DNA of 40,118 nt from a virus. Where the stretch lies: positions 1-40,118 of IMG/VR virus record IMGVR_UViG_3300020421_000059, one strand, 5' to 3'. The notes under the pieces were generated by a model. That model ran no database searches and had not been told where the DNA came from. It saw only the letters and a list, made by a program, of their open reading frames with translations. Shown here piece after piece: positions 1 through 40,118 of this stretch. The position numbers and the translations under genes were made by a program. The stretch's first letter is position 1. The number at the start of each line of letters is the position of its first letter.

Positions 1-2850
1 AGATATGTAGAGGTAACGGAGGGAAAACTTTATGGAGCAAATAACTTTACAGAAACAGACATATCGGTTATTAAAGCACCTCCAAGAGCAGAGCCTTCAA
101 TTGTACTTCAAATAGACGGAACTTTAGATGACAACTATATAGAAGACAAGTTTTTTACGTTTGCTTACAGATATAAATACAAGCACAATAAGTTCAGTGC
201 GCTGTCTCCTTTTTCTGAAGTAGCTTTTTTTCCTAATGACGACACCTTCAAAGCGGAGCCTTATGGCGCTTACGCAATGACAAATAAATTTAATAGCGTT
301 CAAGTAACTTATAACTCTGGACCAAGTCAAGTATTAGAAATAGAAGTCTACGCAAAAGAAGAAAACACGGCTAACAATTTTCTAATAGGAAAATTCAATA
401 AATCAGATGACACTCTTTCTGATAACACAAACTATCAATTATCATTCAATAATAATAAAATATACACTTTACTTAGCGATACTCAGTATAATAGAGTATA
501 TGATAATGTTCCATTAAAAGCAGCGGCTCAAGATTTTTTAGGAAATAGGATTGTTTACGGAAACTACGAAGAAAATTATGATATTGTAGATCCTTTAGAT
601 ATAACACTTAACATACAGTCTTCGGATTTAACGTCAGAGTGTAGTTCTAATTTATTGTATACCGTAACTAATACAACATCTTCAAACATAACATTTAGCT
701 ATTTGCTTTGTAGTGAAAGTAATTCTAGGCAAGCAATAGCAAAGCCAGGAGCTAACAGAATTTGCGCTGCATCAGTGCAAAGTCAAACAGGTTTAACAAT
801 AAGCTCAGGCAACACATGTGGTGGAGATTTTTCTCCTAAAAAAACTCTTAAAAGCAATAGAAATTATATAGTTGGGCTTGTTTATTTTGATTCTAACGGA
901 AGAAAGTCTACTGTTATTGCCGATGAAAACAAATTTGTTAATGTGCCTTTTGAATCAAGCGATCAGACAAATTCTTTAAAAGTCACAATAAACAACCCAG
1001 CTCCAATATGGGCTGATAGATACAAGATAGCCGTAAAAGAAGTTAAAAGAACTTATGTTGTTTTAAAAACAACATTAGAAAAGTATGGCGTAGGTAGTTC
1101 TACTTTGTATGTTAGAATCGATAAAAATGAAAACAATAAAGTCCCCGATGGTGCCAACATTATCGCAAAATCAACTTACGCTGGCGGTAGTTTAACTACA
1201 ATTAACAACTCAGAAACTTACGAGGTTGAGGGTGTTGATTCCTATGCCGTAGGAGAGGTTCCTTATACTGATTATTCAACCCAACCAGCCTCTCAGCCAG
1301 GAGACTCTGTGGCTGGAGTATATATGAAACTAAAAGGAAAGGGCGCTCTTCAAGCTTTGGCTTTTGCTGCTCCCGCAGTTACTGGATACACTGTTTTTGA
1401 GGTTATATCAGAAACAGAACAAGACTCAAGTTTTCACGAAGTTCCTGGAACTTACAATGTAGTCAATGGATTTCACAGCGGCACACTTCAAAATCAAGAT
1501 ATAAGCATACCAGCTATAGTAGAGTCACAAGCGTTTAATGCATTTGCTTTTGGATATGGAGTAGAATCAAACAGAATAAAAGATAACATCACTCTAAATA
1601 CATTCAATTTAGGTGTTAGGTTGAATGAAGTAGTAGAACTGTATAAAAAAAATAAAAGAATAGCTTCATTAACATATAGTGATGTATATGAAGAAAGCAC
1701 TAGCTATAACGGACTGAATGTTTTTAATCTTGCTCAAATAAACTATAAAGATATAGATGAAAAGTATGGTGAAATTAAAAAAATTCACTCAAGAGATAAT
1801 GACTTAATTGTTTTTCAACAGAACAAAATACATAGAATCTTATTCAACAAGAATGTTTTATTCACAGCAGCAGGAACAGGAGATGTTTCTCAGTCTTTGA
1901 ATATACTAGGTCAAGAAGTTCCTTACATTGGTGAATATGGGATAAGCAATTCACCCGAATCATTTCAGTCTTGGGGGAGTAGAATGTATTTTTCAGATGA
2001 AAGAAGATCTGCTATATTAAGATTATCTCAAGATGGAATTACAGAGATTTCAGAATTTGGAATGAGAAGTTGGTTTAACGATAATCTAAATCCGAATTTG
2101 AACGTCAGAGGTGTTGGAGGTTATGATCCTTATTTAGATCAATATGTGGTCTCTGTTCAAGATTTGCTAGTAGAGTGGAGAGCAGACACATTTGAGTGTG
2201 AAAGCGGAACCACAACAACAACTAGCACAACTACAACCACTACGACCGCAGCACCAACTACTACCACTACAACAGCTGCGCCAGGAACGACTACAACAAC
2301 AACTCTAGCGACACCGTTTGCTAGAATAGATGGTGCAACTTCAGCAGCGGTTGGAGCTACAATAACTTTAACTGGAGAGGATTTAAACTTTACAGGATCG
2401 ACTTGGGCTTGGACAGGAAATGCAGCGGCTGGTCTTACATCAAAAGTTATAAATATTTCAGAGTCATCAAGCGGCAGTAAAACTTATGGAGTTACAATAG
2501 ACGGAACTTACACGGACTCACATACCGTAAACTGGAGCTTAACAACCACTACAAGTACAACTAGCACTACTACTAGCACCACTACTACAACGACAACCAC
2601 CACTACAACAGCTGCGCCTAGTAATTGTTACGGAGTTTCATTGGGATATTCATCTTCTACAACATGCCAACAAGACACAAGTGGGGTTTATTATTTAGAT
2701 GATCCTGATTTATGTTCAGCAACCTCAATATCAACAGATACGTTCTGTACGACAAATGCTCCAAGCGGATACTACACATACGCTAACGGCACTAAATCAA
2801 GATACTGGAACGGATCTAGCTTCTCTCAAGGTCCTTGTCAGACATGTTAA
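1..2850 (+). CDS. Large tail/muzzle-like structural protein with Thr-rich linkers (5' partial)
   Basis: The frame is open from base 1, so the start lies outside the window; 949 residues are visible and the first internal ATG is at 277. Near the visible N-terminus is a fibronectin-like stretch with the pattern YRYKYKHNKFSALSPFSE, which resembles the muzzle/tail stabilisation proteins of crAss-like and Cellulophaga phages. The last 250 residues change character: a Thr run ending in AAP repeats, an Ig-like domain (rich in ITLTG, WAWTG, TYGVTIDG), a second Thr run, and a Cys-containing tip ending CQTC. This suggests a portal-proximal tail body carrying an exposed appendage. Homology is recognised by pattern only. 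It is followed 20 bases later by a glycosyltransferase. Confidence 0.8.
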   Translation, partial: RYVEVTEGKLYGANNFTETDISVIKAPPRAEPSIVLQIDGTLDDNYIEDKFFTFAYRYKYKHNKFSALSPFSEVAFFPNDDTFKAEPYGAYAMTNKFNSVQVTYNSGPSQVLEIEVYAKEENTANNFLIGKFNKSDDTLSDNTNYQLSFNNNKIYTLLSDTQYNRVYDNVPLKAAAQDFLGNRIVYGNYEENYDIVDPLDITLNIQSSDLTSECSSNLLYTVTNTTSSNITFSYLLCSESNSRQAIAKPGANRICAASVQSQTGLTISSGNTCGGDFSPKKTLKSNRNYIVGLVYFDSNGRKSTVIADENKFVNVPFESSDQTNSLKVTINNPAPIWADRYKIAVKEVKRTYVVLKTTLEKYGVGSSTLYVRIDKNENNKVPDGANIIAKSTYAGGSLTTINNSETYEVEGVDSYAVGEVPYTDYSTQPASQPGDSVAGVYMKLKGKGALQALAFAAPAVTGYTVFEVISETEQDSSFHEVPGTYNVVNGFHSGTLQNQDISIPAIVESQAFNAFAFGYGVESNRIKDNITLNTFNLGVRLNEVVELYKKNKRIASLTYSDVYEESTSYNGLNVFNLAQINYKDIDEKYGEIKKIHSRDNDLIVFQQNKIHRILFNKNVLFTAAGTGDVSQSLNILGQEVPYIGEYGISNSPESFQSWGSRMYFSDERRSAILRLSQDGITEISEFGMRSWFNDNLNPNLNVRGVGGYDPYLDQYVVSVQDLLVEWRADTFECESGTTTTTSTTTTTTTAAPTTTTTTAAPGTTTTTTLATPFARIDGATSAAVGATITLTGEDLNFTGSTWAWTGNAAAGLTSKVINISESSSGSKTYGVTIDGTYTDSHTVNWSLTTTTSTTSTTTSTTTTTTTTTTTAAPSNCYGVSLGYSSSTTCQQDTSGVYYLDDPDLCSATSISTDTFCTTNAPSGYYTYANGTKSRYWNGSSFSQGPCQTC
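2210..2310 (+). repeat. ACN threonine-codon tract
   Basis: A low-complexity run of ACA/ACT/ACC/ACG codons with GCAGCACCA-type (AAP) breaks, encoding a flexible Thr-rich linker. The mixed codons suggest selection on the peptide and not simple triplet slippage. Confidence 0.9.
2541..2616 (+). repeat. ACN threonine-codon tract
   Basis: Second Thr/Ser linker in the same gene, between the Ig-like domain and the Cys-rich tip. It resembles the tract at 2210-2310 closely enough to allow recombination between them. Confidence 0.9.
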
Positions 2851-2870
2851 ATAATTTAAAATGAAATTAA

Positions 2871-3776
2871 ATGAAATACATATGTGCTCAACCAGCCACT
2901 CAATATTATGGATGGCAGCTTGATACAATGCTTCACAGCTTTATAGCTGTAGGAGTAAATCTAGAAGACGTTAATGTTGTCTGTAATATAGAGAAGGAAA
3001 TAGACCCTTACTTTGACAGGCTAATGCAAAAATATCCTGGAGTCTCTTTTTCTTTTTATGAAGACACTAGGGACTACAGAGGATATATACCATCAATAAA
3101 ACAACATCTTCTACACAAGCATTATCAAGCTTTTCCAGAGTTTGAAAACGAAACTATTTTCTTAACTGACTCTGATATATGCTTAACGAAGCCAATAAAT
3201 TTTAATGGACTGTTAGATGATAATATTTGGTATTTAAGCGACACAATAAGCTATATCGGATATGATTATTTACAGTCAAAAGGAGATGACATCATAAATC
3301 CAATGCTAGAAATAGCAGGAATATCAAAAGACCTTGTAAAATCTATGCAAGGTGCATCAGGAGGCGCACAATATTTATTTAAAAATGTTAAGACTTCTTA
3401 TTGGGAAGAGGTTGTAGATTTATCACACGATTTGTTTATAAAGATGCAAGTAATTAGCAATGAAAAACAGCAGCGTGATCCTGACTATTTTCCATTACAA
3501 ATATGGACCTGTGAAATGTGGGCTTTGTTGTGGGTGGCTTGGAAAAAAGGTCAGATGACAGCAGTATCAGATAAACTTAAGTTTAGTTGGGCTACAGACC
3601 CTAGAGATTTTTGGTATAAAAACAGTATATTTCACAATGCAGGAGTTACAGCTGACATGAAAGAAATGTTTTTCAAGGGGGAGTATATAGATAAGCTTCC
3701 AGATATGAATTTAAATGTATCAAACGAGAAATGCTCTTACATGTACTACAAGCTGTTACAACAAGCTTTGGTTTAA
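2871..3776 (+). CDS. GT-A type glycosyltransferase
   Basis: 301 residues. A DSD motif at residues 100-102, inside IFLTDSDICL, matches the metal-binding DxD of GT-A fold glycosyltransferases and follows a beta-strand-like stretch as expected. A later WTCEMWALLWVAWK region and a Gly/Ala-rich GASGGAQYLF segment fit the acceptor half. No signal peptide is visible, so it should act in the host cytoplasm on a nucleotide-sugar donor. It lies between two structural proteins with Thr-rich linkers, so O-glycosylation of virion proteins is a reasonable inference. Modification of host surface or DNA is an alternative. The fold is fairly certain, the substrate is not. Confidence 0.7.
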   Translation: MKYICAQPATQYYGWQLDTMLHSFIAVGVNLEDVNVVCNIEKEIDPYFDRLMQKYPGVSFSFYEDTRDYRGYIPSIKQHLLHKHYQAFPEFENETIFLTDSDICLTKPINFNGLLDDNIWYLSDTISYIGYDYLQSKGDDIINPMLEIAGISKDLVKSMQGASGGAQYLFKNVKTSYWEEVVDLSHDLFIKMQVISNEKQQRDPDYFPLQIWTCEMWALLWVAWKKGQMTAVSDKLKFSWATDPRDFWYKNSIFHNAGVTADMKEMFFKGEYIDKLPDMNLNVSNEKCSYMYYKLLQQALV

Positions 3777-3782
3777 ATTAAG

Positions 3783-3790
3783 TATCTTTG
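3783..3790 (+). promoter_or_regulatory. Bacteroidota -7 promoter element (TATCTTTG)
   Basis: Exact match to TAnnTTTG, lying in the 29-base gap before the gene at 3806. The expected transcript start is close to the ATG. No convincing -33 TTG was found at the usual spacing. Confidence 0.45.
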
Positions 3791-3805
3791 TAAAAATATT
3801 TTAGA

Positions 3806-4534
3806 ATGCCATATTACACTGGAACAAAGACTGTTTTGACTTTACGAAAGTACGTTGATGGTCAGGCAACGACTGAAACAAAAGCTAACTCAGCTAGTGA
3901 TCCAGATTACATTCCGCCTTTTGAGGATACGTCAGCTTGCCCTATAGTGGAGTTTACTACAACTACAACTACAATAGCGCCATCGAGTTCTCTCACTATA
4001 TGGAGAAGCACAACAGGAGGAGGTCACAATCCACCAACTGGATGGTCAACAGCAGCACTTGCGTGTAGTAGTGCAGCAAATTCAACCACTGTTTATTTTA
4101 GTCAAAACGTAACTGGATGGGATGATGTGGCAAGTAATTCATTGATAGTTTATGAAGACGCAGGCGCTAGTGTTCCATATCAAGGGCAAAACACATTTTT
4201 TAGGTCAGCACAAACGGCTGGCACAGGAAAAACATTTCAGTTAAGCAATACAGGGGTTATAAGTAGTTATGTTACCTGTCTTACCACGACTACATCCACA
4301 ACAAGCACAACTACTACCACAACTACGGCAGCTCCTGGACAAGAGTGTTATTATTATCTAATAACAGCTGGTCAGACAGGGGCAGTGACATTTTCATACA
4401 TACCATGTGGAGATACGCAATCTACAAGTGTAACATTAGCGTACGGACAGTCACAAGCAGTTTGTGCTAAAGTCAACACTGTAACTATGAGTCCAAACAC
4501 AGGTACTATAGTAGCATCTTCATTGTGCTCTTAA
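3806..4534 (+). CDS. Tail appendage protein with Thr-rich linkers
   Basis: 242 residues. A short N-terminal domain (LTLRKYVDGQATTE) is followed by a short Thr run (3954-3978), a roughly 100-residue beta-rich domain, a longer Thr/AAP linker (4284-4336) and a C-terminal domain with three Cys. This is the same linker design as the preceding structural protein and the fibre protein at 38557, so it is probably a virion surface decoration or minor fibre. No enzyme motif is seen. A -7 promoter element lies just upstream. Confidence 0.65.
   Translation: MPYYTGTKTVLTLRKYVDGQATTETKANSASDPDYIPPFEDTSACPIVEFTTTTTTIAPSSSLTIWRSTTGGGHNPPTGWSTAALACSSAANSTTVYFSQNVTGWDDVASNSLIVYEDAGASVPYQGQNTFFRSAQTAGTGKTFQLSNTGVISSYVTCLTTTTSTTSTTTTTTTAAPGQECYYYLITAGQTGAVTFSYIPCGDTQSTSVTLAYGQSQAVCAKVNTVTMSPNTGTIVASSLCS
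4284..4336 (+). repeat. ACN threonine-codon tract
   Basis: Thr/Ser linker inside the appendage gene at 3806-4534, ending in the same AAP block as the tracts at 2210 and 2541. Confidence 0.85.
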
Positions 4535-4545
4535 AATAAATATTT

Positions 4546-5322
4546 ATGCCAAGCAATACATTAACATATGACGAAAAGGTAAGAGGATGGACATCTTTCC
4601 ATTCTTACATACCTGACTATATGATCAACTTAAATAACGTATTTTACACTTTTAAGGACGGTCAGCTATACAAACACAACAAAAGTACTGGTAATCGTAA
4701 CACTTTTTACGGTACATCTTACAATACAGAGGTAGAAGTGATGTCAAATGCGGCTCCTTCTGATGTTAAGATATTTAAAACAATAGAGATTGAGGGTAAT
4801 AGTTCTGGGTGGGATGTTTCAATAGCCACTAATTTAGATCAAGGCCATATTGATAACACTTCTTTTGCAAAGACAGAGGATCATATTGCTGGCTCAACAG
4901 TCGTGCCAAACACCTATGATGAAGGCATATATTCAGCGCACATTAGAAGAAATGCTTCCGATATAGTAAACACAGAATTATTATCGGTTCAAGGAATAGG
5001 AAATATAACAAGTTTATCGGGATTAGCATATACCTTTACAACGGTTCCAGGAGCAGTAGCAATAGGAGATGTGATATATAGAGCAGTAGGTGGTGCTTAC
5101 AACAGAATAGGCGCAATAACGGACAACAATGGAACTGTAGTTACAGTAGGAACAGCGGATATAACGCCAAGCGCAGGAGATTTTATATTCGCAGCAAAAA
5201 GCCCAATTGCTGAGTCATATGGACTCAAAGGATATTACGCAAGTATAAGGCTTGTGAGTAGCAGCACAAATCCTGTTGAGCTTTATGCTGTAAATAGTGA
5301 GGTAAGTAAAAGCTTCTCTTAA
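4546..5322 (+). CDS. Phage tail structural protein
   Basis: 258 residues. The N-terminus (YDEKVRGWTSFHSYIPDYM, then NNVFYTFKDGQLYKHN) is a pattern seen in tail proteins of marine and crAss-like Bacteroidota phages. The rest is beta-rich, with repeated short hydrophobic strands (VVTVGTADITPSAGDF). No transmembrane segment or catalytic motif is seen. It sits among late virion genes, 11 bases after the appendage gene. A role in the tail is inferred from family resemblance and position. Confidence 0.7.
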   Translation: MPSNTLTYDEKVRGWTSFHSYIPDYMINLNNVFYTFKDGQLYKHNKSTGNRNTFYGTSYNTEVEVMSNAAPSDVKIFKTIEIEGNSSGWDVSIATNLDQGHIDNTSFAKTEDHIAGSTVVPNTYDEGIYSAHIRRNASDIVNTELLSVQGIGNITSLSGLAYTFTTVPGAVAIGDVIYRAVGGAYNRIGAITDNNGTVVTVGTADITPSAGDFIFAAKSPIAESYGLKGYYASIRLVSSSTNPVELYAVNSEVSKSFS

Positions 5323-5328
5323 TATTCG

Positions 5329-5336
5329 TATATTTG
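5329..5336 (+). promoter_or_regulatory. Bacteroidota -7 promoter element (TATATTTG)
   Basis: Exact TAnnTTTG six bases before the ATG at 5342. If active, the transcript would be nearly leaderless. Confidence 0.35.
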
Positions 5337-5341
5337 CATAA

Positions 5342-5830
5342 ATGATTTTAGTAAAAAAAATAAAAAGATTTATATTAACAGTAAAAGAAAAATTTTTACC
5401 AAAAAAATCATTTAATAAAAAGATATCAGATGTATTAAAAACCGCATATTCTAAAGAGAGCAGCGATAATTTAATACACAATAAAGGAAAAATAATAAGA
5501 GAAGGTAAAGATTTATTTAAAATAGAGCATGACTTTACAGATGGTCTTTATTTAAGAAGATTGATATTAAAGAAAAACACCACAATTGTAAGTGGGATAC
5601 ATAGAAGAGATCATGTTTGGTTTTTATTGGTTGGAAGTATAACGGTGTCTTCAAAAGATGGAGTAGAAAACTATCAAGCACCGTATATAGGATTTTCTAA
5701 ATCTGGAACACAAAGAGCTATTTATGCAAGTGATTACTCTGTGTTTCAAAACGTGTTTCAAAATCCACTTGGCTTAAGTGATTTAGACGAGTTAGAGGAT
5801 TTTAATTACATAATGGACATAAAAAAATAA
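5342..5830 (+). CDS. Cupin-like small protein
   Basis: 162 residues. The N-terminal 50 residues are very basic (LVKKIKRFILTVKEKFLPKK). The C-terminal 100 resemble a single-domain cupin/beta-barrel: LRRLILKKNTTIVSGIHRR, then HVWFLLVGSITVSS, a turn, and SGTQRAIYA. His residues in the HRRDHVW stretch could hold a metal but the canonical cupin motif is incomplete. Proteins of this kind occur among tail genes of Bacteroidota phages, possibly as structural barrels. Function unknown. Confidence 0.6.
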   Translation: MILVKKIKRFILTVKEKFLPKKSFNKKISDVLKTAYSKESSDNLIHNKGKIIREGKDLFKIEHDFTDGLYLRRLILKKNTTIVSGIHRRDHVWFLLVGSITVSSKDGVENYQAPYIGFSKSGTQRAIYASDYSVFQNVFQNPLGLSDLDELEDFNYIMDIKK

Positions 5831-5834
5831 ATAT

Positions 5835-6551
5835 ATGGCAGGAGTTATATTGGCTGCATCGCTTGCTGGAGCAGCAGCAATCACGAAAGGGATAATGGGT
5901 ATTACCCAAACGGCAAAAGCAAACAAGGCTTTAGACAAATTCAAAAGACAAGAATTAAGAAATGTAACAGAAGGCATGAGGGTATCTACTCTTGAGGCTC
6001 AATTTAATACTCAAGAAGCTCAAAGACGCTATGATACTGCTGTAGACGCTTTAAGGTCTGGAGGAGTTCGTGGTATTGTCGGTGGGCTAGGTCGGCAAGA
6101 AATGTTAGCTCAAAATGTTCAACAAAGAGCTTCGGCTGGATTAGATCAACAACAAGTAATGATTGATCGTATGAGAGCACAAGATGAGGCTCGTATTAGG
6201 GGTATGCAAGAACAAAGAGATTCTTTTGATCAACAAGTTCTTTTAGGTCAAAAAGCTGCTGGTAGACAAGCTACGATGTCAGCTGTAGGAGATCTTGCAT
6301 CTGCTGGTGCCTTTTTTGCTATGAATTATGAAGGTGGTGGGATAGATTTCAGCAAAAATGCCACACGATCTTTTATGCCCCCTCCCCCTACAAACTCAAC
6401 AAATTTTTTCGGAGGAGGAGCAGGCTCTAGATTTTATGGTCCCGCCATAACTCCACCGCCTCCAGCGGAAGACTTTAGCCGTTTTACGAGAGCAGGTGAT
6501 CAGATGAATCAACCAGAATATTTCGATCTTTCAAATCAACAATACCCATAA
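5835..6551 (+). CDS. Probable internal virion / DNA ejection protein
   Basis: 238 residues. A hydrophobic Ala/Gly-rich N-terminus (VILAASLAGAAAITKGIMGI) is followed by a long Gln/Arg/Glu-rich coiled-coil (about residues 30-145), a second Gly/Ala segment and a Pro-rich tail (FMPPPPTN). This layout matches small ejection proteins such as T7 gp14. The next two genes also look like internal virion proteins, giving the usual three-protein ejection set. The gap to the next gene is 4 bases. Confidence 0.6.
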   Translation: MAGVILAASLAGAAAITKGIMGITQTAKANKALDKFKRQELRNVTEGMRVSTLEAQFNTQEAQRRYDTAVDALRSGGVRGIVGGLGRQEMLAQNVQQRASAGLDQQQVMIDRMRAQDEARIRGMQEQRDSFDQQVLLGQKAAGRQATMSAVGDLASAGAFFAMNYEGGGIDFSKNATRSFMPPPPTNSTNFFGGGAGSRFYGPAITPPPPAEDFSRFTRAGDQMNQPEYFDLSNQQYP

Positions 6552-6555
6552 GGAC

Positions 6556-7995
6556 ATGGCATACGAAGGAGGTTTTCAAATAGGAAAAGAAATAGGGGCA
6601 ATCAACATCCCTAGCATGGATAAACAGTTAATGTTTTATAGTCAGCTTAATGCGTCAAAATTAGCGGCTGAAAAAAAAGCAGAAGCTGATAAGAAAAAGA
6701 ATATCGATCAAGTTATTGAGAGTCAAAGAAAAGAAAATGCTGAATGGATTTATGAAGATAAAATAGATGATGTCGGAATGGAGCAAGCTGATCAAGCTGC
6801 CGCTAAATTCCAACAAGAGCTTAAAAATGCTTATGAAAGAGATACATACCTGTATTCGGTTGATGCTTTAAGTCAAGCAGATTATACTAGAAATAATACA
6901 AAAAGAAAAGCGTCTGTAAAAGAAGTGCAATCTTTGTATTCACAAGCAGGAACTTTTATTAAAGAAAAAAACGATCTTGTTGCTAACGGAAAAGACAGCT
7001 ATGTTAATGATCTTAAGGCTGAGGTTATGGGAGACCTTATGAATCACATTTCCTATAAAAACAATACCGATGGCAGAACTGAATTGTCAACCATCAACAC
7101 AAGAGGACAGCGCATAAATATGTTTTCTTCAACATTAAAAGATTTAAGCACAACTGAAGTTGGGCTAAAACCAGACACTATTGTAAATAAGTTAGTTACA
7201 GAGTCTGGGTTTATAAAGTACGATTCTGTTTCTGGAAAATATAGATATACGGATTATGCCACTGGTAAAATGTCTGGTTCTAATAAAGAAAGAACAGGTA
7301 GACTTCTAGATGCTGCATTTGAAGGATATACAGATACTCAGTATATAGATTTAGCTAATAGATTAGGTCTAGTTAGCGATGATAAAGAAGAAGCTGAAAA
7401 AGAAGGATTGATTCATGTAGATGCTACTAATTTTCTTAGAAAATCACCTGAAGAAATCCAAGAGATAAAAAAAAGAGCTAGAGATGGAGTTTCACAATAT
7501 TTCACTGATAGGCTTGAGTTGAAGCAAGATAGAGGAATAGCTCCACCAAAACCTAGTCTAGATGTAAAAACACCTAAATATGATAGGTCTTATTATAATA
7601 AAGAGAGTGCTGGAGGGGTGGGAATAGATACTGATTTTAACGAATATACATTTAAAGATCCAAAACCAGTAAAGGGTTTGAGCTTGTCTGGATTTAAAAT
7701 ACCTGTTCCTAGAGATAATGATCAAGTTTTACAAGAGCCATCTGTCGTTGCTTATAGAGATTTAGGTAATGGTAAACATTTTGTTAAAATAAGTAGTAAA
7801 GTTGGCAAGTATCCAACCTATACGAACCCACAAGGAAAAAAAGTTCCAAACACGTCGGCACCTATGATCGAAGAAGAAAAATTTACTTATGTACCCTTGC
7901 CCACAAGAACAGAAGTGAATCAAATTAGAAGCGTTTATGGTATACCTATTTTGACCGATAAAGAACAAGTAAATCAAACTGGAATATTAGATTAA
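6556..7995 (+). CDS. Putative internal virion protein
   Basis: 479 residues, hydrophilic and mostly helical. A charged coiled-coil (about residues 30-110, AEKKAEADKKKNIDQ) is followed by a mixed region and a beta-rich C-terminus. No catalytic motif or membrane segment was recognised. It sits between the small and the giant ejection-like proteins, with one base before the next gene. The role is inferred from position. Confidence 0.55.
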   Translation: MAYEGGFQIGKEIGAINIPSMDKQLMFYSQLNASKLAAEKKAEADKKKNIDQVIESQRKENAEWIYEDKIDDVGMEQADQAAAKFQQELKNAYERDTYLYSVDALSQADYTRNNTKRKASVKEVQSLYSQAGTFIKEKNDLVANGKDSYVNDLKAEVMGDLMNHISYKNNTDGRTELSTINTRGQRINMFSSTLKDLSTTEVGLKPDTIVNKLVTESGFIKYDSVSGKYRYTDYATGKMSGSNKERTGRLLDAAFEGYTDTQYIDLANRLGLVSDDKEEAEKEGLIHVDATNFLRKSPEEIQEIKKRARDGVSQYFTDRLELKQDRGIAPPKPSLDVKTPKYDRSYYNKESAGGVGIDTDFNEYTFKDPKPVKGLSLSGFKIPVPRDNDQVLQEPSVVAYRDLGNGKHFVKISSKVGKYPTYTNPQGKKVPNTSAPMIEEEKFTYVPLPTRTEVNQIRSVYGIPILTDKEQVNQTGILD

Positions 7996-7996
7996 T

Positions 7997-10900
7997 ATGA
8001 GTGAACTAGAAAGCCTTTACAGAGTTCTTGTTGATCAAGGTTTGTACACAAAATCTTTTGATGAATTTAAACAGCAGTACTCTGATGACCAATATAAGAA
8101 AAAAGTTTTTGATGTAGTAAAAGAAAAAAAACTATACACAAAAGAATTTTCTGATTTTACAGATAAATATTCTGAAAAAAAAAACGATGGCTTTACTTTG
8201 GGGGAGACAGATATGGATTTGCCACAAAAAGAGGTTTCATCGGATACACCAAAACCCGAAAAACAAGAGATTGATACTGAAGAAGGTTTTCAAGCTAAAG
8301 ACTATTTAGGGGAGTTTTTAGGGGGTGCTATTGATGCTGGGGTTAGGCAAGGAAAGACCGCAGAAGAAACAATGGAACTTATTTATAAGGGAGATAAAAT
8401 CTCTGACGAAGAAATACAATCATACATAAACGCAGTAAAAAAGATGGAACAAGACGGACCATCTGAAGATATGATTGAATTCCAAAGAATTGCTGAAGAA
8501 AACGGAGGGGGCTTTGGAGGATTTATAGCAGCACTAGGAACTGAAGGAGTAGGAGCGAATGCAGCTACAGAAGTTGCTTTAACTAGTTTCTCTGGTATGA
8601 TAAGCGCAGCTATTGATGCTAAAGAAGAAACAGCATTAGGGGTTGGGGCAGGCGCAGCCCTTGGAGCTGCTGCTGGAGCTACTGCATTACCTTTTGCGCC
8701 TGTTACTGCCCCAGCAGGGGCTATATCAGGAAGTTTAGCTGGTTTATTTGGAGCATCTGGAGGTCTATTAGAAACCTCTATGTCGTACACCGAGTTCTTA
8801 AAAGAAGAGTTAGGGGACAAGGATTTTAATATTGAAAACATAAGAGAAGTTTTAAAAAACGAAGAAGTAAAAGACAGAATAAGAAACAAAGCATTAACAA
8901 GAGGTGGGATTATTGGCTTAGTTGATGCTATGAGCGCAGGTATTGCTGGATCAGTCGCAAAGGGAGTTGGTAAAACAATAGGAAAAGTAAGTACAAAACT
9001 TGGTAAAGCAGCAAAAGCAACAGCTCAGATTACTTCCTCTGGGATTGTTGAAGGTGTAGGTGGCGGAACAGGAGAAGCGTTAGCTAGGTTAGCTGTGGGT
9101 CAAGAAATGGATGCAACAGAAATAGGATTTGAAGCAATAGGTGGAGCTCCTAAGGGAGCGATTACGGGTCCTATAGGTATTCTTAGAGCAACAGGAGACT
9201 CTAAACCTTCTTTTAAAATTAATGGCGAAACTGTGCCAAAAGGAACAGCTGAGAGAGTAATAAATACATCCACTCCAGAAGATTTAACAAAAATAAAAAT
9301 AGAAGTCAAAAATGATGATTTCTTAGAAACAAAACTGAATGACAAAAAAGAAAGACACAATGTTTCAGAACAACTTCCTGACGGCATTCCAGATGCAAAT
9401 AGAGAGGAAGTAATAGATCTTGAGATAGAAAGAAAAAAACTAGAAAATAAAAAATCAGTATCCGCAAAACAAAGAATAAAAGAATTAGATGCAGAAATAG
9501 CTGAAAAATCTAAAAAAATTGTAGAGGAAACTGTAGAAGAAGCTTCGACTACCACAGAGGAAACAAAAGTTTCAGAGAGCGAGATAGACGAGTTATTGAG
9601 CGAGATAGAAAGAGTCGAAAATCAAGGCACCTTAGAAGAAAATATAGGAGAAAAAGCCTATATGGATGGTAAGGAGGGTATGATTAAAATAGACGATGAG
9701 AACGCAAACACTATTGTTTTTGAAAGTAACGATGAGATAATAAACTTAGGGCGATTAGATTTAAACGGCAAGGACTTAATTGCTAGTAAAGATATCAGCT
9801 TGATGCCGCCTGAAGGTGTAGATGTTACAAAATCAAACGAAAGCTCTGACGTTATAAGTTTAGATGGTAAAGAATATAAATTTATAGGCAGGTCAAGAGA
9901 TAAAAAAGGTAAGGCTGTTGTCAAATTAAAAGAAGCAAAAAGCGGGCTAATAAAAAGATTTATTGGAGCAAAAGCAGAAAGAATATTAAAGGACCAATCA
10001 TTAAAAAAACCGAAAAAAAGAATTGATGTTTTAAACGTAAAGAAAAAAACAGATCCCATGATGACTCAAAAGAGCTATGAGTCAAAGGCTTTAGAAGAGG
10101 TTATAGAATTAGAAAGACAAGCAAACGAGGATTTATCAGTTTTTGAGCAAGAATTATTGGATGTAGCCGTAAAACAAACTGAGAATAAGGACCTAATACA
10201 AGTGGGAGAAAATATTTTTCAAGTTACACAAAAACCTAACGGTGAAGTATCTGTTTCTCAAATGAGAGAGGATGGAAAGCTAGTGCCTGTGTTCGATTCC
10301 AAAAAAAGATCAGATGCCGCAGAAAAGTTTAAAAAAGACAAAAGCAATAAAGAAAAAGCCTTAATTGAAGATGCTGAAAATAAAATAAATGAATATAGAC
10401 AAGAACAAGAAGATAAAATTATAAATTTTTTAGACAAAGCTATTAAAGAAACCTCATCTCAAGGAAGGGCTTTCGACGCTAGTTTAGGTCTGCCAATGTT
10501 TGTTGTTAACAGTTCTTTGAAAATAATTAAAGCGTCTTATAAGGCGGGCAAGGCTTTATCACAAGCTATTCAAGACGGCATAATACACTTGCGAAAACAA
10601 GGATATGGAGTTAATGAGTTAGAGTATAAAAAGTATGTATTAAACAACCTAAAAGACTCTAATAAAAAACCAAAAATACAAGTAGATGAGGAGTCAAAAA
10701 TAACTAAAGATCAACAAGATCTTGAAGTGAAACAGAAGGTAGAGGAGCAAACAGAAGTTGTAGAAGAAAAAAAGACTGATTCTGACGACATTGTTAACGA
10801 AATTGGCGTTGCTTTATTTGTAAATAAAATATCAAACGCCCTTAAAGGAGTTCAAAGCTTTGTCAAGAAAAAACGATTAAAGCACTTTAGCGCAAAAGGA

Positions 10901-13408
10901 CTTATTCCCGATATCATTTACAGACAGAGAGAAAAAAGAAACTCACTTGTCAGGCAGTATGTGACTAAAATAAATAGAACCTTTAAAGATGTCAGGAGGA
11001 TTTTAAAAACAGTTCCTAAAGACAAAAGAGATTCAGTTATGCAAGACTTTGATCTTGTTTTGAAGGGTAAAAAGAAGTCTGTAGACAGCTCTCTTCCTTT
11101 GGAAATGGCTGCTGTTGTAGCAAGAATGAGGTCAGAAATAGATGGTCTTTCGAATATGCTAATGGAAAGCGGCTATTACGACTCATCAAATGAAATTTCC
11201 AAATCAAGAGAAGAAGGCCTTAATTCAATATTGAAAAACATAGGAAGCTACGTAAATAGAAGCTATAGAATATTTAGCGACCCTAACTGGTCAAGATTAG
11301 TCTCGGACGAGGTTAAAGAAAATGCAAGAAAGTTTTTTAGAAGAGAAGCAATTAAAAATAATAAGAGTGTTTCTGAGCAAGAAATAGAGCAGAAGATAAA
11401 CGAAATATTAGATAAAGCTGAGGAAAATAAATTTATTGTAGCAGGAAAAGATGGGAAGATAAGCAAAGATATACTTAGAAGAAGGAAAGACATTCCGCCA
11501 GAGATTAGGGCTTTAATGGGTGAGGTAGAAAATCCATTAGAAAATTATCAAAACACAATTTTAAAACAAGCTCAATTACTTTTTAATTATCAATACCAGA
11601 GGAAAATAGCAGAAGCTGGAGAAAATACTTTCTTTACAAAAAATAGGACTGACAAGAACACTAAGCAAATAGCTAAAGAAGGAAATGAGTCTTATCCAGA
11701 ATTGGCTGGTCTTTGGACCACTCCAGAGATAGCTGAGACCTTTAAGAAACCTAATCCTATGCCAGACTGGATGGATACATTTGTTAAGGTTAATGGAACA
11801 ATTAAGTGGTTAAAAACAGTAGGTAGTGTAGCTACACACGTAAAAAACATAATAGGAAATCATGGATTTGTTATGATGAACGGTCATTTAAATCCAAAAG
11901 AATTTTTTAAAGCGGGTCAAAATGTGTGGGCAGAATTTACTGGAATGACAAATGATCAGCAAAAAAAATACTTTGATAATTTAGTAGCATTGGGTATTGT
12001 CAAGCAAAGTGCTACTCTAGGGGATATTAGGACGGCTTTTACTGATAAATCTTTTGAGGAAGCATATGAAAAATCTTTAACAGATCAAGCTAGGAGTGTA
12101 GCAAAAAACAAAGAGGGATTGGCAAATAATTTAAAATATATTCAATCTTTATTTAAAGCATCAAAAACAGGTAAGGCTAGTAAAAGATTAGTTGATTTTT
12201 TAAATGATGCTTATCAAACGGAAGATGATTTTTTTAAAGTAGTTGCGTATGAAATAGAAAAATCAAGATATGCTGATGCGTTGTTTGAAAAAGATAAGTC
12301 TCAGCTAACTGAAGATCAGTCTAAAAAAGTAGACAAGGTAGTTGCGGAAATTGTAAAAAATACTTACCCCACTTACGATAGAGTGCCTCCACTAATAAAA
12401 AAACTAGGTAGAGCTCCTTTTTTAGGTGCGTTTGTATCTTTTAAGGCGGAATCTATAAGAACAGCGGTTAATACGTACGCATTAGCTATAAGAGAGGGAA
12501 AAAGCAAAAACCCTAAGATAGCAACACTAGGAGCTAAAAGACTCATGGCTGCTGGACTTTATACTAGCGTAAAATTAGCTATAGCATCACAATTCGCTAT
12601 GGCTGTAAGATCTTTTATTACTGGTGGAGATGGAGACGAAAGTCAAGAGTATAATGATTTAAAAAGATTTTTACCTGAGTGGTCTAAAAACTCTATAATT
12701 TCAATGTCATCAAAAGAACCTGGTAAATACACATACACAGATTTTACCGCCAACGATCCACACGCCTTTATGTCTGAGCTTGTTGTTGCAGGTAGGGATG
12801 AAAAAGATATATTTCCTTCTGTAATAGAAAAATTAACAGCTTTAGGAAAACCATTTCTTGGAAAAGATCTTATATTTGGTTTTGGCACGGAAGCGTTTAA
12901 AATAGCTCAAAGCGAAAGATTTTCTACAGAAGAAAAAATGGAAAAAATAATGACTGAGTTTTATAAGCTTATGGAACCTGGAACGGTATCATCTTTAAGA
13001 AGAATTGGAAATGCTGCAATAAAAGAGGGAGGAGATAGAGCTTTAAAAGAATTAAGAGGCTTTACTGGATTCAAACCTGTGGACGTAGATATAGAAAAAC
13101 AATATGGCTATAAAGCATTTGATTATAAAAAACAAAAAGATCAGTACAAGTCAACCTATAATAGAGTTAGGTATAACAAAGAAAGCACAGAAGAAGATCT
13201 ATCGGTTGCATACGATCAAATAAATACCAGTTACAAACAAATGATTAAAAACTTGCAAGAAGACACAAGCGCTGCGCTTAGGCTTGGTGCGGATGAATAT
13301 AATCTTAAAAAACAATTAAAAAATTCTAACTTCAATAAAAGAGATATAATGTATATTTTTACAGATTGGGATGATTACGAGTACATTCCAACTCAAATGA
13401 GTAATTAA
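7997..13408 (+). CDS. Giant internal virion / ejection protein
   Basis: 1803 residues, the largest gene here. The N-terminus has two copies of a short motif, LYxxLVDQGLYTKSFDEFKQQY and KKLYTKEFSDFTDKY. Residues about 215-250 are a Gly/Ala-rich hydrophobic stretch (GVGAGAALGAAAGATALP) and about 300-345 another, both able to enter a membrane. The middle is highly charged and probably coiled-coil. Around residues 1260-1300 lies IKWLKTVGSVATHVKNIIG, typical of large polyvalent phage proteins. Size, position and membrane-active segments suggest delivery with the genome. No lytic transglycosylase or other enzyme motif was identified. Confidence 0.65.
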   Translation: MSELESLYRVLVDQGLYTKSFDEFKQQYSDDQYKKKVFDVVKEKKLYTKEFSDFTDKYSEKKNDGFTLGETDMDLPQKEVSSDTPKPEKQEIDTEEGFQAKDYLGEFLGGAIDAGVRQGKTAEETMELIYKGDKISDEEIQSYINAVKKMEQDGPSEDMIEFQRIAEENGGGFGGFIAALGTEGVGANAATEVALTSFSGMISAAIDAKEETALGVGAGAALGAAAGATALPFAPVTAPAGAISGSLAGLFGASGGLLETSMSYTEFLKEELGDKDFNIENIREVLKNEEVKDRIRNKALTRGGIIGLVDAMSAGIAGSVAKGVGKTIGKVSTKLGKAAKATAQITSSGIVEGVGGGTGEALARLAVGQEMDATEIGFEAIGGAPKGAITGPIGILRATGDSKPSFKINGETVPKGTAERVINTSTPEDLTKIKIEVKNDDFLETKLNDKKERHNVSEQLPDGIPDANREEVIDLEIERKKLENKKSVSAKQRIKELDAEIAEKSKKIVEETVEEASTTTEETKVSESEIDELLSEIERVENQGTLEENIGEKAYMDGKEGMIKIDDENANTIVFESNDEIINLGRLDLNGKDLIASKDISLMPPEGVDVTKSNESSDVISLDGKEYKFIGRSRDKKGKAVVKLKEAKSGLIKRFIGAKAERILKDQSLKKPKKRIDVLNVKKKTDPMMTQKSYESKALEEVIELERQANEDLSVFEQELLDVAVKQTENKDLIQVGENIFQVTQKPNGEVSVSQMREDGKLVPVFDSKKRSDAAEKFKKDKSNKEKALIEDAENKINEYRQEQEDKIINFLDKAIKETSSQGRAFDASLGLPMFVVNSSLKIIKASYKAGKALSQAIQDGIIHLRKQGYGVNELEYKKYVLNNLKDSNKKPKIQVDEESKITKDQQDLEVKQKVEEQTEVVEEKKTDSDDIVNEIGVALFVNKISNALKGVQSFVKKKRLKHFSAKGLIPDIIYRQREKRNSLVRQYVTKINRTFKDVRRILKTVPKDKRDSVMQDFDLVLKGKKKSVDSSLPLEMAAVVARMRSEIDGLSNMLMESGYYDSSNEISKSREEGLNSILKNIGSYVNRSYRIFSDPNWSRLVSDEVKENARKFFRREAIKNNKSVSEQEIEQKINEILDKAEENKFIVAGKDGKISKDILRRRKDIPPEIRALMGEVENPLENYQNTILKQAQLLFNYQYQRKIAEAGENTFFTKNRTDKNTKQIAKEGNESYPELAGLWTTPEIAETFKKPNPMPDWMDTFVKVNGTIKWLKTVGSVATHVKNIIGNHGFVMMNGHLNPKEFFKAGQNVWAEFTGMTNDQQKKYFDNLVALGIVKQSATLGDIRTAFTDKSFEEAYEKSLTDQARSVAKNKEGLANNLKYIQSLFKASKTGKASKRLVDFLNDAYQTEDDFFKVVAYEIEKSRYADALFEKDKSQLTEDQSKKVDKVVAEIVKNTYPTYDRVPPLIKKLGRAPFLGAFVSFKAESIRTAVNTYALAIREGKSKNPKIATLGAKRLMAAGLYTSVKLAIASQFAMAVRSFITGGDGDESQEYNDLKRFLPEWSKNSIISMSSKEPGKYTYTDFTANDPHAFMSELVVAGRDEKDIFPSVIEKLTALGKPFLGKDLIFGFGTEAFKIAQSERFSTEEKMEKIMTEFYKLMEPGTVSSLRRIGNAAIKEGGDRALKELRGFTGFKPVDVDIEKQYGYKAFDYKKQKDQYKSTYNRVRYNKESTEEDLSVAYDQINTSYKQMIKNLQEDTSAALRLGADEYNLKKQLKNSNFNKRDIMYIFTDWDDYEYIPTQMSN

Positions 13409-13492
13409 AAAAAAGGAGACAATTGTGTATAGTATGGAAAATACATCTAATTTTGCCCCCTCTTTTCTTAATAACCAATGTTCAACACAAAC
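13409..13492. other. Convergent intergenic gap
   Basis: 84 bases between the end of the rightward virion block and the end of the leftward early block. No clear terminator hairpin with a T-run is seen. A 35-codon rightward open frame begins at 13435 but runs into the nuclease gene and has no support. Confidence 0.5.
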
Positions 13493-13948
13493 CTACAATA
13501 TATTTTTTAGAATTTCAACAGTTTCGTCACAATCTTTTTGATTTCGTGGCATAAATAAGTTTGTTTGTATTCCCTCGTTCACTAAATGCATCTTAAATAG
13601 CTTCCAGCGCATAGGGAAAGCTTCGTTTGGATTTCCCTTAGTTTCTATTATAAATCTTGGTGGGTCTTGAATATCTATAAAGTCTGGAGTATACTTAATC
13701 CCGAGTAGCTTTTTATTACCCCTGTCGTGTAGTATTTTTTTTGACTTTGTTTTCTCGTAGGATGCCATAGGAAAGTCACAGCCGTTGATGATAGTGAACG
13801 TCTTACCTTCATAGTTATTCTTGATCTTTGCTTTCTTTAGAGCCTTGTACATATAGAGCTCTAGCTTAGAGGCAAACTCAATACCATCTTCTTTAACTTT
13901 TGTGGACCTTGTTATTTGTCTTCTTTTAGTACCCTTCCTCCTCCTCAT
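13493..13948 (-). CDS. T7 endonuclease I-like / PD-(D/E)XK nuclease
   Basis: 151 residues. A very basic N-terminus (MRRRKGTKRRQITRSTK) is followed by FASKLELYMYKAL with Glu30, then YTPDFID (Asp89) and IIETKG (Glu102, Lys104). The E...D...ExK order and spacing match T7 endonuclease I and related phage resolvases. It probably cleaves branched DNA during replication or packaging. Its start overlaps the preceding gene by 23 bases. A close alternative is another small phage PD-(D/E)XK nuclease family. Confidence 0.75.
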   Translation of the reverse strand: MRRRKGTKRRQITRSTKVKEDGIEFASKLELYMYKALKKAKIKNNYEGKTFTIINGCDFPMASYEKTKSKKILHDRGNKKLLGIKYTPDFIDIQDPPRFIIETKGNPNEAFPMRWKLFKMHLVNEGIQTNLFMPRNQKDCDETVEILKNIL

Positions 13949-14399
13949 CGTCCATTTTAATTATAGATACAATATCTTCAATCAACAATATGTGCTCATA
14001 AAACTCTCTAGCGTCTTCCTCGCTTTCCCCTATATACTCTTCCCATGTCCTGCTCCCAGTGCCCATTAGATCATTTTTAGTAAACACACTATATCTGTTA
14101 AAATTGTTTATTTTGGATAAATAAAGTAAGTCTTTTAAAGAATCCCAAAAGCTAGGATATTCCATTAGACACACTACAGCTTGCCTGTCAGTAATGCCTA
14201 ATCTTTCAGCCGTCCATAAAACTTCAATATCGGGTATTGTCTCGATGTACAAGTCATAATTTTCTTTAACAAAAACATATAAATAATTGTCCTTAATTTC
14301 AGATACATCAACTATCTCCTTTAAGGCAGTTAATGCTTTTATTGCATCCGACAACTCAAGAGGTTTATTAAAAACTATTTTTTCTGATCTTAACCTCAA
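13926..14399 (-). CDS. Hypothetical acidic protein
   Basis: 157 residues, not recognised. It alternates helix-like and strand-like segments (LSDAIKALTALKEIVDVSEI, then YLYVFVKENYDLYIETI) and ends in an acidic tail (MDDEEEEGY). No Cys/His metal site or membrane segment. It lies upstream of and overlaps the resolvase-like gene, suggesting co-expression. Confidence 0.6.
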   Translation of the reverse strand: MRLRSEKIVFNKPLELSDAIKALTALKEIVDVSEIKDNYLYVFVKENYDLYIETIPDIEVLWTAERLGITDRQAVVCLMEYPSFWDSLKDLLYLSKINNFNRYSVFTKNDLMGTGSRTWEEYIGESEEDAREFYEHILLIEDIVSIIKMDDEEEEGY

Positions 14400-14408
14400 G
14401 GCTTTTAT

Positions 14409-14624
14409 TTACTTTATTATTTCATTCTTCTTCTTCCCAGAATCTGCTTGTATATCTTCCTTCAGTTGATCTACTGCTTTTTGGTACCCATCCATGCGTT
14501 TTAAGGTCTCTAGCGTCCCAATCGAGAGGTCTTTCAGGTTCTGTAGTTGGGTTAGGATCGCTTGTTGCATCCCTAGTATATTTTTTGCTTGATTTTTTAT
14601 TTGAATTAATTCGCTTTCCTTCAT
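14409..14624 (-). CDS. Small coiled-coil protein
   Basis: 71 residues, heptad-like throughout (IKNQAKNILGMQQAILTQLQ), with a Lys-rich end. A second frame (14422-14640) overlaps almost completely, but this one has the more natural composition and an A-rich leader (GAAAAAAATG). Function unknown. Confidence 0.55.
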   Translation of the reverse strand: MKESELIQIKNQAKNILGMQQAILTQLQNLKDLSIGTLETLKRMDGYQKAVDQLKEDIQADSGKKKNEIIK

Positions 14625-14641
14625 TTTTTTCTTTTTTCATT

Positions 14642-14728
14642 TCAAAAATTATCTATCATGTTTTCTATCACAATAATTGCTAATCCTAAAGAAACAGCCC
14701 ACACGATAAAATGTACTATATCTAACAT
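14642..14728 (-). CDS. 28-aa single-span membrane microprotein
   Basis: A short frame encoding one hydrophobic helix (HFIVWAVSLGLAIIVI) with an acidic C-terminal end. Its ATG lies inside the last codons of the zinc-finger gene (ATGTTAG, 7-base overlap) and it has the usual A-rich leader. Translational coupling to the gene before it supports a real product. Function unknown; such peptides may affect the host inner membrane. Confidence 0.55.
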   Translation of the reverse strand: MLDIVHFIVWAVSLGLAIIVIENMIDNF

Positions 14729-14862
14729 TCATTTTTTTTAATTTGATTTAATGCGTCCTGTAGATGTTCTTTTTCCCAATGTATTCTGTATTCTAATCCT
14801 CCTGGAAATGTTTGTTCGCATTGGCTACACTTAATTGTATTGTTTTTTTTATTACCCTTCAA
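14722..14862 (-). CDS. 46-aa C2H2 zinc-finger protein, TTG start
   Basis: The frame contains a near-perfect classical C2H2 finger: Cys12-x2-Cys15-x3-Phe19-x5-Tyr25-x2-His28-x4-His33. There is no ATG; the only start that fits is TTG at 14862-14860, which overlaps the TGA of the metallophosphoesterase (TTGA). The same TTGA coupling occurs before the radical SAM gene. It probably binds nucleic acid or protein. The finger is clear, the function is not. Confidence 0.65.
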   Translation of the reverse strand: MKGNKKNNTIKCSQCEQTFPGGLEYRIHWEKEHLQDALNQIKKNEC

Positions 14863-16016
14863 AATAGATGAGTTAGTCTTGCCATCTGCCCGTGCTCCTT
14901 TGAGTGAATAAATCCTTCAACGGCTTTAGGCGCATGTTGATAGCCATTTCTGTGGTGCCAGCCGTCAGTTCCAGAAGGTGATCTAAGAGCCTCGACAGTA
15001 ACACCAATAAAATCTTTTGACATCTTATGATGTATGTGATGTATGTAGACGTATCTGTTTTTTGCTGAAGACCACTCCTCTCTCGCCTCTTGAGCCATAA
15101 GCAGAGGCAAGTCTTGCATTTTTGCTCCGTCTCCGTGCGTAGTTCCAATAAGGTTGTTATGATATTGATAATATTTTCTGTGAGCTATTGAAGTGTCAAA
15201 GGTAATGTTTTCACATTTATTATACCAAGAGCTAATTGAGTCGGCTAAAAAAAATCCGCTTTGATAATCATGGTTAGACGGATTAAACATGAAATGTACA
15301 TCAGCGACTTGAATTAATGTATCTAAAATGTCGATATAAAGCTTTTTAGCAATTAAAAAATTGTTATACCACATTCCATCTGTGTCTTGTGGAGTTCCGC
15401 TCGTAGTGGTCCTCTTGGGGGTGTCTATGTGTAATATATCGTTGCCTGCCACAAAGACAATTTTGTCTATGGTAAATCCAGATGCTTTTTTCAATATCCC
15501 CTCAACTCCAGATTTAACTCGCTGTACTGCTATTTGACAATTGTAATCCTCTCCCGTCTCAAATGAAGACGCTAACTTCCCAATATGTACATCAGCAGGA
15601 TCAATAACAAGTAAGCAGCCATCAGTAGTATTTGCTCTCTCAATGTATTCATAACTAAACGTGTGATTTTTGACAGCATCAATGTGGTCTTCAAGCAGCT
15701 GTTCAAAAGTAGGACCGCTGTCTTTATTTGGTTTAAACTGTATTGACCATTTCTTATCTTTTGACCACGCTATTCCTACGCTGCTAATGTCAATACCTCT
15801 CTCCTCACAAGCGCTTGCTAAAGCTGGCTGATCCTCAGTCCTTGTAAGTTTTTGTATATGCCTTGATATGTATCGCCTAGTAGATTCTACTGTCTTTTCT
15901 TCAAGGTTTATCTCTAGGTCTTGATGTATATACCTTGCGATCTCAGATGGACTCCTATGCCCATCCTTAAAATATTTTTCAGTTAAAGATTTTATTTCTT
16001 CATTTCTATCAATCAT
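14859..16016 (-). CDS. Calcineurin-like metallophosphoesterase with N-terminal HTH
   Basis: 385 residues from the chosen start. Metal-site motifs appear in order: ADVH (Asp142, His144), GND (191-193), NHD (248-250), GTTHGD (His294) and IHHIHH (326-330). The first 60 residues are helical with a helix-turn-helix look (RSPSEIARYIHQDL). It probably hydrolyses phosphodiesters in nucleic acid or nucleotides. An ATG 30 bases further upstream exists, but the start at 16016 overlaps the stop of the 56-aa gene (ATGATTGA), the pattern used throughout this operon, so it is preferred. Confidence 0.8.
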   Translation of the reverse strand: MIDRNEEIKSLTEKYFKDGHRSPSEIARYIHQDLEINLEEKTVESTRRYISRHIQKLTRTEDQPALASACEERGIDISSVGIAWSKDKKWSIQFKPNKDSGPTFEQLLEDHIDAVKNHTFSYEYIERANTTDGCLLVIDPADVHIGKLASSFETGEDYNCQIAVQRVKSGVEGILKKASGFTIDKIVFVAGNDILHIDTPKRTTTSGTPQDTDGMWYNNFLIAKKLYIDILDTLIQVADVHFMFNPSNHDYQSGFFLADSISSWYNKCENITFDTSIAHRKYYQYHNNLIGTTHGDGAKMQDLPLLMAQEAREEWSSAKNRYVYIHHIHHKMSKDFIGVTVEALRSPSGTDGWHHRNGYQHAPKAVEGFIHSKEHGQMARLTHLF

Positions 16017-16179
16017 CGTCTTTAATTTGATTTTGAAGCTTGTCAAGATTTACTTTTAAAGAACCTATTGAGCTTTTGGTTTCATCCTTATTGGGCTGGT
16101 TTATGGAGTCAATTATTTTATCTACGTTGCTATGTAGGGCTAGTCTTAACTTTTCCAAAAACCTAAACCTTTGTGTCAT
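16009..16179 (-). CDS. 56-aa helical protein
   Basis: A small frame linked to both neighbours: its ATG overlaps the TGA of the 101-aa gene (ATGA) and its TGA overlaps the ATG of the metallophosphoesterase. The sequence is helical, with a basic start (MTQRFRFLEKLRLALH) and a possible coiled-coil (LKVNLDKLQNQIKDDD). No known family recognised; real by context. Confidence 0.6.
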   Translation of the reverse strand: MTQRFRFLEKLRLALHSNVDKIIDSINQPNKDETKSSIGSLKVNLDKLQNQIKDDD

Positions 16180-16481
16180 ACATCTGGATCCATGTGCTGT
16201 AGAAACGAATCACCAACTCTTTTGTTGAATGATTTTATAGCTCTATATATTATTCTTGATTTCTTTTTTGTTTCTCTTTTTTCTGTTAAACTTGAGTCAA
16301 TACCCATTCTAGTATAAAGCAAAGTATCAAGCTCTAAAAGCGCATCCATTTTTTCTTTTTCACTTTTACTAACGTATCCCGCTACCTTTTCACAAAACGC
16401 AGAAACATCTAAATCAAATATGCTAAAAGTTTCTTGCCTTATTTTATCATATTCCCTTTCAAATAGTGTTTTTGTTGTCAT
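16176..16481 (-). CDS. Hypothetical helical protein
   Basis: 101 residues, predominantly charged helix (FEREYDKIRQETFSIFDLD, then EKEKMDALLELDTLLYTRM). Not recognised. First of three overlapping genes leading to the metallophosphoesterase. Confidence 0.6.
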   Translation of the reverse strand: MTTKTLFEREYDKIRQETFSIFDLDVSAFCEKVAGYVSKSEKEKMDALLELDTLLYTRMGIDSSLTEKRETKKKSRIIYRAIKSFNKRVGDSFLQHMDPDV

Positions 16482-16500
16482 AATATCAAAATTACTTAAT

Positions 16501-16776
16501 TTATATGAAACTCAAGTATTTAGAGCTTGCTTTTTTAATTATCTCCTTGTCAGCCATTTTTTTAAAATAAGCTAAGTATATTTCATAAATAGGCTGCCAC
16601 AGCTCATCGTTGGTATATGTTTTTGGAGAAACTATATTTTTAATCATTCCATTCGCCTCAACTCGGACGTTTAGTCTAATTTTGTTTTTCTTCAACAGCT
16701 CTGGTATTATAGTCACGCCATTAGAAAGACAAAAAGCCATAGCGTTTTGGTGTATCATGTTAGGATAAAATCTCAT
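16501..16776 (-). CDS. Hypothetical protein after the PP-loop gene
   Basis: 91 residues, not recognised. It has one Cys and a Lys-rich end. Its ATG overlaps the stop of the PP-loop gene by 4 bases (ATGA), so the two are probably co-translated and may work together. Confidence 0.6.
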   Translation of the reverse strand: MRFYPNMIHQNAMAFCLSNGVTIIPELLKKNKIRLNVRVEANGMIKNIVSPKTYTNDELWQPIYEIYLAYFKKMADKEIIKKASSKYLSFI

Positions 16777-17630
16777 AACCCACAGTGTCCAGAATCACAA
16801 TCATTAAAATCGTCATCAAATAATTCATATTGCAAATTCCATTTAATTATTTCCTCGTAGCTCATGCCGCTTTTAAATCCTCCGTTATTTCCTGTATAAC
16901 CCAAATTTTTTTCTTGTCTTGCAAACCAATCCATTTTTTTAGGCTCTATCTTACTCATTCTGTTTAAAAGAATAGGGCTTCGGTGAAAACAACCTACGCA
17001 ATTATTCATGTAGGCAAATCTTACGCCTTTATCAGACCAATACTTTTCTACCTTATCTTTAAAAACACGATCATCTATTAATGGAAAAACTGGTTTTTGG
17101 TATTTGAATGATTCCCATTTATTTTGAGATCCTCTTTTACCTACAATAAATTTTTCGTGTAAAAAACCATCCTCTTGACACCTCTCTAGCATTTTTTTTG
17201 CCCTTTTCATTTCAGATGCACGAAACCCTATTCTTTGTTCAACTGGCTTTTTCACGTTATCCCACCACCATTTCTTAATTGGCTCAATTTTCATTTCTAT
17301 TGTACAAAACCTCATCATTTTATTTGGCAAGTACTTTTTGCCTCCTGGTCTTTTAATTATTTCGTCAAATGTTTTTCCCGTGACCCAAGTAATTTCCCTC
17401 CCTATGTGTTGCTCAAGATCTAGCATGGTATAAATTATTTCATCTTGCTCTGCGGTCGATACAAAAGGAGCTTGTATTTTATCCTCAACAATCTGTATTA
17501 TTTTTTTGTCTGGGAACATAGATTCTTTGTCTTCAATTCTGACAAGAGCAAAAATATCATAATCAGCTGGATAGTTTGCGGCTATGTATGATGAAGTTTT
17601 TCCTCCACTTAAACTATTAACTTTAATCAT
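16773..17630 (-). CDS. PP-loop (PAPS reductase-like) adenine nucleotide alpha hydrolase
   Basis: 285 residues. The N-terminal SLSGGKTSSY (SGGKT at 8-12) is the PP-loop of ATP pyrophosphatases such as PAPS reductases, QueC-like and DndC-like enzymes. Further support: MRFCTIEMKIEPIKKWW, NNCVGCFHRSP (a CxxC pair) and a C-terminal DCDSGHCGL. The Cys arrangement could hold a cluster or take part in sulfur transfer. Known relatives activate substrates by adenylation in sulfur metabolism or base modification. It lies beside the primase-helicase gene (2-base gap), so nucleic-acid modification is as likely as sulfate assimilation. Confidence 0.75.
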   Translation of the reverse strand: MIKVNSLSGGKTSSYIAANYPADYDIFALVRIEDKESMFPDKKIIQIVEDKIQAPFVSTAEQDEIIYTMLDLEQHIGREITWVTGKTFDEIIKRPGGKKYLPNKMMRFCTIEMKIEPIKKWWWDNVKKPVEQRIGFRASEMKRAKKMLERCQEDGFLHEKFIVGKRGSQNKWESFKYQKPVFPLIDDRVFKDKVEKYWSDKGVRFAYMNNCVGCFHRSPILLNRMSKIEPKKMDWFARQEKNLGYTGNNGGFKSGMSYEEIIKWNLQYELFDDDFNDCDSGHCGL

Positions 17631-17632
17631 AA

Positions 17633-19426
17633 TTAAAAGGGTAAATTTTCTTGTTGTAGCCCAAAAGCATCTTCGGGCTGTTGGTTTGGCAAGGTTTCGT
17701 TTTCTTTATCAAAGACAAACGTTGGAGGGCTTTGGTCCTTCGAGTAATATCTTCCAGAAACCACATCAAACCTAAATCTTTCTAAGCCATTCATTTCGCC
17801 TTGAAACTTCATTTTAACTTTCTGAACCACAAAATCAACGTCATTTTTGTCTATGCTTATGCTATGGTCCTCTTCAAAATGCCTATAAACAGTAAATCCA
17901 TCGTGGGTTTGGTTTCTAAAATCAGCTGAACCCGAGCAATCATATAGGGTTGGCATTTCATAATCACCATTATCTTTCTTTCTCATTTTTGTGGGATGAA
18001 CAACTAAGAATATTATTACGTTATTCATTTGAGCAAACATTGTTAGCTTAGTCAAGACACGTTTTATTTTTGATAACTCTGAATCGCTTGATTTATCAAA
18101 CTCAACCTTGTTAAATGCGTCGATAACAAACATATCAACTCCATAAATAAACATTTGTTCTTTAAACTTCTCTAAAATCCAAGACCAATTTGGCATCTCT
18201 CCTTTATCAGGTGCGGTGATGTATATCTTTTCATTAGCCCACTCAACGTATCTATCTATTTGTTTTTTTGTGACTCTCGGTCTACCAGGATTGTCTTGAA
18301 AAAAGTTTGTTCCGTAAAACTTTTCAATAAAAGTAGTTTGATGGAGTGCCATAGGGCTGTGTTCTGGAGAGAAAAACGAAGCTTTCAAGTTATAATCCTT
18401 GATGAGGTTCATAACATACCATTCAGTAAAATTTGATTTACCATGAGAAGGTATACCTGTAGACACAACCAAGTGACCCCTCATCACCGTGAAGACTTTC
18501 TTGAGATCCCCGAAGCACTTATGTTTTGGATAGAGTGTTTCAGGCAATCCGTTGTTGTATAAATCATGTATACCTCCAGCAAGGTCCTCCACAGTAAATG
18601 TCCCAGAGGCTGGGTACCTTTTACCGTTTATTATAGATTCTTTCACTAAATCCTCTCCTCCTTTCAGTAAATCTCCATTAGCATCTTTTTCTTTAAATAA
18701 AACCCTGACACATCGATACCTTCCAAGCCTTTGTGCAATCTTTTCAGCAACAATCTCTCCTTTATCATCGTTGTCGGTTGCTATATAGAATTTACTTACA
18801 TCTTGAAGATATTTTTCGCAGTTAATCCAGAAGTCATCATTATCATTTGCGCCATTAGGGATGCTAATTGTATTTTTAAAACCACACTGATGCATAGCGA
18901 GTACATCGAACTCACCCTCAACTATAAAAACCTCGTCTTGACCAACAGCAGAGTTGATGTTGTAGAATATTGGCTTCGTTTCTGCTGTTTGGGTGAAGTG
19001 CTTTCCCCCCGATCTGTATTTTTTATTTACAAGCGCATCTCCTTCAAAGTAATTAAAAACTATATTATTTAAATTTTTTCTTGCTTGTGGTTGATAATAA
19101 ATTTCTTCTGTCACATTAAGGTCTTTAAGTGTGCTTTGAAAAATTCCTCTTGATTCGCAGAACTTAACCATATTGTCTGATAGGTCTGTATAATTAACCC
19201 AATTTTGTTCGGGAACTTTATAGACCTTGTCTTGTACCAAAGGTCTGTCATCTCTAATAGATATTGCCTCACAATGGTGACATTTAGCAACTCCTTTAGC
19301 GACATTTACACTCAAACACCTGTCTTTTTTATTTCTTCTATCGGGTGAGCATGCAGGACAAATTGTTTTAATCTGACCTGTTGACTTGCCTTTAAGTTCT
19401 ATTTGACTCCATTCTATTATTCTCAT
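17633..19426 (-). CDS. Bifunctional DNA primase-helicase (T7 gp4/Twinkle type)
   Basis: 597 residues. The N-terminal zinc finger has Cys23/Cys26 and Cys49/Cys52. A Toprim primase domain carries VEGEFDVLAMHQ (EGE at 170-172) and ATDNDDKG (218-222). A DnaB/RecA-like helicase follows: Walker A STGIPSHGKS (322-331), SPEHSP (353-358), Walker B DMFVIDAF (431-438) and VVHPTK near 476. This is the complete two-domain layout of T7 gp4, about 30 residues longer. It synthesises primers and unwinds DNA at the phage fork. It overlaps the initiator-like gene by 4 bases. Confidence 0.93.
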   Translation of the reverse strand: MRIIEWSQIELKGKSTGQIKTICPACSPDRRNKKDRCLSVNVAKGVAKCHHCEAISIRDDRPLVQDKVYKVPEQNWVNYTDLSDNMVKFCESRGIFQSTLKDLNVTEEIYYQPQARKNLNNIVFNYFEGDALVNKKYRSGGKHFTQTAETKPIFYNINSAVGQDEVFIVEGEFDVLAMHQCGFKNTISIPNGANDNDDFWINCEKYLQDVSKFYIATDNDDKGEIVAEKIAQRLGRYRCVRVLFKEKDANGDLLKGGEDLVKESIINGKRYPASGTFTVEDLAGGIHDLYNNGLPETLYPKHKCFGDLKKVFTVMRGHLVVSTGIPSHGKSNFTEWYVMNLIKDYNLKASFFSPEHSPMALHQTTFIEKFYGTNFFQDNPGRPRVTKKQIDRYVEWANEKIYITAPDKGEMPNWSWILEKFKEQMFIYGVDMFVIDAFNKVEFDKSSDSELSKIKRVLTKLTMFAQMNNVIIFLVVHPTKMRKKDNGDYEMPTLYDCSGSADFRNQTHDGFTVYRHFEEDHSISIDKNDVDFVVQKVKMKFQGEMNGLERFRFDVVSGRYYSKDQSPPTFVFDKENETLPNQQPEDAFGLQQENLPF

Positions 19427-20100
19427 AATGAGTTTTTGTATTTTAGTTTTGGTTTTCCTGTATTGTGATTTATATTATATTTTTTTAAATACCAGTTTCT
19501 GAAATGAGAAACATACATATGCTGAGACTTTACAGTATCTTGAGTTCTTTTTAAATGCTCATGAAATTCTTTATACAATTCTATAAGGCGTTCTTTTGAT
19601 ATTTTTAAATTTGACGTTATTGCCGTAATGTATTGATCGTTGGAAATTGCTATGTCAAAATTTTCCTCAAAACCCCTTATTACTATATTATTGTTTTCAT
19701 TGTTATAGTTGTTATTATTATTAGTTGTGTGCTTTTGTTGTTCTTTTGATGTGCTTTTGTTGTGCTTTTGTTGTCCCTCTTCGTATGAATTTTTTTGGTA
19801 ATCATCATATTTAACAACAGTTAAGAGGGTATATTTGTTGTTCCCCTCTTTTTCAATCTCCTTAGTTTCAATAAGTTTTTCAAGAGACAGTTGAATTTGT
19901 TTTCTAGATAAACCAAGCTGGTCGGCAAGACCTTGTTGTGAAGTAATAAAGGTCCCTCTTTTAACAACAACTCCTTTCCAGTCTTTATCTTTCCAGTTAG
20001 CCTTCAGAAGGCAGTGTATAAATAGTCTCATGGTGTTCGAGTCTGTATACCACTCCCATTCCAAAATTCTTCTATTTAAGGTTATAAAAGAATCAAGCAT
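19423..20100 (-). CDS. Replication initiator / replisome organiser-like protein
   Basis: 225 residues. The first 100 residues form a winged-helix type domain (MRLFIHCLLKANWKDKDW, then TSQQGLADQLGLSRKQIQLS), typical of phage replication O/DnaD-like proteins. A long Gln/Lys/Asn linker (about 125-160) is followed by a C-terminal helical domain. It overlaps the primase-helicase gene on one side and the DnaA-domain gene on the other (8 bases). It probably binds the origin and loads the helicase; that role is inferred. Confidence 0.7.
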   Translation of the reverse strand: MLDSFITLNRRILEWEWYTDSNTMRLFIHCLLKANWKDKDWKGVVVKRGTFITSQQGLADQLGLSRKQIQLSLEKLIETKEIEKEGNNKYTLLTVVKYDDYQKNSYEEGQQKHNKSTSKEQQKHTTNNNNNYNNENNNIVIRGFEENFDIAISNDQYITAITSNLKISKERLIELYKEFHEHLKRTQDTVKSQHMYVSHFRNWYLKKYNINHNTGKPKLKYKNSL

Positions 20101-20560
20101 AAACCTTAGAGTTAAGCCTTCCTCTCATTGTAATTCTGGAGTGTAGACAATATGCCTTGTATTTAATAGCTTTTTTTACCTCACTCTTAGCGAGTTTTTT
20201 TTCGCCCTCAATTTTTATACATTCATCAATACATTTTTGTTCAAAAAGCTTTTCGCATTTTGATATTAAATTAACAATCTTAGGGTCTTCAACGTCTAAA
20301 AAGTTTTTTATTTTATTTGATTGATGTAGCACAGTAGTGTGATCCTTTCCTCTATAATCTGATGTTTTAAAAACAAGACCAATATCTGCTAAAGAATATC
20401 TTGTTTTTTTCCTGGCTAGATACATAAAGACTGCTCTTGAATCTGCTAGACCTCTGTATCTTTTTTTTGGAATTCTTAATATGTTAATACCCGTTTCTTT
20501 AGTAACTAAATCAACAAGAATTTCTATTTTTCTTCTCTCTTCTACTCTATATTTATTCAT
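20093..20560 (-). CDS. Free-standing DnaA domain IV DNA-binding protein
   Basis: 155 residues. Residues about 10-80 match the C-terminal domain of DnaA: an AVFMYLARK helix, YSLADIGLVF, then the signature DHTTVLH (73-79). There is no AAA+ ATPase domain; the remainder is a Lys-rich helical tail. It probably recognises DnaA-box-like sites in the phage or host origin. Its position directly upstream of the initiator and primase-helicase supports a role in starting phage replication or interfering with host DnaA. Confidence 0.85.
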   Translation of the reverse strand: MNKYRVEERRKIEILVDLVTKETGINILRIPKKRYRGLADSRAVFMYLARKKTRYSLADIGLVFKTSDYRGKDHTTVLHQSNKIKNFLDVEDPKIVNLISKCEKLFEQKCIDECIKIEGEKKLAKSEVKKAIKYKAYCLHSRITMRGRLNSKVYA

Positions 20561-20642
20561 TAAATTTAATTTTAATTTACTTGACAGGAGGACAGACTTG
20601 CAATGCCCTCCTTAATTGCCAAGCGTTATACACTAAACCAAA
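20561..20642. other. 82-base intergenic gap with a GC-rich stem
   Basis: One of the few real gaps in the leftward operon. It has higher GC than its surroundings and a possible stem (GGAGG at 20587, CCTCC near 20607) with a long loop. The leader of the DnaA-like gene is A-rich. On the minus strand it looks vaguely tRNA-like but does not fold into a cloverleaf. Confidence 0.4.
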
Positions 20643-20996
20643 CTAGAAAGGCAAGTCATCTTGTGTTACAGCTTGTGGTTCAGCTGATTTTGTTTGTTGA
20701 GTGGATTGGTTATCTTGTCCATCGGACTTTTCAATTCTCCAACCCTCAACAGAATTAAAATATTTAGTTTCTTTTTGTGGACTGACCCACTCTCTACCTT
20801 TTAAATTGATTCCAATTTTTACGTCATCACCAACCTTGTATCCATTAATAACGTCACATTTATCTTGAACAAATTCAATCAATATAGGTTGTGGGTAGTT
20901 TCCTTCAGTTGTTATTACAACCTCTCTCTTACGAAATCCTTTGTCTCCGTAACTTTTTGTATCGTTAATAAGTTTAATTTTACCTGTAATTTCCAT
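20643..20996 (-). CDS. DUF3127-type OB-fold, SSB-like protein
   Basis: 117 residues. It starts MEITGKIKLI and continues with KREVVITTEG, a VGDDVKI strand and YFNSVEGWRIEK, matching DUF3127 proteins of Bacteroidota and their phages. The C-terminus is a Gln/Ser/Thr-rich linker ending DDLPF, the acidic tip of single-stranded DNA-binding proteins used for partner docking. It most likely coats ssDNA at the fork. Confidence 0.8.
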   Translation of the reverse strand: MEITGKIKLINDTKSYGDKGFRKREVVITTEGNYPQPILIEFVQDKCDVINGYKVGDDVKIGINLKGREWVSPQKETKYFNSVEGWRIEKSDGQDNQSTQQTKSAEPQAVTQDDLPF

Positions 20997-20999
20997 TTT

Positions 21000-21686
21000 T
21001 TAATTTAATAATTGATTTAAATCGTTAAGGTAGCCTCGTGCCAACTCAACTCGTTTATAGATTGCATCTATGTCTTCTTGGTTTCTTTCAACCACAAATT
21101 CTTTTACCCTCCATTTAGGACTAGTTTTAGAAAACTTCAGTCCTTCCCAAATAGCCTCTTCAAGATCTTCAGGAAGATCAATAACTCCAAGCTTATGGGC
21201 TGTAACTTTAATCTCGTGATGAATTATTTCATCTGGAGTATCTACAAGGCAATACACAACCTTAGACGTTTTTAATTCAGTTAATGCCATGTACCCTTGA
21301 AGTTGCCAATAATAGTCTTTATTTGGGTTGTCTTCATTAGTGAACGGAAATGTGCTGTGATCCCATGAAGATTTTATATCTATAAGAACATCAGAAATAA
21401 TATCAGGCTCTCCAGTTATGTGCTCGTTATCATATCTTTTAGAATTCTTTGAGTAACTTGTCTTATGGACAGCATTGTAAAGCTTTATTGATTCTTCCTC
21501 TACCAACAGCCCTTTGTCTAAATACTTTGACTTTATTTCTCCTGTTTTACCGAAGAGCTCTTCTTTAAATATCTGACCTAAGAATGTCTTTGGTCCAGCC
21601 GACAACGAATCCTTATTGGGGTACGTCATCAGCTTTCCCAAAGAGGAGCATCTAAACAAATAATTATCAAATGAAATTTTGCTCAT
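21000..21686 (-). CDS. YqaJ-type PD-(D/E)XK exonuclease
   Basis: 228 residues. Glu residues near 63-65 (LLVEEESIKLY), then GEPDII (Asp95), LIDIKSS (Asp103, Lys105) and YYWQLQGYM form the RecB/YqaJ nuclease motif series. Lambda exonuclease-like enzymes of this family resect double-stranded ends for an annealing protein. The annealase candidate lies just upstream across the HNH gene, and an SSB-like gene directly follows, giving a phage recombination set. Confidence 0.8.
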   Translation of the reverse strand: MSKISFDNYLFRCSSLGKLMTYPNKDSLSAGPKTFLGQIFKEELFGKTGEIKSKYLDKGLLVEEESIKLYNAVHKTSYSKNSKRYDNEHITGEPDIISDVLIDIKSSWDHSTFPFTNEDNPNKDYYWQLQGYMALTELKTSKVVYCLVDTPDEIIHHEIKVTAHKLGVIDLPEDLEEAIWEGLKFSKTSPKWRVKEFVVERNQEDIDAIYKRVELARGYLNDLNQLLN

Positions 21687-21690
21687 ATCT

Positions 21691-22167
21691 TTATTTATTT
21701 AATATATGGTGTAGAGTTCCTTTACTTGAAATGCTAAATTTTTCCATAGTTTTTGCATAGGAACCATGTTCCTCATGATATTTTCTAACCTCATTTTTAT
21801 CATATTTTGTGATAAAACTTGATGCGTGTTTAGCTCTAGAAACCCTTACGTGTTCTGGCTGATCCATGTAGTTGTCGCTGTAGGTGCCTATACTTATATT
21901 GTCCTTTGAGTTGTTATGTTTATCGCCATCTAAGTGCCTTACAACAATACCATCTTCATATATTTTTTCACCGTATTTTTGATAAGCCTGTAGTCTGTGT
22001 GAGGAGACATTAAGGTTTTTATTTTCAGCACTCCTAATTTTAAAAGTAGGGTATCCGTTTGTTTGTGTAAAACCAACCGTTTCGCCTTTTAACCCAATTA
22101 CACCTCCTTCATCAGTTATTCTATAACCCTTCTCAAAAGCTTTCTTTTCGTTTTTATTATATCTCAT
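21691..22167 (-). CDS. HNH homing-type endonuclease
   Basis: 158 residues. The core has SSHRLQAYQKYG, VVRHLDGDKHNN and an NISIGTYSDNYMDQ region, the usual HNH homing endonuclease layout. A C-terminal helix-turn-helix-like segment (YAKTMEKFSISSKGTLHHIL) probably gives DNA specificity. It sits between two recombination genes, as expected for an inserted mobile gene. No intron was identified. Confidence 0.85.
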   Translation of the reverse strand: MRYNKNEKKAFEKGYRITDEGGVIGLKGETVGFTQTNGYPTFKIRSAENKNLNVSSHRLQAYQKYGEKIYEDGIVVRHLDGDKHNNSKDNISIGTYSDNYMDQPEHVRVSRAKHASSFITKYDKNEVRKYHEEHGSYAKTMEKFSISSKGTLHHILNK

Positions 22168-22169
22168 AT

Positions 22170-22556
22170 TTACTTTCTTTTAAAGTCCTCTGATTCATCT
22201 TCTCCAAAAACCCCTAGTTCATAGAACCCTGTTAGCTTTAGTACAGCACGAGACATTGCTCGTTTCTCTGCCATCTCCATAACATACCATGTGTTACAAT
22301 TGCCACTCTTATAGTCTCCTTTTAGAGCAGAACCAAAGGTCTGTATCATTGTATCTTGCTTTTCAGCATTCGCCTTCACGACAGCAAACTCTGGTTTACA
22401 TTCAATAACATCGTAATGTATCTTGATTTGTTCTACACCTTGTATCTTGTCGATACCTGCACGAGTAATGATTGTGTAGTGTTGGTGCTTAAACACCTCA
22501 TCTGGAGTGAGGTCATACTTCTTGTATAGCTTCACTATCTTCTCTCTGTTTGTCAT
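22170..22556 (-). CDS. Putative single-strand annealing / recombination protein
   Basis: 128 residues. The segment IQTFGSALKGDYKSGNCNTW followed by EMAEKRAMSRAVLKLTGFYE resembles the C-terminal core of small phage annealing proteins (Rad52/ERF-like superfamily). It is short for the family. The link to the YqaJ exonuclease downstream supports the call. It overlaps the preceding gene by 44 bases, which is unusual; no better start is seen. Confidence 0.5.
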   Translation of the reverse strand: MTNREKIVKLYKKYDLTPDEVFKHQHYTIITRAGIDKIQGVEQIKIHYDVIECKPEFAVVKANAEKQDTMIQTFGSALKGDYKSGNCNTWYVMEMAEKRAMSRAVLKLTGFYELGVFGEDESEDFKRK

Positions 22557-22938
22557 AATTTTCTTTGATTTGATTTAAGTGTATATTTGTTTTTGATTTA
22601 AATAATTCTAGCCTCTGCTGATGTTTCAGCAAGACATGTTCAGGAACCAGGTCCTTCTTAAGAGATAGCATCTCTGTTTTGTCTACCTCATTTGAATAAC
22701 ACATCGAGTCTGAAAGAGCCCTCAGTGTATTTTCATATGCAAAAGTCACAAGTGACTCTTCTATCGGATAATAAATATCTGATGTTGTAGAATAAATCTC
22801 TAGATCACCACTCCTAGACTTTTCAAACTTAAGTCTTGGAAGAAAATATTGTTCTGTTTTATCTAAAAAAACAATTTTATCAATTGGATTCATTGTTCTC
22901 CACAGAACGTGTAGCATATATTCTTTAGACTCTTTCAT
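22513..22938 (-). CDS. Hypothetical protein
   Basis: 141 residues, not recognised. Mixed first half (KIVFLDKTEQYFLPRLKF) and a charged coiled-coil end (IHLNQIKENYDKQREDSE). A second in-frame ATG at 22917 would avoid the 14-base overlap with the gene before it, so the start is uncertain. Confidence 0.55.
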   Translation of the reverse strand: MKESKEYMLHVLWRTMNPIDKIVFLDKTEQYFLPRLKFEKSRSGDLEIYSTTSDIYYPIEESLVTFAYENTLRALSDSMCYSNEVDKTEMLSLKKDLVPEHVLLKHQQRLELFKSKTNIHLNQIKENYDKQREDSEAIQEV

Positions 22939-23167
22939 TTATCTTGTCTATCTCCTTAATTAAGTTTTGAACCGTCTCCTTGTAGCCCTCAACAATTCCT
23001 TCATATTGTTTTATTATGTTTTCGTCATAAGATGTTTGTGCTTGAAGTTTATTACATCTGAGCTTGGTTTTCTCGTGAAGGACTTTTAAGCCCTTGTGCT
23101 TCGTTCTTAGAGCTTTGTACTTCTCTAAAGCCCACTCGCCTTGTACTTCTTTAAATGTTCTTTGCAT
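22925..23167 (-). CDS. Small coiled-coil protein
   Basis: 80 residues, helical and highly charged from end to end (ALEKYKALRTKHKGLKVLHE, then EGYKETVQNLIKEIDKI). The A/T-rich leader is typical of this operon. Function unknown. Confidence 0.6.
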   Translation of the reverse strand: MQRTFKEVQGEWALEKYKALRTKHKGLKVLHEKTKLRCNKLQAQTSYDENIIKQYEGIVEGYKETVQNLIKEIDKINERV

Positions 23168-23170
23168 AAA

Positions 23171-23374
23171 TTAAAATAATAATAGATTTAAATATTTTCT
23201 TAGTTGATATTTCCTTAATGAAATAGATTTAAGCTGTTTACCTAGCTTCTCAAACTCCTCCTCATTTAAGAGGTGGCATCCGTTGTTCAGTTTTGCTGCT
23301 TTGTTGTGTAGCGATATCATGTGGTTTCTGACCTTTGATATGTGCTTTCTTTTCTTGCTTATGAAATTTATCAT
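23171..23374 (-). CDS. Small basic protein
   Basis: 67 residues, Lys-rich and helical (FISKKRKHISKVRNHMISLH), ending in a Leu-rich stretch. It shares 113 bases with the next frame upstream, so one of the two may be shorter than drawn; an internal ATG at 23320 would halve the overlap. Not recognised. Confidence 0.5.
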   Translation of the reverse strand: MINFISKKRKHISKVRNHMISLHNKAAKLNNGCHLLNEEEFEKLGKQLKSISLRKYQLRKYLNLLLF

Positions 23375-23498
23375 ATGGATTTTTCTTTCTGTTTTGCTCG
23401 GCTAAATTACCAAAATATTCTTCTTCCATCCAATGAAGGTTCATTCGCTCTTGATGTTCATACCAGTTTTCTGGTAATAAATCTTTTGTTTTTCCCAT
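23262..23498 (-). CDS. Small hydrophilic protein
   Basis: 78 residues. The start, LPENWYEHQERMNLHWMEEE, looks like a folded N-terminus; the end is Lys/Gln-rich and less structured. Its start has the same CCCATTTTAA-type flank as its neighbours. The large overlap with the following frame is odd. Confidence 0.55.
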   Translation of the reverse strand: MGKTKDLLPENWYEHQERMNLHWMEEEYFGNLAEQNRKKNPYDKFHKQEKKAHIKGQKPHDIATQQSSKTEQRMPPLK

Positions 23499-23499
23499 T

Positions 23500-23667
23500 T
23501 TAAATTATTTTGATCCTCATTGATGATAGTGAATCTTTGGTTTTTGACCACCAAACATTAAACTTATAAGTCTCGTTCTTGTCTAATACTTTGATACGGA
23601 CTTTTCCGTCATTTCCTTTTACAGAAACAACGGATATGCCCGTGTCAAGATTAACAACGTTAATCAT
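23500..23667 (-). CDS. 55-aa beta-rich protein
   Basis: The frame reads as alternating strands (GISVVSVKGNDGKVRIKVL, YKFNVWWSK). Its ATG overlaps the stop of the preceding gene by 8 bases (ATGATTAA). Coupling and composition support it. No family recognised. Confidence 0.55.
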   Translation of the reverse strand: MINVVNLDTGISVVSVKGNDGKVRIKVLDKNETYKFNVWWSKTKDSLSSMRIKII

Positions 23668-23989
23668 TATTTAGGTTTTGTAAAACCATATCAATGATTA
23701 ATTTGTTTGAGAAGTGCCTTAATTTGTATTCAGCACCATCATATTTTGCAACAATCTCTACTCTTTTTGTTTGATTGTTGTTGTTTTCAACTTTGACCAC
23801 ATTTCTTTTGAGTGTATTAATAATGGTTGACTCCCTAAGAGGAGCTCCATATTTCTTTTCAAATTCTCTAGAAATTTTTTCTGTATCATTAGTTCCAAGA
23901 TTCTTAATAAAATGTATCTTGTCTTGTGAAAGCCTAGTGTGGTAGTACTTGACATTCCTTTTTGTTTTCATTTTACGTTTTGTTTTCAT
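23660..23989 (-). CDS. Small basic, HTH-like protein
   Basis: 109 residues. A Lys/Arg-rich start (MKTKRKMKTKRNVKYYH) is followed by DKIHFIKNLGTNDTEKISRE and LRESTIINTLKRN, a pattern compatible with a helix-turn-helix. It could be a DNA-binding regulator. First gene after a short non-coding leader with a candidate -7 element at 24075. Confidence 0.55.
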   Translation of the reverse strand: MKTKRKMKTKRNVKYYHTRLSQDKIHFIKNLGTNDTEKISREFEKKYGAPLRESTIINTLKRNVVKVENNNNQTKRVEIVAKYDGAEYKLRHFSNKLIIDMVLQNLNND

Positions 23990-24101
23990 TATGTTAAATT
24001 TAATTTTGCCTACTCTGTAAGGTTTTCGGCTTCCCCTGTTCTATTTGCAAGTTAATAACTATGTTTATAATTTCCAAATTTATTTTGTAAATGCCTGGTT
24101 A
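23990..24101 (-). other. Non-coding leader of a leftward sub-operon
   Basis: About 110 bases without a supported gene, containing the candidate promoter element at 24075-24082 and, next to the gene at 23989, an AAATTAAATTTAA-like sequence. Likely the 5' leader of the 23989 transcript. Confidence 0.4.
24075..24082 (-). promoter_or_regulatory. Candidate leftward -7 element (TAAATTTG)
   Basis: Exact TAnnTTTG on the minus strand in a gene-free gap, about 85 bases upstream of the gene starting at 23989. Confidence 0.35.
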
Positions 24102-24170
24102 CTATTCGTTTAGCGTAAAATATACCATAATAAAAATAACCATACTTACTGCTGTCCATGCTATTACCAC
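24102..24170 (-). CDS. Possible 22-aa membrane microprotein, GTG start
   Basis: A 22-codon frame encoding an almost purely hydrophobic helix (VIAWTAVSMVIFIMVYF). Its GTG sits in the last codons of the preceding gene (GTGGTAA), the coupling style seen elsewhere here. Very short, so uncertain. Confidence 0.35.
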   Translation of the reverse strand: MVIAWTAVSMVIFIMVYFTLNE

Positions 24171-24613
24171 GATGATTCGTATATGTATTCATCTTTTGGG
24201 TAGTTTTTTATTAGCTGTTCAAGAACATCTGAGGTCTCCTTTAAAGAATCAAAATAATATTCATCATATTCTACACTTCCAAAGAAAAAACCATCTGTGG
24301 TAGGAAGGATTTCTTTTGCTTTGTCTTTGTTTTTGTAAGCAAACGCACACAGATCACTCAATTCTTTCAGTTGTTCTATGTCAACCCTTGATTTTCTGCA
24401 ATCATCTTCATTGTCTTGACAGTTTTTTACAAACCAATCATGTATGTGATTTGCTTTTCTCCAATACATTGCCTCATGCTCAATGTAGATTAGGTCTTTT
24501 GTTTCTATTTTATTTCCGTTTATAAATATTTCTACATTTTTTCTATGTTCCTCAGGAGTGTGATCCCAATTTCTTACATATGTTTTTCTTGTTAGATACA
24601 TGTCTAGTCCCAT
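24164..24613 (-). CDS. Conserved phage protein (MGLDMYLT family)
   Basis: 149 residues. The N-terminus MGLDMYLTRKTYVRNWDH and the middle EAMYWRKANHIHDWFV belong to a widespread phage and bacterial family of unknown function; the YDEYYFDSLKETSDVLEQLI segment is also typical. The family resemblance is strong, no activity is known to me. Confidence 0.75.
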   Translation of the reverse strand: MGLDMYLTRKTYVRNWDHTPEEHRKNVEIFINGNKIETKDLIYIEHEAMYWRKANHIHDWFVKNCQDNEDDCRKSRVDIEQLKELSDLCAFAYKNKDKAKEILPTTDGFFFGSVEYDEYYFDSLKETSDVLEQLIKNYPKDEYIYESSW

Positions 24614-24615
24614 AA

Positions 24616-24864
24616 TTATTTTATATATTTTAAGTTGTGATTATATTCTCTGATTAAAAAGTCTTGCTGATGACTTGGAAGGTCTTGTATATTTACAACG
24701 CTATATCCTTTGTTAAGCCTTGTTACTTTCCTTGCCTCAGCACTAACACCATAGATTCTTGGTGGTCTGCCAAAATGCTCTTGGAGTATCTTGTCCTCCT
24801 CTTTATTATATAGCACATATTCTAGATCCTCTGTTGAGCTTGGGTAGTGCATATAGTTTTTCAT
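24616..24864 (-). CDS. Hypothetical small protein
   Basis: 82 residues, not recognised. It contains HFGRPPRIYGVSAEARKVTR and a helical end. The ATG overlaps the stop of the 46-aa gene before it (ATGA). Confidence 0.55.
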   Translation of the reverse strand: MKNYMHYPSSTEDLEYVLYNKEEDKILQEHFGRPPRIYGVSAEARKVTRLNKGYSVVNIQDLPSHQQDFLIREYNHNLKYIK

Positions 24865-25001
24865 TTGTTGTTTAATTTAGATTTAATTTGACTAAGCACT
24901 GCTATAGCTAGGGCTTCGCTCCCAGCTTGCTCTCGTACTGCTTCATAGATTGTGTCAATAACATTGTCTGCTATCTGTTCTGCTAGTTCTCTTTGTTTCA
25001 T
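24861..25001 (-). CDS. 46-aa helical protein
   Basis: One or two amphipathic helices (ELAEQIADNVIDTIYEAVRE and LAIAVLSQIKSKL). A related theme, REL...IADxxxDxIY...QIK, appears in the 44-aa gene at 26007, suggesting duplication. Its start context is CAATAAAATG and its stop overlaps the next gene. Confidence 0.55.
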   Translation of the reverse strand: MKQRELAEQIADNVIDTIYEAVREQAGSEALAIAVLSQIKSKLNNK

Positions 25002-25002
25002 T

Positions 25003-25686
25003 TTATTGTTGGTTTAAATTAATAATATACTCTGAGTACTGAGTCGCAATCGCCTTCGCCATTCCTGGAAAGGTCTTGCTCCTCAATGTTCTCCGTTCTT
25101 CTGGGGTCTTAGCTTTTGACAAGGCATCCATATACCATTGAGCTTGTCTTTTCTTTTTCCCGTTCTTATCTGTCCACTCGAAGAAGTCGCCTTTATCAAC
25201 AATATCTGTTGGCTCCAGAAGAGGTAGGTTCTTTGTCCATAAGCACGTTTGCTTTGACGCTTTGTCTCCAAACATATAGGGCTGAACAATCTGATTAGGC
25301 TTTCTTATCTGCGATGATATAACGCTTATCGGATTCTCTACTGCTATATGTTTTATCGGAGCATCCATCAATTGCTTGACAAAGAACAATGCTTTCTTTC
25401 TGTTCTCCCATCGTTCTTCATTCCTTGACCCATCCTTATTATATAGCCATCTATTGCCACTGACTGCTAAGAATGTACACGGAGGATGAGCAATCATCAA
25501 ATCATATTTTCTAAGAAAATTATGGTCTCTTGGACTGTATGCCTCCTTCAATGCATCACCTTGTATGTGCCACTCGGGGTGACCACCACTACAAGGGAGC
25601 AAGTCACACGAATAAGCTTCGTGTCCTAGTTCTCTAAACTCTTTAGTTATTGCTTGGCTTTCTTCACAAGCCACAAGTACTTTCAT
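25003..25686 (-). CDS. C5 cytosine methyltransferase-like DNA-modifying protein
   Basis: 227 residues. VLVACEESQAITKEFRELGH is the SAM-binding start; SCDLLPCSGGHPEWHIQGDA, the PPC motif (68-70, in MIAHPPCTFL) and VENP (115-118) match a family of phage C5-MTase-like proteins. It is about half the length of usual C5 methyltransferases and has no clear target-recognition domain. It could methylate phage DNA for protection against restriction. Its start overlaps the 56-aa gene before it. Confidence 0.75.
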   Translation of the reverse strand: MKVLVACEESQAITKEFRELGHEAYSCDLLPCSGGHPEWHIQGDALKEAYSPRDHNFLRKYDLMIAHPPCTFLAVSGNRWLYNKDGSRNEERWENRKKALFFVKQLMDAPIKHIAVENPISVISSQIRKPNQIVQPYMFGDKASKQTCLWTKNLPLLEPTDIVDKGDFFEWTDKNGKKKRQAQWYMDALSKAKTPEERRTLRSKTFPGMAKAIATQYSEYIINLNQQ

Positions 25687-25853
25687 ATCTTGTTTGTTTT
25701 TAGGTTAAAGAATTTATTAAGTTGATCGTGAATTGTGTCTTGAAATTCAAATTCTGTATCGTCATCTGTGTCTGTACAGTTTTTTACTAGCTTTTCTTCT
25801 ACAAGACTATCTACAATTCTTATTGCTAGGTCTCTTGTGTCGTCTATATTCAT
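25683..25853 (-). CDS. 56-aa acidic protein
   Basis: Helix (TRDLAIRIVDSLVEEKLV), a Cys, an acidic DTDDDTEFEFQD stretch and a second helix. Start context AAATAAAATG; the stop overlaps the methyltransferase ATG (ATGA). Not recognised. Confidence 0.55.
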   Translation of the reverse strand: MNIDDTRDLAIRIVDSLVEEKLVKNCTDTDDDTEFEFQDTIHDQLNKFFNLKTNKI

Positions 25854-25854
25854 T

Positions 25855-26010
25855 TTATTTGTTATTTAATTGTATTCTTGTATATTCTCCAATATCATCA
25901 GTGTCTACATCTGCCACAGAGCAGTCTCTTAAGTCTGTTATTTGGCAAGTTCCCTTTATGTTTATCCGAGCAATATCATTGCCCCAATAGTCTTCTAAAA
26001 ATATTCTCAT
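25855..26010 (-). CDS. 51-aa beta-rich protein
   Basis: Strand-like sequence (MRIFLEDYWGNDIARINIKG) with two Cys about nine residues apart and an acidic end. Real by context: ATTAAAATG start and tight spacing. Function unknown. Confidence 0.5.
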   Translation of the reverse strand: MRIFLEDYWGNDIARINIKGTCQITDLRDCSVADVDTDDIGEYTRIQLNNK

Positions 26011-26141
26011 TTTAATATGTTTTTAATTTGATTTATAATAGCTATCTGCATATCATCTGGATAGCCTTGTTTTCTCATATCATCATAGATATCATCTACA
26101 AATCCTTCTGCCCATAATTTTATAAGTTCTCTTTTGTTCAT
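26007..26141 (-). CDS. 44-aa helical protein
   Basis: Two short helices (ELIKLWAEGFVDDIYDDMRK, MQIAIINQIKNILK), with a layout like the 46-aa protein at 24861. AAATAAAATG start; its TGA overlaps the following ATG. Confidence 0.5.
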   Translation of the reverse strand: MNKRELIKLWAEGFVDDIYDDMRKQGYPDDMQIAIINQIKNILK

Positions 26142-26311
26142 TTTATTTGGGTTAATAATTCTTGTATGTTGTCTTTAAATTCTTTTTTAATATCCTCTTT
26201 TGTTCTATCGCTAAGTATCATTTCGCTTAGCCATTCTATTTCACTAATTGGTGTATCACATTCGCCATATACCCAATTCGCATATTTAATTATTTGTTCG
26301 TTTGTTATCAT
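26138..26311 (-). CDS. 57-aa acidic protein
   Basis: Helical, Glu/Asp-rich (ISEIEWLSEMILSDRTKEDI). AAATAAAATG start and ATGA overlap with the next gene. Not recognised. Confidence 0.5.
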   Translation of the reverse strand: MITNEQIIKYANWVYGECDTPISEIEWLSEMILSDRTKEDIKKEFKDNIQELLTQIK

Positions 26312-26312
26312 T

Positions 26313-26549
26313 TTATTTAATTTTAATTTTACTCATTACTTCAGTTATTACATCCTCAATGAAGTCTTCTTTATGTTCTTCAACTTCATCTCTCCACTGT
26401 GGAGGAATATCAAAGTATTCCTCAACGTGTTCTCTTACTTTTTCTTCTATCATTTCCATCAAGTCTTTCTTAATTTCGTAGGCAGTATCTGATACTGAGT
26501 TGTCCCATACATCTACGAATGGGTTTGTTTCATAAGGTGGATATCTCAT
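26313..26549 (-). CDS. 78-aa acidic helical protein
   Basis: Starts MRYPPYETNPFVDVWDNSV, then long Glu/Lys helices (EEKVREHVEEYFDIPPQWRD, EDFIEDVITEVMSKIK). Strongly acidic. Function unknown; DNA mimicry is possible but unsupported. Confidence 0.55.
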   Translation of the reverse strand: MRYPPYETNPFVDVWDNSVSDTAYEIKKDLMEMIEEKVREHVEEYFDIPPQWRDEVEEHKEDFIEDVITEVMSKIKIK

Positions 26550-26572
26550 AATTTTATAATTTTTTAATTAGT

Positions 26573-26875
26573 TTAATATTCTGCTTGTACTAATACATCT
26601 TTTGATTCTCTCGGTATTTCGGTTATAATATATTCTAACCTATTAATCCATCGCCATCCTGAATCAATGTATACTTCATCATCTCCATCAACAAGAGACC
26701 AACAATTTAAAATGCTATTTTTCTTTTGAAATTCTTTTATAAATTTTAAATCTTTTTCACAATGAGTGTCAAAAAATATGTTTCCTTCACTTTTTTCTAT
26801 GGGCTTGTATTTCTTTTCCCATTCTTCAAAAGATAATAGATGATAATCTTTTTCTTTTTTAATATATTTTGTCAT
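26573..26875 (-). CDS. Hypothetical protein
   Basis: 100 residues: Lys-rich start, a central LNCWSLVDGDDEVYIDSGWR motif and a beta-like end (RLEYIITEIP). Small phage proteins with a similar central motif exist, function unknown. Confidence 0.55.
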   Translation of the reverse strand: MTKYIKKEKDYHLLSFEEWEKKYKPIEKSEGNIFFDTHCEKDLKFIKEFQKKNSILNCWSLVDGDDEVYIDSGWRWINRLEYIITEIPRESKDVLVQAEY

Positions 26876-26880
26876 AATTT

Positions 26881-27018
26881 CTATTTTATAAAGTGTTCTT
26901 TTAATAATTTATTGAACTCAATCAGTGCTTGTTTGCCATGATTGTGCAATAATATTCTCCTATGTTTTCTGATTTGATAAAGCATTTCTTCAAACGCTAT
27001 CTTTGATTCTAGACTCAT
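26881..27018 (-). CDS. 45-aa basic helical protein
   Basis: His/Arg/Lys-rich helices (FEEMLYQIRKHRRILLHNHG). Could bind nucleic acid. Five bases separate it from the next gene. Confidence 0.5.
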   Translation of the reverse strand: MSLESKIAFEEMLYQIRKHRRILLHNHGKQALIEFNKLLKEHFIK

Positions 27019-27068
27019 AATTGTTTTTGTTTTAAATGTTTGTTTCTAGTTTATTCATTTTATTTAAT

Positions 27069-27323
27069 TTATATGTTATCATTAGCGTAGTCTACTACCT
27101 CATCATAATCATATCCCCATTGCTCAAGAATCTTGTAAAGGTTTTTATAATAAAATCTTACTCCCTCTCTCTTTGCTGAATCGTGTAACCAAATAGGATT
27201 TTCGCCATCTTCAGCAAATCGCAATAGGATTGACTTATAAACATTTAGTTGGGCATCGCCCTCTAATTGTACTTCCATCTCTCTGACTTCGCAGTCAGCA
27301 ATTACTGTAAATTTATTTTTCAT
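27069..27323 (-). CDS. Hypothetical protein
   Basis: 84 residues from the ATG at 27323, preferred over one 72 bases upstream because it has the operon's ATAAAATG context and begins one base after the preceding stop. Strand-rich start (FTVIADCEVREMEVQLEGDA) and helical end. Not recognised. Confidence 0.55.
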   Translation of the reverse strand: MKNKFTVIADCEVREMEVQLEGDAQLNVYKSILLRFAEDGENPIWLHDSAKREGVRFYYKNLYKILEQWGYDYDEVVDYANDNI

Positions 27324-27324
27324 T

Positions 27325-27522
27325 TTATCCGTTTTTAAGTTCGGTTTCTTTTTCAAATTGAGCGTGTTGTTTCCAGTAGGAAAAAAACATTTCAATCTCT
27401 TTTATATCTTTTGCAAAGTCTTCTTCTTGTCCTCGTGCATAGATATTCGCTATAATCTTGTTTACATGATGCTCTACTTTCTTTAAGTCATCAATTAAAA
27501 ATCCTTGTAGTGTTGCTTTCAT
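27325..27522 (-). CDS. 65-aa helical protein
   Basis: MKATLQGFLIDDLKKVEHHV followed by a charged helical end. AATAAAATG start. Unknown function. Confidence 0.55.
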   Translation of the reverse strand: MKATLQGFLIDDLKKVEHHVNKIIANIYARGQEEDFAKDIKEIEMFFSYWKQHAQFEKETELKNG

Positions 27523-27553
27523 TTTATTGGTTTTTAAATTAAATCATCTCTTT

Positions 27554-28159
27554 TTAATGATAAATTAATCCTACTTTATTTGTTTTGTTATACCACTTAG
27601 TAGACATAAGGTCGTTGTCTGACGCATCTACATAACCATCAGCACGCATAGAGTCGTAGGACTTGAATACTCTTGAGTGCTTGTCTCCATCTTCAATGAG
27701 ATGTACTTGCTTGCCACCATCTGAAAAGGTGAAGTCAAAGTTGTCAGGCATGTCTGAATCTTTAACCATCTTAACTGAGTTGGTGTATGAATAAAACTTT
27801 GTGTCAGGACAATTTTTAGCCACATCATACCACTTGCGTAGATATTTGGGGCTATAATAATCTCCTGAATCATGCACACGAACAAAGTCACATCGTTTAG
27901 ACTTGACTTCGTTAGTCATAACCTCAATAAAATTATCTTGCTTGGTTAGTTGCAATCTCCTCTCGAATGCTGGAGTGACATTGCTCCATATGTATGCACC
28001 CTTCTGAGCATAGCAATACTTGACGCAACCTCCTGCGAAAGGGCAAGTAGTTTTACCTGTCACAGATCGGTAGGCAGGGATGCCAAAGTTAAATACTCTG
28101 ACACCCATAATCTTGGAGGTTTTCTTTAGCTTGCTGTTTTGAGTTAGAATTGATTTCAT
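27554..28159 (-). CDS. GP88-type phage protein with Cys cluster
   Basis: 201 residues. TTCPFAGGCVKYCYAQKGAY (Cys39, 45, 49; C-x5-C-x3-C) and FVRVHDSGDYYSPKYLRKWY with FYSYTNS match the GP88 family of phages. The close Cys could bind a metal or Fe-S cluster; the spacing is not that of radical SAM enzymes. Family role unknown. Four-base overlap with the gene before it. Confidence 0.75.
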   Translation of the reverse strand: MKSILTQNSKLKKTSKIMGVRVFNFGIPAYRSVTGKTTCPFAGGCVKYCYAQKGAYIWSNVTPAFERRLQLTKQDNFIEVMTNEVKSKRCDFVRVHDSGDYYSPKYLRKWYDVAKNCPDTKFYSYTNSVKMVKDSDMPDNFDFTFSDGGKQVHLIEDGDKHSRVFKSYDSMRADGYVDASDNDLMSTKWYNKTNKVGLIYH

Positions 28160-28452
28160 TTTATTTTACGTTTTAAATATTCTCTTTTATATTCTTCTGT
28201 CCACCTATCAAGGCACAAGTCTCTTTTTACAAGAGCTTCGGTTTGATGAAGAATTGTACCTTGATAATCATCCCAACCTCCATCAAACAGCTCTTCATCT
28301 TTATCTTCTACATTCCACTCCATTTGAGCGTGACTGATTTGGTCTTGATAATGTTCATCTTTATATTTTTTTACAAAGTCATCGTAACTATCTGCTTCCA
28401 CCTCTACTATTGTTCGAAGTGAAAGAGCTTGGTCTATTATAAATTTTGGCAT
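28156..28452 (-). CDS. Hypothetical protein
   Basis: 98 residues: a strand (LSLRTIVEVEADSYDDFVKK), an acidic middle and a basic helical end (KREYLKRKIK). The acidic-aromatic middle and size are common for phage early proteins. Not recognised. ATGA overlap with the GP88-type gene. Confidence 0.55.
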   Translation of the reverse strand: MPKFIIDQALSLRTIVEVEADSYDDFVKKYKDEHYQDQISHAQMEWNVEDKDEELFDGGWDDYQGTILHQTEALVKRDLCLDRWTEEYKREYLKRKIK

Positions 28453-28457
28453 TTTAT

Positions 28458-28628
28458 TTATTCTTTTATTACGTTATTCTCTATTAGAAATCTCAAGGTT
28501 CTACCAAATCTTCCTTGCAATTGGTAGCCTATCTTAGTATCGTGTAGATACTGCCACGCTTGTGTCTGTTGTTCTTCCGTTGCCTCTTGTACTCCTTCGG
28601 CAATCATTACTGCTTCAAATTGTGTCAT
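28458..28628 (-). CDS. 56-aa helical protein
   Basis: Gln/Glu-rich helices (VQEATEEQQTQAWQYLHDTK, GRFGRTLRFLIENNVI). Its ATG overlaps the TGA of the 71-aa gene before it (ATGA). Not recognised. Confidence 0.5.
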   Translation of the reverse strand: MTQFEAVMIAEGVQEATEEQQTQAWQYLHDTKIGYQLQGRFGRTLRFLIENNVIKE

Positions 28629-28840
28629 AATATTTCGCCTTCATTTAGGGTTAATAATATTTTATAATCATTAGCCACTTTTCTAAGCAGAATTTTTAAG
28701 TAATGTTCTGCATCTCCGTGTTGATTGTGTATCATGCCTATGCCATGAAAGTAATCTATAGCATCCATCACTTCTGATTTAGTTACGCTATGTTTATCTT
28801 TTCTGATTGATTTTTTGTGTAGTTTTATTGTTTTGCTCAT
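28625..28840 (-). CDS. Small basic protein
   Basis: 71 residues: Lys-rich start (TIKLHKKSIRKDKHSVTKSE), then MDAIDYFHGIGMIHNQHGDA and a helical end. Not recognised. Confidence 0.5.
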   Translation of the reverse strand: MSKTIKLHKKSIRKDKHSVTKSEVMDAIDYFHGIGMIHNQHGDAEHYLKILLRKVANDYKILLTLNEGEIL

Positions 28841-28858
28841 AATTTTAATTGTTTAGTA

Positions 28859-29122
28859 TTAATTGATTAAGTGTCGGACTCTGTCAGCCCATTGTTTAGT
28901 GTATATATCTTCTTTAAGCATCTGCATGAATTCATACGATTCTTTTGCTAGAGTAAATCTATCATCTACTTTATCGATATAAAATTCTTGCAAGTCTTCG
29001 TCATCTGGAAACCTAGTCAGTAGAAATTCAGATGCGTCTTCATAGGAAGGGAATGTTCTGTAGTTGAACTTATAGTTTCCCGACCAATCTTTTATGTAGT
29101 ATTCAGTTTTAATTTCTTTCAT
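28859..29122 (-). CDS. Hypothetical protein
   Basis: 87 residues, acidic, with aromatic strands (YYIKDWSGNYKFNYRTF) and a helical end. ATGA overlap with the previous gene. Unknown. Confidence 0.55.
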   Translation of the reverse strand: MKEIKTEYYIKDWSGNYKFNYRTFPSYEDASEFLLTRFPDDEDLQEFYIDKVDDRFTLAKESYEFMQMLKEDIYTKQWADRVRHLIN

Positions 29123-29334
29123 AGCTTACCTCTTAATTTTGATATTTTTGATTCTAGTAATTTGATTCTAGCCTTGTATTTTTCTTCATCTTTCTTATAC
29201 ATAGCCATTACTTTACAGACTATCACAAAAGCAAACTTAAACTCTTGCACGTCTCTTATGTTCATCTCCTCAGCTATTTTGAGATGCACTTGTTCTTGTG
29301 GTGATGTAATTGATATTTTCATATTATCTGTCAT
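29119..29334 (-). CDS. 71-aa coiled-coil protein
   Basis: A hydrophobic middle (FKFAFVIVCKVMAMYKKD), then a coiled-coil end (ARIKLLESKISKLRGK). Overlaps the gene before it by 11 bases. Unknown. Confidence 0.5.
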   Translation of the reverse strand: MTDNMKISITSPQEQVHLKIAEEMNIRDVQEFKFAFVIVCKVMAMYKKDEEKYKARIKLLESKISKLRGKL

Positions 29335-29548
29335 TAAATTCTAGTTCGTTTACTTCTTTCGCTTTTACGTTTGGGTCAGCCCAAAGGACTCCTCCAGGCG
29401 TATGAAACATTCCTCTTTTGTGTAGTATATCCACAAATTCTCCGTAATCTTTGCAATACAGACTAAGTTTGTACAAAGGCTCGTCATTGGCAATCCATAA
29501 CGCTACATCTAATGTTTCGCTATTTATTTCTCTTATGTCTATGCTCAT
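29324..29548 (-). CDS. Hypothetical protein
   Basis: 74 residues, with two Cys/His-containing turns and MFHTPGGVLWADPNVKAKEV in the second half. Not recognised. AATATAAAATG start context. Confidence 0.55.
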   Translation of the reverse strand: MSIDIREINSETLDVALWIANDEPLYKLSLYCKDYGEFVDILHKRGMFHTPGGVLWADPNVKAKEVNELEFNDR

Positions 29549-29814
29549 TTTATATTTTCATTTATTTGATTAGTAAATTGATCTTGGTATTTTTCAATTC
29601 TCAGTAAGCACTCTCTGAGTCTATCAATCCAAGCGAAGTGGTTTTCTATTTCATCAGTCAAAAGAATTGCAGTTTTATATTCTTTACCGATTCTTTTTCC
29701 GTCATCATACACTTGACCTTTAAGTTGCTCCTCTAGTTTTTGTAAAAGGCTTTTGGCATTCCCTATGTTTGGGTCTACCTTATCGTGAAAGTTTTGTAAA
29801 TCTCTCTTATTCAT
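29545..29814 (-). CDS. Helical protein
   Basis: 89 residues, helical throughout (AKSLLQKLEEQLKGQVYDDG, FAWIDRLRECLLRIEKYQDQ). Overlaps its neighbours by 4 and 8 bases. Unknown. Confidence 0.55.
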   Translation of the reverse strand: MNKRDLQNFHDKVDPNIGNAKSLLQKLEEQLKGQVYDDGKRIGKEYKTAILLTDEIENHFAWIDRLRECLLRIEKYQDQFTNQINENIK

Positions 29815-29971
29815 ATCCTAATTCTAATTTTAAGTTTTGGTGTTTGATTGGATTGTATATAGGACGAACGCTTTTAATTGTTATCCTCTTTCTTTTTTTA
29901 GCGTGGGGTCTCTCTGTCTGGCGTGTATAAAATTTCATAAAGTCAGACCATTTCGATTCTTGATTTAGCAT
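29807..29971 (-). CDS. 54-aa very basic protein
   Basis: Start taken at the ATG at 29971, not 42 bases upstream, because it has the AAATCAAATCAATTATG leader and gives a natural N-terminus (MLNQESKWSDFMKFYTRQTE). Rich in Lys/Arg (HAKKRKRITIKSVRP). First gene of the large leftward operon; possible nucleic-acid binder. Confidence 0.5.
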   Translation of the reverse strand: MLNQESKWSDFMKFYTRQTERPHAKKRKRITIKSVRPIYNPIKHQNLKLELGYE

Positions 29972-30205
29972 AATTGATTTGATTTTAATTAATAAAAAAA
30001 GGGAGACAGTCATACCAATTATGAAAAAAGGTAGACCATCCCCCCAGAAAAAAGGGTTAGCTCTCTTGAATAATATTCGCTACGTATCCAAGAGATTTTG
30101 GGTTTGTTTGTTTTTGTATATGTATTCTGAAATTGACCAAGTTTCGCTCTAAGGTGTTTAAACCAAATAGATTCGCTTTACAAGATGCCCATAGTTGGCT
30201 ATCTG

Positions 30206-30228
30206 TTCGCCTCCAAATTAAAGGCGAA
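30206..30228. other. 7-bp perfect hairpin
   Basis: TTCGCCT and AGGCGAA separated by 9 bases, GC-rich for this genome. No T-run follows, so it is not a simple terminator. Confidence 0.5.
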
Positions 30229-30525
30229 GCATACCTATTACCCCCGAGTATGCAAGGGGATTTGCTTGTCATTATCGCAAATATTCACGCTTGAAACTGT
30301 ACAGACTCCACTCATCATAGGGTTACATTCTTGTTTTACTAGCAGATAGACAAATACATTTTGCCATACATAGTCTGCCACTAGAATATAATTATCCTAT
30401 TCAGCTGTCGCTGTCTTGGAGAATATAGATACTTTCTAACGATTTCTCGCACTCCATCACTTTCAATATGGTTTATCGGTTTGGCTTCACTCGGTTCAAG
30501 AAAGGTATTGCACCCCGTAATTTTG

Positions 30526-30533
30526 TATTTTTG
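30526..30533 (+). promoter_or_regulatory. Candidate rightward -7 element (TATTTTTG)
   Basis: Exact TAnnTTTG; the predicted start falls on the second ATTGCACCCC copy near 30540. A terminator-like hairpin lies 130 bases downstream. Confidence 0.35.
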
Positions 30534-30550
30534 GTGAGCATTGCACCCCC

Positions 30551-30646
30551 TAACAAAATTAAACTTTGTTACTACTTAGAACAATAAAAAAATTGTTCAA
30601 TTTGCCGATAAATAAAATTGTTCGAATAGGGGGAATTGCACCCCCT
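30551..30646 (+). other. Cluster of three stem-loops
   Basis: Perfect stems: TAACAAA/TTTGTTA (30551-30571), GAACAAT/ATTGTTC (30579-30598) and AGGGGG/CCCCCT (30628-30646). A second ATTGTTC copy at 30617-30623 could pair with the same GAACAAT, allowing alternative folds. Possible structured RNA. Confidence 0.5.
30554..30561 (-). promoter_or_regulatory. Candidate leftward -7 element (TAATTTTG)
   Basis: Exact TAnnTTTG on the minus strand. Predicted start near 30547, which would give the leftward operon a leader of about 575 bases. Confidence 0.3.
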
Positions 30647-30667
30647 TAAATGCTCTAGCAATTCGAT

Positions 30668-30690
30668 AAGTAGTTTTTAGCCTACTTTTT
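30668..30690 (+). terminator. Intrinsic terminator-like hairpin, rightward
   Basis: AAGTAG (30668-30673) pairs with CTACTT (30682-30687), and the right arm runs straight into a string of T. The T-run is on the right, so it suits a rightward transcript although no rightward gene precedes it. It covers the stop codon of the leftward gene. Confidence 0.5.
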
Positions 30691-31045
30691 TTAATTGGTT
30701 TTGATTTTGCCTTTTAACTTTGGTTTGTGTTTTTTCTACTTTGTTAAATTTTCGCAAAAGCATTAAACCCCCATGCAATGAAAAGTAAATCTTTCCTATT
30801 GGTGCTAATTTCTGAAAGTCTTTAAAGCTTGGAAATTTAGATTTTCCTAAAATTCCTATCTTTTCTCTTTCTGTCAATTCGTTTAAACGTTTGAAAACTT
30901 TTGAAAGACTTTTGTCTTCTATTTTGCTTTGTGCGTTTATTAGTCGCACCCAATCAAAAGAGGATTTATCTTTTTTAGCTTTTAATGTTTGAATTGTTAA
31001 ATTAGCTTTTGTCGCCCATTTTGGGCTAGAATTTGTGTTTTTCAT
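30677..31045 (-). CDS. Small basic protein of unknown function
   Basis: 122 residues from the ATG at 31045, chosen because an ATG 48 bases upstream gives an unlikely hydrophobic extension. Lys-rich helices (TKANLTIQTLKAKKDKSS, SKVFKRLNELTEREKIGILG) and a Lys/Gln-rich end. It stands alone in the regulatory region and could be an early regulator, but no DNA-binding motif is clear. Confidence 0.55.
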   Translation of the reverse strand: MKNTNSSPKWATKANLTIQTLKAKKDKSSFDWVRLINAQSKIEDKSLSKVFKRLNELTEREKIGILGKSKFPSFKDFQKLAPIGKIYFSLHGGLMLLRKFNKVEKTQTKVKRQNQNQLKKVG

Positions 31046-31143
31046 AATTGATAAATTTAAAATGTTAATGAACGTTATACCTTTTGTTATCATTTAAAAG
31101 GATTTTCAAAACTCTATTTTTAAATTGGAATAAAATAATTTTT

Positions 31144-31170
31144 TAACAATTTTAACATTTCTTTAACATT
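31144..31170. repeat. Three tandem TTTAACA motifs
   Basis: Copies at 31144, 31153 and 31164, spaced 9 and 11 bases. Short and AT-rich, so only weakly significant; possible binding sites. Confidence 0.35.
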
Positions 31171-31247
31171 TTTGCGTGAATGGATATAAAACTAATATAT
31201 ATCTAACTTCCTGGCAATCAGTTAATTAAGCTGTTTTTTTGAGTTGT

Positions 31248-31255
31248 TAATTTTG
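31248..31255 (+). promoter_or_regulatory. Candidate rightward -7 element (TAATTTTG)
   Basis: Exact TAnnTTTG about 45 bases before a rightward terminator-like hairpin. No coding frame lies between them. Confidence 0.3.
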
Positions 31256-31299
31256 GGGTCTATGTTATGCAAATTTCCTAAATGCGTTGGGGGTTATTC

Positions 31300-31327
31300 A
31301 AAAGCTTTGAGCTTGTAAGCTTTTTTT
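31300..31327 (+). terminator. Intrinsic terminator-like hairpin, rightward
   Basis: AAAAGCTT (31300-31307) pairs with AAGCTTTT (31317-31324) around a 9-base loop, and the T-run continues to 31327. The right side has the better T-tail, so rightward function is favoured. Confidence 0.5.
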
Positions 31328-31719
31328 AAAATCTAAAAAATAAAAGGTAAAAATTTTTGACTCATTGAGAAAAAAAAAGTAGGGGGTGACTAAAAAGAAA
31401 CGGGTTTTTGTGCAGACTCGTCAACGTAATACTACTATATAACCCAGAAACTCTATATATCTAACGTGGCATACTTTTGAGACAATTAAAGTTCTATTAT
31501 AATGTATACAGTTATTTGGCACAAATTCATGCCATCTTTTTATAGAGGTCTAATATACCCTCTCCCCCTAAACTCCCCTTTTTTAATTAGCGCTATTTGC
31601 GATATAGTTTTTTTTAAGTATATTTGTTTATCTCATTAGAGTTTGTTTTTGTTTATTTCAATGGAGAGATCAGGGGGTTTTATAAATCTTATTTAGGTTA
31701 TAGGCTCCCTTTTCTTTTT

Positions 31720-31727
31720 TACCTTTG
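31720..31727 (+). promoter_or_regulatory. Bacteroidota -7 promoter element (TACCTTTG)
   Basis: Exact TAnnTTTG four bases before the ATG of the 55-aa gene. Start of the rightward cassette. The predicted transcript would be leaderless for the first ATG, or have a leader of about 35 bases for the second (31768). Confidence 0.45.
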
Positions 31728-31731
31728 ATCT

Positions 31732-31899
31732 ATGTTATTATTTACATTTATATTTCCAAACGCCTTAATGACGGGATTTGAATATTTCGAAGAAACAGAA
31801 GATCTTCAATTCAATGAGTTTAATTTATATTTGTTGTTCTTTGCTGTGTCTTACAGATGGAGGAATAACGGAGAAAAAATTAAAAATCTAGAGGTTTGA
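31732..31899 (+). CDS. 55-aa protein coupled to the radical SAM gene
   Basis: Hydrophobic start (MLLFTFIFPNALMTGF), an acidic middle (YFEETEDLQFNEF), then YLLFFAVSYRWRNNGEK. An in-frame second ATG at 31768 is an alternative start. Its TGA overlaps the TTG start of the radical SAM enzyme (TTGA), so the two are probably translated together. No Cys and no RiPP precursor signature; it may be a small partner. Not recognised. Confidence 0.55.
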   Translation: MLLFTFIFPNALMTGFEYFEETEDLQFNEFNLYLLFFAVSYRWRNNGEKIKNLEV

Positions 31900-32816
31900 C
31901 AAAAATTAGGTATGCCCAGATTGACCCTAATGGATTATGTAACGCAGGGTGTTGGTTTTGTCCAGTAGCATACGAGGGTAATCCAAAGGAGTCTATAAAT
32001 CAAATGTCCCCAGAGGACTTTAGAAATATAATTCAGCAAATCCATGAAAACAAAGGTGGGATTGTTTCTCCAGAGTTTAATGGAATATATAGCTCTCATT
32101 ACAACGAAGCTTTATTGTATAGGTATTTTGAGGAAATGCTAGAGACTCTGAGAGAGTTTAAGCTTGGCATGATGGTTTTGACCAACGGAACGCCTCTCAC
32201 ACCAGATAAAGTAGATATAATAAACAAATACCAGGATGTGGTTTGGGGAGTCTGTGTTAACGCCCCCGTGTGGTCAGATGCTGAATTGTTCGCTAAAAGA
32301 ACGAACATGAAGCCTAACTTATTTCAAAAGTTAAAAATAAATGTTTCATATGCCTACACAAACCTTAAAAACAAAAACCTACTTTCAGTTCAAATAAATG
32401 GACACGATAGAGAGTCTGGTGCGATCAAGGGACCCAAGTTTCCAGATATATCAGATACAGAACTAGACGAACAAGTAGCAGTAGCTAAGTCGATGTTCCC
32501 AAATGCAAACGTATTCAAACAACCTCATCTTATAGATCGAGTTGGATTGATTGACGAATATATAAGTTCCTCTGCGTTTGTGCATCCTGACAAGAAAGTA
32601 GTTGGGTGTATGGGCAAAAGAGATACCGAGTGGCTTCATATTAACGCAAACTCTGAGCTTTTCTTGTGCTGCAACGATTATCACATGGAGCATAAATTTG
32701 CAAATCTTAAAGATTTTTCACTAAAAGAGGTGTGGATGAATCAAAAACACCAAGAAGTTTTACAAAAAGCATGGAATTCTATATGTAAATCTTGCACATC
32801 TGCCATTTATGAGTAA
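31896..32816 (+). CDS. Radical SAM protein with SPASM-like C-terminus, TTG start
   Basis: 306 residues. LCNAGCWFC places Cys15, Cys19 and Cys22 in the C-x3-C-x2-C cluster of radical SAM enzymes. The C-terminal 70 residues have CMGKRDTEWLHINANSELF followed by CCNDY, then CKSC near the end, as in SPASM/twitch auxiliary-cluster domains. No ATG lies between the upstream stop and the first cluster Cys, so TTG at 31896 is the only sensible start. SPASM enzymes usually modify peptides or proteins; the substrate here is unknown. Oxygen sensitivity would be expected. The chaperonin gene follows under its own -7 element. Confidence 0.85.
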   Translation: MTKIRYAQIDPNGLCNAGCWFCPVAYEGNPKESINQMSPEDFRNIIQQIHENKGGIVSPEFNGIYSSHYNEALLYRYFEEMLETLREFKLGMMVLTNGTPLTPDKVDIINKYQDVVWGVCVNAPVWSDAELFAKRTNMKPNLFQKLKINVSYAYTNLKNKNLLSVQINGHDRESGAIKGPKFPDISDTELDEQVAVAKSMFPNANVFKQPHLIDRVGLIDEYISSSAFVHPDKKVVGCMGKRDTEWLHINANSELFLCCNDYHMEHKFANLKDFSLKEVWMNQKHQEVLQKAWNSICKSCTSAIYE

Positions 32817-32825
32817 AAAATGTTC

Positions 32826-32833
32826 TATATTTG
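32826..32833 (+). promoter_or_regulatory. Bacteroidota -7 promoter element (TATATTTG)
   Basis: Exact TAnnTTTG in the 44-base gap before groEL, leaving a leader of about 20 bases. Suggests groEL-groES can be expressed apart from the radical SAM gene. Confidence 0.5.
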
Positions 32834-32860
32834 TAGATATAAATTAAATTTAATTTACAA

Positions 32861-34450
32861 ATGATAGAAAAAAACATTGACTTCAATGAGAATGCTAGAC
32901 ACAGCCTAAAAAAAGGAATAGATACTTTAGCAGATGCTGTAAAACAAACACTAGGAGCAGCAGGTAATACAGTTATTTTAGAGGATGAAATAGGTAGACC
33001 CCACGTCACTAAGGATGGTGTTACAGTTGCCAAAAGTATAAACCTGTCAGACCCCGTAGAACACTTAGGAGCTACAGTGGTGAAACAAGCATCTATTAAG
33101 ACGGCTGATGAAGCAGGAGACGGAACAACAACTTCAATTGTTCTAACTCAAGAATTAGTCAATCGTTCATTTGAATACATAGAGTCAAAGAACGTAAACG
33201 TAACAAAACTTAGAAACTCCCTAGAGTCCTTATCAAATGACGTTATTGAAGAGATTAAGAAAAGATCTAGAGAGGTTACAGAAAAAAATTTAAAAAGCGT
33301 AGCAACTATTTCAGCAAACAACGACTCTGAGCTTGGAGAGATTATAGCTGATGCGTATCTTAAAGTTGGCGTAGAGGGTGTGGTGACTATAGAAGAATCT
33401 ATGACAAAAGATACACACACAGAAATATTAGAGGGGACAAGGATTAAAAGAGGATTTCATAGTCCATACATGATTACAGATGTAGAGAAGAAACAAGCTA
33501 TTCTTGAGGATCCTTTTATTTTAATATCAGATAAAAAAATAAACACTTGGGAAGATATAGAGCCGTGCTGTCAGTTTGCAATGCAAAATAAAAAACCAAT
33601 ACTTATTGTTTCTGAAATAGAGGATACTGTAATGCAACTTCTTAATGTAAACAAGACAAGAGGAGTCATTAAAGTTAATGTTGTAAACCCAGAGGGTGTC
33701 GGGTTAAATAGATTTGAGCTTTTAGAGGACCTAGCTATTATGACGGGGGCTATTGTTGTTTCTGATGAGACTGGTAATGACTTTTCTGCTGTAGATGAAA
33801 GCTTCTTAGGAACTGCAAAAAAGACTGTATCAACAGAAAAAGAAACCGTACTCACTTTAAATTCTGAAAAAACAGCTGACGCTGTTAAAGAAAGAGCTGA
33901 GATGGTTAGAAATATTTTAAAGAAAAAAGATGATTCTTCAAATGAGTGGCATTATAAGGATCGTCTTTCTAGGCTTTCGGGGGGGATTGCTGCTATACAT
34001 GTAGGAGCACTGACTGAGGTAGAAATGAAAGAGAAGAAGGATAGAGTTGAGGATGCTATATTTGCGACACGTGCTGCTCTTGAAGAGGGAATTGTTGCAG
34101 GAGGAGGAGTAGCATTGTATAATGCAGCTATGGAAATGCATAACAGATACTTTAAAGAAAGTGATGATGAAATGAAGGCTGCTTGTGCTATTTTATCAGC
34201 AGCATTAATCTCCCCTATAAAGCACATACTAGAAAACGCTTCAATGAGTTACGATTCATTTGTAGAGAAAATAGATACCGTAAGAAGAAGAAACTATGGG
34301 TTTGATGTAAAAAGAAAGAAGTTTGGTAACATGTTTTCTATGGGAATTATAGATCCATTCAAGGTAACCAAGAACGCACTGCAAAACGCAATATCGGTTT
34401 CGATAACAATTTTAACTACAAACTGTACTATATCAAATAAAAGAGCATGA
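32861..34450 (+). CDS. groEL: Phage GroEL chaperonin
   Basis: 529 residues. Key sites fall at E. coli numbering: KDGVTVAK with Asp52, GDGTTT with Asp87, and RVEDAIFATRAALEEG with Asp398, the ATP-hydrolysis residue. LGAAGNTVIL and VAGGGVALY are also typical. The C-terminus ends TNCTISNKRA and lacks the GGM repeat tail. The apical domain is diverged. It probably folds phage virion proteins with the GroES encoded next. In bacteria groES normally comes first; here the order is reversed and the genes overlap by 4 bases. Confidence 0.95.
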   Translation: MIEKNIDFNENARHSLKKGIDTLADAVKQTLGAAGNTVILEDEIGRPHVTKDGVTVAKSINLSDPVEHLGATVVKQASIKTADEAGDGTTTSIVLTQELVNRSFEYIESKNVNVTKLRNSLESLSNDVIEEIKKRSREVTEKNLKSVATISANNDSELGEIIADAYLKVGVEGVVTIEESMTKDTHTEILEGTRIKRGFHSPYMITDVEKKQAILEDPFILISDKKINTWEDIEPCCQFAMQNKKPILIVSEIEDTVMQLLNVNKTRGVIKVNVVNPEGVGLNRFELLEDLAIMTGAIVVSDETGNDFSAVDESFLGTAKKTVSTEKETVLTLNSEKTADAVKERAEMVRNILKKKDDSSNEWHYKDRLSRLSGGIAAIHVGALTEVEMKEKKDRVEDAIFATRAALEEGIVAGGGVALYNAAMEMHNRYFKESDDEMKAACAILSAALISPIKHILENASMSYDSFVEKIDTVRRRNYGFDVKRKKFGNMFSMGIIDPFKVTKNALQNAISVSITILTTNCTISNKRA

Positions 34451-34704
34451 AAGCAATAGGATCATTTGTGGTTGTTAGAAAAGAAAACGAAGAGGTTAAG
34501 AGTAAGGGAGGTTTTATAATTACAGAATTTTCTGACAAAGCCATACGGTATAAATTAGCTGAGGTTGTTTCGGCTGGTGAAAATGTAAAGGGTCTGTCAG
34601 AGGGCGATAAAATTTATTATGACTCTGCTGCTGGCTCTGAAATAAGAATTAACGGAGAAAAACTTACGGTTATACCTGATAGACAGATAGTTGTAGTTCT
34701 GTGA
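34447..34704 (+). CDS. groES: Phage GroES co-chaperonin
   Basis: 85 residues against about 97 in E. coli. Start IGSFVVVRKE, mobile-loop region EEVKSKGGFIITE (GGIVLT-like), then RYKLAEVVSAGENVKGLSEG and a final VIPDRQIVVVL. The segment that forms the roof hairpin is much shorter than in E. coli GroES. It caps the phage GroEL ring or the host's. ATGA overlap with groEL. Confidence 0.9.
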   Translation: MKAIGSFVVVRKENEEVKSKGGFIITEFSDKAIRYKLAEVVSAGENVKGLSEGDKIYYDSAAGSEIRINGEKLTVIPDRQIVVVL

Positions 34705-35441
34705 GATTATTTGAAATAGACGACGAAAACATAGAGCTTCAAACAAAGCACGATTTTAGAGGCTTTGATTTTGTTTGGTACAACGAACCAGTAGATCATT
34801 TTGATTTGCACTCTATTAATCACAGGGTGCTGTCGTTTCAGCAGCTTCAGTATTACGCTGAGGTGTTTTTTTTTCTGAACCCCGACATAAAATACAGTAT
34901 TTTTCAAGGATATTTTCGGTGGATAAGCAATAGAGAAAGCGGAAAAACAATCAGAAGCTATTCTAAGGCACGTGTAGATCAGATGACAAAAGAGGTCTAT
35001 TTCAATAAAGCGAATCCATACTGTAGAAGAATGAGAAGGGTTGTTTTTAACCCAGAGATAATAATTTCTTTTGAAGAAAAAATGGCTGTTACTGCTCACA
35101 TGATAAAAAGGGGAGTGAGCTATACTTCAGCAGATTTATTGATTTGTGTAGAGAAACTATCTAGAGCACAGATAGTTGTGACTCAAGAAGCGCTTGCTAC
35201 TGAATTGATGTGTAGCCGCAGAACGGTGAGTAGGATTATGAACCAAAAAATTAAATCAAGTATTGAAGTGGTAAATAAAAACATAAAAAGAGAAAAGGCG
35301 ATATCTAACGCTATTGAATGGATAGACCTTTTGTCTGACTCGGGGAATAAAGTTAAAATGCAAGAACTTAAAAGCTTAACAAACATTAGAGATTATTCGA
35401 TAATCAAAGAAGCTATAAATCGTTACGAGATTGAGTACTAG
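34701..35441 (+). CDS. Helix-turn-helix protein, GTG start
   Basis: 246 residues. The GTG overlaps the groES TGA (GTGA). The N-terminal half is aromatic and mixed; residues about 150-195 (VVTQEALATELMCSRRTVSR) look like a helix-turn-helix, and the rest is helical. It may be a regulator or a DNA-binding structural factor. Its last 29 bases overlap the end of the gene on the opposite strand. Confidence 0.6.
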   Translation: MRLFEIDDENIELQTKHDFRGFDFVWYNEPVDHFDLHSINHRVLSFQQLQYYAEVFFFLNPDIKYSIFQGYFRWISNRESGKTIRSYSKARVDQMTKEVYFNKANPYCRRMRRVVFNPEIIISFEEKMAVTAHMIKRGVSYTSADLLICVEKLSRAQIVVTQEALATELMCSRRTVSRIMNQKIKSSIEVVNKNIKREKAISNAIEWIDLLSDSGNKVKMQELKSLTNIRDYSIIKEAINRYEIEY

Positions 35442-35904
35442 AGTTCATCTTTTTTATTACATCCTTATATATCTTATCCATGTAAGATCTCCCCTTGAAT
35501 ATTTCGTTCCTATAGGGGTCTTCCGAGATTACCTCTTCTTGCATCAGCTTTTTATATAAGTGATTGCATATTCGCTTAGATTTTATTGTGAGCTCATAAA
35601 GAGATGATCTCTGAGTTTCTCTCCTTTCTCTCCATATTTTTATATAACCATCGTCCATCATTTTCTTAAATCTATTTTTATCCCAACTCATTGTTTTGGA
35701 AAATTGATTAAAAGATTTTTTTGAAAAAACGCTTTCGTCGTATAGGAACAAAAGCATTTCAATTTCTGGTTCAGATATTTCGTATTTTGTTTTTATGTAG
35801 TATTTAACAACCCTCCAATATTTAAGGAAGTTATGTTCTCTTGGTCGGGCTTGATAAGTTGGTGTTTTTTTTTGTTTTTTAGTTACATAAAAACTCTTGT
35901 GCAT
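35413..35904 (-). CDS. Winged-helix (MarR-like) regulator candidate
   Basis: 163 residues. YEISEPEIEMLLFLYDESVF, then FNQFSKTMSWDKNRFKKMMD and ERRETQRSSLYELTIKSKRI resemble a winged-helix domain with a beta wing. The ends are basic. It is the only leftward gene in this part and has divergent promoters with the next rightward gene, as expected for a regulator controlling that region. Confidence 0.6.
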   Translation of the reverse strand: MHKSFYVTKKQKKTPTYQARPREHNFLKYWRVVKYYIKTKYEISEPEIEMLLFLYDESVFSKKSFNQFSKTMSWDKNRFKKMMDDGYIKIWRERRETQRSSLYELTIKSKRICNHLYKKLMQEEVISEDPYRNEIFKGRSYMDKIYKDVIKKMNSSTQSRNDL

Positions 35905-35926
35905 ATATTATATTGTGTGTGATGAG

Positions 35927-35934
35927 CAAATATA
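35927..35934 (-). promoter_or_regulatory. Leftward -7 element (TATATTTG)
   Basis: Exact TAnnTTTG on the minus strand, 23 bases upstream of the regulator start at 35904. It faces away from the rightward element at 35953, forming a compact divergent promoter pair. Confidence 0.45.
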
Positions 35935-35952
35935 CAAGTTTATTTTTTTAAC

Positions 35953-35960
35953 TATCTTTG
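35953..35960 (+). promoter_or_regulatory. Rightward -7 element (TATCTTTG)
   Basis: Exact TAnnTTTG, 18 bases before the ATG at 35979. It probably drives the late cluster of small basic proteins. A TTG at 35958 could be mistaken for an upstream start but lies inside this element. Confidence 0.5.
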
Positions 35961-35978
35961 CAGTATATATTTATTTGT

Positions 35979-36278
35979 ATGGCGGCAAGAGTGGACAAAT
36001 CTAAAATGAAGTGCAACTCTCCTAAAAAGAGTCCGAATCCAAAAAAGAAAAAAGTGGTTAAAGGATGCTCTGGGGGTCAAGAAAAAATAATTCATTACGG
36101 TGCTTCTGGATATGGACATAACTATAGCGCTGCTGCACGTAAATCATTTAAAGCACGTCACAAGTGCTCAAGCGCTACAAATAAATTAACTGCTCGTTAC
36201 TGGGCTTGTAAAGACTTATGGGCTGGAAAAGGAGGGTCCACTAAATCATCTCCTAAATCAAAACAAGGAAAATATTAA
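35979..36278 (+). CDS. Small Lys-rich conserved phage protein
   Basis: 99 residues. A Lys/Pro-rich start (KKSPNPKKKKVVKGCSGG), then IIHYGASGYGHNYSAAARKS, FKARHKCSSATNKLTARYW and ACKDLWAGKGGS. The HYGASGY...SAAARKSFKARHKC pattern recurs in marine phages. Cys residues may bind metal. Function unknown; the basic nature suggests nucleic-acid binding or packaging. Confidence 0.7.
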   Translation: MAARVDKSKMKCNSPKKSPNPKKKKVVKGCSGGQEKIIHYGASGYGHNYSAAARKSFKARHKCSSATNKLTARYWACKDLWAGKGGSTKSSPKSKQGKY

Positions 36279-36282
36279 AGAC

Positions 36283-36450
36283 ATGCCAGATAATATTGAT
36301 CACAGTACATTTGTATTTAGAAACACAACAGTAGATAAGTTTCTGAAAAATATGGACGCTAAAAATAAACCAGGTAAAAAAAGAGAAAAAAGTTTTGAAG
36401 GTCCTATGGGGACTGGATTTGTAACAAAAAAACCAAAAACAACTGCATAG
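36283..36450 (+). CDS. 55-aa basic protein
   Basis: TFVFRNTTVDKFLKNMDAKN followed by Lys/Arg-rich KPGKKREKSFEGPMGTGF. Real by position in a tight rightward cluster; its TAG shares a base with the next GTG start. Unknown. Confidence 0.55.
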   Translation: MPDNIDHSTFVFRNTTVDKFLKNMDAKNKPGKKREKSFEGPMGTGFVTKKPKTTA

Positions 36451-36620
36451 TGAGTTTTTTAAAAAAACATAAAGGTCTTGGTGATACGGTAGAGGCGGTT
36501 ACCCAAGCTACAGGTATAAAGGCTATAGTTGAAGCTGGTTCAAGAGCACTTAAAAAACCTTGCGGATGTGAGGGTAGAAAAAAAACTTTAAACGACATGT
36601 TTCCTTATGGCAAAAAGTAA
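36450..36620 (+). CDS. 56-aa CGC-motif phage protein, GTG start
   Basis: GLGDTVEAVTQATGIKAIVE, then KKPCGCEGRKKTLNDMFPYG. This GLGDTVE...CGC...LN..FPY pattern is recurrent in phages. The CxC could bind metal. Starts at GTG overlapping the previous TAG. Function unknown. Confidence 0.65.
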   Translation: MSFLKKHKGLGDTVEAVTQATGIKAIVEAGSRALKKPCGCEGRKKTLNDMFPYGKK

Positions 36621-36774
36621 AACAAAAATGAAAAGAGGCAATAAGATATGTCCTGCTGGTATTGCTTGGGCTAAGCGTACATTTGAACGCTATCCTAGTG
36701 CTTATGCTAATATGGCTGCAAGCAAGTATTGTAAAGATCCTAACTATGCCAAAGGGTCAAAGAAGAAAAAGTAA
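36607..36774 (+). CDS. 55-aa Lys-rich protein
   Basis: ICPAGIAWAKRTFERYPSAY, then NMAASKYCKDPNYAKGSKKK; two Cys. The CPxGxAWAKRxF...YPSAYAN pattern is common in small phage proteins. TAATG overlap with the next gene. Confidence 0.65.
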   Translation: MAKSKTKMKRGNKICPAGIAWAKRTFERYPSAYANMAASKYCKDPNYAKGSKKKK

Positions 36775-37010
36775 TGGGTGAATTAAAAAAATGGCGTGAA
36801 CAGAGGTGGGTTAGAATTGGTTCGGATGGTAGCATCAAGGGTGAGTGCGGCACAAGTAAGAATAAAAAAAATCCAGACAGATGCCTTCCTCTTTCAAAAG
36901 CACGTTCTCTTTCCAAAGCCGAAAGAGCCAAGACTGCTAGAAAAAAGAAAAGATTAGGTAAGAAAAAACAGTTTGTCTCAAATACAAAAAAAGCTAAAGT
37001 AAGATCATAA
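36774..37010 (+). CDS. DUF6321-like small basic protein
   Basis: 78 residues. WVRIGSDGSIKGECGTSKNK, NPDRCLPLSKARSLSKAERA and KKQFVSNTKKAKVRS match a small phage family I recall as DUF6321. Very basic. Function unknown. Confidence 0.7.
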   Translation: MGELKKWREQRWVRIGSDGSIKGECGTSKNKKNPDRCLPLSKARSLSKAERAKTARKKKRLGKKKQFVSNTKKAKVRS

Positions 37011-37159
37011 TGAACACAAAAAAAGTAAAAGCACCAGCAGGATTTCATTGGATGAAATCAGGAAGCAGTTATAAGTTAATGAAGCACACAGGTAAGTTTG
37101 TGAAACACAAAGGTGGTTCATTGTATGCAGATTTTAAATTACAAAAAAAACATAAGTAA
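37010..37159 (+). CDS. 49-aa basic protein
   Basis: APAGFHWMKSGSSYKLMKHT followed by FVKHKGGSLYADF. His/Lys-rich. TAATG overlap with the preceding gene. Recurrent type in marine phages; function unknown. Confidence 0.6.
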   Translation: MNTKKVKAPAGFHWMKSGSSYKLMKHTGKFVKHKGGSLYADFKLQKKHK

Positions 37160-37160
37160 G

Positions 37161-37289
37161 ATGCCAAAGCCAAAAGGAAAAAAGAAATATTCTGAAGCAC
37201 AAATGAGGATAGCTAGAATTGCAGATCCAAGAGATAAAATAACAGGTGCTGATTTTAAAGCTTTAAAAAAAATGAAAAAGAGAGGATAA
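37161..37289 (+). CDS. 42-aa Lys-rich protein
   Basis: KKKYSEAQMRIARIADPRDK, then ADFKALKKMKKRG. TAATG overlap with the next gene. Unknown; part of the basic-protein cluster. Confidence 0.55.
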   Translation: MPKPKGKKKYSEAQMRIARIADPRDKITGADFKALKKMKKRG

Positions 37290-37537
37290 TGTCTCTAGGA
37301 AAAACAGCACGATACTACAGAGACAACCCTGAAGCAAGGGCTGTTAAATCCGCTTACGATAAAAAGTTTCAAAAAAAACGTGAGCAAGTTAAGAAGCGTG
37401 TTGAATGCAATAAGTTTAATAGAAAAAAAGGAACTTATGGCAATGGAGATAACATGGATTGCTCACATAAAAATGGCACGCTAGTACAAGAACACAGAAA
37501 GAAAAACAGAGCCAGAGGAGGCTCAAGAAGAGTTTAA
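37289..37537 (+). CDS. Conserved basic phage protein (GTYGNGD motif)
   Basis: 82 residues. GKTARYYRDNPEARAVKSAY, then NKFNRKKGTYGNGDNMDCSH and an Arg-rich end. The GTYGNGDxxDxSH motif is conserved in small phage and marine viral proteins. Cys/His could hold a metal. Unknown function. Confidence 0.65.
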   Translation: MSLGKTARYYRDNPEARAVKSAYDKKFQKKREQVKKRVECNKFNRKKGTYGNGDNMDCSHKNGTLVQEHRKKNRARGGSRRV

Positions 37538-37552
37538 TTTTAATTTTTATAT

Positions 37553-37849
37553 ATGACAACTATTATTTTTATTTTAATCGCAGTTATAGCACTTTTAGTG
37601 GTAGTTAACATTTCAGCAATTTGGATGACTAGAAAAGGTCTGACTCGTGATGACAACAACAACATGATTCCTGACCTCCTAGAGGAGAAGATGGCTGAAC
37701 TAAAGCAAGATGTATCTATTCGTGTAGAACGTGTAGGAGAAGAGCTTAAAGATGTTGGTAAAGCTATCAAGGAAGTTGGCAATCAACTAGGAGATATACC
37801 TAAAGCTGCTACAGGAAAGACAAGATCAGGTAGAAAGCCAAAAAAATAA
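37553..37849 (+). CDS. Membrane-anchored coiled-coil protein
   Basis: 98 residues: an N-terminal membrane helix (IIFILIAVIALLVVVNISAI), then an acidic stretch and a long helix (GEELKDVGKAIKEVGNQL) ending in Lys/Arg. Possible holin-associated or spanin-like lysis protein, based on topology and neighbours only. Confidence 0.6.
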   Translation: MTTIIFILIAVIALLVVVNISAIWMTRKGLTRDDNNNMIPDLLEEKMAELKQDVSIRVERVGEELKDVGKAIKEVGNQLGDIPKAATGKTRSGRKPKK

Positions 37850-37853
37850 CATT

Positions 37854-37931
37854 ATGAAAGAAAAACCAACATGCCAATGCGGAAACACCTCTAATGCTGA
37901 GGGTTATTGTGATGGCTCACATAAAAAATAA
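37854..37931 (+). CDS. 25-aa CDGSH-type iron-sulfur microprotein
   Basis: The complete CDGSH ligand set is present: Cys7, Cys9, Cys19 and His23, in CQCGNTSNAEGYCDGSH. Known CDGSH proteins bind a 2Fe-2S cluster with three Cys and one His; here the Cys9-Cys19 loop is one residue longer than usual and the usual Pro is absent. Its stop overlaps the next ATG (TAATG). Far shorter than known CDGSH proteins, so it would be an isolated motif, perhaps dimeric. Redox or cluster-carrier function is speculative. Confidence 0.6.
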   Translation: MKEKPTCQCGNTSNAEGYCDGSHKK

Positions 37932-38089
37932 TGGAAGATTTGAAGATATACGGAATTAGTTTAACTGCTTTGGGCAGTAGTTTTTTTGCTGATATTAATC
38001 CAATTTTATCAACTTTAGTTTTAACAGCAACCCTTATATACACCATTATTAATATAACAGAAAAAATAAAAAAGAATGGCAAAAGTTGA
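37931..38089 (+). CDS. 52-aa holin-like membrane protein
   Basis: Two possible membrane segments (YGISLTALGSSFFADI and LSTLVLTATLIYTIINI) with a Lys-rich C-terminus, typical of small phage holins. Overlaps the following gene by 14 bases. Lies in a run of membrane genes. Confidence 0.6.
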   Translation: MEDLKIYGISLTALGSSFFADINPILSTLVLTATLIYTIINITEKIKKNGKS

Positions 38090-38357
38090 TATCGATGGGG
38101 ATGGTAAACCAGACTTTCAAATAAATGCTACACAGCTTGTTGCTGTTTTTTCATTATTTGCATCAATCATAGGCTCATATTACACCTTAAACAACAAGAT
38201 AGAAAAGGCTATGGAGATGCCTAAACAAGAGGTTAGTGAAAAAGATTTGGAAGCTTATAAAAGAGAGGTGGATTTAAAAATAGAAAAACTAGCATTTCAA
38301 GCTAAAGAAAACATGAACGACATAAAACATATAGAGGATAACTATAGAAGAAAATAA
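38076..38357 (+). CDS. Membrane-anchored protein, spanin/holin candidate
   Basis: 93 residues. An EF-hand-like DIDGDGKPDFQI start, one membrane helix (LVAVFSLFASIIGSYYTL) and a charged coiled-coil (EKDLEAYKREVDLKIEKLAF). Possible i-spanin-like or lysis accessory role. Tight spacing with neighbours. Confidence 0.55.
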   Translation: MAKVDIDGDGKPDFQINATQLVAVFSLFASIIGSYYTLNNKIEKAMEMPKQEVSEKDLEAYKREVDLKIEKLAFQAKENMNDIKHIEDNYRRK

Positions 38358-38557
38358 TGCCAAGAATTCAAAAATACGACGCAGATACTCAAATAACTGA
38401 TAATGATCTTTTGTTATCAACAGACGCTGATAATGCAAATCAAACGAAGAACATATCGATTGGTGATTTAAAACAGTATATTATTCCTACAGGCGGAACC
38501 GCTGGACAAGTGTTAAAATCTGATGGTATTGGTGGCGTATACTGGTCAACAATCTGA
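38357..38557 (+). CDS. 66-aa fibre-associated protein
   Basis: IQKYDADTQITDNDLLLSTD, then ISIGDLKQYIIP and GGTAGQVLKSDGIGGVYW, a pattern typical of the N-terminal anchor of tail fibres. It resembles the start of the next gene, so it may be a short relative of that fibre. TAATG overlap with its predecessor. Confidence 0.6.
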   Translation: MPRIQKYDADTQITDNDLLLSTDADNANQTKNISIGDLKQYIIPTGGTAGQVLKSDGIGGVYWSTI

Positions 38558-39615
38558 TGAAACTAAATAAATCACAAATAAACTTAAAGGATTTTGCAGC
38601 AGATTCTAAAATATCAGATGCAGACAAAATTATAGGTGATGATGGCAATGATCCTAAGCACACAAAAAATTATCCTGTTTCAAAATTAGCTGCTTTTGTA
38701 AGGGGAGGCGTTGGGTTGCCAGGTCAAGTATTAACTAGTAATGGTGATGGAACTTGGAGCTTTCAAGGACCAGTCTCTACAACCACTACAACTACTACAT
38801 TACCAGGTCAAACAACGACAACTACTACTACTGTTGCACCAACAACAACAACAACAACTATAGCTGGAACAACTACAACTACCACAGCGGCTCCAACGAC
38901 CACTACAACTACCACGACTGCTACACCAACAACCACTACAACAACAGTGGCTCCTACTACCACCACAACGACAACAACGGCAGCTCCTACTACCACAACA
39001 ACTACTACAGCGGCTCCAAGCAATATATGTTTGTCAGCGTCCAATGCTGTTACATTTGCCACTGTTAATGGAGTAAACAGTTACATATTCGGAGGGTCAT
39101 ATGGTAGCTATAAAACAACTACAGGAACATATGTGTTAACAGGTATTCCTTCATCACACCCAATAGCAATATTGAATAATGGCAAAACATCTCAAATATC
39201 TTATACTGGTACAACAAGTCAAGGAACAAAAACCGCACAAGATGGAAACTCATATCAATATTTCTATGGAGATGTAACAATAACAGTAAGTTCGGATTAT
39301 GGAACTGTAAGCTATGAGTGTTGGTATCATGGTTATATGGGAGGTCAAAACAACTTATCTTATGATGCAAGTTGTACGCAGCCAACAACAACCACTACTA
39401 CTACAACTAGTACGACAACAACAACGACAACGGCAGCACCAACGACAACAACGACTACTACTGCGGCAACGACTACAACAACCACAACAGCTGCTCCTAC
39501 TACCACAACCACAACAACAATAGGTCCAACAGGATGTGTTATTGAGGGTCAATGTAGCGGAACACCTGAAACTGAAAGTAATTGTCAAATAGAAGGAAAT
39601 TGTATAAAAACATAA
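38557..39615 (+). CDS. Thr-rich tail fibre protein
   Basis: 352 residues. An N-terminal fibre-like region (NLKDFAADSKISDADKIIGD; GLPGQVLTSNGDGTWSFQGP) is followed by a long Thr/AAP tract (38776-39016), a roughly 110-residue beta domain with two Cys (YIFGGSYGSYKTTTGTYVL), another Thr tract (39384-39522) and a Cys-rich tip (GCVIEGQCSGTPETESNC). The linker-domain-linker design matches the left-end structural proteins. Likely an adhesin. Confidence 0.75.
   Translation: MKLNKSQINLKDFAADSKISDADKIIGDDGNDPKHTKNYPVSKLAAFVRGGVGLPGQVLTSNGDGTWSFQGPVSTTTTTTTLPGQTTTTTTTVAPTTTTTTIAGTTTTTTAAPTTTTTTTTATPTTTTTTVAPTTTTTTTTAAPTTTTTTTAAPSNICLSASNAVTFATVNGVNSYIFGGSYGSYKTTTGTYVLTGIPSSHPIAILNNGKTSQISYTGTTSQGTKTAQDGNSYQYFYGDVTITVSSDYGTVSYECWYHGYMGGQNNLSYDASCTQPTTTTTTTTSTTTTTTTAAPTTTTTTTAATTTTTTTAAPTTTTTTTIGPTGCVIEGQCSGTPETESNCQIEGNCIKT
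38776..39016 (+). repeat. Long ACN threonine-codon tract
   Basis: About 80 codons of mixed ACA/ACT/ACC/ACG with repeated GCNGCNCCN and GTNGCNCCN breaks. The longest such tract in the window; it creates Val/Tyr-rich open frames on the other strands that are artefacts. Confidence 0.9.
39384..39522 (+). repeat. ACN threonine-codon tract
   Basis: Second Thr tract of the fibre gene, with AAP/AAT breaks. Confidence 0.9.
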
Positions 39616-39626
39616 ATTATTAAAAT

Positions 39627-40118
39627 ATGACAGCAACATTAACACTTGATTTAATAGGAACAGGCGCAGGAGCGTTTAGTATATTTCAAAACTCTGACAA
39701 CTATGCTTCTGCTGTAGCAACTAATGTATCCTCAAGCTCTTTATTATCTGGATATTCATTAACTCTTGATAATGCTACAACTACTGTAAGAGTTTATTCT
39801 ACAGGAACTTGTACTAACTATAAAGATATTTCTGTTAATTTAGGAGACACTACACCTACATTTACATATAGAGGTATACAGTCTTTGGATACATCAACTG
39901 CGCCTAGAGACACCAATATAGCTACGGATGGTAAAGAAACAGTTGTTGTTAGCTCAGGACCTGGTGCTGGTGGCAAAACCATCATATCATCCAACTCTGG
40001 AACGTCATGGACTGATATAACTAACAATCTGTCAAATAGCTACTATGGAACTATAATTATGTTTAATCCAGCAGACGGAGGAGGAGGTGCTTTTTATTAT
40101 GCGGCTAGTGATGCAACT
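39627..40118 (+). CDS. Fibre-like protein with a BNR/Asp-box motif (3' partial)
   Basis: 164 codons are visible, running off the window end in frame. Start MTATLTLDLIGTGAGAFSIF, then a beta-rich region; SSNSGTSWTDIT fits the Asp-box S-x-N-x-G-x-x-W of sialidase-like propellers. Probably a tail fibre or adhesin continuing outside the window. Confidence 0.65.
   Translation, partial: MTATLTLDLIGTGAGAFSIFQNSDNYASAVATNVSSSSLLSGYSLTLDNATTTVRVYSTGTCTNYKDISVNLGDTTPTFTYRGIQSLDTSTAPRDTNIATDGKETVVVSSGPGAGGKTIISSNSGTSWTDITNNLSNSYYGTIIMFNPADGGGGAFYYAASDAT

Follow-up and report, generated by a model that had tools for sequence, protein, structure and literature searches.

A coding gap between two leftward genes

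The window analysed here, a virus record of 40,118 bases from IMG/VR, carries leftward genes from ~13.5 to 31 kb, among them primase/helicase, a DnaD-like loader and recombination genes, and rightward genes from 31.9 kb that include a radical SAM protein, GroEL and GroES. Because of its gene content, rather than any use of expression data, we take the leftward block to be early genes. As a side observation, a radical SAM/SPASM protein, GroEL and GroES are encoded consecutively at 31896-34704, here in a phage.

A coding scan leaves 29815-30676 as a gap, which agrees with the sequence-only reading that the locus codes for nothing evident, except that the T-tail at its right edge belongs to a leftward gene. 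That gene encodes a Lys-rich protein of 122 aa with matches in neither Pfam nor PHROG, and its predicted structure (pLDDT 49) is too poor for a fold search. The gene on the other side of the gap may use an alternative later start near 29971. An open reading frame at 30057-30272 (minus strand, 71 aa) is probably no gene: the coding scan rejects it and it overlaps the 3′ motif described below.

The best-supported object at the locus is a leftward RNA running from ~30676 to 30056, with the Lys-rich protein gene on one side and the following early gene on the other. The evidence supports an RNA that is noncoding, folded and leftward, with helices kept by compensatory changes in related phages; its structure and sense are well supported, and the function that we propose for it is tentative. 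The features are as follows, in leftward order.

30677..31045, minus strand: gene for the Lys-rich 122-aa protein, just upstream (in the leftward sense) of the RNA
30056..30676, minus strand: predicted structured noncoding RNA, ends approximate, drawn from the coding gap, homology to L171/L206 and L175, and fold z
30629..30645, minus strand: 5′ hairpin GGGGG UGCAAUU CCCCC, which includes the third copy of the 10-mer; all 17 nt are the same in L171 and L206
30605..30612, minus strand: P2 5′ strand, TTTATCGG in leftward sense, pairing with 30472-30479
30579..30598, minus strand: P3 hairpin GAACAAT..ATTGTTC; L171/L206 have other arms at this position
30570..30578, minus strand: conserved TAAGTAGTA in leftward sense, of which AAGTAGTA is invariant in 4/4 core sequences
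30518..30561, minus strand: P4, an outer helix (30518-30526 with 30553-30561) enclosing a GGTG..CACC hairpin (30533-30547); branched equivalent in relatives
30472..30479, minus strand: P2 3′ strand, CCGATAAA in leftward sense; L233 has both bases of two pairs changed, and L206 has one G-U
30418..30455, minus strand: possible P5, GGAG..CTCC, matched to an L171/L206 hairpin by position only
30056..30093, minus strand: 3′ motif with 9-bp stem, loop CGUAGCGAAUAU and tail GAGCUAAC; 47 bits with model R1, the window being in the model
29807..30013, minus strand: next leftward gene, 68 aa, starting 42 nt past the 3′ motif

Repeats, conserved helices and strand

The sequence-only reading had drawn attention to three exact copies of ATTGCACCCC, and these are indeed present at 30507-30516, 30540-30549 and 30635-30644, with no other exact copy in the window. 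The triple is beyond chance; none of 60 dinucleotide shuffles of the whole window gave three copies of a similarly complex 10-mer inside 160 bases. The proposed stems are likewise there: TAATTTTGT/ACAAAATTA pairs 30518-30526 with 30553-30561, TAACAAA/TTTGTTA lies around 30551-30571, and GAACAAT/ATTGTTC joins 30579-30585 to 30592-30598, with the alternative ATTGTTC partner at 30617-30623. Nothing that we found requires the suggested fold switching. A further stem, GGGGG AATTGCA CCCCC at 30629-30645, had been merely implied by the heading of that reading.

Homologues of the core occur in three other phage sequences, so that only four distinct core sequences are available (window, L171, L206 and L233); the contigs L220 and L221 are near-identical and add no diversity. 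L171 and L206 match window positions 30570-31025 at ~70%, the Lys-rich gene included, and have in common with it CAATATGGTTTATCGGTTTGGCTT, TACTACTTA, AATTTGCCGATAAATA and GGGGGAATTGCACCCCC, the first of these words differing at one base in L206. L233 came from the 3′ motif search. Homologues of the window's Lys-rich protein adjoin the RNA in L206 (66% identity), L171 (66%) and L233 (48%). L171 and L206 are 96.6% identical over the RNA and 89.3% for the neighbouring gene, and the left part of the gap in the window, like the 3′ end of L171, has a match in L175.

Read leftward, the core comprises the 5′ hairpin and then the long-range helix P2, inside which lie P3, the conserved stretch AAGTAGTA and P4. 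Next come GAAGCCAAACCG, for which L206 alone of the four core sequences has CAAGCC, and a further hairpin. P2 changes from UAUCGG/CCGAUA to CUUCGG/CCGAAG among the homologues and pairs in 93.8% of cells, and 37 of 500 shuffles of these four sequences reach its counts, so that we regard its covariation as suggestive. P3 is significant on its own in the window only, its counterpart in L233 not being so alone. P4, whose inner hairpin holds the second 10-mer copy, corresponds in L171 and L233 to one outer helix with two small hairpins (P ~0.03 each), whereas in the window it has one hairpin and an energy not significant against shuffles. A hairpin reading GGGGG(agatga)CCCCC in L171 and GAAGG(agatga)CCTTC in L206 carries two changes on both sides. 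The G5/C5 stem of the 5′ hairpin is kept in L175 and L154, with different 7-nt loops, and gives no covariation evidence because its pairs never vary. A helix enclosing the 5′ hairpin was discarded as not distinguishable from chance, strands of other lineages pairing equally well. Compensatory base changes in relatives had been put forward as one test of a structured noncoding RNA; they are found in P2 and in the L171/L206 hairpin and, together with the coding gap, bear the proposal out.

Against dinucleotide shuffles, the leftward fold of the whole element was matched in 0 of 40 cases in each of five loci and in 2 of 40 in L250. In the window, z is -2.2 leftward and -0.9 rightward, and the leftward value (-2.0 to -5.2) is the lower in all six loci; in L171, L175 and L154 the opposite strand, too, outdoes its shuffles, so folding alone does not fix the strand. 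We assign the leftward strand because of the G-U pairs and the flanking genes: the 3′ motif has 11 G-U wobble cells in this sense, all of which the opposite strand would show as A-C mismatches, and P2 in L206 adds one more. The element is thus larger than the ~150-base RNA first proposed, at ~600 nt, and its end lies ~450 bases to the left of that region.

The core has a narrow distribution. Model R2, which matches the window at 30461-30616 (itself part of the model), found no members beyond its building sequences and their duplicates. Those phages that are nearest in their helicase and radical SAM genes (G002 among them) have no match at this place, so the core is not essential to the lineage. 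Searches with the whole region gave just chance matches of ~20-40 bases, mostly in coding sequence, among phage and plasmid records; searches of bacterial genomes by protein and by DNA pattern gave no homologues. The gap of L053 at the corresponding place folds no better than shuffles. Among candidate relatives, L222 was dropped as a protein relative, as it lies within a longer coding frame. L049-L051, which turned up through their spaced 10-mers, resemble other coding sequence, and we counted them as unrelated. Closely spaced TTGCACCCC occurs at L049:6474-6582 and L051:1055-1150, which are other viral contigs and there probably coding.

A 38-nt hairpin at the 3′ end

The 3′ motif was first seen as a conserved hairpin before the next gene in an alignment of L171 and L175. 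It spans 38 nt, with a 9-bp stem, a YGUAGAGAAUAU loop and a CUAAU tail. Scanning viral sequences by loop and tail, with the stem left free, returned 21 contigs, of which eight had perfect stems (9/9), one had 8/9 and the rest reached ≤0.75; contigs with paired stems were kept, so the set is partly chosen by stem, and the gap between the groups is wide. Across 13 sequences (the window and 12 other sites), 99.1% of stem cells pair and all nine pairs have changed on both sides; the covariation score is 0.851, as against 0.282 when shuffled and ≤0.216 when slid. The loop UAG can pair with the tail CUA in a pseudoknot-like manner, and these letters hardly vary among the 13 sequences.

Twelve of the 22 records searched whole have the motif, in single copy except for two in that of L234, and in most members it lies 14-42 nt ahead of the next start. 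A Lys-rich protein of 122-155 aa precedes it in the window, L171, L206, L175, L167, L232, L233 and L250, and the record of L154 encodes at that position a protein homologous to that of the window (E 1.9e-29). The proteins of L175, L167, L232 and L250 have no profile match to that of the window and are thus similar in kind, their relatedness not being established. The RNA between the Lys-rich gene and the motif ranges from 11 to 681 nt, and L167 and L232 have both gene and motif with almost no RNA between them. Rfam 15 has no family at its gathering cut-off in 30056-30676 (at E ≤5, scores fall far below the cut-offs), nor does Rfam hold the 3′ motif; RNA family and motif are both new to Rfam 15.

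Related phages carry something else in a similar place. In L161, the noncoding sequence close to where the early genes begin has a hammerhead at its end, which reaches the Rfam gathering score; the hammerhead-like cores at this place in L142/L053 and L214 were identified from sequence alone. The noncoding stretches of these phages match each other weakly (L161 versus L053, E 2e-4), and the 3′ motif was not found in the genomes of L161, L142 or L214. Conversely, we found no hammerhead (a CUGANGA..GAAAC core with three stems) in the window, where the sole core match falls inside a gene at 22115 and Rfam reports none. Hammerheads that process transcripts are on record in phages (Perreault et al. 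2011, PMC3088659). Given the hammerhead or hammerhead-like ribozymes at a similar point in three related phages, we tentatively infer that the 3′ motif marks an RNA-processing boundary; the common slot suggests a common processing role.

Two observations concern the hammerhead phages themselves. A hairpin with a near-identical tag recurs before early genes, as CGTCATATACTAATC eight times in L142, CGTCTTATATTAATC five times in L161 and TCACATTACTAAT twice in L214. The first tag in L142/L139, L161 and L214 is the 3′ strand of the hammerhead or hammerhead-like core, which is why we propose that one such ribozyme might cleave all tagged sites in trans. In addition, a hammerhead-like CTGATGAGTCCGAAAGGACGAAAC stands at L142:4831, L139:3176 and L140:78, before a homologue of the window gene 26313-26549, and is absent from the window.

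Interpretation and known systems

We give a probability of roughly 0.6 to the reading, inferred parts included, that the repeat locus is the 5′ part of a ~600-nt leftward structured early RNA that is processed at the 3′ motif, released and active with the Lys-rich protein. The RNA would be transcribed leftward along with the early genes, flanked by the Lys-rich gene and the next early gene; its pseudoknot-like 38-nt hairpin would serve as the processing boundary at the 3′ end, and cleavage would release it from the early transcript. It could then perhaps act together with the Lys-rich protein; in phages that have both, the RNA and the gene for this protein lie side by side. The copies of the 10-mer would be hairpin strands of this RNA and not DNA sites.

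Other readings start from the DNA or from the opposite strand. Repressor operators or replication iterons built from ATTGCACCCC and the GAACAAT/ATTGTTC palindrome would suit the operator-like symmetry of the latter, the spacings of 33 and 95, which are near whole helical turns, and the tandem TTGCACCCC in L049 and L051. Yet L171 and L206 have a single 10-mer and lack the ATTGTTC pair, and neither is present in the L233 core. The words are lost while pairing is kept, which disfavours both operators and any function through the 10-mers as such; G-U pairs and compensatory changes are expected from RNA, the helicase and loader genes are ~10 kb away, and we consider DNA sites quite unlikely. Very unlikely, too, is the proposal of the sequence-only reading, a rightward RNA of ~150 nt for which a -7 element would be the promoter and a T-tailed hairpin the terminator. 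Hairpins form on both strands, and TANNTTTG does match at 30518 and 30526 on the plus strand, but the window has 39 such matches on that strand and 29 on the other, these are not kept in relatives, and TATTTTTG becomes TATTTGCA there. The T-tailed hairpin (AAGTAG..CTACTT followed by T7, ~30668-30692) is also present, but its stem has just two G-C pairs, a terminator scan does not report it, and no rightward intrinsic terminator with a G+C-rich stem and U-run was found; its right arm and T-run are codons for the Lys-Lys end of the leftward gene (...QLKKVG*). The G-U cells, finally, favour the leftward strand. That the locus is a functionless conserved remnant or a chance structure of AT-rich DNA would fit those single helices that are not significant, and is hardly credible given the compensatory changes, the covariation of the 3′ motif and the z-scores in six loci.

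More serious, though clearly a minority possibility, is a cis-acting early-operon leader that stays in the transcript and controls elongation, by nut/put-like antitermination, or downstream translation. The nut/put antitermination RNAs lie early in operons next to a gene for a small basic protein, as here; our RNA is early in the leftward operon, the adjoining Lys-rich protein could be an N-like factor, and the 3′ motif precedes the next start closely in most members. The gap of L154 contains GTTCTTTGACA, which we take to be boxA-like from general knowledge of boxA, and L175 has a variant; antitermination therefore stays alive for these two. However, the gaps of the window, L171, L206 and L233 have no boxA-like sequence: in that of the window neither TTC[TA]TTG[AT] nor CTCTTTGA occurs, and a Bacteroidota-like boxA word with ≤3 mismatches matches nine times over the window and never inside the RNA. 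The RNA is also much longer than nut/put, and among members its length varies from almost none to ~680 nt. Release of a separate RNA seems to us likelier than a purely cis-acting leader, mainly because of the ribozyme analogy. More boldly, the 3′ motif might be a small RNA-processing element of a new kind, conceivably a self-cleaving ribozyme, and the RNA that it frees a new class in phages, acting early in infection together with the Lys-rich protein; we regard this version of the release reading as speculative and improbable.

Several known RNAs invite comparison. Type III toxin-antitoxin RNAs have tandem repeats upstream of a toxin gene, an arrangement not found here: the neighbouring Lys-rich gene is upstream of the RNA, the three words are unevenly spaced and there is no Pfam match (as a toxin, the downstream gene was compared with Pfam and PHROGs only). 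For tmRNA, with its tRNA-like domain and tag frame, ARAGORN and Rfam report none in the window, and the T-loop-like 5′ hairpin is a resemblance only; L234 does carry a permuted tmRNA (6849-7189, RF04321, 64 bits), flanked by its two copies of the 3′ motif. DUF805b RNA (RF02914) shares with the 3′ motif a hairpin form, a 12-nt loop and a position ahead of genes in these phages, but it has a 4-bp stem and other conserved letters; it occurs in the window at 24007-24039 (minus strand), before gene 23660-23989, and also in L142, L161 and L154.

ROOL, GOLLD and OLE, RNAs of bacteria and phages (PMC12286853), are large, structured and noncoding with little-known functions, like the window RNA, which differs from them in having no Rfam match, another sequence and core fold, and an adjoining Lys-rich gene. 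The present analysis adds a family of phage RNAs and a motif of 38 nt, with definite structural predictions. Phage hammerheads are likewise intergenic RNA elements between genes in long phage transcripts (PMC3088659) and hold a similar place in related phages, whereas the 3′ motif of the window has another fold; if it does serve in processing, at least two unrelated kinds of RNA element would fill the same slot in phages.
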